Shown: in pieces, positions 1-44,765 of the stretch
Numbering within the stretch: the first letter of the stretch is position 1
How the letters are laid out: each line of letters begins with the position of its first letter
Assembly (NCBI GenBank): GCA_020248905.1
Contig: JADCGR010000047.1
Location: 1 to 44,765 of the forward strand
Direction of reading: 5' to 3'
Length of the DNA stretch: 44,765 bases
From: Curvibacter sp.
GTDB taxonomy: Bacteria > Pseudomonadota > Gammaproteobacteria > Burkholderiales > Burkholderiaceae_C
Notes under the pieces: model-generated
Databases searched by the model: none
Told to the model about the DNA's origin: nothing
Seen by the model: the letters and a program-made list of their open reading frames with translations, nothing else
Made by a program: the position numbers and the translations under genes

Positions 1-160
1 GCTCCGGTGTCGCTGTCCGCGCCCTGCGGCGACATGCACGCTCACCCCTCCCAACCCTCCCCTTCCAGGGGAGGGCGCAGGCCAGCTCCGGTGTCGCTGT
101 CCGCGCCCTGCGGCGACATGCACGCTCACCCCTCCCAACCCTCCCCTTCCAGGGGAGGGC
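1..160. repeat. 84-bp tandem duplication carrying a GC-rich hairpin
   Basis: A block starting at base 1 is repeated from base 85 with a period of 84 bp. The copies are nearly identical over about 76 bp. Each copy ends in a perfect hairpin with a 9-bp stem (CCCTCCCCT / AGGGGAGGG) and a 3-nt loop, at 55-75 and 139-159. The block can be read in frame with the next gene, but it looks like intergenic repeat DNA and is probably not translated. The left edge of the array lies outside the window. Confidence 0.8.
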
Positions 161-174
161 TAAACTTTATTGCT

Positions 175-930
175 GTGAACCTTGTGCCTATCACCGATCC
201 GTTTTTCTATCTGGTGGCGGTGCCGGCGGTGTTGCTGTTGGGTGTCAGCAAGAGCGGCTTTGGCGCCGGTTTCGGCTCGCTCGCAGTGCCCATGATGGCT
301 TTGGCGGTGACGGTGCCGCAGGCGGCGGCGATCCTCATGCCCGTGCTGCTGCTCATGGACCTGCTGGGCATTACTGCGCTACGCAAGGACTTTGACCGCG
401 CCCTGCTGAAGTTCCTCCTCCCGTTCGGTCTGCTGGGCACGCTGATTGGTGCGCTGCTGTTCAAGCTGCTTGCAGCACCGGTTGTGGCCGGCATCGTGGG
501 CGTGTTCACCCTGCTGTTTCTGGCCCAGCGTGTGCTGTTTCCCCCGCGCGCGGACAGCGCGCCACCGCCGCGCTGGCTGGGCGGCGTGCTCACCACGGCC
601 TCGGGCTTCACCAGCTTCATTGCCCATGCGGGCGGCCCGCCGCTTACCGCCTACGTTTTGCCCCTGCGTCTGTCGCCGGTGGTTTTTGCGGCTACGCTCT
701 CGTGGTTCTTTTTCTTTATCAACCTTTCCAAGTGGCTGCCTTACGCCTGGCTGGGTCTGCTGGACTGGCGTAATCTGGCCACCTCGCTGGCGCTGTTGCC
801 GCTGGCGCCGGTGGGTGTCTGGATCGGGGTGCGCATGGCCCGGCGCATGGATCCGCGCCTCTTTTACCAGCTGATCCACCTGGGTCTGCTGCTCACGGGC
901 CTGAAGCTCGTCTGGGACGCCCTGCACTGA
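175..930 (+). CDS. TSUP-family membrane permease (TauE/SafE-like)
   Basis: This is an integral inner-membrane protein of about 251 residues that resembles the TSUP (TauE/SafE) family, which exports sulfite, sulfonates or related small anions. The N-terminal half has the family's glycine-rich loop (GVSKSGFGAGFGSLAVP) after the first hydrophobic segment, and the C-terminal half repeats the pattern (FTSFIAHAGGPPLTAYVLPL). About eight hydrophobic segments are visible. The frame stays open back to base 7, but that stretch is the tandem repeat, so I prefer the GTG at 175; the GTG at 184 is also possible. A length of 250 aa is normal for the family. It stands alone, facing a decayed antiporter gene. 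The substrate cannot be read from the sequence. Confidence 0.85.
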   Translation: MNLVPITDPFFYLVAVPAVLLLGVSKSGFGAGFGSLAVPMMALAVTVPQAAAILMPVLLLMDLLGITALRKDFDRALLKFLLPFGLLGTLIGALLFKLLAAPVVAGIVGVFTLLFLAQRVLFPPRADSAPPPRWLGGVLTTASGFTSFIAHAGGPPLTAYVLPLRLSPVVFAATLSWFFFFINLSKWLPYAWLGLLDWRNLATSLALLPLAPVGVWIGVRMARRMDPRLFYQLIHLGLLLTGLKLVWDALH

Positions 931-981
931 GCGTTGCGTGGCCTGTGTGACCGCGCACGGCGGGACGTGCTGAGACCTTCC

Positions 982-2402
982 CTAGCGTTTCGGACCCGTG
1001 TGGTGAGACCCCAGCTGCGCCTTGCGCTCCTGCGCCATCTGCTCCTCCAGTTGCTGGCGTCCCTGCTTGACCACCGCAATCAGTTGCTGACGATCGCGGA
1101 AGTGGGGATGCATCTTCTCGAACAGCTCCAGGTTGTGCTGCCGCAAGCGCTGCGCAAACGCGCGCGCTGAATCCGGGCTATGGCCAAGCAGCTCGAGCAC
1201 GCTGCGTGCGTTACGTAGGCTGGACTCGAACAGCTCGCGTTGCACGAGCTGCACGCCGCGCTCGCGCAGCTCGTGCCAGTGCGTCACGTCACGCGCCCGC
1301 GCCACGATCCGCAGCGAGGGGAAGTGCGCACGCACCAGATCGACGATGCGCAACGACTGCTCCTTGTCATCGACGGCGATGACCAACACGCGGGCTGTGT
1401 CGGCACCAGCCATGCGCAGCAGGTCCAGCCGTGCGGCGTCCCCGAAGTGCACGCGGTATCCGAAGCTGCGCGCGGCCTCGGTCATGTCAGCGTCATGGTC
1501 CAGCACGGTGCTGGGGATGCCCTGCGCCAGCATGACGCGCGCCACGATCTGCCCGTAGCGTCCGAAGCCAGCGATCAGCACCGGCGCTTCCTGTGGCTCG
1601 GCCAGCTCGGCGGGGCTGGGCTGGCTTTCTGCCATGCGCGGCATCAGCCAGCGGTCCAGGGCCACCAGCAGCAGGGGGCTGAGCAGCATGGACAGGGCCA
1701 CGGCGCCGATGAGCAGCGAGGCCGATGCCGACGACAGCACGCCTGCCCCCGCCCCAACCTGGAAGACGACGAAGGCGAACTCGCCGCCCTGCGCCAGCAG
1801 CAGGGCAATCACGGGGCGCTCCTGTAGCGGCACGCCCATGGCGCGCACCATCCAGAGCAGGAGCAGAGCCTTGATGGCCATGAAGCCCACGACCAGCAGC
1901 GCCATCACCAGCGGCGCAAAGCGCAGCGCGTCCAGGTCGATGCTCATGCCGACCGCGATGAAGAACAGGCCGAGCAGCAGACCCTTGAAGGGTTCGATGT
2001 CGGTTTCGAGTTCGCGCCGGTACTCGCTTTCGGCCAGCAGCACGCCCGCCAGGAAGGCGCCCAGGCCCATGGACAGGCCCGCCTGCTGCATCAGGCTGGC
2101 GATGCCCACAACCAGCAGCAGCGCCGCAGCCGTGCAAAAATGGGCCGGCGCAGACTCCAGAGCCGGCGTGGCTCCAGCTCCAGCCGGATGAGGAAGAGCA
2201 TGAGCACCACACCGAATTCGGCGAAATGCAGCACGTCCTGCACCTCGCTCACCAGACCCAGGCCCCAGGGGCCGATGATGAGCCCGGCGCCCAGGTAGCC
2301 GATGATGGCACCCAGGCCCAGCTACTTGCTGAGCGGCACGGCGATGACCGCAGCGCAGAGGTAGATGAAGGTGTGGCCGAGCCAGCCGGGGGCGTGTTCC
2401 AT
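982..2402 (-). pseudogene. kefB: kefB/kefC-like K+/H+ antiporter, disabled by nonsense codon and internal deletion
   Basis: Reading down from an ATG at 2402, the protein begins as a typical KefB/KefC antiporter (MEHAPGWLGHTFIY...). It meets an in-frame TAG at 2322-2324, where relatives have a sense codon (SK[17 protein letters not shown]). The frame continues to LRRPIF near 2142. It then jumps, in another frame, to [16 protein letters not shown] near 2133, which in relatives lies roughly 140 residues later. The rest is intact to the stop at 982: the ESEYRRELETDIEPFKGLLLGLFF segment (in two parts), the last membrane helices, and a TrkA-N/RCK domain with GFGRYGQ. The gene therefore has a premature stop, a deletion of several hundred bp and a frameshift, and cannot make a full antiporter. 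A GTG at 2109 could in principle start a C-terminal fragment. Confidence 0.85.
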
Positions 2403-2441
2403 GAGTGGGACGCGCTGCGCGATCCGTGGTGTGTTGGGTCG

Positions 2442-2463
2442 AACCCTACGCTAACATAGGGTT
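2442..2463. promoter_or_regulatory. 7-bp inverted repeat upstream of the ParA-like gene
   Basis: AACCCTA and TAGGGTT form perfect arms around 8 bases (CGCTAACA), ending 24 bp before the ATG of the ParA-like gene. It could be an operator or a small hairpin near the transcription start. There is no T-run, so a terminator is unlikely. The function is unproven. Confidence 0.35.
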
Positions 2464-2487
2464 TGCGCGGACTTCAAGGAGCCAAAG

Positions 2488-3102
2488 ATGCCGGTCGTCG
2501 TGGTCGCCAATCCCAAGGGCGGTGTGGGCAAGTCCACAGTGTCCACCAATATCGCAGGCTATTTCGCAGCCCAGGGTTACCGGGTCATGCTGGGCGACGC
2601 AGATCGTCAGCAGTCGTCCCGACTGTGGCTGGGATTGCGGCCTGCCGGCGCGCGACCCATCCAGCCCTGGGAGGTGGGGGAGGACCGGATCGCCAAGCTG
2701 CCCAAGGGCGTCACGCACGTGGTGCTTGATACCCCAGCCGGCCTGAAAGGCTCGCGGCTCAAGGACATCCTCCAGCATGCCGACAAGGTCCTCGTTCCCC
2801 TGCAGCCGAGCGTATTCGACATTTTTGCCACCCGCGGATTCCTCGACGAGATCAAGTCGCACGCGCACAAGGGCCTGCAGATCGGTATCGTGGGCATGCG
2901 TGTGGACGCGCGCACGCTCTCGGCCGACCGTTTACGGGGTTTTGTTGAAAGCCTGGGACTACCGGTGCTGGCCTATCTGCGCGACACCCAGAACTACATC
3001 CACCTTGCTGCGCACGGCCTCACCCTCTTCGATGTTGCGCCAAGCCGCGTCGACAAGGACCTCGAGCAGTGGCAGGGCATTTGCCGCTGGCTCGAGACCT
3101 GA
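2488..3102 (+). CDS. ParA/MinD-family ATPase
   Basis: This is a 204-residue P-loop ATPase of the ParA/MinD/Soj superfamily. The deviant Walker A motif KGGVGKST lies at residues 10-17. The Walker A' region is LGDADRQQSS and the Walker B-like strand is HVVLDTPAG. There is no HTH, so it belongs to the short chromosomal orphan class rather than the plasmid class with an N-terminal DNA-binding domain. An AGGA ribosome site sits 8 bp before the ATG. No parB gene lies next to it; the neighbours are a broken antiporter and a MaoC hydratase. Such orphan ParA proteins position cellular cargo in many bacteria, but the cargo here is unknown. Confidence 0.88.
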   Translation: MPVVVVANPKGGVGKSTVSTNIAGYFAAQGYRVMLGDADRQQSSRLWLGLRPAGARPIQPWEVGEDRIAKLPKGVTHVVLDTPAGLKGSRLKDILQHADKVLVPLQPSVFDIFATRGFLDEIKSHAHKGLQIGIVGMRVDARTLSADRLRGFVESLGLPVLAYLRDTQNYIHLAAHGLTLFDVAPSRVDKDLEQWQGICRWLET

Positions 3103-3165
3103 GCCCTGCATTCCGGTCGCACGCATGACACCCGGCGGGCGGCTGTGCCCGCTACAGTGCTTGGC

Positions 3166-3621
3166 ATGAAAACGTTTCAGACGTTGCAGGAGTTGCCCGC
3201 GCTGGTGGGCCAGGAAGTCGCCGTCAGCGACTGGCTCACCATCACGCAGGAGCAGGTCAACCAGTTTGCCCAGGCCACGGGTGACCACCAGTGGATCCAT
3301 GTCGATGTGGACAAGGCGAGAGCGGGGCCATTCGGCGCGCCGATCGCGCACGGGTTCCTGACCTTGTCCCTGCTGCCGCAGTTCTTCGAAAGCAGCCTGC
3401 GGGTCGTCGAATCACGCATGGGCGTGAACTATGGGCTCAACCGCGTGCGCTTCATGGCTCCCGTGCCTGTCGGCAGCCGCTTACGTGCCCGCATGAAGCT
3501 GCTGGCGTGCGACCCCATCGACGGGCAGGGCATGCAGATGAGCTGGGAGGTCACCATCGAGCGCGAGGGAGTCGCCAAGCCGGTCTGCGTTGCCGAGTCC
3601 ATTGCGCGGCGCTATCCCTGA
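3166..3621 (+). CDS. MaoC-like (R)-specific enoyl-CoA hydratase
   Basis: A single hot-dog-fold MaoC dehydratase of 151 residues. The catalytic dyad is Asp40 and His45 in [11 protein letters not shown], with the usual five-residue spacing, followed by [15 protein letters not shown], which builds the acyl pocket. The family hydrates trans-2-enoyl-CoA to (R)-3-hydroxyacyl-CoA in beta-oxidation or polyhydroxyalkanoate supply. The ATG at 3166 gives the usual N-terminus; the frame is open further up from 3145. The stop overlaps the convergent trmL stop by 10 bp. No PHA synthase or beta-oxidation gene is adjacent, so the physiological pathway is unassigned. Confidence 0.88.
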
Positions 3622-4094
3622 ACGGCCTGCGCTGCGGCAAAGCGGTTCTGCCGCCAGGCCTCGAACACCGTCACCGCGACAGCGTTGGAAAGATTCAGGC
3701 TGCGCTGGCCCGCGCGCATGGGCAGCTTCAGTTGCTGCGCGGCTGGCATGCTGGCACGGATATCCGGTGGCAGGCCGCGGGTCTCAGCGCCAAATACCAG
3801 CCAGTCCCCCGGTACGAAGCCGACCTCATGCACGAAGCGAGTGCCGCGCGTTGTGAGGCCAAAGAGTCGCTCGCTGGTCGGCTGCTCGGCGCCCAGAAAC
3901 GCCTCCCAGCTCGCATGGCGTCTGACCTCGGCGTACTCGTGGTAGTCCAGCCCGGCCCGTCGCATGAGCCGGTCTTCCATGGAGAAACCCAGCGGCTCAA
4001 TGAGATGGAGGGTACAACCCGTGTTGGCGCACAGACGGATGACATTACCCGTGTTGGGCGGGATCTCGGGATGGACGAGGACGACGTGGAACAT
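3612..4094 (-). CDS. trmL: tRNA (cytidine(34)-2'-O)-methyltransferase TrmL
   Basis: A 160-residue SPOUT-class methyltransferase that modifies the wobble ribose of tRNA-Leu. The N-terminus [20 protein letters not shown] and the C-terminal knot motif [18 protein letters not shown] are diagnostic of TrmL. The central [11 protein letters not shown] binds AdoMet in this family. I chose the ATG at 4094 because homologues start just before the HVVLV strand; an ATG at 4115 in the same frame would add seven residues. It follows comF on the same strand and is probably cotranscribed with it. Confidence 0.92.
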
Positions 4095-4151
4095 GCCCGG
4101 ATTGTCGCTGCGCATCGCATACCTCTCCGACCGGCGTGGGATGACGCGGGG

Positions 4152-4853
4152 CTACTCCGTCCGAGCCAGCACCAGTGCGCTGATGTGGGAGGCGCCAGCT
4201 GCTCGCACCACTGCGGCAGCCGTGCCCAGTGAAGCGCCGCTGGTCATCACATCGTCGATCAGCATCACGTTTCGTCCTGCTAGCGCCGCCGCGCCGCCAT
4301 CGGCCAGTCCGAAGGCGCCCCGCACGTTGCGTAGCCGCGCCTCGCGCGCAAGGCTGCTCTGCGCGGGCGTGTCGCGCAGTCGCAGCAGCAGCCCCGAGCG
4401 CGTCTTGTGTGGGTCTAGCTGCCGGGCCAGTTCGAGCGCCTGGTTGAAGCCGCGCTCGCGCAGGCGTTGCTTCGAAAGTGGCATGGGTAGCAGCAACTCG
4501 GCGCTTTGCAGTGCCGCCTGTGCACCGGGGGTGGCGCGCATCAGCTCGGCCAGCGCATGCGACCAGCCCGGGCTGGTCCCGAACTTGTAGCGCGCGACCA
4601 GGTCGCTCCATGGGTATTCGTAGGGCACGGCGGCCAGGCACAGATCGATGACCGGCGCGGCGCTGAGGCAGGTACCGCAACGCGTGACGCCAGCGGGCAG
4701 CGGCATGGCACAGCCGGGGCAGCGGGGCTGCGGGCGCGCAAACCGGCCCAGGCAGCTCTGGCAGACGGGCTGCGCTGGCCAGCTCTGGCAGATCGCGCAC
4801 TGGCTGGGCAGGGCGACACTGAGGCGGTGGAGCAGGGTGCGCAGCATGGGCAT
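4152..4853 (-). CDS. comF: ComF-family phosphoribosyltransferase-like protein
   Basis: 233 residues. The N-terminal zinc-ribbon-like region has four CxxC pairs (C19/C22, C31/C34, C45/C48, C59/C62), followed by a type I phosphoribosyltransferase fold with the PRPP loop NVMLIDDVMTSGAS near residues 195-208. The family includes competence protein ComFC and E. coli GntX. Its reaction is unsettled; roles in DNA uptake and processing are proposed. It is transcribed away from the BioC-like gene, with 55 bp between the two starts, and runs toward trmL. Confidence 0.9.
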   Translation of the reverse strand: MPMLRTLLHRLSVALPSQCAICQSWPAQPVCQSCLGRFARPQPRCPGCAMPLPAGVTRCGTCLSAAPVIDLCLAAVPYEYPWSDLVARYKFGTSPGWSHALAELMRATPGAQAALQSAELLLPMPLSKQRLRERGFNQALELARQLDPHKTRSGLLLRLRDTPAQSSLAREARLRNVRGAFGLADGGAAALAGRNVMLIDDVMTSGASLGTAAAVVRAAGASHISALVLARTE

Positions 4854-4908
4854 GAAAGGCAGGGCCGGCGCGGCCCGAGACAGTCAATATACTCGCGGGC
4901 TTGTCCCC

Positions 4909-5793
4909 ATGCGCGACGTCCGACCTCCCACCATCGACCCCCGGGCTGCCAGCCGGTGGCAACGGCGATCCCAGATGGCATCGGCCTGGCTGCACGAGGA
5001 GGTCGCACGACGCATGGAGCAGCGCCTGGACTGGATCGTGCGCCAGCCGGAACGGTGGTTGCACTGGGAGCCCGTGCGTGGTGGCCTGCAGGCGCAGCGA
5101 CTGCTCGCTCGCCGCTATCCCCGGGCGGCCTGCCTGGTGCAGGCCGAAGAGCCCGCAGAGCGCCGCCTGGCCGAGCAAGCCGCAGCGATTGCCTGGTGGC
5201 AGCCGCGACGCTGGTGGTCGCATCGACAGGCCGCCGCTGCTGCGGCACCGGTGGATCTGCTCTGGGCCAATATGAGCCTGCACATGGTCGCCGATCCGCA
5301 GCGATTGATCCGTCAGTGGCATGACGCGCTGGCCGTCGACGGCGTCCTGATGTTTTCCTGCCTGGGACCCGACAGCCTGCGCGAACTGCGCGCACTCTAC
5401 GCAGCACAGGGCTGGCCCGCGCCTGCCCATGAGTTCACCGACATGCATGACTGGGGGGACATGCTGGTCGAAGCCGGCTTGGCCGAGCCCGTGATGGACA
5501 TGGAGCGTATCGAACTGACGTTCGACTCCCCGCAGCGCCTGCTGCAGGAGCTGCGTGAGCTCGGGCGCAACCTGCATCCCGCGCGCTTCACGGCGCTGCG
5601 CGGCTGCGGCTGGCGCGATCGGCTGCATACGGCTTTGCAAACGCTGGCCGATCCGGCCGATGGCCGCTTGCGGCTGACCTTCGAAGTCATCTACGGCCAT
5701 GCGTGGCGGCCGCAGCGACGGCTGGCGGTCGCAGCCGAAACTGCGCTGAGCCTGGACGAAATGCGGGGTGCATTGCGCCGGGGGCGCGTTTGA
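4909..5793 (+). CDS. BioC-like class I methyltransferase with degenerate SAM motif
   Basis: 294 residues, related to the methyltransferases often annotated as BioC (malonyl-ACP methyltransferase of biotin synthesis). The opening DPRAASRW...ASAWLHEEVARRMEQRLDWI and the later strand VDLLWANMSLHMVADPQRLIRQWHDALAVDG are typical. SAM-binding motif I should be an E/DxGxGxG loop, but here the matching place reads HWEPVRGGLQ...ACLVQAEEP and has no GxGxG. The protein may therefore bind SAM poorly or do something else. The ATG at 4909 starts directly after the divergent comF promoter region. No biotin genes adjoin it. Confidence 0.7.
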   Translation: MRDVRPPTIDPRAASRWQRRSQMASAWLHEEVARRMEQRLDWIVRQPERWLHWEPVRGGLQAQRLLARRYPRAACLVQAEEPAERRLAEQAAAIAWWQPRRWWSHRQAAAAAAPVDLLWANMSLHMVADPQRLIRQWHDALAVDGVLMFSCLGPDSLRELRALYAAQGWPAPAHEFTDMHDWGDMLVEAGLAEPVMDMERIELTFDSPQRLLQELRELGRNLHPARFTALRGCGWRDRLHTALQTLADPADGRLRLTFEVIYGHAWRPQRRLAVAAETALSLDEMRGALRRGRV

Positions 5794-5808
5794 GGCCTGC
5801 GGGCGTTG

Positions 5809-5844
5809 CAGATGGCCGCGCAGATGGCCGTGCAGATGGCCGCG
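5809..5844. repeat. Three 12-bp direct repeats
   Basis: The unit CAGATGGCCGCG occurs three times in tandem, the middle copy with one change (C to T). The repeats begin 15 bp after the methyltransferase stop codon and look like slippage. No function is evident. Confidence 0.7.
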
Positions 5845-5895
5845 CGGAGGCGGCGTTTTCCGCTGCGGCAGAGGGGGAGGTCGCCCTCTGACCCC

Positions 5896-5923
5896 GGGAG
5901 AGCAAGAAACGCTCGGCTACAAT
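5896..5923 (+). promoter_or_regulatory. Candidate cox operon promoter
   Basis: A good -10 hexamer, TACAAT, lies at 5918-5923 in the form GGCTACAATC that is common before betaproteobacterial genes. No clear -35 is visible. It lies about 130 bp before coxB, in the only sizeable gap upstream of the oxidase operon. The rest of 5794-6052 shows no gene I can support. Confidence 0.4.
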
Positions 5924-6052
5924 CAGCGCTCGCTGAATTTGCAATTCGACGGCATCTGGGTGCCTGTTACGCTGCACAGAGCGACAGGCATCATCGGCCC
6001 CAAGCCGCATGTCGGGCAGTCCTGGAATACCTAAGACCTTGAAGAATTGAAC

Positions 6053-7225
6053 ATGATGAAGAGCATCTCCCACAAACTGGTTTCACTGCTGCTCACTGCT
6101 GGCGCCTGGGCTGGCACGGCGTCATTCACCGTAGCCCAGGCTGTCAACGATCTGCCCGGTGGCCCGGCGGTCAACCAGCTCAACCTCGGTCCCGCGGCGA
6201 CCCGTATTGCCGCCGAGCAGCAGTGGCTCCACTGGTTCATGCTCATCATCTGCACCGTCATCTTCGTCGGCGTGTTCGGGGTGATGTTCTATTCCATCGT
6301 CAAGCATCGCAAGTCGGTCGGGCACAAGCCGGCTGATTTCCATGAGTCCGTGACAGTCGAAATCGCATGGACCGTGATTCCCTTCATCATTGTTATCCTC
6401 ATGGCCCTGCCCGCGACCAAGGTCGTCGTGGCCCAGAAGGACACCAGCAACGCCGATCTCACCATCAAGGCCACGGGTTACCAGTGGAAGTGGGGTTACG
6501 ACTACATCAAAGGCGAAGGCGAGGGCATCGGTTTCGTTTCGACCCTGGACAATGCCCACCGCCAAATGTCCGAGTCCGGCAAGCCGCCGGCCACTGACGA
6601 CTACCTGCTCAAGGTGGACAACCCGCTGGTTGTTCCCGTGGACAAGAAGATCCGCATCATCACCACGGCCAACGACGTGATCCACGCTTGGATGGTGCCC
6701 GCCTTCGGCGTCAAGCAAGACGCCATCCCCGGCTTCGTGCGCGACACTTGGTTCCGCGCCGAAAAGACGGGCGACTTTTACGGCCAGTGCGCCGAGCTCT
6801 GCGGCAAGGAACACGCCTACATGCCGATCCACGTGAAGGTGCTCTCGGCGGAAGACTATTCCAAGTGGGTCGACGAGCAGAAAAAGCGCCAGGCCGCCAA
6901 GGCCGACGATCCGAACAAGGTCTGGGCCCTCACCGACCTCGCCAAGCGTGGCGAGAAGGTCTACGCCGCAAACTGCGCAGCTTGCCACCAGGCCAACGGC
7001 AAGGGCGCGGGCCCGATCAAGGCGCTCGACGGCTCGGCCCTGGTGCTGAGCGCTGACAAGTCCAGGCAGATCGACATCATGCTCAACGGCAAGGGCGCCA
7101 TGCCCGCCTGGAAGCAGCTAAGCGACACCGAGATCGCCGCCGTAGTCACCTACACCAAGAACAACTGGTCCAACAAGACGGGCCAGATCGTGCAGCCCGC
7201 CGACATCAAGGTCGCCCGCAAGTAA
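6053..7225 (+). CDS. coxB: Cytochrome c oxidase subunit II with fused cytochrome c domain
   Basis: 390 residues. A signal peptide comes first (cleavage after about A30), then two membrane helices (about 60-82 and 105-122) and the cupredoxin domain. The CuA ligands are visible: H211, C246, E248 (carbonyl), C250, H254 and M257. A C-terminal cytochrome c domain carries CAACH (C308, C311, H312) and a GAMPAW methionine ligand. It takes electrons from cytochrome c at the periplasmic face and passes them to CoxA. The fused heme c domain marks a caa3-like subunit. I chose the ATG at 6053; a TTG lies two codons upstream. It is the first gene of the oxidase operon. Confidence 0.96.
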   Translation: MMKSISHKLVSLLLTAGAWAGTASFTVAQAVNDLPGGPAVNQLNLGPAATRIAAEQQWLHWFMLIICTVIFVGVFGVMFYSIVKHRKSVGHKPADFHESVTVEIAWTVIPFIIVILMALPATKVVVAQKDTSNADLTIKATGYQWKWGYDYIKGEGEGIGFVSTLDNAHRQMSESGKPPATDDYLLKVDNPLVVPVDKKIRIITTANDVIHAWMVPAFGVKQDAIPGFVRDTWFRAEKTGDFYGQCAELCGKEHAYMPIHVKVLSAEDYSKWVDEQKKRQAAKADDPNKVWALTDLAKRGEKVYAANCAACHQANGKGAGPIKALDGSALVLSADKSRQIDIMLNGKGAMPAWKQLSDTEIAAVVTYTKNNWSNKTGQIVQPADIKVARK

Positions 7226-7264
7226 CAGTCGTCAGACGCCCAGAGTATTTAGAAGGAAATCACG

Positions 7265-8881
7265 ATGAGTGCCGTTCTAGACCACCACGATCACCACGCC
7301 CATGACGACCACCACGCCCCGACGGGCTGGCGCCGCTGGGTCTATGCGACCAACCACAAGGATATCGGTACCCTGTACCTGCTGTTTGCTTTCACCATGC
7401 TGATGATTGGCGGCGTGCTGGCCCTGCTGATCCGCGTTGAGCTGTTCCAGCCGGGCTTGCAGGTCGTCAATCCCGAGCTGTTCAACCAGCTCACCACCAT
7501 GCACGGCCTGATCATGGTGTTCGGCGCCATCATGCCGGCCTTCGTGGGCTTTGCGAACTGGATGATCCCGCTGCAGATCGGCGCCTCTGATATGGCCTTC
7601 GCGCGGATGAACAACTTCAGCTTCTGGCTCATGATTCCGGCAGCGCTGATGCTTGCAGGATCGTTCTTCATGCCGGGTGGCGCGCCGGCAGCCGGCTGGA
7701 CGCTTTATGCCCCGCTGACGCTGCAGATGGGTCCGTCCATGGACGCCGGCATCTTCGCGCTGCACATCCTGGGTGCATCCTCCATCATGGGCTCGATCAA
7801 CATCATCGTGACCATCCTGAACATGCGCGCACCCGGCATGACTCTGATGAAGATGCCGCTGTTTTGCTGGACCTGGCTGATCACCGCCTACCTGCTGATC
7901 GCCGTCATGCCCGTGCTGGCCGGCGCGATCACCATGACGCTCACCGATCGGCACTTCGGCACCACTTTCTTCAACCCCGCTGGCGGCGGCGACCCGGTGA
8001 TGTACCAGCACATCTTCTGGTTCTTCGGCCACCCCGAGGTCTACATCATGATCCTGCCGGCGTTCGGCATCATCAGCGCCATCGTGCCGGCTTTCTCGCG
8101 CAAGAAGCTGTTCGGCTACGCCTCCATGGTGTATGCCACGGCCTCCATTGCGATCCTGTCCTTCATCGTCTGGGCGCACCACATGTACACCACCGGCATG
8201 CCGGTGACCGGCCAGCTGTTCTTCATGTACGCCACCATGCTGATCTCCGTGCCTACCGGCGTGAAGATCTTCAACTGGCTGGCCACCATGTGGAAAGGCT
8301 CGATGACCTTCGAGACGCCCATGCTGTGGTCTGTGGGCTTTATCTTCGTGTTCACCATGGGCGGCTTCACTGGCCTCATCCTGTCCATGGCCCCGATCGA
8401 CATCCAGCTGCAGGACACCTACTACGTCGTGGCCCACTTCCACTATGTGCTCGTGGCCGGCTCGCTGTTTGCCATGTTCGCGGGCATTTACTACTGGCTG
8501 CCCAAGTGGACCGGCGTCATGTACAGCGAGACGCGGGGCAAGATCCACTTCTGGTGGTCGATGATCTCCTTCAACATCACCTTCTTCCCGATGCACTTCC
8601 TGGGGCTGGCCGGTATGCCGCGTCGCTACGCCGACTACCCCATGCAGTTCGCCGACTTCAACGCCATCGCCTCGGTGGGCGCCTTCGGCTTTGGTCTGGC
8701 CCAGGTGTTCTTCTTCGTCTTCGTGATCATCCCGGCCATGCGCGGCCAGGGCGAGAAGGCACCCCAGAAGCCCTGGGAGGCTGCGGAGGGTTTGGAGTGG
8801 GAAGTGCCGTCACCGGCGCCGTTCCACACCTTCGAGAATCCCCCGAAGCTCGACGCCACGGCCACCAGGGTCATCGGCTGA
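7265..8881 (+). CDS. coxA: Cytochrome c oxidase subunit I
   Basis: 538 residues with twelve membrane helices; this is the catalytic heme-copper subunit that reduces O2 and pumps protons. Visible landmarks are the heme a histidine in [11 protein letters not shown], the CuB histidine with its cross-linked tyrosine in [16 protein letters not shown], the paired CuB histidines in WAHHMYTTG, and the heme histidines in [11 protein letters not shown]. The E of GHPEVY places it in the A-type proton-pumping group. The N-terminus is His/Asp-rich ([13 protein letters not shown]). An AAGGAA ribosome site precedes the ATG. It lies 39 bp after coxB. Confidence 0.98.
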
Positions 8882-8904
8882 TCGTTTGCAAGCAAGGCTG
8901 CGTC

Positions 8905-9015
8905 ATGACGCCCGAGCAGAAAAAGGCCAATTTGCGCATGGGGCTGGTGCTGGCCTCCGTAGCGCTGGCATTCTTCCTGGGCGTCGTGGCCAAGTACGTT
9001 TTTTTCGGCAGTTGA
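8905..9015 (+). CDS. Cytochrome oxidase small assembly protein (36 aa)
   Basis: A 36-residue peptide, MTPEQKKANLRMG followed by one hydrophobic helix ending in VAKYVFFGS. It matches the tiny single-span protein seen between coxA and ctaG in many betaproteobacteria and thought to help oxidase assembly. The gene starts 24 bp after coxA. Its stop is 4 bp before the ctaG ATG, so it sits tightly inside the operon. The biochemical role is not established. Confidence 0.85.
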   Translation: MTPEQKKANLRMGLVLASVALAFFLGVVAKYVFFGS

Positions 9016-9019
9016 TGGC

Positions 9020-9616
9020 ATGAAGCTGCAGCGCGAAAACGCCCGGATGGTGGGTAAGCTGGCCATCGTGGTGGCCGGTATGTTCTGCTTTGGCTACGCG
9101 CTGGTGCCCATCTACAAGCAGCTTTGCGAGGCGCTGGGCATTAACGTGCTTGCTGTGGGCGAGCAGGAGCGCAAGGGTGGCCGCGGTGCGACCAATACGC
9201 AGGTCGACACCAGCCGAACAATCACCGTCGAATTCGATGCCAACGTGCGCGGACCATGGCGCTTTAAGCCCGCCCGGACTTCGCTGCAGGTGCACCCGGG
9301 CGAGCTCGCGACCGTGATGTACGAGTTCGAAAATGTACAGGACCGTCGCATGGCGGCTCAGGCTATTCCCAGCTATGCCCCACGTCAGGCGGCCGCTCAC
9401 TTCAACAAGCTTGAATGCTTCTGCTTCAATGAGTACACACTCTCGCCCGGCGAGAAGAAGCAGTGGCCCGTGGTCTTTGTGGTCGACCCCAAACTCTCCA
9501 GGGACGTGACCACAATCACCTTGTCCTACACCTTCTTCGAAGTCGGTAGCAAGACGCCGGCGGCGCCCGGATCCACGGCTGTGCGAGGTCCGCTTGCACA
9601 GGAGGGTGGCGCATGA
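9020..9616 (+). CDS. ctaG: Cytochrome c oxidase copper chaperone Cox11/CtaG
   Basis: 198 residues: one N-terminal membrane anchor (about 12-30, with a conserved cysteine at C36) and a periplasmic immunoglobulin-like domain with the copper-binding ECFCF motif (C133, C135). The family inserts CuB into subunit I. The segment IPSYAPRQAAAHFNKLECFCF is typical. Its stop codon overlaps the start of the following DUF2970 gene by 4 bp (ATGA), so the two are translationally coupled. Confidence 0.95.
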   Translation: MKLQRENARMVGKLAIVVAGMFCFGYALVPIYKQLCEALGINVLAVGEQERKGGRGATNTQVDTSRTITVEFDANVRGPWRFKPARTSLQVHPGELATVMYEFENVQDRRMAAQAIPSYAPRQAAAHFNKLECFCFNEYTLSPGEKKQWPVVFVVDPKLSRDVTTITLSYTFFEVGSKTPAAPGSTAVRGPLAQEGGA

Positions 9617-9819
9617 CTGCGCCGGTCTCACGCAAGGGCTCCCTTTGGGCCACCGTCAAGGCCGTAGCCTGGTCCTTCCTGGGCGTACGCCGCAGCAGTG
9701 GCTTGCAGGAAGACATCGGACGGCTCAGCCCCTACCACGTCATCGGCGTGGGCGTGGCGGGGGGCGTCCTGTTTGTGTTGTTTTTGATCGGATTGGTGAA
9801 CTGGGCTGTGGCCGCATGA
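9613..9819 (+). CDS. DUF2970 small membrane protein
   Basis: 68 residues. A basic N-terminus with KAVAWSFLGVRRSSGLQEDIGRL (read in two parts) is the DUF2970 signature, followed by one C-terminal hydrophobic helix. It is coupled to ctaG by a 4-bp overlap and precedes coxC. The family is a regular member of betaproteobacterial cox operons with no known biochemistry; a role in oxidase assembly is inferred from position only. Confidence 0.85.
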   Translation: MTAPVSRKGSLWATVKAVAWSFLGVRRSSGLQEDIGRLSPYHVIGVGVAGGVLFVLFLIGLVNWAVAA

Positions 9820-9880
9820 GGCCGCGTCCCAGCCACCTGCAGAATTTGAGATAAGCAGAACTGGAAGGAATGGAGCAGAC

Positions 9881-10762
9881 ATGAGTTCGACTACCCACGG
9901 CGCCACCCCGTACTACTACGTGCCCGGACCGTCCCGTCACCCCGTGATGGCGGCGATCGGCCTGTTCTTCGTGATCCTGGGCGCTGGCCAGTGGGTCAAT
10001 GGTTCCAGCTGGGGCAAGTACTCCCTGTTGCTGGGCATGGTGTGGTGGCTGTTCGTCCTCTACCAGTGGTTCCGCGAGTCCATCGCCGAAAGCGAGGGCG
10101 GTCGGTACGGCCACAAGATAGACATCTCCTACCGCTGGAGCATGACCTGGTTCATCTTCTCCGAGGTAATGTTTTTCGGCGCCTTCTTCACCGCCCTGTG
10201 GTGGGCGCGCTCGCACTCCGTGCCCATGCTCGGCAGTCTGGACAATGCGCTGCTGTGGCCCGACTTCAAAGCCGTGTGGCCCAGTGTCGTTGCGGGAGCT
10301 ACAGCCTCGCCAGGCGGCTTCGTCGAGCCTTTCCAGACCATGGGCCCTTTCTGGTTGCCCACGATCAACACCGCGCTGCTGCTGTCCTCTGGCGCCACCC
10401 TGACTGTTGCCCACCACGCCCTGCGTGATGGCAATCGCAGCAAGACCGTGACCTACATGTGGGTGACGGTGCTTCTGGGCCTGACCTTCCTTTTCGTGCA
10501 GGGCTACGAGTACTACCACGCCTATACCGACCTGAACCTGAAGCTGAACTCCGGCATCTTCGGCTCGACCTTCTTCATGCTGACGGGCTTCCACGGCTTC
10601 CACGTGTTTGTCGGCATGCTGATGCTGCTCTTCATCACCCTGCGTCTGCAGAAGGGCCACTTCACGTCCGAGCGCCACTTCGGCTTCGAAGGCGCGGCTT
10701 GGTACTGGCACTTTGTGGACGTCGTGTGGCTGGGTCTGTACGTCCTCGTCTACTGGATGTAA
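9881..10762 (+). CDS. coxC: Cytochrome c oxidase subunit III
   Basis: 293 residues with seven membrane helices. Diagnostic stretches are the YYYVPGPSRHPVMAAIGLF start, RWSMTWFIFSEVMFFGAFFTALWW with the conserved glutamate, FFMLTGFHGFHVFVGMLML, and the C-terminal GAAWYWHFVDVVWLGLYVLVYW. Subunit III stabilises the core against turnover damage and aids proton uptake. The ATG at 9881 follows an AAGGAATGGAG ribosome site. A strong terminator lies about 140 bp downstream. Confidence 0.97.
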   Translation: MSSTTHGATPYYYVPGPSRHPVMAAIGLFFVILGAGQWVNGSSWGKYSLLLGMVWWLFVLYQWFRESIAESEGGRYGHKIDISYRWSMTWFIFSEVMFFGAFFTALWWARSHSVPMLGSLDNALLWPDFKAVWPSVVAGATASPGGFVEPFQTMGPFWLPTINTALLLSSGATLTVAHHALRDGNRSKTVTYMWVTVLLGLTFLFVQGYEYYHAYTDLNLKLNSGIFGSTFFMLTGFHGFHVFVGMLMLLFITLRLQKGHFTSERHFGFEGAAWYWHFVDVVWLGLYVLVYWM

Positions 10763-10900
10763 CCGGGCTACTGCGCCGGCGCATTGCGTCGTTGGGCGGT
10801 GCTCGGAATCCTCACGTATGCCAAGGTATGTTCCGGTTCCTGCGCTCCGTCCGCCTAGCACTACATCCCGCTCACTACGCCCACACAGCGTGGCAACAAG
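10763..10900. other. Intergenic segment resembling a dispersed repeat
   Basis: 138 bp between coxC and its terminator. It holds the perfect 12-bp palindrome TGCGCCGGCGCA at 10772-10783 and an imperfect hairpin from CGGAA (10804) to TTCCG (10835). No open reading frame of note. From memory it resembles intergenic repeats of Comamonadaceae, which I cannot confirm here. Confidence 0.35.
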
Positions 10901-10934
10901 AACAAAAGCCGCATCGCGCGGCTTTTGTTTTTTC
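10901..10934 (+). terminator. Rho-independent terminator after coxC
   Basis: A perfect 12-bp stem (AACAAAAGCCGC / GCGGCTTTTGTT) with the 5-nt loop ATCGC is followed by a T-run. It should end transcription from coxC. The A-rich left arm also makes it usable for the convergent DUF2909 gene. Confidence 0.9.
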
Positions 10935-10948
10935 AAGGTGTGTCGTGT

Positions 10949-11170
10949 TTACTGGCCCGGCCTGATGCCGGTGGGCTGGATGTAGCCCAGCTTCCAGGCG
11001 ATGAGAATGCAAAGGAAGACGAGGATGGACAAGCCCACGCGCAATGCCAGTGCGCGCACCATATTGCTGGTCTTGGGCTTGCCGTCACGGCCGTCGCGCA
11101 TCATGAAGAACAGGGCTGAGCCCAGGCTGGCAATGATGGCCAGAAAGGCCAAGGCGACGAGGTATTTCAT
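10949..11170 (-). CDS. DUF2909 / twin-transmembrane protein
   Basis: 73 residues with two hydrophobic helices (about 3-24 and 43-62) around a short basic loop (RDGRDGKPKTSNMVRALALRVG, read in two parts). This is the DUF2909 'twin transmembrane protein' pattern found beside SURF1 in Burkholderiales. It is transcribed against the oxidase operon: its ATG at 11170 is 15 bp from the SURF1 start, and it runs toward the coxC terminator. The function is unknown. Confidence 0.82.
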   Translation of the reverse strand: MKYLVALAFLAIIASLGSALFFMMRDGRDGKPKTSNMVRALALRVGLSILVFLCILIAWKLGYIQPTGIRPGQ

Positions 11171-11185
11171 GACCGGAATTATCGC

Positions 11186-11905
11186 GTGAGTGCGAATCAA
11201 CGTTTCTTGCTGGTGACCCTGGCCACGGTGTTGGGCGTCACCGTCACGGCCGCGCTTGGGCGCTGGCAGCTCGGGCGTGCTGCCGAAAAGCAGACCCTGC
11301 AGGCAGCCATCGAGTCGCGCGCCCGCGAGCCCGTGCTTGACGCCCGCAATGCGTCGGAGCCACTGGCGCAGGCCGCGCAGCTGCACCGCCGCGTCCAGGC
11401 GCGGGGGCAATGGGTGTCGGGGCGCACCGTGTTCCTCGACAACCGGCAGATGAACGGACGGCCGGGTTTCTTCGTCGTCACGCCGCTTCAGCTTGAGCAG
11501 AGCGGGGGCGTCATCCTGGTGCAACGTGGCTGGGTGCCTCGCAACTTCGAGGACCGGGCCCGGGTGCCAGCCATTGAAACGCCCTCCGGGCCGGTCGTGG
11601 TCGAAGGGCGTCTGGCACTGCCACCTGCGAGGCTATACGAAATGGGCGCGGCTGACGCGGGCGCGATCCGGCAAAATCTCGATCTGGTCCGTTTCCGGGA
11701 AGAGACCGGCCTGCCGCTGGCGGGTCTGTCGATCCAGCAGACCGGCGCTGCCCTCGATGGACTGTCCCGCGACTGGCCGCAGATCAATGCGGGCGTCGAC
11801 AAGCACTACGGCTACGCGTTTCAGTGGTTCGGGCTGTGTGCCCTGATAGCAATTCTTTATGTCTGGTTCCAAGTTGTCCGAAGACTCCAAGCCCGCAGGT
11901 CCTGA
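11186..11905 (+). CDS. SURF1-family oxidase biogenesis protein
   Basis: 239 residues with a membrane helix at each end and a periplasmic domain between, the SURF1/Shy1 layout. Visible signatures are LGRWQLGRAAEK near the first helix, VFLDNRQMNGRPGFFVVTPLQL, VLVQRGWVPRNF-like ILVQRGWVPRNF, and the HYGYAFQWFGLCALIAILYVWF C-terminal helix (read in two parts). SURF1 helps heme a insertion into CoxA. The start is a GTG at 11186. Its 3' end overlaps the next gene by 47 bp if that gene uses its first ATG. Confidence 0.93.
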   Translation: MSANQRFLLVTLATVLGVTVTAALGRWQLGRAAEKQTLQAAIESRAREPVLDARNASEPLAQAAQLHRRVQARGQWVSGRTVFLDNRQMNGRPGFFVVTPLQLEQSGGVILVQRGWVPRNFEDRARVPAIETPSGPVVVEGRLALPPARLYEMGAADAGAIRQNLDLVRFREETGLPLAGLSIQQTGAALDGLSRDWPQINAGVDKHYGYAFQWFGLCALIAILYVWFQVVRRLQARRS

Positions 11906-12581
11906 ACCGGTGCAAGACCATGTGCTGGGCCTCACGATTTACAGCCTGCCTGAGCCCGGGCCGGCCCAGGCCGAGGCGGAGCGCCGCACGCGCGCGGGCC
12001 GCTGGAAGATGATTGCGCTGCTGCTGGTCTGTGCGGCGCCGGTGATCGCCTCCTATTTGACCTATTACGTCATCCGGCCCGAGGGGCGCCGCAACTTTGG
12101 CGATCTCATCGATCCGCAACGTCCGCTGCCCGAGATGCTCGGGCTTGACCTGGAGGGGCGCACCCACCGCCTGCCCGAGCTCAAAGGCCAGTGGCTGCTT
12201 GTGAGCGTGGGTCGCGGCGCCTGCGGTGAATCGTGTCAGCAGCAGCTGTATTTCCAGCGCCAGCTACGCGAGCTGATGGGCAAGAACCGGGACCGCATGG
12301 AGCGTGTGTGGCTGCTGCAGGACCTCGACCCCGTGGCCCCCGCCCTGCAACCGTTACTGGAGGGGTTGACTGTGCTGCGCGTGCCGGCCGCCGAGCTCGC
12401 GAAATGGCTCCAGCCTGCCAGCGGCGAGTCGATGGAGAACCACCTCTACGTGGTAGATCCCATGGGCAACTGGATGATGCGTTTCCCGGCGGGCATGACG
12501 CTGGAGACCGCCGCCCGCGCCAAGCGGGATCTGGAGCGCCTCATGCGGGCTTCGGCCTCATGGGACCAGGCGGGGCGCTGA
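11859..12581 (+). CDS. Membrane-anchored SCO-like thioredoxin-fold protein
   Basis: Up to 240 residues: a cytoplasmic N-terminus, one membrane helix (about 50-72), then a periplasmic domain of thioredoxin/SCO type. It has GRGACGESCQQQLYF with a CxxxC pair (C122, C126) at the place of the SCO CxxxC copper site, and a later histidine (H195, ENHLYVVDP) near where SCO proteins have their third ligand. The SCO proline after the second Cys is missing. The ATG at 11859 overlaps SURF1 by 47 bp; a GTG at 11910 would avoid this. Position between SURF1 and ctaA suggests a copper or thiol role in oxidase assembly, but this is inference. Confidence 0.75.
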   Translation: MSGSKLSEDSKPAGPEPVQDHVLGLTIYSLPEPGPAQAEAERRTRAGRWKMIALLLVCAAPVIASYLTYYVIRPEGRRNFGDLIDPQRPLPEMLGLDLEGRTHRLPELKGQWLLVSVGRGACGESCQQQLYFQRQLRELMGKNRDRMERVWLLQDLDPVAPALQPLLEGLTVLRVPAAELAKWLQPASGESMENHLYVVDPMGNWMMRFPAGMTLETAARAKRDLERLMRASASWDQAGR

Positions 12582-12584
12582 TCC

Positions 12585-13754
12585 ATGGACGTTCCCGCCC
12601 TTTATGACCTGTCGCCGGCGCTGAGACTGATGGCCATGGGCCTGGTGCTCGCGGCCGGCCCTCTGGCATGGGCCTGGCTGCGTAACCGGCGGGCCGGCAC
12701 AGCCCGCCGCCTGCAATCGCTGACCGTGCTCACGCTCTTTCTCACGTTCGACCTCGTGCTCTTCGGGGCCTTCACCCGACTCACTGATTCCGGCCTGGGC
12801 TGCCCCGACTGGCCCGGCTGCTACGGCAAGGCCAGCCCCGTGGGCGCACGGGCCGAGATCAGCGCAGCCCAAGAGGCCATGCCCACCGGCCCCGTCACGC
12901 ACGGCAAGGCCTGGATCGAGATGATCCACCGCTACCTCGCCACCGGGGTCGGCGTGCTCATCCTCGTGCTCGCGCTGACAACCTGGATCGAGCACGCACG
13001 CCAGCGCCGCCAGGGCGGTGGCGCACATGTGCTCAGCCCCTGGTGGGCCACCCTGACCTTGGTCTGGGTTTGCGTGCAGGGCGCATTCGGTGCGCTCACG
13101 GTCACCATGAAGTTGTTTCCCGCCATCGTGACGCTGCACTTGATGGGCGGTCTGTTCCTGCTCGCCCTGCTGACGCTGCAGGCCGTGCGCTATTCGCAGC
13201 TCCATGACGCCACCGCCAGCCGGGAACTGCCGAGCCGGCTGCGCAGCCTCGCCGGCTGGGCTGCGGCCCTGCTGGCCTTGCAGATCGCGCTGGGCGGCTG
13301 GGTTAGCACCAATTACGCCGTGCTGGCCTGTACCGAGTTCCCGATGTGCCAGGGAAGCTGGTGGCCCGAGATGAACTTCCGCCAGGGTTTCGAACTCTGG
13401 CGGGCGCTGGGGCTCACGTCCGGTGGCGAGCACATCACTTTTGCGGCGCTGACAGCCATTCATTACGTGCATCGGCTGGGCGCCTATGTCGTCATGGGTC
13501 TACTGGCCGTGCTGGCCTGGCGGCTGCACCGCCAGCCGGCCTGGCGCAGCGCGGCCCGCTGGATCGCGGGGGTGCTGCTGCTGCAGTTCCTGAGCGGTCT
13601 GAGCAATGTGGTGCTCGGCTGGCCTCTGCTTGCCGCCGTGCTGCACACGGGCGGCGCCGCCGCGCTTGTGGTGCTGCTGACCTGGGTGTTCGCATCGGCA
13701 GCCCGCGTACCTGTGGGCCAGCGCGTCACCCCTGTTTCGAGTCCTGCCGTATGA
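12585..13754 (+). CDS. ctaA: Heme A synthase (Cox15/CtaA)
   Basis: 389 residues with about eight membrane helices. It oxidises heme O to heme A for the oxidase. Family motifs are [45 protein letters not shown] after [25 protein letters not shown] (read in two parts) and [10 protein letters not shown]. The conserved heme histidines are in these segments. The start lies 3 bp after the preceding stop, and the stop overlaps the ctaB start by 4 bp (ATGA). Confidence 0.95.
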
Positions 13755-14641
13755 GTGCCATCGCTCCTACCACTTCCGTGTTCAGCCAGTTCTATGCGCT
13801 GACCAAACCCCGTGTGGTGCAGCTCATCGTTTTTTGCGCGCTGATCGGCATGGTGCTTGCCGTGCCAGGCCTGCCGCGTTGGTCCGAGTTGCGGCTCATG
13901 CTCATCGCCTGTCTGGGCATCTGGCTGGTGGCCGGTGCGGCGGCGGCCTTCAACTGCATCGTCGAAAAAGGCATTGACGCCAAGATGAAGCGCACCGCCT
14001 GGCGTCCAACCGCCAAGGGCGAGCTCAGCGACGTGCAGACGCTTCTGTTCTCGGCGGTGCTGTGCGCGGCGGGCTCAGGACTGCTCTACGTCTGGATCAA
14101 CCCGCTGACCATGTGGCTGACGTTCGCGACCTTTGTCGGTTACGCGGTGATCTACACCGTCATCCTCAAGCCGCTGACACCGCAGAACATCGTGATCGGC
14201 GGCGCCTCGGGCGCCATGCCACCGGTGCTGGGCTGGGCCGCGATGACCAACCACGTGGGCCCCGAGGCGCTGATCCTCTTCCTCATCATCTTCCTCTGGA
14301 CACCACCGCACTTCTGGGCCCTGGCCTTGTACCGCGTGGAGGACTACCGCAAGTCCGGCTTGCCCATGCTGCCCGTGACGCACGGCAACGCGTTCACTCG
14401 CCTGCAGATCCTGCTCTACACCCTGGTGCTGTTCGCGGCCTGCCTCATGCCCTTTGTCTACGGTATGAGCTCCTGGATCTATCTTGCGGCGGCCGTGCTC
14501 CTCAATGCCGGCTTCTTCCTCTATGCGCTCCAGCTCTGGCGCCACTATTCGGACGAACTCGCGCGCAGGACGTTCCGTTTCTCGCTGATTCATCTGAGCG
14601 CTCTGTTCGCCGCCCTGCTACTCGACCATTACCTTCTTTGA
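13751..14641 (+). CDS. ctaB: Protoheme IX farnesyltransferase (heme O synthase)
   Basis: 296 residues of the UbiA prenyltransferase superfamily with about nine helices. The first Asp-rich motif is [19 protein letters not shown], and [29 protein letters not shown] (read in two parts) is the CtaB signature. It adds a farnesyl group to heme B to make heme O, the substrate of CtaA. The ATG at 13751 overlaps the ctaA stop, so the two are coupled. Confidence 0.96.
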
Positions 14642-14647
14642 GGCCCC

Positions 14648-15259
14648 ATGCAAGCTGCCGCCATGTTCCGATCCATCGCCGCTGGCCTACTGACGGTCGT
14701 AGCCCTGCTGCTAGGCGCCTGCTCTGAGAGCGCCAAGCCGTCTTTCAGTTCCATTGATGTCACGGGCGCAGACTACGCCAGGGACTTCGCCCTCACCGAT
14801 CACAATGGGCAGGCCCGCACGCTCAAGGACTTCCAGGGCAAGGTCGTCGTGATCTTCTTTGGCTTTACCCAGTGCCCCGACGTCTGCCCGACCTCGCTCA
14901 ACGAGCTGGTGGAGGTGCGCAAGCTGCTGGGCCCGGATGGCGACAAGCTGCAGGGTCTGTTCATCACCGTTGATCCTGAGCGTGATACACCGGAGATCAT
15001 GAGGGCCTATATGGCCAGCTTCGATCCGGGATTCCTCGCGCTCTACGCCGCAGACGCAGGCAAACTGGCGGCGCTGGCCAAAGACTACAAGGTTTATTAC
15101 AAGAAGGTCGAGGGCAAGACGCCCACGAGCTATACCATGGACCACTCGGCGGGGATGTACGTCTACGACACGCAGGGCCGGCTGCGACTCTATTCGCGCT
15201 ACGGTACCGGCGCCGCGGCGCTCGCGGCTGACATCCAGTTGCTGCTCAAGGGGCAGTGA
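14648..15259 (+). CDS. SCO1/SenC copper chaperone, lipoprotein
   Basis: 203 residues. A lipoprotein signal ends in the lipobox LLGAC with the lipidated cysteine at C25. The SCO domain has the copper ligands in CPDVCP (C76, C80) and H166 in YTMDHSAGMYV. It delivers copper to the CuA site of CoxB and may act as its thiol reductase. It is the last gene of the oxidase operon, 6 bp after ctaB, and is followed by a terminator. An in-frame ATG at 14663 is an alternative start. Confidence 0.94.
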   Translation: MQAAAMFRSIAAGLLTVVALLLGACSESAKPSFSSIDVTGADYARDFALTDHNGQARTLKDFQGKVVVIFFGFTQCPDVCPTSLNELVEVRKLLGPDGDKLQGLFITVDPERDTPEIMRAYMASFDPGFLALYAADAGKLAALAKDYKVYYKKVEGKTPTSYTMDHSAGMYVYDTQGRLRLYSRYGTGAAALAADIQLLLKGQ

Positions 15260-15275
15260 TCGGCCCTTGCGCGAC

Positions 15276-15299
15276 AAGGCCCGCAGAGCTGCGGGCCTT
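15276..15299. terminator. Bidirectional hairpin between sco and tctC
   Basis: A perfect 10-bp GC-rich stem (AAGGCCCGCA / TGCGGGCCTT) with a GAGC loop lies between two convergent genes. The T-run is short on both strands, so efficiency is uncertain. Confidence 0.75.
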
Positions 15300-15328
15300 C
15301 ATCATGCAGGTGCGATCGCCCCGGGGAG

Positions 15329-16309
15329 TCAATCCACTTTGATATTACGCTCGGCAATGATCTTGCCCAGCGCTGCCGTATCGGCCTTGATACGCAGTGC
15401 CAGCGCCTCGGAACTGCCACCCACCACCTGCCAGCCTTGCTGGTACAGCCGCTGACGCACCTCGGGGCTGCGGGTAATCTCGCTGAGCAGGGCGGAAAGT
15501 CTTGCCACCACCGGCGGCGGCAGCGTGGCCGGGCCCGCGACTGCGTTCCAGATTTCGAGCTGGAAGTCCTTCACGCCGGCTTCGGCCAGGCTAGGTACGC
15601 CGGGTACCAGCGCGCTTCGGCCCGTCGACGTGACGCCCAGCAGCCGCACCTTGCCCGCAGCAGCCTGTGCCTGGGCCAGGCCCGGGGGCAGCAAGGAGAG
15701 CTGGATGTCGCCGGCGATCATGGACGTGACCACCTGCGGATAACCGGGGTAGGGCACATGCACCGGCGCAATCCCGGTGCGGGCTTTGAGCAACTCCATG
15801 CCCAGATGCCCCACGGTCCCGACGCCGGGCGATCCGTAACTCAGCTTTTCGCCGCTCTGGCGTGCAATGGCCAGCGCCTCGGCCGGCGTGCTACCTGCAG
15901 CGTTGACTGGTACGGCCAGCACCAGCGGCGCAGTGCCCACCAGGCTGATGGGCGTCAGGTCCCTGGCGGGGTCATACGGCGTCCTCGGATTGAGCAGCTT
16001 GGCAATCGTGAGGTTGCCATTGATCATCACGCCCAGCGTGTGACCGTCCGTTGCTTTGGCCACCAGGTCGGCCGCGATGTTGCCACCCGCCCCCGGGCGG
16101 TTTTCCACCACCACGGACTGTCCCAGCGCCTTGCCCAGCGGCTCGGACAAGGTACGGGCTACCAGGTCGGGCGAGGTACCGGCCGGAAAACCGACCAGGA
16201 TGCGCACTGGCTTGCTGGGCCAGGGATCGGCCGCTTGGCTGCCAAGCGCACACGTCGAGAGGAGCAGCGCCAAAGCGGCGCGACGCAGGGGGAAAAGGAT
16301 CAAGCGCAT
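15329..16309 (-). CDS. Bug/TctC-family periplasmic binding protein
   Basis: 326 residues: a signal peptide (cleavage after GSQAA) and the tripartite tricarboxylate transporter receptor (Bug) domain. Typical motifs are WPSKPVRILVGFPAGTSPDLVAR, VVENRPGAGGNIAADLVAKA and FQLEIWNAVAGPATLPPPVV (the first read in two parts). The family captures carboxylates and other small anions. No tctA/tctB membrane genes adjoin it, as is usual for the many orphan Bug proteins of Burkholderiales, so the ligand is unknown. It lies downstream of rpoH but is separated from it by a terminator. Confidence 0.9.
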   Translation of the reverse strand: MRLILFPLRRAALALLLSTCALGSQAADPWPSKPVRILVGFPAGTSPDLVARTLSEPLGKALGQSVVVENRPGAGGNIAADLVAKATDGHTLGVMINGNLTIAKLLNPRTPYDPARDLTPISLVGTAPLVLAVPVNAAGSTPAEALAIARQSGEKLSYGSPGVGTVGHLGMELLKARTGIAPVHVPYPGYPQVVTSMIAGDIQLSLLPPGLAQAQAAAGKVRLLGVTSTGRSALVPGVPSLAEAGVKDFQLEIWNAVAGPATLPPPVVARLSALLSEITRSPEVRQRLYQQGWQVVGGSSEALALRIKADTAALGKIIAERNIKVD

Positions 16310-16327
16310 GCTTGCAACTCCCGAATT

Positions 16328-16362
16328 AAAAAGGCCCCAGACTCTGTGGGCAAGTCGGGGCC
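16328..16362 (-). terminator. Rho-independent terminator of rpoH
   Basis: On the minus strand GGCCCC-GACT pairs with AGTC-T-GGGGCC (one bulged T), followed by TTTTTAATT. It begins about 20 bp after the rpoH stop codon and separates rpoH from tctC. Confidence 0.85.
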
Positions 16363-16382
16363 GGTTGAGGTAGGTATCAAGG

Positions 16383-17324
16383 TCACGCGTATTCTGCCAG
16401 CGCCGCCTTCATCTTCTTCAAGGCCGCCGCTTCAATTTGGCGGATGCGTTCGGCGCTCACGCCATATTCAGCGGCCAGTTCGTGCAGCGTCATGCCCCCA
16501 GAGCTGTCATCGTTGACCTTGAGCCAGCGCTCCTCGACGATGCGGCGGCTGCGCGCATCGAGCGTGGACAGCGCTGACGTGATGCCATCGCTGGTCAGGC
16601 GATCGCGCTGGCGCGCCTCGATCATGGCCGTGGGCTCATGATTGGCATCGGCCAAGTAAGCGATCGGGCCGTAGCTGTCTTCGCCGTCTTCGGTGGGACC
16701 CGGGTCCAGCGCCACGTCACCGCCCGACAGGCGGGTCTCCATCTCGATGACCTCCTCACGCTTGACCTTGAGTTCGCGGGCCATCAGGTCAATCTCGTGC
16801 TCGCTCAGTGTTTCGCGGTGGGTCGCGGCGTCGGCAGCGGCTGCGTCGGCCTTGTAGCCCTGCTTCATGGAGCGCAGGTTGAAGAAGAGCTTGCGCTGGG
16901 CCTTGGTCGTGGCGACCTTGACCATGCGCCAGTTCTTCAGGATGTATTCGTGGATTTCGGCCTTGATCCAGTGCAGCGCGTAGCTCACCAGCCGCACGCC
17001 CTGGTCCGGGTCGAAGCGCTTGACGGCCTTCATCAGGCCCACATTGCCTTCTTGGATCAGGTCGCCGTGAGGCAGGCCGTAACCCAGATACTGGCGCGAG
17101 ACGGACACCACCAGGCGAAGGTGAGAGAGCACCAACTTACCGGCGGATTCAAGATCGCTGTGCTCACGGAACTTGCGCGCGTACTCCTGCTCCTCCTCGG
17201 GGGTGAGCATGGGCATGCGGTTGACAGCCGTGATATAGGCGTCCAGATTGCCCAGCGGGGGCACCAGCGCCCACGGGTTGGCAACGGTCAGGGCGGAACC
17301 GGAGGAAGCAGTCAGAGCAGTCAT
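16383..17324 (-). CDS. rpoH: Heat-shock sigma factor RpoH (sigma32)
   Basis: 313 residues. It has sigma region 2 (HGDLIQEGNVGLMKAVKRFDP, VRLVSYALHWIKAEIHEYIL), the RpoH box QRKLFFNLR at residues 143-151 that is unique to sigma32, and region 4 with a C-terminal HTH (LHELAAEYGVSAERIRQIEAAALKKM, read in two parts). It directs RNA polymerase to chaperone and protease promoters. An AAGGAG ribosome site precedes the ATG. A perfect CIRCE operator overlaps the promoter, so HrcA repression is expected. Confidence 0.97.
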   Translation of the reverse strand: MTALTASSGSALTVANPWALVPPLGNLDAYITAVNRMPMLTPEEEQEYARKFREHSDLESAGKLVLSHLRLVVSVSRQYLGYGLPHGDLIQEGNVGLMKAVKRFDPDQGVRLVSYALHWIKAEIHEYILKNWRMVKVATTKAQRKLFFNLRSMKQGYKADAAAADAATHRETLSEHEIDLMARELKVKREEVIEMETRLSGGDVALDPGPTEDGEDSYGPIAYLADANHEPTAMIEARQRDRLTSDGITSALSTLDARSRRIVEERWLKVNDDSSGGMTLHELAAEYGVSAERIRQIEAAALKKMKAALAEYA

Positions 17325-17354
17325 CCCAGAACTCCTTTCAGCACAAGAGCATGA

Positions 17355-17384
17355 ATATTAGCACTCTATGAGAGAGAGTGCTAA
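17355..17384 (-). promoter_or_regulatory. rpoH promoter overlapped by a CIRCE (HrcA) operator
   Basis: 17358-17384 is a perfect CIRCE element, TTAGCACTC-N9-GAGTGCTAA. On the minus strand its outer ends coincide with a plausible promoter: -35 TTAGCA (17384-17379), 18-bp spacer, -10 TAATAT (17360-17355). HrcA bound here would block RNA polymerase directly. The site lies 34 bp upstream of the rpoH ATG, between rpoH and the end of the PAP2 gene. Confidence 0.92.
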
Positions 17385-17403
17385 GCCAGAAAGTTCCGTG
17401 ATT

Positions 17404-18120
17404 TCAGCCCTGACGATTCTCGAATCGGGCCACAGGCAGCCGTTTGAAAAGCGCGTGGTTCAGCAAGGCCACCACCCAGCAGATCAGGGCCGTCCAGAGG
17501 GTGTGGCTGGGAAAGTGAGCGCCTCGCAATGTCTGCCCCAAGCCCAGCAAGGCGCCCAGCACGAGGACGCCTAACAAGATTCGGCGCCCGAAGCGCCGCT
17601 CGCTCGCATCACCAGCCAGCCAGGGGAGGGCCAGGGCGAAGAACGAGAAAACCGACGACACATGGCCCGCCGGGAAACAATGCTCTGGCCCGCCATCGAT
17701 CCCGCCCCACGTCCAGTGCGAGAGGTAGCGGGCGCTGCCCCCGAACTCCTGCAGGTCCCAGGGGCAGCTGGTGTGGCTGAACACCTTGAGCCCGGCGATC
17801 AGCAGCACGCACAGGGTGATGCCGCAAAAAGCTTCCAGTCTTTGGGAGCGACGCAACCTTCGCCAGGGGCCCAGGGGCCACCAGATCGACATAAGCGTCA
17901 AACCGTAGGCCAGCAGGGCCAGCTGGTGCATGGCGTCATGCAGCACCTTGGAGAGGAGCCAGTGATCGCGCCAGGCAAAGCCGTTGGCGTCACCGATCTG
18001 GCGCATGACCCAGAGGTCCAGGGGGCTTCCGTCCCAAAGAAGCGTGAAGATGGCCAGCGCCGCAGCCAGCCAACACGCGCCCCGCTTGCCGCGCCAGGCG
18101 CTTGCAGACCCCAGGCTCAC
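17404..18120 (-). CDS. PAP2-family membrane phosphatase
   Basis: 238 residues with about six hydrophobic segments. The tripartite phosphatase motif is recognisable in variant form: a KVFSHTSCPWDL segment, EHCFPAGHVSSVFSF (PAGH for the usual PSGH), and LRGAHFPSHTLW with the catalytic histidine. Such enzymes dephosphorylate lipid or lipid-A phosphates at the periplasmic side. The start is a GTG at 18120. It is transcribed toward rpoH, and its promoter region faces bfd. The substrate is not evident. Confidence 0.85.
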   Translation of the reverse strand: MSLGSASAWRGKRGACWLAAALAIFTLLWDGSPLDLWVMRQIGDANGFAWRDHWLLSKVLHDAMHQLALLAYGLTLMSIWWPLGPWRRLRRSQRLEAFCGITLCVLLIAGLKVFSHTSCPWDLQEFGGSARYLSHWTWGGIDGGPEHCFPAGHVSSVFSFFALALPWLAGDASERRFGRRILLGVLVLGALLGLGQTLRGAHFPSHTLWTALICWVVALLNHALFKRLPVARFENRQG

Positions 18121-18155
18121 TGAACCCTTGCCCGAGACGCGAGCATCCTGAAGAC

Positions 18156-18190
18156 TTGCTTAATCGTATTAAAAACCATTATCATTTTTA
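18156..18190 (+). promoter_or_regulatory. bfd promoter with Fur-like box
   Basis: TTGCTT at 18156-18161 and TATCAT at 18180-18185 (18-bp spacer) form a good promoter. The -10 region lies in an AT-rich block (18171-18190) that on the opposite strand reads AATGATAATGG, close to the Fur consensus built from GATAAT/ATTATC units. Iron-dependent repression fits the downstream gene. The divergent PAP2 gene starts nearby. Confidence 0.65.
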
Positions 18191-18213
18191 AATCGTTGAT
18201 CCAGTTTCACCTC

Positions 18214-18441
18214 ATGATCGTCTGCGTCTGCCATCGGGTTTCCGACAGGGCCATCGAGCGTGCGGCCCGTGCCGGGGCCGATTTTGACGAAATCCAGCTC
18301 GAACTCGGCGTCGCCACCCAGTGCGGCAAGTGCGAAGGCTGTGCCCGTGCGCTCTGGTCGGAGTGCCGTAGCGGCAGCCCTAGGATGGGCCACCTCAGCC
18401 AGGAGCTGGGCATAAGCATGCCGCAGGTCGTCGTGGCCTGA
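18214..18441 (+). CDS. bfd: Bacterioferritin-associated ferredoxin
   Basis: 75 residues with the Bfd [2Fe-2S] fold. The cluster cysteines are C4 and C6 (MIVCVCHRVSD) and C38 and C41 (QCGKCEGC). Bfd reduces the ferric core of bacterioferritin to release iron. The ATG at 18214 gives the standard N-terminus. The Fur-like promoter upstream and the convergent bfr gene downstream support the role. Confidence 0.93.
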   Translation: MIVCVCHRVSDRAIERAARAGADFDEIQLELGVATQCGKCEGCARALWSECRSGSPRMGHLSQELGISMPQVVVA

Positions 18442-18470
18442 CCTTGCGTGCCCGCACGGTGCGCATGAAA

Positions 18471-18495
18471 AAGGGCTACGCCGTGCATAGCCCTT
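18471..18495. terminator. Bidirectional terminator between bfd and bfr
   Basis: An 8-bp stem (AAGGGCTA / TAGCCCTT) with a 9-nt loop is flanked by AAAA on the left, giving a T-run for bfr on the minus strand, and by a T-rich tail on the right for bfd. It lies between two convergent genes. Confidence 0.8.
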
Positions 18496-18514
18496 CTTCC
18501 GGAGTGAGCAGGCG

Positions 18515-18991
18515 TCAGGAAACTTCACCCATCTGGTTCTGCAGGTAGTTGGGCAAGCCCACCTTGTCGATCAGTTCGATCTGGGTTTCGAGGAAATCAA
18601 TATGTTCCTCGGTGTCGTCCAGGATCTTTTGCAGCAGGTCGCGCGAGACATAGTCACGGACCGACTCACAGTGGGCGATGCCGGACTTGATGGTTGCCTG
18701 TGCGCCCAGTTCCATGGCCATGTCGCTGCGCAGCATCTCCGGCACGCTCTCGGCAATATTGAGCTTGCCCAGGTCCTGCAGATTGGGCAGGCCATCCAGC
18801 GTGAAGATGCGGTCCATCAGCCAGTCGGCGTGCTTCATCTCGCCGATGGATTCCTCGTATTCCTTCTTGGCCAGTTTGTCCAGGCCCCAGTGCTTGAGCA
18901 TGCGGTAATGCACAAAGTACTGGTTGATGGCGGTCAGCTCGTTTTTCAGCTGGGCCTGCAGATGGGCGATGGCTTGCGGATCACCTTTCAT
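18515..18991 (-). CDS. bfr: Bacterioferritin
   Basis: 158 residues, a four-helix ferritin. The ferroxidase ligands are in place (E18, E51, H54, E94, and E127/H130 in DDTEEHIDFLE). The heme-binding methionine M52 is present in IGEMKHADWLMDR. It assembles a 24-subunit shell that stores iron in the cytoplasm. It converges on bfd, its reductant partner. The start region lies about 200 bp from cho, which is transcribed in the other direction. Confidence 0.96.
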   Translation of the reverse strand: MKGDPQAIAHLQAQLKNELTAINQYFVHYRMLKHWGLDKLAKKEYEESIGEMKHADWLMDRIFTLDGLPNLQDLGKLNIAESVPEMLRSDMAMELGAQATIKSGIAHCESVRDYVSRDLLQKILDDTEEHIDFLETQIELIDKVGLPNYLQNQMGEVS

Positions 18992-19087
18992 GAGACATCC
19001 TGTTTCTGTTGCGATGGACAGCTTGTATTGTCAGTTAAAGCGGGGGTCTCCCATGGCCACGGTTCCCCTGAAGCGTCAAAATTCATA

Positions 19088-19107
19088 TACTGTATGTATG
19101 AACAGTT
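19088..19107 (+). promoter_or_regulatory. LexA (SOS) box before cho-imuA-imuB
   Basis: The sequence contains CTG-N10-CAG (CTGTATGTATGAACAG) with matching outer bases TA and TT, close to the proteobacterial SOS consensus. It overlaps a possible -10 (TATACT, 19086-19091) and lies about 85 bp upstream of cho. The first downstream genes are all DNA-damage functions, so the call is strong. Confidence 0.85.
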
Positions 19108-19190
19108 TCCGAGAAAATACTCCGCTTGCCGAACCCTCACGCTCGAACCGCTGGCGCGGCTGAAGCAACGCCCTGAGTCGCCCACCGACC

Positions 19191-20057
19191 ATGCACATCC
19201 CCGCCCGCCGCCGCCCCGAGTTTGACGAGGCCCGCGTCTATGAATACCCCGAGCATCTGCGCGAGAGCGTGGAGGCGCTGCCGCCGCTGCCCGGCGTCTA
19301 CACCTTCCATGGTGAGCCCGCCAATGCTTTGCCCCTCTACATTGGCAAGAGCGTGAACCTGCGCGCGCGCGTGCTCTCGCACCTGCGCAACCCCGACGAG
19401 GCGCGCCTGCTGCGCCAGACGCGCCGTATCACCCATCAGCGTACGGCAGGTGAAGTAGGCGCACTCCTGCTGGAAGCCAGCCTCATCAAGCAACAGCACC
19501 CGCTGTACAACCAAAAGCTGCGTCGCAGCCGCCAGCTTTGCGCCCTGCGGCTCGATACCGCTGGCCTGCCCGAAGTGGTCGACGCGCGCACACACAACTT
19601 CGCCATCACGCCTGATCTGTTCGGCCTCTACAGCAGCCGCCATGCCGCGCTCGACGGCCTGCGCAACTTGGCCGATCTGCACAAGCTGTGCTACGGCGCG
19701 CTCGGCCTGGAGAAGCTCGCGTCCGGGCGTGCGTGCTTCCGTGCCGCGCTGCGGCAATGCGCGGGCGTATGCCGCGGTGACGAAACCTTGGCGGCCCACC
19801 AGGCACGCCTGCTCGCCGCACTGGAGACCCTGCGCGTGGCCTGCTGGCCCCATGCCGGTGCCATCGGTCTGCGCGAGCGCGACGAAGAGGGCTTGGAGCA
19901 GATCCACGTCATTCGCAACTGGTGCTACCTGGGTAGCGCCAACACCCTGGCCCGGGCGCGCACCTTGGACCAGCCGGCCGCCGGCTTCGACGCCGACGGC
20001 TACAAGATCCTCTGCCGTCCGCTGCTCTCGGGCACGGCCGACCTCATCGCACTTTGA
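19191..20057 (+). CDS. cho: Cho-like excinuclease (UvrC homologue)
   Basis: 288 residues, close to the length of E. coli Cho. The N-terminal GIY-YIG nuclease domain shows GVY (35-37), YIG (50-52), the following arginine-rich helix SVNLRARVLSHL, and the metal-binding glutamate E95 in GALLLEASLIKQQHPLYN. The UvrC C-terminal nuclease and HhH domains are absent. Cho makes the 3' incision at bulky lesions after UvrAB loading. Directly downstream of a LexA box and 19 bp before imuA, it is probably in one SOS operon with imuA and imuB. Confidence 0.9.
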   Translation: MHIPARRRPEFDEARVYEYPEHLRESVEALPPLPGVYTFHGEPANALPLYIGKSVNLRARVLSHLRNPDEARLLRQTRRITHQRTAGEVGALLLEASLIKQQHPLYNQKLRRSRQLCALRLDTAGLPEVVDARTHNFAITPDLFGLYSSRHAALDGLRNLADLHKLCYGALGLEKLASGRACFRAALRQCAGVCRGDETLAAHQARLLAALETLRVACWPHAGAIGLRERDEEGLEQIHVIRNWCYLGSANTLARARTLDQPAAGFDADGYKILCRPLLSGTADLIAL

Positions 20058-20076
20058 TGCGCGGAAAGCCTGCGCC

Positions 20077-20817
20077 ATGGTTGCCGTTCTGCGCTCCCTC
20101 CAGGCGTCGCCGTTGCCGGATGAGATCGCAGGCGTCTGGCGCGCCGATCAACTCGCCCCCCATCCGCAGGCCATCCTGCCCAGTGGTCACACCGCGCTTG
20201 ACGCGCAGCTGCCCGGCGGCGGCTGGCCACTTGGCCAGCTGACCGAAATCCTGCAGACGCAAAGCGGTCCGCATGAATGGCGCCTGCTGCTGCCTGCATT
20301 GCAGTCTGCAGTGCAGCGCGGCCCCCTGGTACTGGTGGGCGCACCGCACCTGCCGCATCTGCCGGTGCTCGCCGCCATGGACATCGCGCCAGATCGTGTG
20401 CTGCGCATCGAGACGCGTAGCCCGGCCGAGCGCCTGTGGGCTGCCGAGCAGGCGCTGCGCTGCAAGGACATCGGCGCGCTGCTGGCCTGGCTGCCGCAGG
20501 CGCGTAGCGAGCAACTGCGTCGCCTGCACCTGGGTGGTAGCGCAGCGCAGCCGCTGGTGTTCGCCATGCGCGCACTTGATGCCCAACGCGAATCCTCCCC
20601 TGCGCCCTTGCGTCTGATCGTGCAGGCCGGCGAGGGTACGCAAGTCAGCGTGCAGATCGTCAAGCGCCGTGGTCCCCTGCTGGAGCAGGCGCTGGCCCTG
20701 GATGCCCCGCTGCCCGTGCTGGCCGCACTCAAGCCCCGGCGCGGCCGAACGTCGAAAGATGCTCATGCTGTGGATCGCCCTGCGCGCGCCCGCATCCGCA
20801 AGCTCGCCACCGCATGA
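20077..20817 (+). CDS. imuA: ImuA, translesion-synthesis accessory protein
   Basis: 246 residues, related to RecA/SulA-like ImuA. Family features are HTALDAQLPGGGWPLGQLTEIL near residues 38-60 (read in two parts), the LLLPALQ helix and LVLVGAPHLPHLP. The Walker A motif is degenerate, as in ImuA of this type. ImuA works with ImuB and the polymerase DnaE2 in damage-induced mutagenesis. The coding region overlaps the start of imuB by 59 bp. Confidence 0.88.
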   Translation: MVAVLRSLQASPLPDEIAGVWRADQLAPHPQAILPSGHTALDAQLPGGGWPLGQLTEILQTQSGPHEWRLLLPALQSAVQRGPLVLVGAPHLPHLPVLAAMDIAPDRVLRIETRSPAERLWAAEQALRCKDIGALLAWLPQARSEQLRRLHLGGSAAQPLVFAMRALDAQRESSPAPLRLIVQAGEGTQVSVQIVKRRGPLLEQALALDAPLPVLAALKPRRGRTSKDAHAVDRPARARIRKLATA

Positions 20818-22156
20818 CGCCGCCATTGACCCGCCTGAACAACTGGCCCTTGCCTGGTGGGCCCTGCAGTTCAGCCCCCGGGTCTGCGTGCTGGAGGAGT
20901 CCGTGCTGCTGGAGGCGCAGGACAGCCTGCGCCTCTTTGGTGGCCAGCGCGCGCTGCTGCAGCACGTGCGTGTGCAAGCTGCCGGACAAGGCGCCAGCGC
21001 CCTCGCGGCTGCGCCTACCGCGCTGGCTGCTGTCGCGCTCTTGCGTCGCCTTTCGGCTGCCGAAGTTGCGACGGACACGGCCACTGCATCACCCGCTCCT
21101 GCACCTTTGCCAGCCCAAGCCTGTGGCCCCGCCGCGCTGCAGCGCACCCTGGACGCCCTGCCCATCGCGGTGCTGAGCGCGACGCATCCTCACGTCCCTA
21201 CGCTGCAGCGTCTAGGCTGCCGCACCCTGGGGCAGTTGCGCGCGATGCCGCGTGGCGGCCTGTCGCGTCGCTTCGGAGGCGCCCTACTGGAAGCACTGGA
21301 CCGTGCCTACGGCCTGCGTCCCGATGCATTCAAGTGGATCGCACTGCCCGAAACCTTCAGCGCCCGGCTCGAATTCGCGGGCCGTATCGAACTGGCCGAG
21401 GGCCTGCTCTTTGGTGCGCGCCGACTGCTCGCTCAGCTGGGCACCTGGTTGCTGGCGCGGCAGCGCGGCGTGGTGGCCCTCACCCTGCACTGGGAGCACG
21501 ATCTTGTGCGCCGGGGGGATGCTGGGAATGGCAGTCTGACGGTACGCACCGCGCAAGCCACGCGCGATATGGCGCATCTCACCCGTCTGCTGGCCGAGCA
21601 TCTGGCGCGCGTGACGCTGCTTGCCCCCGTGGTCGCCATCCGGCTCGAAGCGCCGCAGACCGCTGCGTTGGCGACGCAGTCCATGAGCCTGCTGCCCGAA
21701 GACCAGCGCGAAGGCGAAACCCTGCAGCAGTTCGTCGAGCGTGTCTCCGCGCGCCTGGGCCCTGACCGTGTGCTGCGCGGGCAATTGATCGCCGATCACC
21801 GGCCGCAGCACATGCAACGCTGGCAGCCTGCCACCATCGCGGTCGTATCCAGACGCAAAAAATCCAAGCTGCCTGCGCAGCTGCTGCTGCAGCCGCCCTG
21901 GCTGCTGCGCGAGCCGCTGCGCCTGACCGTCCAGGACGAGCGGCCCATCTACCAGGGGTCACTCACCCTGCTGGCTGGCCCCGAGCGGCTGGAGTCGGGC
22001 TGGTGGAGTCTGCTCCCGGGCGCAGAAATGGAAGGCCAGGAGCTAGCCCTGCGTGACTACTACGTTGCCCGCAGCCCGCACGCAGGGCTGCTCTGGGTCT
22101 ACCGGCGCCGCAGTGCAGGGGAGCCGGGGTGGTACCTGCAAGGTCTTTACGGATGA
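20759..22156 (+). CDS. imuB: ImuB, inactive Y-family polymerase homologue
   Basis: 465 residues if the ATG at 20759 is used (MLMLWIAL); an ATG at 20765 is equally likely. It resembles Y-family polymerases in the finger and little-finger regions (WALQFSPRVCVLEESVLLEAQDSLRLFGG, read in two parts; LQRLGCRTLGQLRAMPRGGLSRRFG, read in two parts). It lacks the catalytic acidic motifs, as expected for ImuB, which acts as an adaptor linking ImuA and DnaE2 to the beta clamp. The N-terminus is short: the stretch that in longer relatives contains the first palm strands is almost absent. No dnaE2 follows; instead the sequence runs into a decayed region. Confidence 0.87.
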   Translation: MLMLWIALRAPASASSPPHDAAIDPPEQLALAWWALQFSPRVCVLEESVLLEAQDSLRLFGGQRALLQHVRVQAAGQGASALAAAPTALAAVALLRRLSAAEVATDTATASPAPAPLPAQACGPAALQRTLDALPIAVLSATHPHVPTLQRLGCRTLGQLRAMPRGGLSRRFGGALLEALDRAYGLRPDAFKWIALPETFSARLEFAGRIELAEGLLFGARRLLAQLGTWLLARQRGVVALTLHWEHDLVRRGDAGNGSLTVRTAQATRDMAHLTRLLAEHLARVTLLAPVVAIRLEAPQTAALATQSMSLLPEDQREGETLQQFVERVSARLGPDRVLRGQLIADHRPQHMQRWQPATIAVVSRRKKSKLPAQLLLQPPWLLREPLRLTVQDERPIYQGSLTLLAGPERLESGWWSLLPGAEMEGQELALRDYYVARSPHAGLLWVYRRRSAGEPGWYLQGLYG

Positions 22157-22254
22157 CGCAGAGGATCGATACGGCGTCGGTTCGAGTCCTGTCCAGAATT
22201 ATTGCGAGCAGGTAAATTTTGACCAGACTGTCCACAATATATGGAAAGCCCATC

Positions 22255-22350
22255 TTGAGTGAAGCCACGTGGCAATTGCAGGACGCCAAGAGCAATTTCA
22301 GCCAGCTCGTCAAACAGGCCGCAGCGGGTGAGGCGTAGGTCGTCACCATG
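22255..22350 (+). pseudogene. 5' part of split phd/yefM antitoxin gene
   Basis: From a TTG at 22255 the reading is SEATWQLQDAKSNFSQLVKQ, then AAAGEA-stop-VVTM, the N-terminal DNA-binding part of a Phd/YefM antitoxin. An in-frame TAG at 22336-22338 replaces what is normally a sense codon. At CCATG (22346-22350) the sequence switches to transposase DNA. Joining this piece to 23516-23674 restores an 84-residue antitoxin frame (with the TAG), so both were one gene. The preceding gap (22157-22254) holds no gene I can support. Confidence 0.85.
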
Positions 22351-23130
22351 CGGTACACCAGATCAGCGCCGCGCCGTTTTAGGCGGTCCATGGCAAAGGG
22401 TGGGCGGGCGCAGTAGCGCAGCAGGCGCTCCAGGCCTGCACGGTCGGCGGCTTCGATGCGCACCCCCGCATCCACTGAAAACCCGCCGCCGTGTTGGCTG
22501 GAAGCGCCGCGCTCGCTCATCTCTTTGGCGTCATGCGCCCCCAGGTGGCCGCGTGCCACAAAGGCGCGCAGCCGGCGCTTGCGCACGCTGTTCTGTACTT
22601 GGGTCTGCATCTGGGCAAGGGCGACCTCGTCGATCTGGGCGGGGTGAAACGTGATCGGCTGCACACCGGCGGGCAGCGGCTCAAACACCCCATCGACCAC
22701 GCACACATGGAAATGCACATGCGCGTTCAGGTTGGAACCGAACCGGTGAATAAAGGCAACTGCGCCCAGGCGCAGGCTGACGGGGTCACACTGTGCAGCA
22801 CTGGGGCAATGGGCCTGCAGGCTTTGCTGCACCGCGCGCAAGAAAATGTGCAGCGCGGCATTGAGTGCGCCTTTGTCACGCTGCAGGTAGTAGCGAATGC
22901 GCTTCGGGACAGACAGCACCCACTGGCGCACCGGCAGGCGCGGAAACACGTGGTCGCACAGGTGGGCGGCTGCCTCGGCCATGCGGCGTGTGTTGCATGA
23001 GGGGCAGACGCCACGGCCTTTGCAGGAGAAGGCCACCAAAAAGTCGTCTCCACAGTCGTCGCAGCGAACGCGGGCAAAGCCGTGGGCGAAGATGCCGCAC
23101 TCCAGGTATTTGCGGAACGCTTTCTCTACT
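22347..23130 (-). pseudogene. IS91 transposase, N-terminal and central part (piece A)
   Basis: Starting just after a stop (TAA), the reading is VEKAFRKYLECGIFAHGFARVRC, with the zinc-finger region CDDCGDDFLVAFSCKGRGVCPSCNTRR (read in two parts) and the HUH motif region LNAHVHFHVCVVDGVFE. It ends at ERLLRYCARPPFAMDRLKRRGADLVYRM. The first few dozen residues are missing. Beyond 22347 the frame runs on into phd and imuB DNA read backwards and is meaningless there. Confidence 0.85.
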
Positions 23131-23199
23131 TAAGGAGCTGGCGTGTGGTGGTCGCCCTGCCCGTCGAGCTGTCCGACACTTGCCAACTCTAGCCAGGTC

Positions 23200-23256
23200 T
23201 CAAACAACCCCCCAAAGAACATAGGCCGACAGGCCATACAGAATGCCGCTGGACAT
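23200..23256 (-). pseudogene. 5' fragment resembling rarD (EamA transporter)
   Basis: Eighteen codons (MSSGILYGLSAYVLWGVV) match the typical beginning of RarD-type EamA permeases, normally ...AYVLWGLFPLYFK. The fragment then ends in a stop after a G-run. It is fused in frame behind the truncated transposase. It may be flanking DNA captured by one-ended IS91 transposition. It is very short, so the assignment is tentative. Confidence 0.5.
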
Positions 23257-23514
23257 GCAATTGGACGGGTGGTCAGGAACGATAAAGGATGGCGGCGCGC
23301 CGGCAAGAGCCTTCGGTGGATGGGGACAGTGCGCCATAGCCGTCACCGCCGCCTGCAGCGGCGAGTTCGGGGCCAGCACGCCGTAGTACCTGTGCCGGTG
23401 CGTGCGCGGTGGCGGCACCAGTTGGGCGATGCGGTGGATCAGCTCCAGCGGCGTGAGCACCAGTTCACCCGAATACTTGTCGGACTGCATAGGCTCTGTG
23501 TGGCCTTTGCCCAT
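23257..23514 (-). pseudogene. IS91 transposase, C-terminal part (piece B)
   Basis: Minus-strand reading MGKGHTEPMQSDKYSGELVLTPLELIHRIAQLVPPPRTHRHRYYGVLAPNSPLQAAVTAMA (in full-length relatives this follows directly on piece A). After TAMA the usual conserved C-terminus (YLWAVLIARIYE-like) is absent, and the frame passes into the 5' flank of a rarD-like gene. Confidence 0.82.
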
Positions 23515-23674
23515 GCATGGCAAGCCTACCGCTGTAGTGGTCTCGGCCCAGCAATACGCGCGGCTCACCCGTCGCAAAGGGCGCCTGTCCAGCGCTGTGC
23601 TGCAACCCGATCTGGCCATTGACCAGCTCGACCTCGCGCGCAGCCGCGACACCGGGCGTGATATCCCGCTATGA
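23511..23674 (+). pseudogene. 3' part of split phd/yefM antitoxin gene
   Basis: Starting at CCATG-CAT the reading is HGKPTAVVVSAQQYARLTRR...ARSRDTGRDIPL, the C-terminal half of a Phd/YefM antitoxin (toxin-binding part). The stop TGA overlaps the ATG of the PIN toxin by 4 bp, the usual toxin-antitoxin arrangement. The N-terminal half lies at 22255-22350, beyond the inserted segment. Confidence 0.87.
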
Positions 23675-23947
23675 AGTGGCTACTCGACACCTGCGTTCTG
23701 TCCGAATACGCCCGGCGCGAGCCAAACCAGCACGTGATCGACTGGCTGGACGCCCAGGACGAAGACAGCCTGTACCTGAGCGTCATCACGCTGGGTGAAA
23801 CCGAGAAGGGCATCTTGAAGCTGCGCGCCACCGAGGCGCAGCGCGCCCATGATGGCCATGGCTCAATGCCATGGCCTGACCATCGTCAAGCGCAACGAGC
23901 GCGACTTCCTGCCTTACCCGGTGCTCTTCAATCCCTGGCAAGCCTAG
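23671..23947 (+). pseudogene. VapC-like PIN-domain toxin, internally deleted and frameshifted
   Basis: The N-terminus MKWLLDTCVLSEYARREPN carries the first PIN acidic residue (D6), and LGETEKGILKL has the second (E43). After QRAH (about 23849) the frame shifts and jumps to MAMAQCHGLTIVKRNERDFLPYPVLFNPWQA in frame +1, the normal PIN C-terminus. Some 45-50 residues between, including the third catalytic aspartate region, are missing. The ribonuclease must be inactive. With the antitoxin also broken, the whole module is dead. Confidence 0.87.
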
Positions 23948-24008
23948 CGCCAAGCAGGGCTTGTTGGGCACTGCAGGCCAGCCGGTCTGACAAAGGCCGC
24001 ATCTAGTT

Positions 24009-24025
24009 CGCGACAAATTGTCCCA
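24009..24025. promoter_or_regulatory. Putative operator upstream of the FDH accessory operon
   Basis: CGCGACAAATTGTCCCA matches 14 of 17 positions of the perfect palindrome TGCGACAAGTTGTCGCA found at 31583-31599 before the structural formate dehydrogenase operon. It is centred about 70 bp upstream of the DUF3305 ATG. I infer it is a binding site for the response regulator encoded at 30063-31445. Confidence 0.6.
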
Positions 24026-24086
24026 ACTTGCCCCGGTAGTTCCCCTCTTATGCAGGGCCCTGCCTATCCGCTACAGTGGCGGCCTC

Positions 24087-24647
24087 ATGAGCAGCAAGCA
24101 GCCGTCCCTTCAAGTCGCCGTCCTCATGCGCAAGGAGCGCATCAGCGGCCCCATGAGCCAGTGGCAGCCCTGGCGCTGGGTGCTGGCCGACGTGGTGATG
24201 AACGAGCCCACGTTTGGCAGCGAGCCGCGCCGGCTGCGCCAGGATGAGAACGGCGAGCAGTGGCTGCACCCGGGCTTTGCGGTGGAACTGTTCCGCGATG
24301 ATGCCGAGGGCTATTACCTCAATGCCACCACGCCCGCGCCTTGCTGGTTCGTGCTCTGGCGCATGGAGGAAGAAGCAACGGTGGCTGACGAGCCGATTCC
24401 GCGCCCTGCGGCCGTGTCTGTGAGTTACCACGACGCCGGCCGCTGGCTCGACGCCCAGGAGACGGTGGAGCAGGTGCCAGCGCCGCCCGAGGTGGTGGCC
24501 TGGTTCAAGACCTACGCTGACGAGCACTACAAGATCGAGCCCAAGAAACGCAAGCGCCCCGACAGCTTCCGGCCGTTGACCGACCGCTTCGGGCAGCCGG
24601 CCTCGGTGAGCACCGGCAAACGGTACGGTGGAGGCGAGGATGGCTGA
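24087..24647 (+). CDS. DUF3305 protein, formate dehydrogenase-associated
   Basis: 186 residues, soluble, with no signal peptide. The opening LQVAVLMRKERISGPMSQWQPWRWVLADVV (read in two parts) and HPGFAVELFRDDAEGYYLNAT are typical of DUF3305, which is found beside molybdenum-dependent formate dehydrogenase genes in proteobacteria. The C-terminus is Lys/Arg-rich (EPKKRKRPDSFRP). The function is unknown. It overlaps DUF3306 by 8 bp and heads the accessory operon. The ATG at 24087 starts the conserved region; the frame is open further upstream. Confidence 0.82.
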   Translation: MSSKQPSLQVAVLMRKERISGPMSQWQPWRWVLADVVMNEPTFGSEPRRLRQDENGEQWLHPGFAVELFRDDAEGYYLNATTPAPCWFVLWRMEEEATVADEPIPRPAAVSVSYHDAGRWLDAQETVEQVPAPPEVVAWFKTYADEHYKIEPKKRKRPDSFRPLTDRFGQPASVSTGKRYGGGEDG

Positions 24648-25254
24648 GGGCTTCCTGGGTCGCTGGTCGCAACGCAAGCAGGCGCTGCGCGAGGGCAAGC
24701 CGGTCGAAGAGCCGCCGGCACCGATCGCTGAGCTACCCGTTGCCAAGGCGCCTGCGCAGGCGGCGGTGTCAACGCCGCAGATTCCCTCCGAGCCCGTCGC
24801 ACCACCGCCGACGCTACAGGACGTGCAGGCCCTGACGCCCCAGTCCGACTTCCAGCGTTTCGTGGCGCGGGATGTGGACCCCGAGGTCAAGCACGCTGCC
24901 ATGCGCAAGCTGTTCTCCGATCCGCACTTCAATGTGATGGACGGCATGGACGTCTACATCGACGACTACAACACACCCAATCCCATGCCGGCATCCATGC
25001 TGCGCAAGATGGCCAGTGCGCATTTCCTGGGCCTGGTGGAGGAAGAGAAAGAGCCAGTGCCTGCTACCGTGGCGCAGCCTGTCCGGGAGACCGCATCACC
25101 TGCGCCCGAAGCCGTGGCGACCGGCACCGAGGCCCGGCCGGCCCCCGACCCTGAAGAAGTATCTGAAGAGAAAACACATCATGACCACCCTGATCTGCGA
25201 CTGCAACAAGACCATGCCGCTGGACCCCAAGGGTCTGGGCGCGGCGCTGGATGA
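24640..25254 (+). CDS. DUF3306 protein, formate dehydrogenase-associated
   Basis: 204 residues. The N-terminal GFLGRWSQRKQALREGK is a DUF3306 hallmark. A Pro/Ala-rich linker follows, then a compact segment (LTPQSDFQRFVARDVDPEVKHAAMRKLFSDPHFNVMDGMDVYIDDYN, read in parts), then an acidic, proline-rich tail. The last 74 bp overlap the following ferredoxin gene, so the tail after about residue 180 is coded in both frames. DUF3305 and DUF3306 nearly always occur as a pair. No reaction is known; a maturation or scaffold role for the enzyme is inferred from context. Confidence 0.82.
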   Translation: MAEGFLGRWSQRKQALREGKPVEEPPAPIAELPVAKAPAQAAVSTPQIPSEPVAPPPTLQDVQALTPQSDFQRFVARDVDPEVKHAAMRKLFSDPHFNVMDGMDVYIDDYNTPNPMPASMLRKMASAHFLGLVEEEKEPVPATVAQPVRETASPAPEAVATGTEARPAPDPEEVSEEKTHHDHPDLRLQQDHAAGPQGSGRGAG

Positions 25255-27268
25255 GCCGCTGACGCAGCACAGCACCCTGTGCCGGCGCGAGGCCGGTGCC
25301 TTCCAGCAGGCCCTGGGCCAGGGCGACGATGTGGTGGTGGCCTGCACCCAGGAGGCGCGCCTGTTCACCGAGCTCGCCGAGCAGACCGAGGGCGCGGGGG
25401 CTGTGCCCATCCGCTTCGTGAACATCCGCGAGACCGGGGGCTGGAGCAAGGACGCCGCCCGCGCCATGCCCAAGATGGCCGCGCTGTTGGCCGCTGCGCG
25501 CCTGCCCGACCCCGAGTCCGTACCCACGGTGAGCTACAAGAGCGCCGGGCGGGTGCTGGTCATCGGCGCGCTGGATGCGGCCGAGCGCGCAGCCGACCTG
25601 CTTGCCGACATGCTCGACGTGACGATCTTCAGCACGGGCAAGGGCGCCAGCGGCGGCATGCAGGAGCGTCGCTACCCCGTGATGACCGGCCGCATCGAGG
25701 CCCTCACCGGCTGGCTGGGCGCTTTCGAGCTCAAGTGGGAACGCAGCAACGCGATCGACCTTGACCTTTGCACGCGCTGCAATGCCTGCATCGCCGTCTG
25801 CCCGGAAGGCGCGATCGGCTTCGACTATCAAATTGATAGCGCCTTGTGCAAGTCACACCGCGCCTGCGTCAGGGCCTGCGGTGTGGCCGGCGCCATTGAT
25901 TTCACGCGTGACCCGCAGTCCGACAGCGACACCTTCGACCTGGTGCTCGATCTGCGCAGCACAGCAGCGTTCACCCAGCATGCCAAGCCGCAGGGCTACT
26001 TCCAGTGGAATGGCGCCGATACCCGTGCGCTGATCGCCCTGCGTGGCCTGGTGGGCGAGTTCGAGAAGCCCAAGTTCTTCAGCTACAAGCACAAGCTCTG
26101 CGCGCACAGCCGCAACGAGAAGACCGGATGCAACGCCTGCATCGACGTCTGCTCGGCCTCGGCCATCAGCTCCGAGAAAGAGCGCCAACAGATCAAGGTC
26201 AATCCCAATCTGTGCGTGGGTTGTGGCGCCTGCACCACCGTCTGCCCGAGCGGCGCGCTGACCTTTGCCTATCCGCGGGCCAGCGAGCAGGGCGTGAAGT
26301 TCAAGACCCTGCTGTCTAGCTACCAGCGTGCCGGCGGGCGCGAGCCCGCTTTGCTGCTGCACAGCCAGGAGGGTGGCACGAAGCTCATCAACGAGCTGGG
26401 TCGTGCGGCCCGGGTCAATGCCGAGGTGCGCGGCGTGCCCGCGCGCGTGATCCCTGTTCCGCTGTGGCACACAGCCTCCATGGGCCTGGACGTGTGGCTC
26501 ACGGCGGTGGCCTACGGCGCACGCAACGTCTGGGTGCTGATGACGGACGAGGAAGCCCCGCAGTACCGCGATGCGGTGCGCGCACAGATGGACGTGGCCC
26601 AGGCCATCCTGAGCGGCCTGGGCTACCAGGGGCAGCATTTCCGCCTGTTGCATGCGCGCGATGCGCGTGACCTTGCCGATCTGGATGCCGCCTTGCAGTC
26701 TCCACCGGCGCAAGGCGTGGGCAAGACGGCGGGCTTCGCCGTGCAGGCCGACAAGCGCGCCACGCTGGAGCTGGCGCTGGACCATCTGGTCGAGCAGGCA
26801 CCGGCCAGGCCGGAGCTGATCGCGCTGCCCGCGCAGGGCTCGCCGCTGGGCGCGCTGGCCATCAACAAGGACGCCTGCACCATGTGCCTGAGCTGCGTGA
26901 ACGCCTGCCCGGCCAGCGCGCTGCAGGACAACCCCAATGCGCCGCAGCTTCGCTTCATCGAGAAGAACTGCGTGCAGTGCGGCCTGTGTGCCAAAACCTG
27001 TCCGGAGCAGGCCATCACGCTGGTGCCGCAGCTGCGGCTGACGCCGCAGCGCAAGGAGGCTGTGGTCCTCAACGAGATGCAGCCCTATGCGTGCATCCGC
27101 TGCAGCAAGCCCTTCGGCACGCTCAAGGCCATCGAGGCCATGCTGGGCAAGCTGGCGGGCCACGCCATGTTCCAGGGCGAGGCGCTGGAGCGCCTGAAGA
27201 TGTGCGGCGACTGCCGCGTGATCGACATCTACAGCAATCCCAACGAAACCAGGATCACCGATCTGTGA
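25181..27268 (+). CDS. Multi-cluster 4Fe-4S polyferredoxin of the FDH locus
   Basis: 695 residues. The N-terminal third has no cluster motif but has scattered cysteines (ICDCNK, LCRREAG). Cysteine motifs follow: CTRCNACIAVCPEG (about 197-210), an incomplete CKSHRACVRAC, GCNACIDVC, CVGCGACTTVCPSG, CTMCLSCVNACPASA, CVQCGLCAKTCPEQA, and a C-terminal CIRC...CGDC pair. That is room for at least four [4Fe-4S] clusters. There are no membrane spans or signal, so it is cytoplasmic. It probably passes electrons to or from a partner during formate metabolism or cofactor maturation. The ATG at 25181 lies inside the DUF3306 gene. Confidence 0.85.
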   Translation: MTTLICDCNKTMPLDPKGLGAALDEPLTQHSTLCRREAGAFQQALGQGDDVVVACTQEARLFTELAEQTEGAGAVPIRFVNIRETGGWSKDAARAMPKMAALLAAARLPDPESVPTVSYKSAGRVLVIGALDAAERAADLLADMLDVTIFSTGKGASGGMQERRYPVMTGRIEALTGWLGAFELKWERSNAIDLDLCTRCNACIAVCPEGAIGFDYQIDSALCKSHRACVRACGVAGAIDFTRDPQSDSDTFDLVLDLRSTAAFTQHAKPQGYFQWNGADTRALIALRGLVGEFEKPKFFSYKHKLCAHSRNEKTGCNACIDVCSASAISSEKERQQIKVNPNLCVGCGACTTVCPSGALTFAYPRASEQGVKFKTLLSSYQRAGGREPALLLHSQEGGTKLINELGRAARVNAEVRGVPARVIPVPLWHTASMGLDVWLTAVAYGARNVWVLMTDEEAPQYRDAVRAQMDVAQAILSGLGYQGQHFRLLHARDARDLADLDAALQSPPAQGVGKTAGFAVQADKRATLELALDHLVEQAPARPELIALPAQGSPLGALAINKDACTMCLSCVNACPASALQDNPNAPQLRFIEKNCVQCGLCAKTCPEQAITLVPQLRLTPQRKEAVVLNEMQPYACIRCSKPFGTLKAIEAMLGKLAGHAMFQGEALERLKMCGDCRVIDIYSNPNETRITDL

Positions 27269-27290
27269 CACGACCCGAAGGGCTGATGCC

Positions 27291-27923
27291 ATGACCCAAC
27301 CCGATACCATCGATGCCCAGCTCGTGCAGGGTGGCCTGGACGAGGAAACCGCGCGCGCCGAGGTCTACGGCCTGCTGGCCGCGCTTTACTACGCACCGCC
27401 CGGCGCCGAGCTGCTGGCGCAGCTGCGCGTGGCGGCGACCGAGGCGCCAGCCGAAGGCGGTTTTCTGGAGGAGCCCTGGCGTGCCCTGGTGGCTGCGGCG
27501 CGCGACCAGGACCTGGCCACGATTTCTTCCGAGTACAACACGCTCTTTGGTGGCGTGGGCAAGCCCGAGGTCTACCTCTTCGGCTCGCATTACCTCACCG
27601 GATTTCTGAACGAAAAGCCGCTGGCAAAGCTGCGCACCGATCTGGCGGCCCTGGGCCTGGCGCGTGACGAGACCTTGCCCGAGACCGAGGACCACATGGC
27701 CTATCTTTGCGAGGTCATGCGCTACCTGATCGCGGGTGATGACGTTGCGGTGGCCAACCTCACCAAGCAGCGCGAGTTCTTCGCCGACCACCTGCAGCCC
27801 TGGGTGAACCAGCTGTGCGAAGCGCTTGAGGCGCACCCCCGTGCGCGCTTTTACGCCGCGCTGGCCGGCTTCACACGCGCCTTCGTCAGCGTGGAACAGC
27901 AGGGTTTCGACATGCTGACTTAA
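27291..27923 (+). CDS. TorD/DmsD-family molybdoenzyme chaperone
   Basis: 210 residues, all helical in appearance. The signature is EYNTLFGGVGKPEVYLFGSHYLTGFLNEKPL (read in two parts), followed by ETEDHMAYLCEVMRYLI. TorD-type chaperones bind the Tat signal of a molybdoenzyme and hold it until the cofactor is inserted. The obvious client is FdhA (32099-35059), which has a Tat signal. It is the last gene of the accessory operon, 22 bp after the polyferredoxin, and converges on the sensor kinase gene. Confidence 0.9.
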   Translation: MTQPDTIDAQLVQGGLDEETARAEVYGLLAALYYAPPGAELLAQLRVAATEAPAEGGFLEEPWRALVAAARDQDLATISSEYNTLFGGVGKPEVYLFGSHYLTGFLNEKPLAKLRTDLAALGLARDETLPETEDHMAYLCEVMRYLIAGDDVAVANLTKQREFFADHLQPWVNQLCEALEAHPRARFYAALAGFTRAFVSVEQQGFDMLT

Positions 27924-27942
27924 CCGCTATGCCGTTCGGGCT

Positions 27943-30062
27943 CTACGCCCGTCGCGCTTCCATTGGCCCGCTGGAGTCAGCCGCAGGCGCCAGCGGCTCG
28001 GTCAGCAGCCACACGCGAAAGGTGGCGCCTGTGCTTTCCTCGCCCAGTTCTCGCTTGTTCACGCCCTCGATACTGCCTCCGTAGCGTTCTACCAGACCCA
28101 CACTGATCCACAGGCCCAGGCCGTTGCCGTCGTTCTTGGTGGTGAAGAAGGGCCGGAATAGGCGCTCCTTCACACGCTCGCTCAGGCCTGGCCCGCTGTC
28201 GCTGATCTCCAGCAGCACGCCGGCTCTGCCGTCGCCTGGCAGATCCCGTCGGTCGCGCGTGCGCAGGCGCAGAGTGCCGCCCTCGGGCATGGCCTGGATG
28301 GCGTTGATCAGCAGGTTGATGACAACCTGCTGCAGTTCCTGCCGGTTGATGCCCGCGCGCGCCGTGGCCTGTAACTCGCGCCGGACTTCGATGCGCGTGC
28401 GCGCCAGCAGATGGGCCACCAGCACCAGCGAGTTTTCCAGCACTTCGTTCACCTCCACCGCATCCACGTAGCCGGCGTATTCCGTCGGCCTGGCGTACTG
28501 CAGCAGCTGCGTAATGATCAGACGCATGCGCTCGACCTGCTGGTCCAGCAGGTCGAGCTCGCCCTGCACGTCGGTGGCCCGCGGGCCCAGTGTCTCGCGC
28601 ATGAGGTCCAGATTGCCCTGGATCACGGCGATGGGGTTGTTGATCTCGTGCGCCACGCTGGCCGTGAGCTGGCCGATGGCGGCGAGCTTCTCGGACTTGA
28701 CAAGCTGCTGCTGTGCCTGCAGCAGCGAGGCGTTGCTGCGCGCCAGCTCGGTGGTGCGTTCGATCACCTTGGCGTCCAGCTCCTCGGCCCAGCGCTGCAA
28801 GGCGCGCGCCTTGTCGTCGATCACGTCCAGCAGCTCGTCCAGATGGCGGGCGAGGGCACCGATCTCGTCGCGCGCCGCAACCGGCCCGACGCGCGCGCCC
28901 GTATCACCCTCTTCCACGCGCTGCATGGTCTGGTTCATCTGCTCCAGCGGGCGGAAAATGCTGCGCGCCCAGCGCAGCGAGAACAGCGCCGCCAGCAGCA
29001 TGACGACGAGGAAGATGCCGACGATGAGCGCGAGCATGCCGTACTTCACGTAGCGGAAGGGTTGCTCCAGATAACCCACGTAGAGCATGCCCACCCGCTC
29101 GCCCGCGGCGTCCAGCAGGGGCTCGTAGGCCGACACATACCAGTCGTTGACCACGAAGGCCCGGTCCAGCCACGTCTGGCCATGGGTGAGCACGGCCTCG
29201 CGCACGGCCTGCGAGACCCGCGTGCCGATCGCGCGCTCATCGCGGAACAAACGCACATTGGTGGTGATGCGCACATCGTCCATGAACAGCGTGGCCGTGC
29301 CGTGGCTGCCAAAGGGCAGTGAGCCCTCGGGGTAGACGATGCGGTTGATGTGATCGATGAAGGGCAGGTTCTGGTTGAGCAGTACACCGCCACGCAGCAG
29401 CGCCACGATGCTGCCGTTGGCGTCTCGCACGGGTGTAGTGGCCAGCATGATCAGGGCGCGGTCTTCGAGATCGCGGTCGTGGGGTGCCGCACTGCGTGTG
29501 CGGATCAGTGGAATCTGGATGCGCGCGGCCAGGTGGGGTGCCAGCGCCAGCAGGTCGCCCGGCGCCAGCCGTGCGAGGCTGGCGTGGTCGGTGCTGATGC
29601 GCGCATGGATGGCGCCCGCACCCTTCGCCGGCGCGCGAAGTCCTGCGTTCGCCTGCGCGGGTCTCAGCCAGTCAGCCGCGATGAGCTGGCCGTCCAGTCG
29701 GTACAGGTTGATGAAATCGAAACCCAGTCGTTGACTTTCACGCTCCAGCAGGGCCTGGACGGCGGCCAGGTCACGCCGCTGCAGGGGCAGCTGCAGCGCG
29801 TAGGAGCCCGCCACAGCGTTGGTGCCGTAGCCGACCTCGGCCAGCACTTGCTCGAAATAGCCGCGTGCCACGGCCAGGTCGCTGCGCACCTTGGTGATGA
29901 GCAGCCGGTCGTAGGCGGCATTGCCCCACAGCACCAGCGCGCCCACCAGCAGCGGCAGCACCACCAGCAGCGGCAGCAGGGCCATGGCTAGCAGCTTGTT
30001 GCGGATGGAATGCGTGAGCCAGCGCGGCGCCAGCAGCTTGCCCTCCTCGGCCAGTCGGCGCT

Positions 30063-30066
<4 letters not shown>
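27943..30066 (-). CDS. Membrane sensor histidine kinase of the FDH locus
   Basis: About 707 residues. Counting from the upstream GTG at 30078, transmembrane helices lie at about 29-52 and 347-369, and between them is a ~295-residue periplasmic sensor that looks Cache-like (LFMDDVRITTNVRLF, WYVSAYEPLLDAAGERVGMLYVG). A HAMP domain (370-425), a coiled segment, a HisKA domain with H477 in ASVAHEINNPIAVIQGN, and an HATPase domain (VVINLLINAIQAMPEGG; GPGLSERVKERLFRPFFTTK) follow. I chose the GTG at 30066 because it forms a GTGA overlap with the regulator's stop. The signal sensed is unknown. Confidence 0.9.
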
Positions 30067-31445
<1,379 letters not shown>

Positions 31446-31582
31446 GGTGCAGGCTCAAACGCGCTGCGGAATTCTATCGGCGACTCCTGAGTGTTTTTAT
31501 CGGGAATCGCGGGATTCACCCGTCTGCAACAGCTTGCAGCCATTTTTTGAAGCGCGAGGCCGGCGCCACGTTACCCTGGTGC

Positions 31583-31599
31583 TGCGACAAGTTGTCGCA
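31583..31599. promoter_or_regulatory. Perfect 17-bp palindrome, likely regulator site 1
   Basis: TGCGACAAGTTGTCGCA has 8-bp arms around one base and the TGC-N11-GCA geometry typical of NtrC-family binding sites. It lies 138 bp from the regulator's start and about 280 bp from the fdh operon's first ATG. A 14/17 copy lies at 24009-24025. Confidence 0.7.
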
Positions 31600-31614
31600 T
31601 CGTTGGCGTCAGCT

Positions 31615-31632
31615 TGTCCAAGTACATGGACA
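31615..31632. promoter_or_regulatory. Palindrome TGTCCA-N6-TGGACA
   Basis: Six-base arms around AGTACA, itself nearly symmetric, form an 18-bp near-perfect dyad. It overlaps the next palindrome by 3 bp. It could be an additional binding site for the same or another regulator. Confidence 0.45.
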
Positions 31633-31650
31633 TGCTGCGTCGCAGCATGT
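31630..31650. promoter_or_regulatory. Perfect 21-bp palindrome, likely regulator site 2
   Basis: ACATGCTGCG and CGCAGCATGT are perfect 10-bp arms around a single T. The core TGCG-T-CGCA shares the half-site TGCG/CGCA with site 1. Its centre is 49 bp from that of site 1. Confidence 0.55.
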
Positions 31651-31675
31651 GTGCAAGACCATGATTTGCCTTCTT

Positions 31676-31692
31676 TGCGACGAGTTTGTCGG
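31676..31692. promoter_or_regulatory. Degenerate site 3 of the TGCGAC type
   Basis: TGCGAC-GAGTTT-GTCGG resembles site 1, with one extra base in the centre and one altered end. It lies 44 bp (centre to centre) beyond site 2 and overlaps a possible -35 element. Confidence 0.35.
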
Positions 31693-31877
31693 TTCGGTAG
31701 GCTCGCAATAGATATATAAGTGGTTGATTAACGAATGCGTTCCCCCGGGGAAGCAAGGGCTTTGCCCCCTCGGAAAACCCTGAGTCTTGCGCCTTGCTCA
31801 AACCACCTTGCATTGTTAAATTGGGCGGCGTGGTTATGTATTTATGTTCCTAAGTGGAAGCTTTTTGGAGACACAGC

Positions 31878-32084
31878 ATGAGTCAACCCCAAGGAAAACT
31901 GTCCCGCCGCACCGTGTTTGCGGGTGCGGGCACCGCCGGTGCCATGGCAGCGGTGGCCAGCATGATGCCGACGGCCAAGCCGGCTGAACAGGTGACGCGG
32001 GAGCTCAAGCCCGCTCCGAAGCGTGGCGGTGGCTACCAGCTGTCCGAGCACGTCAAGCACTACTATCAGACCACCCGCCTCTGA
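31878..32084 (+). CDS. Tat-signal small protein of the formate dehydrogenase operon
   Basis: 68 residues. It starts with a twin-arginine signal (KLSRRTVFAGAGTAGAMAAVAS), followed by a short charged tail ending GGYQLSEHVKHYYQTTRL. Proteins of this kind regularly precede fdhA in formate dehydrogenase operons of proteobacteria; their role is not settled. A GGAG ribosome site lies 7 bp before the ATG at 31878. It is the first gene after the palindrome-rich control region and is followed by fdhA after 14 bp. It could be a small periplasmic subunit or a Tat escort peptide. Confidence 0.8.
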   Translation: MSQPQGKLSRRTVFAGAGTAGAMAAVASMMPTAKPAEQVTRELKPAPKRGGGYQLSEHVKHYYQTTRL

Positions 32085-32098
32085 TCACGGAGACCACC

Positions 32099-35059
32099 AT
32101 GTTGCTCACCAAGAAATCCCCGGCGACCGAGGCCACTGGCCGTTCGCCCTTCGTGCACAGCCTGCGCCGCGGCCTTTCGCAGGCCCTGCCCACCATGGAC
32201 CGTCGCGCCTTCCTGCGTCGCTCGGGTCTGGGCCTTGGTGTTGGCCTGGCCGCCTCGCAGCTCACGCTCGTCAAGAAGTCCTACGCCGCCAGCAAGGTGG
32301 GGGTGGGCGACGGCAAGATCGAAGTCAAGCGCACCGTCTGCACGCACTGCTCGGTCGGCTGCGCGGTGGATGCCGTGGTGGAAAACGGTATCTGGACGCG
32401 GCAGGAGCCAGTATTCGACTCGCCCATCAACTTGGGCGCGCACTGCGCCAAGGGCGCCTCGATCCGCGAGCACGGACATGGCGAGTACCGCCTGCGCTAC
32501 CCCATGAAGCTCGTCAACGGCAAGTACGAGCGCATCAGCTGGGACACGGCCTACAAGGAAATCGCCGAGCGCATGATGGAGTTGCGCAAGGCCGGCGGCC
32601 CCGACAGTATCTACTTCGTCGGCTCCTCCAAGTACAACAACGAGCAGGCTTACCTGCTGCGCAAGTTCGTGAGCTTCTGGGGCACCAACAACTGTGACCA
32701 CCAGGCCCGAATCTGTCACTCCACCACGGTGGCCGGCGTGGCCAATACGTGGGGCTATGGTGCGATGACCAACTCGTACAACGATATGCAGAACAGCAAG
32801 GTCGCGCTCTACATCGGTTCCAACGCCGCCGAGGCCCATCCAGTCAGCCTGCTGCACATGCTGCACGCCAAGGAGATCGGCTGCAAGATGATCGTGGTGG
32901 ATCCGCGCTTTACCCGCACTGCAGCCAAGGCCGACGAGTACGTGCGCATACGCTCAGGCACCGACATCCCCTACCTGTTCGGCCTGCTCTACCACATCTT
33001 CAAGAACGGCTGGGAAGACAAGAAGTACATCAACGACCGTGTCTATGGCATGGAGGACGTGAAGAAAGAAGTCCTCGCCAAGTGGACCCCGGCCGTCGTC
33101 GAGGAAGCCTGCGGCGTGCCCGAGGCCCAGATGGTCAAGGTCGCGAAGATGCTGCATGAGAGCCGCCCCGGCACCATCGTTTGGTGCATGGGCCAGACGC
33201 AGCACACCATCGGTAACGCAATGGTGCGTGCCTCCTGCATCCTGCAGCTCGCACTCGGCAATGTCGGTAAGACTGGCGGTGGCACCAACATTTTCCGCGG
33301 CCACGACAACGTACAGGGCGCTACCGACGTGGGCCCCAACCCTGACTCGTTGCCCGGCTATTACGGCCTGGTGGAAGGCTCCTGGAGGCACTTCTGCAAC
33401 ACCTGGGGCGTGGATTTCGAGTGGGTCAAGGGCCGCTTCGCCAGCCCCGCCATGATGACCAAGCCCGGCATCACGGTGTCGCGCTGGATCGACGGCGTGC
33501 TGGAGAAGAACGAGCTCATCGACCAAGATTCCAACCTGCGCGGCGTCTTTTACTGGGGTCACGCCCCCAACTCCCAGACCCGTGGTCTGGAAATGAAGCG
33601 CGCCATGGACAAGCTGGATCTGCTGGTCGTGGTTGATCCGTACCCCTCGGCCACGGCGGCCATGGCCGCCATGCCCGGCGATCCGAAGGACCTCAATCCC
33701 AGCCGTGCGGTCTACCTGCTTCCCGCTGCCACGCAGTTTGAGACCAGTGGCTCCTGCACGGCCTCCAACCGGTCCATCCAGTGGCGCGAGAAGGTCATCG
33801 AGCCGCTGTGGGACAGCCGCAGCGACCACATGATCATGTACCAGCTGGCCGAGAAGCTCGGTTTTGGGAAGGAACTGGTCAAGAACTACAAGATGCAGAA
33901 GGTCAAGGGCATGGACGAGCCCGTCCCCGAGGACATCCTGCGCGAGATCAACAAGTCGGTCTGGACCATTGGCTACACTGGCCAGAGCCCGGAGCGACTC
34001 AAGGCTCACATGCGCCACATGAACGCCTTCGACGTGAAGACGCTCAAGTGCAAGGGCACGGTGGTCGACAAGGAAACCGGCTATGACATGACCGGCGACT
34101 ACTTCGGTCTGCCCTGGCCCTGCTACGGTACGCCCGAGCTCAAGCACCCCGGCTCGCCCAACCTCTACGACACCTCCAAGCACGTCATGGAAGGCGGCGG
34201 AAACTTCCGCGCCAACTTCGGCGTGGAGCGTGAGGGCAAGAGCCTTCTCGCCGAGAACGGCTCGCACTCGTTGGGCGCAGACATCACCACCGGTTACCCT
34301 GAACTTGACCACGTGCTGCTCAAGAAGTTGGGCTGGTGGGGCGAGCTGACCGAGGCCGAGCAGAAGGCGGCCGAGGGCAAGAACTGGAAGAACGATCCTT
34401 CGGGCGGCATGATCCGCGTGTTCATGAAGAACCACGGCTGCCATCCCTTCGGCAACGCCAAGGCACGCGCCGTCGTGTGGAACTTCCCGGACCCGATCCC
34501 GCAGCACCGCGAGCCCGTCTACGGCACCCGCCCGGACATGATCGCCAAGTACCCGAGCCACGACGACCAGAAGACCCGCTGGCGCCTGCCCATCCTGTAC
34601 AAGTCGCTCCAGGCAAAGAACGTGGAGAACAAGCTCCACGAGAAATTCCCGCTCATCATGACCTCTGGCCGTCTGGTCGAGTACGAGGGGGGCGGCGAGG
34701 AAACCCGCGCCAACCCCTGGCTGGCCGAGCTGCAGCAGGAATCCTTCGTGGAGATCCATCCCAAGGCTGCTGCCGCCCGCGGCATCCGCAACGGCGAGCG
34801 CGTCTGGATGAGCTCGCCCACCGGCGCGCGTATCAATGTGCAGGCCATGGTGACCGAGCGCGTGGACGAGCACACCGTCTGGATGCCCTTCCACTTCTCC
34901 GGTCACTGGCAAGGAGCGGACATGCTGTCCCACTACCCCAAGGGGGCAGCGCCCATCGTGCGCGGTGAGGCCGTCAACACGGCGACCACCTATGGTTACG
35001 ACATCGTGACCATGATGCAGGAAACCAAGACCACGATCTGCCAGATCGAGAAAGCGTAA
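32099..35059 (+). CDS. fdhA: Formate dehydrogenase catalytic subunit, cysteine form
   Basis: 986 residues, a molybdopterin-dependent (Mo/W bis-MGD) oxidoreductase. A Tat signal is at residues 34-55 (MDRRAFLRRSGLGLG...). One [4Fe-4S] cluster is bound by C81, C84, C88 and C116. The active-site position is cysteine, C206 in DHQARICHSTTVAG, where E. coli FdnG has selenocysteine. It oxidises formate to CO2 in the periplasm and passes electrons to FdhB. The first 32 residues are an N-terminal extension; an ATG at 32195 could also serve. It belongs to the membrane-bound respiratory type together with fdhB and fdhC downstream. Confidence 0.95.
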   Translation: MLLTKKSPATEATGRSPFVHSLRRGLSQALPTMDRRAFLRRSGLGLGVGLAASQLTLVKKSYAASKVGVGDGKIEVKRTVCTHCSVGCAVDAVVENGIWTRQEPVFDSPINLGAHCAKGASIREHGHGEYRLRYPMKLVNGKYERISWDTAYKEIAERMMELRKAGGPDSIYFVGSSKYNNEQAYLLRKFVSFWGTNNCDHQARICHSTTVAGVANTWGYGAMTNSYNDMQNSKVALYIGSNAAEAHPVSLLHMLHAKEIGCKMIVVDPRFTRTAAKADEYVRIRSGTDIPYLFGLLYHIFKNGWEDKKYINDRVYGMEDVKKEVLAKWTPAVVEEACGVPEAQMVKVAKMLHESRPGTIVWCMGQTQHTIGNAMVRASCILQLALGNVGKTGGGTNIFRGHDNVQGATDVGPNPDSLPGYYGLVEGSWRHFCNTWGVDFEWVKGRFASPAMMTKPGITVSRWIDGVLEKNELIDQDSNLRGVFYWGHAPNSQTRGLEMKRAMDKLDLLVVVDPYPSATAAMAAMPGDPKDLNPSRAVYLLPAATQFETSGSCTASNRSIQWREKVIEPLWDSRSDHMIMYQLAEKLGFGKELVKNYKMQKVKGMDEPVPEDILREINKSVWTIGYTGQSPERLKAHMRHMNAFDVKTLKCKGTVVDKETGYDMTGDYFGLPWPCYGTPELKHPGSPNLYDTSKHVMEGGGNFRANFGVEREGKSLLAENGSHSLGADITTGYPELDHVLLKKLGWWGELTEAEQKAAEGKNWKNDPSGGMIRVFMKNHGCHPFGNAKARAVVWNFPDPIPQHREPVYGTRPDMIAKYPSHDDQKTRWRLPILYKSLQAKNVENKLHEKFPLIMTSGRLVEYEGGGEETRANPWLAELQQESFVEIHPKAAAARGIRNGERVWMSSPTGARINVQAMVTERVDEHTVWMPFHFSGHWQGADMLSHYPKGAAPIVRGEAVNTATTYGYDIVTMMQETKTTICQIEKA

Positions 35060-35070
35060 GGAGAGACGTC

Positions 35071-35694
35071 ATGGCACGAATGAAATTTGTTTGTGACGCC
35101 GAGCGCTGCATCGAGTGCAACGGCTGCGTCACCGCCTGCAAGAACGAGCACGAGGTGCCCTGGGGCGTGAACCGCCGCCGCGTGGTCACCCTCAACGACG
35201 GTGTCCCCGGTGAGAAGTCCATCTCGGTCGCCTGCATGCACTGCAGCGACGCACCCTGCATGGCCGTCTGCCCCGTCAACTGCTTCTACCGAACCGATGA
35301 AGGCGTGGTGCTGCACGACAAGGACATCTGCATTGGCTGCGGGTACTGCTCCTACGCCTGCCCCTTCGGTGCGCCCCAGTTCCCCTCGGCTGGCACCTTC
35401 GGTGTGCGCGGCAAGATGGACAAGTGCACCTTCTGTGCCGGTGGCCCGGAAACCCATGGCAGCCAGTCCGAGTTCGAAAAGTACGGTCGCAACCGCCTGG
35501 CGGAGGGCAAGTTGCCCGCCTGCGCCGAGATGTGCTCGACCAAGGCGCTGCTTGCTGGCGACGGCGACATGGTGGCCGACATCTTCCGCACGCGCGTGTT
35601 GCAGCGCGGCAAGGGCGCTGAAGTCTGGGGCTGGGGTACCGCCTACGGCTCGCGTCAGGCCGGCCAGCCCGCACCTGCAGGAGCCAAGTCATGA
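35071..35694 (+). CDS. fdhB: Formate dehydrogenase iron-sulfur subunit
   Basis: 207 residues with four [4Fe-4S] motifs of the DMSO-reductase beta-subunit type: CIECNGCVTACKNEH, CMHCSDAPCMAVCPVNC, CIGCGYCSYACPFGAPQ and a C-terminal CTFC...CAEMC set. It wires electrons from FdhA to the cytochrome b subunit. There is no signal of its own, so it is probably exported with FdhA through Tat. A GGAG ribosome site precedes the ATG. Its stop overlaps the lipoprotein start by 4 bp (ATGA). Confidence 0.95.
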   Translation: MARMKFVCDAERCIECNGCVTACKNEHEVPWGVNRRRVVTLNDGVPGEKSISVACMHCSDAPCMAVCPVNCFYRTDEGVVLHDKDICIGCGYCSYACPFGAPQFPSAGTFGVRGKMDKCTFCAGGPETHGSQSEFEKYGRNRLAEGKLPACAEMCSTKALLAGDGDMVADIFRTRVLQRGKGAEVWGWGTAYGSRQAGQPAPAGAKS

Positions 35695-35912
35695 AGAAGG
35701 CCCTGACCATCGTCTTCGCTGCCTTCGTGCTCGCCGCCTGCGGCGAGGTGGACCAGTCGCTCGGTGGCGCCAAGCCCGACGCGCCGTCGCACACCGGCAC
35801 CGGCAAGGCCTACGTTGAACCCGGCTGGAAGGCCGGTGACAAGACGAGCTGGGAGTCCAAGCTCAAGGCGCGCGGCCAGTACGGTCAAAACGAGTACACC
35901 CGGGTCAACTGA
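35691..35912 (+). CDS. Small lipoprotein inside the fdh operon
   Basis: 73 residues. The signal peptide ends in lipobox LAAC, lipidated at about C17 (MKKALTIVFAAFVLAACGE). The mature part is about 55 residues, Gly/Lys-rich and hydrophilic, ending QYGQNEYTRVN. It is translationally coupled to fdhB and followed by fdhC after 14 bp, so it is made with the enzyme. I do not recognise the family. It may anchor or stabilise the periplasmic FdhAB module, but this is only inferred from position. Confidence 0.8.
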   Translation: MKKALTIVFAAFVLAACGEVDQSLGGAKPDAPSHTGTGKAYVEPGWKAGDKTSWESKLKARGQYGQNEYTRVN

Positions 35913-35926
35913 AGAACGGACCGTCC

Positions 35927-37102
35927 ATGAAAAAAGCTCTCGCCACGGCTTTCGTGATGGCCATGGCCTTGACAGGTACGGCCCAGGCCCAGCAAGACAG
36001 GCTCAAGCTCGATGCACCCCCGGCGCAGGCAGCTCCGGCCCAGCAGCAGGGTGGTATCAAAAGCCAAAACATCTTTGATGTGAAGCCCGATGCCAGCGAA
36101 GAGCCGGGCTATGCCACGCAGACCAATGCCGAGCGTGCCGCCGTGCAGCCTGGCAACAACGCGCCCATGTGGCGCTCGGTCGGCGCCGGTGTAACCGGCT
36201 TCAGCAGCCTGCCCGCGAAACAGGCGCCCGAAGCAGGCAACCTCATCCAGCCTTTCGTGCAGTACCCGGGCTCCATGCTCACTACGGCGGGGGAAGCCTG
36301 GCGTCAGGTGCGCAACCACTGGATCCTCCCCTACGGCGGCGCGCTGCTGCTGATCGCTCTGGGCGCCGTGGGCCTGTTCTACTGGCGCAAGGGCACCATG
36401 CAGCTGCATGGTGCCGAGACTGGTCGCAAGATCGAGCGCTTCACGGCGTTCGAGCGCTCGGCGCACTGGGCGAATGCCATTGCGTTCAGCATCCTGGCCA
36501 TCTCCGGCATCGTGATGGCTTTTGGCAAGTATTTCCTGCACCCAATCATCGGCGGCACCCTGTTCGGCTGGCTGACGTATGTGCTCAAGAACATGCACAA
36601 CTTCGCTGGCCCGGTGTTTGCGGTATCGTTGTTGATTGTCATCGGCACCTTCGTCAAGGACAATCTGCCGCGCAAGGAAGACATCGCGTGGCTGCTCAAG
36701 GGTGGTGGCCTATTCTCTGGTGAAGAGGTGCCCTCCCACCGCTTCAACGCTGGCGAGAAGGTGCTGTTCTGGGCGGGTGTGTTTGTGTTGGGACTGATCG
36801 TCGTCGGCTCGGGCCTCGTGCTGGACATGCTCATCCCGGGTCTGCAGTACCTGCGTGGCGACATGCAGATCGCGCACATGATCCACGCCGCCGCCGCCGT
36901 GCTGATGATGGCCATGTTCATCGGCCACATCTACATGGGCACCATCGGTATGGCTGGTGCCTACAGTGCCATGCGTACCGGCTACGTGGACGAAACCTGG
37001 GCCAAGGAACACCATGAGCTCTGGTATGCCGACATCAGGGCCGGCAAGATTCCGGCGCAGCGCACCCAGCCCGTCGCGCCCGGCGCCCCGGTGAAGGTCT
37101 GA
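35927..37102 (+). CDS. fdhC: Formate dehydrogenase cytochrome b subunit
   Basis: 391 residues, much longer than the ~210 of E. coli FdoI. A signal peptide (ending AQAQQ), a periplasmic stretch of about 100 residues and one extra helix (PYGGALLLIALGAVGLFYW) come before the usual gamma-subunit core. The core starts IERFTAFERSAHWANAIAFSILAISGIVMAFGKYF (read in parts) and has further helices with conserved histidines (HNFAGPVFAVSLL; MIHAAAAVLMMAMFIGHIYMG). It carries two b hemes and reduces quinone. The long N-terminal region resembles the FdhC form of Wolinella and Shewanella-type enzymes. Confidence 0.93.
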   Translation: MKKALATAFVMAMALTGTAQAQQDRLKLDAPPAQAAPAQQQGGIKSQNIFDVKPDASEEPGYATQTNAERAAVQPGNNAPMWRSVGAGVTGFSSLPAKQAPEAGNLIQPFVQYPGSMLTTAGEAWRQVRNHWILPYGGALLLIALGAVGLFYWRKGTMQLHGAETGRKIERFTAFERSAHWANAIAFSILAISGIVMAFGKYFLHPIIGGTLFGWLTYVLKNMHNFAGPVFAVSLLIVIGTFVKDNLPRKEDIAWLLKGGGLFSGEEVPSHRFNAGEKVLFWAGVFVLGLIVVGSGLVLDMLIPGLQYLRGDMQIAHMIHAAAAVLMMAMFIGHIYMGTIGMAGAYSAMRTGYVDETWAKEHHELWYADIRAGKIPAQRTQPVAPGAPVKV

Positions 37103-37130
37103 GAACCCGAACAAGACGAGAGATGCACCC

Positions 37131-37448
37131 ATGAAAGCTATTGCCATAATCCTGATGACTGGCGTCTTCAGCGTGAGCGCCCAGGCCAAGTTGCCGGCGC
37201 CCAGCGACGCCGCCAAGGCAGCCGCTGCCGAGGCGGCCGCCAAGACGGCCCACGCTGGCAAGGTCGATGCCTATCTGCTCTGCAAGTATCAGGACAAGAC
37301 CGCAGCGCACTACCGTAAGTCGGGCAAGGCTGGCAAGGATGACAAGCCGGTGGCCACCGCCCCCTGCGTGGACCCCGGTCCGTACAAGCCTGCAACAGCG
37401 GCTGCGCCTGCAGCCCCTGCGCCCGCCGCGCCGGCCAAGAAGTCCTGA
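37131..37448 (+). CDS. Small Ala/Lys-rich periplasmic protein, fdh operon
   Basis: 105 residues. The signal peptide is cleaved after SVSAQA. The mature part has an alanine-rich helix (SDAAKAAAAEAAAKTAHAG), a core with two cysteines (LLCKYQDKTAAHYRKSGKAGK...TAPCVDPGPYKP) and a Pro/Ala tail. The two cysteines could form a disulfide. It is the last gene before the operon's terminator, 28 bp after fdhC. I do not know the family; cotranscription suggests a role near the enzyme in the periplasm. Confidence 0.75.
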   Translation: MKAIAIILMTGVFSVSAQAKLPAPSDAAKAAAAEAAAKTAHAGKVDAYLLCKYQDKTAAHYRKSGKAGKDDKPVATAPCVDPGPYKPATAAAPAAPAPAAPAKKS

Positions 37449-37470
37449 GCCACCGGTCGATCAAGGCCGA

Positions 37471-37503
37471 AAGGTCAGGGTCGCGAGACCCTGGCCTTTT
37501 TTG
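37471..37503 (+). terminator. Rho-independent terminator of the fdh operon
   Basis: GGTCAGGGTC pairs with GACCCTGGCC around the tetraloop GCGA and is followed by TTTTTTT. It separates the structural operon from fdhD, which must have its own promoter or depend on read-through. Confidence 0.92.
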
Positions 37504-37518
37504 TTGTACCCTGCCGTC

Positions 37519-38379
37519 ATGATTCACCGTCACCTGCCCGAACTGACTCGCGCCAGCGCACCGCTGACGCGCGAGGTCGCGGTCGTCAACGAACATGGTG
37601 ACGCGAGCACGCTGTCCGTTCCCGCCGAGCGCGCACTGACGGTCTACGTGGACAAGCGCGAGCTCGTCACGCTCATGACTCTTGGCGCCCAACCCGAGCT
37701 GCTGGTGTTGGGCTACCTGCGCAATCAGCGCCTGGTGCGCTCGGTCGAGGAGGTCGAGTCCATCACCGTGGACTGGGATGTGGGCGCTGCTGCCGTCAAG
37801 ACCCGCGAGGGTATCGCCAACGTGGAGGAGCGCACCGCCAAGCGCGTCGTCACCACAGGCTGCGGGCAGGGCAGCGTTTTTGGTGACCTCATGGATGAGG
37901 TCGACCAGATCGACCTGTCGCCCGACGCGCGCCTGACCCAGGCCCAGCTCTACGGCATCGTCAATGCCATCCGCCTGCAGGAGAGCACCTACAAGTCCGC
38001 CGGCTCCGTGCATGCGTGCGCGCTGTTCCGTGGCGAGGAGATGCTGATCTTCGTCGAGGATGTCGGGCGGCACAACGCGATTGACACGATCGCGGGCTGG
38101 ATCTGGATGCAGGATCCTGCGTTGATGGACGACGCCAGCAAAGTCTTCTACACCACCGGGCGCCTGACGAGCGAGATGGTGATCAAATCAGCCCAGATGG
38201 GGGTGCCTATTGTTGTTTCCCGCAGTGGCATTACGCAGATGGGACACATGGTCGCTGAGCGCGTGGGGCTGTGTGCGATTGGGCGTGCGACCGGGCGGCA
38301 CTTCTATTGCTATACGGCGTTGCAGCGCTTGGTGCTCCAGCCTGAGTTGGCCGGGCCCAAGTTGCGGGTGGTGGCTTAG
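37519..38379 (+). CDS. fdhD: FdhD sulfurtransferase for formate dehydrogenase
   Basis: 286 residues. FdhD passes sulfur from the cysteine desulfurase to the Mo-bis-MGD cofactor of formate dehydrogenase. Recognisable segments are TTGCGQGSVFGDLMDEV, KSAGSVHACALF, VEDVGRHNAIDTIAGW and TTGRLTSEMVIKSAQMGVPIVVSRSG (read in two parts). The CxxC motif of the E. coli protein is reduced to CGQG: C115 is kept and the second cysteine is glycine. The ATG at 37519 lies 16 bp after the terminator's T-run. Confidence 0.93.
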   Translation: MIHRHLPELTRASAPLTREVAVVNEHGDASTLSVPAERALTVYVDKRELVTLMTLGAQPELLVLGYLRNQRLVRSVEEVESITVDWDVGAAAVKTREGIANVEERTAKRVVTTGCGQGSVFGDLMDEVDQIDLSPDARLTQAQLYGIVNAIRLQESTYKSAGSVHACALFRGEEMLIFVEDVGRHNAIDTIAGWIWMQDPALMDDASKVFYTTGRLTSEMVIKSAQMGVPIVVSRSGITQMGHMVAERVGLCAIGRATGRHFYCYTALQRLVLQPELAGPKLRVVA

Positions 38380-38900
38380 CTTTTCCTTTGCGGGGTTTTG
38401 CCGGGTCTCGTCGCGGCGGGCGCCGACTTTCTTTGCTTGGCCAAAGAAAGTAAGCAAAGAAAGATGGCTCTGGTGTCTGTGACCCCGGCAATGCCGAGGC
38501 AAGCTACGGCGCTCTACTTGGCCGGGGTCTGCGAAAACTCGCTACGCTCAAACATGCGCTGCACTTGATCCGTCCAAGCCTGCGCTCCTCCGCACAGACT
38601 CAAGGGCGGGGAGTACTGCAAACCGAATGCAGATCCAACGAGGGCACGCCGTTGCGTACCTTTGCTTCGTCTCGGCAGAAAACTGAGGGCGTACCGCCGC
38701 ACGTATTGGTTGGTTTGATGATCTCGAGCACGAAGAAAGGAATACGAATCGAGCCTGATTCGGGATCTTTCCCAAGTACGACTGAGGCCAAAGAGCCGCG
38801 CATCGTGTTTTCGCCGATGTACTTGACGAGTCTCCGCAACACCCGGGGCGGTTCATGATGCGTATTGGCTCAAAGGCAGGGTTTCTACGAATATTCAATG
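38380..38900. other. Non-coding junction between fdhD and the AT-richer block
   Basis: About 520 bp with no gene I can support. It holds the hairpin repeat at 38427-38463 and next to it CTTGGCCGGGGTC and CTCGCTACGCTCAAACATGCGC, sequences of a kind that often accompany that hairpin in dispersed intergenic repeats. Short open frames exist on both strands (for example 38600-38842 minus), but none is recognisable. Composition changes to AT-richer near 38700. Confidence 0.5.
38427..38463. repeat. Dispersed CTTTCTTTGCTT hairpin repeat
   Basis: Perfect 12-bp arms CTTTCTTTGCTT / AAGCAAAGAAAG enclose GGCCAAAGAAAGT, which itself can pair within the left arm (CTTTGGCC-like). This hairpin is a widespread intergenic repeat in beta- and gammaproteobacteria. 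It could also act on transcripts leaving fdhD. Confidence 0.7.
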
Positions 38901-38918
38901 TTTGTACGATTGTTCAAA
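38901..38918. promoter_or_regulatory. Probable TetR operator
   Basis: TTTGTACGATTGTTCAAA is an 18-bp imperfect palindrome with 7 bp between it and the ATG of the TetR-type gene. The position suits autorepression of the regulator and its downstream operon. Confidence 0.5.
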
Positions 38919-38925
38919 TGTGGTC

Positions 38926-39603
38926 ATGCTGTCCCAACGTAAAGCCGCCAGAACGGATCGCAGGGCCGCTATCTTGCTGGCTGCCGAGAAGTTATTTGCG
39001 CAACGGGGCTATCATGCGGTGACCATCCGCCAAATCGCCGATGAGGCGAGCGTCCCCTTGGCGCTTGTGAGCTATTACTACGGCCAAAAGCAATCGTTGT
39101 TTGAAGCCATCTTTGCTCACTGGAACAACACCATTGAAGAACGGTTGCGCGAACTGCAATTGGCTCGGCAAGCGGTCGATCCGCAGGCGAGGTTGGTCCG
39201 TATCGTTGAAGCTTTCGTGGATCCGGTTCTACGTCTTCGTGCCAGCTCCGAGGGAGAGTACTACGCGCTTCTGGTTGCGCGCGAGCTTTCACACGCCACC
39301 GATGCAGCCAACCGTGTTCTAAGAACTTACTTTGATCCATTGGCGCGTGTGTTCATTGAGGCGCTGGCCGAAGCGATGCCTCAAGCAACCCGTCAACAGG
39401 TAGTTTGGGGATATCAGTTTGCGCTTGGGGCCCTAACGCATCACCTCAGCGACAAGCGAGTTCATCGACTGTCGGGTAAGCTCAACACGCCCTGCGATCC
39501 CTCAGCACGGCCTCTCCTCGTAGACTTCATCGTAGGCGGCCTTCGAGCCGCCCTGCGGGCGCAGCCTGCATCCCTTTCCCAACCCCGAAGGAGACTCTCA
39601 TGA
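38926..39603 (+). CDS. TetR-family transcriptional regulator
   Basis: 225 residues. The N-terminal HTH is clear: RRAAILLAAEKLFAQRGYHAVTIRQIADEASVPLALVSYYYGQKQSLFEAIF (read in parts), residues about 12-65. A helical ligand-binding domain follows. The ATG at 38926 is preferred; the frame is open from 38902 but that part covers the palindrome. Its stop overlaps the binding-protein gene by 4 bp (ATGA), so regulator and transporter form one operon. The effector is probably the imported compound. The DNA is less GC-rich than the oxidase and FDH regions. Confidence 0.92.
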   Translation: MLSQRKAARTDRRAAILLAAEKLFAQRGYHAVTIRQIADEASVPLALVSYYYGQKQSLFEAIFAHWNNTIEERLRELQLARQAVDPQARLVRIVEAFVDPVLRLRASSEGEYYALLVARELSHATDAANRVLRTYFDPLARVFIEALAEAMPQATRQQVVWGYQFALGALTHHLSDKRVHRLSGKLNTPCDPSARPLLVDFIVGGLRAALRAQPASLSQPRRRLS

Positions 39604-40538
39604 AAAGACGCACCCTGCTCTCGAGTGCTGCAGCAGCCGGTCTGTCCGCCGCATGGCCGGTACGCGCACAAGGCGCCAAGGTGGTGTTTGGCTACACAGC
39701 CGTCACCGATTTCACGTCTGTCTTCGTGGCGGCCGAAGAAGGTTATTTCCGGAAACGTAATCTTGATGTTGAGCTCAAGTTCATTCCACTCAATTCGACA
39801 ATTCCAGCGGCTATCCAGTCCGACTCGTTGCAAATTGGCGGGCCGACGCCATCGGTCTACCTGCAAGGTGTTGACGGTGGGCTCGACCATGTTGTGGTTG
39901 CGGGCGGCGGTGTAACGTCAAAGGCGATCACGGGATTTGGACTGGTGGCCCGTGCGGGATCAGGCATCAAGATGCCCCAAGACTGTCTGGGGAAAAAAAT
40001 TGGTGTGCCGGGGCTCGGAGCCTTCTTGCATGTGACGTTTCGTGCCTGGCTGAAGCAAAACGGCGTGGATTACCGCAAGGTTACTTTTGTTGAAGCATCC
40101 TTTCCACAGCACGGTGACTTATTGCGCGGCGGGTCCATCGACGCAGTGGTCACAGCCGACCCCTTCATGAGTCGCATCACCGATAGCGGTGCAGGCTATG
40201 TGGCGTCCTACTACTCCACCTTCCTGCCCGAGGGCAATCCCACCATCATCTACACGGCACGGCGCGACTGGGCACAGAACAACCCTGCTACGGTGAAGGC
40301 TTTCCGGGAAGCCGTGCAGGAAGGTGCCGCGTTCATTCAAAACGCAAAGAATAATGACAAGGTGCGCGCCGCCATCGGGAAATACATCAAACTTCCGCCC
40401 GAAGTGCTGGCCAAGATACAGATTTCGCCGCCTGGACCGGTGGTTACCGAAAAGCAACTCAATTACTGGATCGGATTGATGAAAGACCAGGAGATGCTTA
40501 AAGGGACTCCAAACGTGGCACAGCTAATCGTGAAGTGA
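39600..40538 (+). CDS. ABC transporter binding protein, NitT/TauT (SsuA) type
   Basis: 312 residues: a Tat-like signal (MKRRTLLSSAAAAGLSAAWPVRAQ) and a type II periplasmic binding fold of the NMT1/SsuA family (VAAEEGYFRKRNLDVELKFIP; LGKKIGVPGLGAFLHVTFRAWL with FLHV in the anion loop; DAVVTADPFMSR). The family binds sulfonates, taurine, nitrate, thiamine precursors and aromatic acids. With a cyclase and a fumarylacetoacetase-like gene downstream, an organic acid or aromatic compound is more likely than nitrate. This is inference. Confidence 0.9.
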   Translation: MKRRTLLSSAAAAGLSAAWPVRAQGAKVVFGYTAVTDFTSVFVAAEEGYFRKRNLDVELKFIPLNSTIPAAIQSDSLQIGGPTPSVYLQGVDGGLDHVVVAGGGVTSKAITGFGLVARAGSGIKMPQDCLGKKIGVPGLGAFLHVTFRAWLKQNGVDYRKVTFVEASFPQHGDLLRGGSIDAVVTADPFMSRITDSGAGYVASYYSTFLPEGNPTIIYTARRDWAQNNPATVKAFREAVQEGAAFIQNAKNNDKVRAAIGKYIKLPPEVLAKIQISPPGPVVTEKQLNYWIGLMKDQEMLKGTPNVAQLIVK

Positions 40539-40541
40539 GTG

Positions 40542-41324
40542 ATGTCCAGCGCTATCTCTACCACCCTACTGGATTTCCAGGGAGTGAACATCCATCTTGG
40601 AGGTCGGGAGATCCTTTCGCCCATCGATTTTTCTGTAGCAGCAGGCGAATTTGTTTGCATCATTGGCCCCTCGGGCTGCGGAAAGACAACGCTGCTGCGC
40701 GCAGCAGCGGGCTTTCTGCACCCATCTGGCGGGCAAGTCGTTAGGGCGGGACGTACCGTCAGCGGCCCTTCCAGGGAAGTGGCATTTGTCTTCCAGGACT
40801 ATGGGCGGGCGCTTCTCCCCTGGCGCAGTGTGGGCGGCAACATTGCACTGGCTTTGGAGGCAGCGGGTGTCACCAAGGCAGAGCGGCCGGCGCACATAGC
40901 CAAAGTACTTGAAACGGTGGGCTTGAGCGCCCACGCCGAAAAATTTCCGGCCCAGCTCTCGGGGGGCATGCAACAGCGGGTGCAAATTGCGCGCTGCTTG
41001 GCACAAGGGCCTCAGCTCATGATGATGGACGAACCGTTTGGTGCCTTGGATGCGATGACACGTGAGAATCTGCAAGATGAGTTGTCGCGTCTGGTTCGCT
41101 TGAGTGGCCTGACCGTGCTGTTTGTCACACACGACCTGGAAGAAGCGATCTATCTCAGTGATCGGGTCATTGTCCTGCGTGCTTATCCGACCGTGGATAA
41201 GCCGAGCTTGGCTGCGATAGTCAACGTGCCAATTCCACGCCCACGTGATCAGCTCGCCACCAAGGAACACCCTGAATTTCTGCGCCTTCGACGTGAGCTC
41301 TACGGTTTTTTAGGACATCACTGA
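40542..41324 (+). CDS. ABC transporter ATPase, NitT/TauT type
   Basis: 260 residues. Walker A is GPSGCGKTT, the Q-loop is FQDYGRALLPWRSV, the ABC signature is LSGGMQQRVQIARCLA, Walker B is LMMMDEPFGALD, and the switch histidine is in FVTHDLEEAIYLSDRV. It matches SsuB/TauB-type ATPases that drive import with the two permeases downstream. A GTG one codon upstream (40539) is an alternative start. The stop shares one base with the next start (TGATG). Confidence 0.95.
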   Translation: MSSAISTTLLDFQGVNIHLGGREILSPIDFSVAAGEFVCIIGPSGCGKTTLLRAAAGFLHPSGGQVVRAGRTVSGPSREVAFVFQDYGRALLPWRSVGGNIALALEAAGVTKAERPAHIAKVLETVGLSAHAEKFPAQLSGGMQQRVQIARCLAQGPQLMMMDEPFGALDAMTRENLQDELSRLVRLSGLTVLFVTHDLEEAIYLSDRVIVLRAYPTVDKPSLAAIVNVPIPRPRDQLATKEHPEFLRLRRELYGFLGHH

Positions 41325-42124
41325 TGCCGGCTCTGACAGTGGATGCTTTGCGAAGGGGGTTGCGCCCGTGGGTATTCCCGGCAATGTTGCTCGCACTATT
41401 GGAGTGGGCCACCCGGACATTGACGCCTGCAAGTGATGCCTTGGCACCACCCTCGCAGGCGCTGATAGCCTTTACCAACGCAATGGCATCGGGCAGCGAC
41501 AGCGGTGTTCTGCGCGCCACTCTATTCACGCTGGGCAGTGCATCAGCAGGCTTGATGCTCGGGGCAGGTCTGGGTCTCGCTGTGGGCATTCTCCTTGGGT
41601 TGTCCCGACGCGCTGCGAGTATGAGTTTTCTGAGCATCGAGATGCTGCGACCGATCCCCTCCGTCGCCCTAATTCCGCTGGCAATGCTGGTCTTTGGTTT
41701 TGGATTCCGAATGGAGATCAGTGTTGTGGCTTTTGCGACGTTCTGGCCACTATTGATTCTTGCGCAAGCCGCTGCTCGCCAGATTGAACCCGGCTTGCTA
41801 GAGGTTGCCCGCGCGCTGGAACTCAGCCCTTGGGCACGGATCCGCAAGATCTTGCTGCCTGCCATGGTGCCGCGCCTGTTTGTGGCGCTGAGGCTCGGCG
41901 TATCCATCGCGCTGGTAGTGGCCGTGACGGTGGAGATTGCCGCCAATCCGCATGGCATGGGGTATGCGCTCATGATTGCACAACAAAGCCTGGCCCCTGA
42001 CCTGATGCTGGGTTGGCTGGGATGGATTGGTGTCGTCGGCTTTACTCTGAACGCAGTGGCGCTGCGCCTGGAGCGCGCAACAGCGCGGCGTATGGGTGTA
42101 CGCGCAGCTGGAGAGTCACCATGA
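41324..42124 (+). CDS. ABC transporter permease 1
   Basis: 266 residues with six hydrophobic helices and the BPD_transp_1 fold. The EAA loop for contact with the ATPase reads EVARALELSPWARIRKILLPAMVPRLFVALRLG (in two parts). SsuC/TauC-like. It is paired with a second permease in a 4-bp overlap, so the importer is likely a heterodimer rather than the single-permease homodimer usual for SsuABC. Confidence 0.92.
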   Translation: MPALTVDALRRGLRPWVFPAMLLALLEWATRTLTPASDALAPPSQALIAFTNAMASGSDSGVLRATLFTLGSASAGLMLGAGLGLAVGILLGLSRRAASMSFLSIEMLRPIPSVALIPLAMLVFGFGFRMEISVVAFATFWPLLILAQAAARQIEPGLLEVARALELSPWARIRKILLPAMVPRLFVALRLGVSIALVVAVTVEIAANPHGMGYALMIAQQSLAPDLMLGWLGWIGVVGFTLNAVALRLERATARRMGVRAAGESP

Positions 42125-42879
42125 AGTGCTTGCCCCTGCGTTCGACAATTGAGAGTCTCATTGTTTTGTCGGTGCTGGGCGGACTGTGGTGGCTGGCCAG
42201 TCACCAGGGCTGGATCAGCAAGGTCTTCCTGCCGACACCGGAGGCAACGCTGACCAGCCTGCTTGACGGATTGCAGGGTGAGTTGCTTGTGTTTACCGGC
42301 GATACTGTTTTGCGCATGCTATTCGGTTGGCTGCTGGCTTCCCTGATTGGGGTTCTCGTGGGCGCACTGATCGGTGCATCCGATACCGTACGTCAATGGA
42401 CGGCCCCGACCCTTGAATTTGTCCGGCCCATGCCCGCTTCGGCTGTCATGCCTCTGGCTATATCGCTATTGGGTCTGAGCAGTGGGATGGTGTTGGCTGT
42501 TGTGGCTTTTGGGGCCATGTGGCCGGTGCTGTTGGCGACGGTGCATGGCGTGGCATCGGTGCATCTGCGGTTGCGCGAGGTCGCGCGGGCCTTGCAATTG
42601 TCGCGAACCGCCTTCGTGCTCAAGATTGGGTTGCCCAACGCCCTGCCTGACATATTGGCGGGCATGCGCCTGTCGATGACCATCTCGCTCATCGTCGCAG
42701 TGGTCGGCGAAATGATTGCCTCGCAGTCAGGTTTGGGCCAAGCGATTTTGCTGGCCGCCCGATCTTTTCGCGCCAGTGAGCTATTTGCAGGCATCGCGTT
42801 ACTTGGCTTGATTGGATTTTTAAGCAACGCGCTGCTCGCTTTGACAGAACGACGCCTGCTGAAATGGCAGACGCCCTGA
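42121..42879 (+). CDS. ABC transporter permease 2
   Basis: 252 residues, again a BPD_transp_1 permease with about six helices. Its EAA loop is REVARALQLSRTAFVLKIGLPNALPDILAGMRLS (in two parts), and the opening WWLASHQGWISKVFLPTPEATL is typical of SsuC-type proteins. It overlaps permease 1 by 4 bp (ATGA) and is followed after 18 bp by the cyclase gene. Sequence divergence from permease 1 shows the two are not a recent tandem duplication. Confidence 0.92.
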   Translation: MKCLPLRSTIESLIVLSVLGGLWWLASHQGWISKVFLPTPEATLTSLLDGLQGELLVFTGDTVLRMLFGWLLASLIGVLVGALIGASDTVRQWTAPTLEFVRPMPASAVMPLAISLLGLSSGMVLAVVAFGAMWPVLLATVHGVASVHLRLREVARALQLSRTAFVLKIGLPNALPDILAGMRLSMTISLIVAVVGEMIASQSGLGQAILLAARSFRASELFAGIALLGLIGFLSNALLALTERRLLKWQTP

Positions 42880-42897
42880 CACTTCACCAAGGAGACC

Positions 42898-43704
42898 ATG
42901 ATGCCCCGAAAATTTATCGACCTGTCGATCTTTCTTGAAAACGATGTGCTCAGTGACCCGCCCGCGTTCGCACCCAAGATTCAGTACTTCACCCACAAGA
43001 ACACCTTTGAACAAATTGAGCCTTTTTTCCCCGGACTGCAAAAGCAGGATCTACCCGATGGTGAAGGCTGGGCGGTCGAGATGGTTCAACTCTCCACCCA
43101 CAATGGTACCCATCTCGATGCGCCATACCACTTTCACTCGACCATGGATGCGAAACACGGAGGCAAGAAACCCGCCATTGCCATTCACGATGTGCCGCTA
43201 GAGTGGTGCTTTCAGCCTGGCGTAAAACTGGATTTCCGTCATTTCGGAGACGGTTATGTGGTCACGGCCGGAGATGTTGAGGCGGAACTCAGGCGTATTG
43301 ACCACACCCTGACGCCTCTGGAAATCGTGGTCATTAACACGCGCGCCGGTTCACGCTACGGGCACCCTGACTATGTATCCGCAGGCTGCGGCATGGGCTA
43401 CGAAGCTACGATGTATCTTTTAGAGCGCGGCGTTCGCCTTACTGGAACCGACGCTTGGAGCTGGGACGCTCCCTTTGTGTACACGGCAAAAAAATATGGA
43501 GAAACTCATGATGCGTCGCTGATCTGGGAAGGCCACAAGGCTGGCCGTGACATCGGCTACTGCCATATTGAGAAGATGCACAACTTGGAGAGTCTGCCAC
43601 CAAACGGTTTTTATATTTCGTGCTTTCCGCACAAGATTCGCGGCGCATCGGCCGGCTGGACCCGTGCCGTCGCCATTTTTGACGACGCAGTGCTCGCTGC
43701 CTGA
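42898..43704 (+). CDS. Cyclase-family (kynurenine formamidase-like) hydrolase
   Basis: 268 residues of the metal-dependent cyclase/KynB superfamily. The metal site is H68, H72 and D74 in STHNGTHLDAPYHF, the family hallmark HxGTHxD. GSRYGHPDYVSAGCGMGYEATMYLLERGVRLTGTDAWSWDAP (read in parts) forms the rest of the site. The family hydrolyses N-formylkynurenine, isatin, or cyclic and aromatic amides and esters. A GGAG site precedes two adjacent ATGs. It lies between the importer and a fumarylacetoacetase-like gene, suggesting ring or amide cleavage of the imported compound. Confidence 0.85.
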   Translation: MMPRKFIDLSIFLENDVLSDPPAFAPKIQYFTHKNTFEQIEPFFPGLQKQDLPDGEGWAVEMVQLSTHNGTHLDAPYHFHSTMDAKHGGKKPAIAIHDVPLEWCFQPGVKLDFRHFGDGYVVTAGDVEAELRRIDHTLTPLEIVVINTRAGSRYGHPDYVSAGCGMGYEATMYLLERGVRLTGTDAWSWDAPFVYTAKKYGETHDASLIWEGHKAGRDIGYCHIEKMHNLESLPPNGFYISCFPHKIRGASAGWTRAVAIFDDAVLAA

Positions 43705-43721
43705 ACGGATGCTGAACAAGC

Positions 43722-44630
43722 ATGGCCACAAAACTATTGAACCCGACCCATGATGTAGCGCGTCGCAGCTGGCTAGACAGCGCCAGCCCGGGTTGCGGGG
43801 ACTTCCCCCTGCAGAACTTGCCATTTGGCGTATTCCGGGAGGCCAGAAGCACCAACACGTTTCGCGGCGGCGTGGCTATCGGCGACCAGGTTTTGGATCT
43901 GCGTGCCCTGGCCGGCGAAAGTCTGGTGACAGGAAACGCGGCTGCCGCTTTGCAAGCCTGCAATAGTGAGGCACTCAATGGCCTGCTGGCTATGGGGCCT
44001 GGTGCCTGGAGCGCGCTGCGCCGGTCACTGTTTGAGTTGTTGACCGAAAACGCTTCGGAGCCAGTCCGACAAAAAGTGCGCCGATGCCTGGTTCCATTGA
44101 CACGTATTGAACACCGCCTCCCAACTCAGCCCGGTGATTACACCGATTTCTATACCTCGATCGACCATGCGCTCAATGTGGGCAGACTCATCTTTCCCGA
44201 TCGTCCTCTTACCCCTAATTTTCAGTGGCTCCCGATTGCGTACCATGGTCGCGTCTCTAGTATGGGGGTGAGCGGTCAACGCTTTCATCGCCCCCGGGGA
44301 CAACGTCTTGCGCCTGGGACCAGCACACCAATATTCGGCCCATGTACTCACCTGGATTACGAGCTGGAGCTCGCAATCTACGTCGGACCCGGAAACGACC
44401 TGGGTCATCCTATCCGACTCGACGCAGCCGATAACCATATTTTTGGCATTGGCTTGCTGAACGACTGGTCTGCGCGCGATCACCAGTTCTGGGAAATGGC
44501 GCCTTTGGGTCCTTTTTTGGGGAAGAACTTTGCCACCACCGTCTCCCCTTGGATTGTGACCCTGGAGGCGCTGGCCCCCTACCGCCTTGCGTGGACACGC
44601 CCCACCGATCACCCCCAGCCACTGTCTTAG
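43722..44630 (+). pseudogene. Fumarylacetoacetase-like gene, 3' end lost to IS insertion
   Basis: 302 residues instead of about 420-430. The N-terminal SH3-like domain and most of the catalytic domain are present: DFYTSIDHALNVG (metal Asp and catalytic His), YELELAIYVG (metal glutamates), and LLNDWSARDHQFWEMAPLGPFLGKNF (read in two parts; metal Asp, Lys). The reading ends HPQPL-S-stop at 44628-44630, exactly where IS DNA begins, so the C-terminal ~120 residues are missing. FAH splits fumarylacetoacetate, or related beta-diketones, at the end of tyrosine-type degradation. The truncated product is probably inactive unless the rest lies beyond the IS and the insertion is recent. Confidence 0.85.
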
Positions 44631-44633
44631 AAC

Positions 44634-44765
44634 TTATCCGTAAATAAGGTTCACTGAGAGCGGAACTTTGCGGAAGGCGATGATGGCGGCGGCAAGATGG
44701 TTCAGAGCGGTAAAGCTTCGATCTAGCTTCTCGTAGCGAACCAGCAGTTTACGGAAGCGGTTGAA
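44634..44765 (-). mobile_element. IS5-like insertion sequence, 3' end of transposase (partial)
   Basis: The minus strand reads FNRFRKLLVRYEKLDRSFTALNHLAAAIIAFRKVPLSVNLIYG-stop (in parts), the usual C-terminus of IS5-family (IS427-like) transposases. The stop codon is at 44634-44636, inside the probable terminal inverted repeat (GAACTTATCCG...). A near-palindrome GAACTTAT...ATAAGGTTC (44630-44652) spans the end. The element continues past the window. Confidence 0.85.

Follow-up and report, generated by a model that had tools for sequence, protein, structure and literature searches.

A circularly permuted fragment of an IS91-family transposase gene splits a phd antitoxin gene of Curvibacter sp.

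A phd antitoxin gene of Curvibacter sp. was split by a 1165-bp insert that carried a fragment of an IS91-family transposase gene in rotated, that is circularly permuted, order. The rotation was real and exact. The insert looks like a decayed scar and resembles a trace of DNA repair rather than a working element; no present function of it was indicated. It was probably left by a circle of the fragment that was opened once and taken up where phd had suffered a staggered break, with duplication of 3–6 bp. All coordinates are positions in the window, the 44,765-nucleotide stretch of contig JADCGR010000047.1 that was analysed, and the insert unit is 22346–23510.

The boundaries of the insert were read directly from the sequence. 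The 5′ part of phd (22252–22350, plus strand) stopped with ...GTCGTCACCATG at 22350, and the gene restarted at 23513 (ATG CAT GGC) in its 3′ part (23512–23674, plus strand). The insert was flanked by a direct repeat of 6 bp, CCATGC, with the left copy at 22346–22351 and the right copy at 23511–23516; the original prediction had given it as 5 bp (CCATG). The interior lay on the minus strand and consisted of an N-terminal and middle part of the transposase (22350–23204), a 125-bp segment unlike the insertion sequence (IS) between the truncated transposase ends (23205–23329), and a C-terminal part of the transposase (23330–23511). Read in the transposase sense, the C-terminal part came before the N-terminal part.

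The first transposase piece carried a Zn_Tnp_IS91 domain (PF14319) above its cut-off. Y2_Tnp (PF04986), also above its cut-off, matched in two stretches whose order was swapped in the DNA, with profile positions 1–139 on the first piece and 146–181 of 183 on the C-terminal part. The fragment therefore had the content of the IS91 family, a Y2 transposase with a zinc-binding domain. NF033538 and NF052416 matched as well, below their whole-protein cut-offs. Compared with the 518-codon ISPps1-group protein BDT74225.1 of strain OS-4 (L005), the fragment corresponded to about codons 29–378, falling about 28 codons short at the N-terminal end and about 140 at the C-terminal end, and both IS ends were missing. 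An in-frame TAA was present in the fragment at 23130–23132.

For the join test, the 1165-bp unit was doubled head to tail and aligned to relatives. A single alignment crossed the join, from about unit position 985 to about position 859 of the next lap, in R. antarcticus (L004), strain OS-4, Hydrogenophaga (L006) and several family loci; the remaining compared loci carried only parts of the transposase unit. On the doubled unit, the alignments spanned 985–2024 for L004 and for a Rhodoferax sp. MAG contig (L088), and 985–2021 for L005 and L006. Within the unit, positions 5–859 and 985–1165 were homologous to relatives, corresponding to the first piece and the C-terminal part, respectively. The best full-length relative, L088, was linear, encoded a transposase in an open frame of 570 amino acids and was 82% identical in DNA to the doubled unit across 1079 alignment columns; the join was free of gaps. 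Since relatives aligned gaplessly through the join, the order was exactly permuted and continuous across it. The original prediction of a circularly permuted transposase lodged in phd was thereby borne out, and L088 provided the linear, unpermuted relative that it had called for. Among the loci from the genus, plasmid, family and genome_contigs searches, no relative had the permuted order, only linear or partial copies. Rhodoferax antarcticus contained several full and internally deleted transposase copies, some of them a few kilobases apart (L091, L092, L098, L100, L105).

The two phd parts were searched separately against PF02604 and, as expected of half genes, each scored below the cut-off of 29.8 bits (5′ part, E 8.5e-5, 22.7 bits; 3′ part, E 7.2e-5, 22.9 bits). 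With tblastn, the 3′ part matched annotated Phd/YefM antitoxins, many adjoining vapC, among the 30 listed of 129 plasmid records. The halves joined in frame. In all four phd relatives compared (L107–L110), a single residue lay between T and H/N-G-K/R-P, so that the ATG of the window fills one native phd codon; on the phd side, this tests the repeat by the spacing of one codon only, in four relatives. With this spacing and the gapless transposase join, the earlier claim that both genes rejoin in frame held. The left boundary of the insert fell at or beside the centre of a perfect 10-bp palindrome, CCATGCATGG, which the phd target forms when its two sides are put together (22346–22350 with 23516–23520). 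Downstream of phd lay a remnant of a PIN-domain (VapC-type) gene (23671–24006, plus strand; PF01850, 24.6 bits versus a cut-off of 23.6), whose in-frame match was confined to the first half of the profile (positions 2–55 of 120). Because of this half-profile remnant and an in-frame TAG in the 5′ part of phd (22336–22338), the toxin–antitoxin locus looks dead, judging from its sequence.

In the 25 other genomes of the genus, no match longer than 50 bases was found inside the phd–PIN part, and among 399 family genomes the 3′ half of phd matched only its own genome and one other. A sister strain with an uninterrupted phd, which the original prediction had named as support, was not found in these two collections, and the junction and empty-site patterns each had 0 matches in viral contigs. 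The stretch comprising phd, insert and PIN remnant (22157–24017) was a synteny break relative to the genus: DNA matches ended near 22154–22162, at the end of the upstream gene, and restarted near 24009–24049. In one genus genome (G024), about 19 kb of a single contig separated the two flanking matches.

The 125-bp segment would have closed the ring between the truncated transposase ends, and no alignment of transposase relatives entered it beyond about 9 bases. In the 399 family genomes, with two candidate places scored in each, two short matches were found besides its own copy. The part adjoining the N-terminal end of the transposase (23210–23256, minus strand) was 85% identical over 47 bp, starting from the ATG of a 294-amino-acid open reading frame in L140 (E 1.9e-8 for one genome), and this reading frame passed TIGR00688 for rarD (239.8 bits versus a cut-off of 130.15). 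The transposase–rarD fusion described earlier is thereby reduced to about the first 16 codons of rarD, an EamA-family transporter gene. The second match comprised 34 bp (23286–23319) and was 88% identical to L141 (E 2.3e-5 for one genome, 399 searched); this match may be fortuitous, or else it may reflect a closure made as a patchwork. Plasmids had no match to the closure, and any match at other sites of its own genome was at most 25 bases long. The closure peptide had no match in NCBIfam and Pfam, and its one tblastn match (E 7) was named rarD. The L140 protein found no rarD in the own genome, in a search run without a positive control. Since neither the closure nor rarD had a match elsewhere in the own genome, the inserted DNA looks foreign to it. 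On a Hydrogenophaga plasmid (L006:875–4124), the annotated gene that follows an ISPps1-group transposase on its downstream side encodes a DMT-family transporter; the putative ring here is likewise closed by the start of a transporter gene.

The genome, a 65-contig draft that was 99.87% complete, contained the insert in a single copy, with no Y2_Tnp match outside it and no donor. Matches to the insert were found in three of the 26 genomes of the genus, its own included, the other two over only 131 and 39 bases. At E 1e-20 or better, 50 of the 399 family genomes matched, again including its own (two candidates scored per genome). Matches were also found in 626 plasmid records (30 of them listed), none in a band above 90% identity, and a scan of genome_contigs yielded 18 loci. 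Neither a donor locus nor a circle was found in the own genome, the 26 genus genomes, the 399 family genomes, the plasmids or the 18 genome_contigs loci.

The codon at the join was informative for the origin of the repeat. The de-permuted window read CGC-ATG-GGC at this point, and the join codon was TGC or TGT in 33 of 33 spanning rows, drawn from 105 loci, with ATG in none; own copies and rows not crossing the join were excluded. A recount with all 141 loci, one set of which was compared at the join only, gave TGC or TGT in 36 of 37 spanning rows, TGG in the one from a degenerate copy (L124) and ATG again in none, where the 37 rows represented 34 loci and 28 distinct sequences, many of the rows being near-identical copies and therefore not independent. 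With a shorter query, 27 of 28 rows had TGC or TGT, and the remaining row was again L124. Over 346 codons compared between L088 and the window, 208 were identical, 125 differed at one position, 10 at two and 3 at all three. The join codon was one of these three, and one of two among 334 for L004 and for L091; triple differences were commoner in more distant relatives (10 of 329 codons for L006, 12 of 328 for L009). Because divergence from L088 was mostly silent (93 codons silent, 45 replacing, 208 the same), a triple change at the join Cys codon before insertion is unlikely. As no relative had ATG at the join, the CAT/ATG at both ends of the insert most likely came from phd, and on this comparison the repeat is most likely a target duplication of phd rather than shared microhomology. 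The duplication was at minimum 3 bp (CAT) and at maximum 6 bp (CCATGC), a range that arises because the outer bases are identical in both partners, and an equal number of bases would be missing from the circle. Such a balance is either coincidental or hints at an exchange in register that was then corrected to match phd.

The simplest source of the exact permutation would be a 1165-bp circle opened inside its own transposase, as originally proposed. In the reading that we favour, the ISPps1-group transposase fragment and 125 bp of other DNA would have formed a ring about 1.16 kb in size, with a single opening made at the Cys codon after Tyr-Arg of the transposase. The opened circle would have entered phd at the palindrome CCATGCATGG; between 3 bp (CAT) and 6 bp (CCATGC) of phd would have been duplicated, and the circle would have given up as many bases. 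Opening of a circle would leave an insert of one lap with its ends 3–6 bp apart on the ring, which is a coincidence under other routes. The joining may have proceeded by capture at a staggered break or by strand exchange in register, with correction to the sequence of phd. Simple break capture has to assume a further coincidence, since gain and loss of bases balance. The favoured reading is also weakened in that the best full-length relative was only 82% identical; the true donor lineage is unsampled, and its join codon could be ATG. A search for Ku (PF02735) in the own genome had no match, while the same search was positive in one of 14 control genomes (Bacillus subtilis), so that Ku-dependent end joining is unavailable there now. 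As a tentative and rather doubtful generalization, bacteria without Ku might insert small non-transposon circles by in-register staggered exchange, with the overlap converted to the target at both ends. If true, such exchange would leave permuted inserts with 3–6 bp repeats that mimic the target duplications of transposons. The coupling-sequence scheme of a Tn916-like recombinase predicts one overlap per partner, not both from the target, unless repaired.

According to the original prediction, the crossover ran through a sequence common to both partners; with the repeat corrected to 6 bp, the circle would already have borne CCATGC and recombined once with phd through this microhomology. Both genes do rejoin in frame through the repeat, the unsampled donor lineage leaves room for such a circle, and the TGG of the degenerate L124 is two changes away from ATG. 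Yet ATG was absent from all 33 and all 37 relative rows, and the join was among the three of 346 codons that differed from L088 at all three positions. A microhomology crossover would need a rare triple change at the join, or two changes if the donor was like L124, whereas target duplication accounts for the codon directly; we regard the crossover as unlikely. Still less likely is a route with no circle, in which replication switched templates from phd to the transposase at the join codon, proceeded toward its start, then to rarD-bearing DNA, to the transposase end, back to the join and finally to phd. Template switching commonly leaves short repeats at the edges, and a closure that may be a patchwork, with a rarD start and possibly another gene start, would suit it; a halt within 3–6 bp of the starting point in the transposase is left unexplained.

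We think it very improbable that the insert was excised from transposase fragments arrayed head to tail instead of deriving from a circle. Several copies do lie close together in Rhodoferax antarcticus (L091), but none of the loci compared had copies in head-to-tail order with the 125-bp segment between them, and only chance would make the excised piece exactly one unit long. An assembly or library artefact would be conceivable in a 65-contig draft and is highly improbable here: the insert occurred once in the assembly, there was no other Y2 transposase match to mislead the assembler, and an artefact is not expected to produce a phd that is continuous but for an insert with a short repeat at each end. 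Least credible of all is an ordinary IS91/ISCR rolling-circle insertion. The interior is indeed an IS91-family transposase, but the insert ended in internal transposase codons, where homology stopped near codons 29 and 378 of the L005 protein, as foreseen in the claim that integration had not followed normal IS91 insertion. It also has a direct repeat, which IS91 is described as not making in the excerpted account (PMC5714925). IS91 insertion chemistry, contradicted by the absent IS ends and the 6-bp repeat, was rejected. The related suggestion that IS91 rolling-circle transposition had made the circle failed as well, since both IS ends were missing and 125 bp of other DNA would close the ring.

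The finding is a real and well-resolved scar, in one case and with no function shown. Permuted inserts of this kind would be a fossil signature of DNA circles. Doubling the insert, aligning across the join and comparing the join codon can separate target duplication from shared microhomology, and the same join test is applicable to many bacterial genomes, where it could give the frequency with which small circles re-enter chromosomes.

The scar resembles IS91/ISCR elements in that a transposase gene of this kind is the source of the inserted fragment. In the excerpted description, IS91 has ori91 as its start and ter91 as its end and generates no direct repeats (PMC5714925), whereas here IS ends were absent, a direct repeat was present and the gene was truncated. 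Human segmental duplications with an order changed from A-B to B-A have been attributed to circular intermediates in the part of the source consulted (PMC7450558); they are large and eukaryotic and both copies are known, whereas no donor was found here. No bacterial precedent for a permuted insertion from a circle was found in the literature, in which subscription journals were thinly covered, so that its absence is unproven. In the available portion of a study of wine yeasts, a Zygosaccharomyces bailii segment was inserted in circularly permuted forms, which were attributed to extrachromosomal circular DNA, with little or no similarity at the breakpoints and 2–3 bases of microhomology in four of six (PMC3053389). 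According to the same portion, that segment is eukaryotic, 17 kb long, thought to replicate as a circle and inserted several times independently (PMC3053389), in contrast to a single insertion of 1.2 kb with a short target duplication in a bacterium. The likeness lies in a permuted order that is explained by a circle (PMC3053389, same portion).
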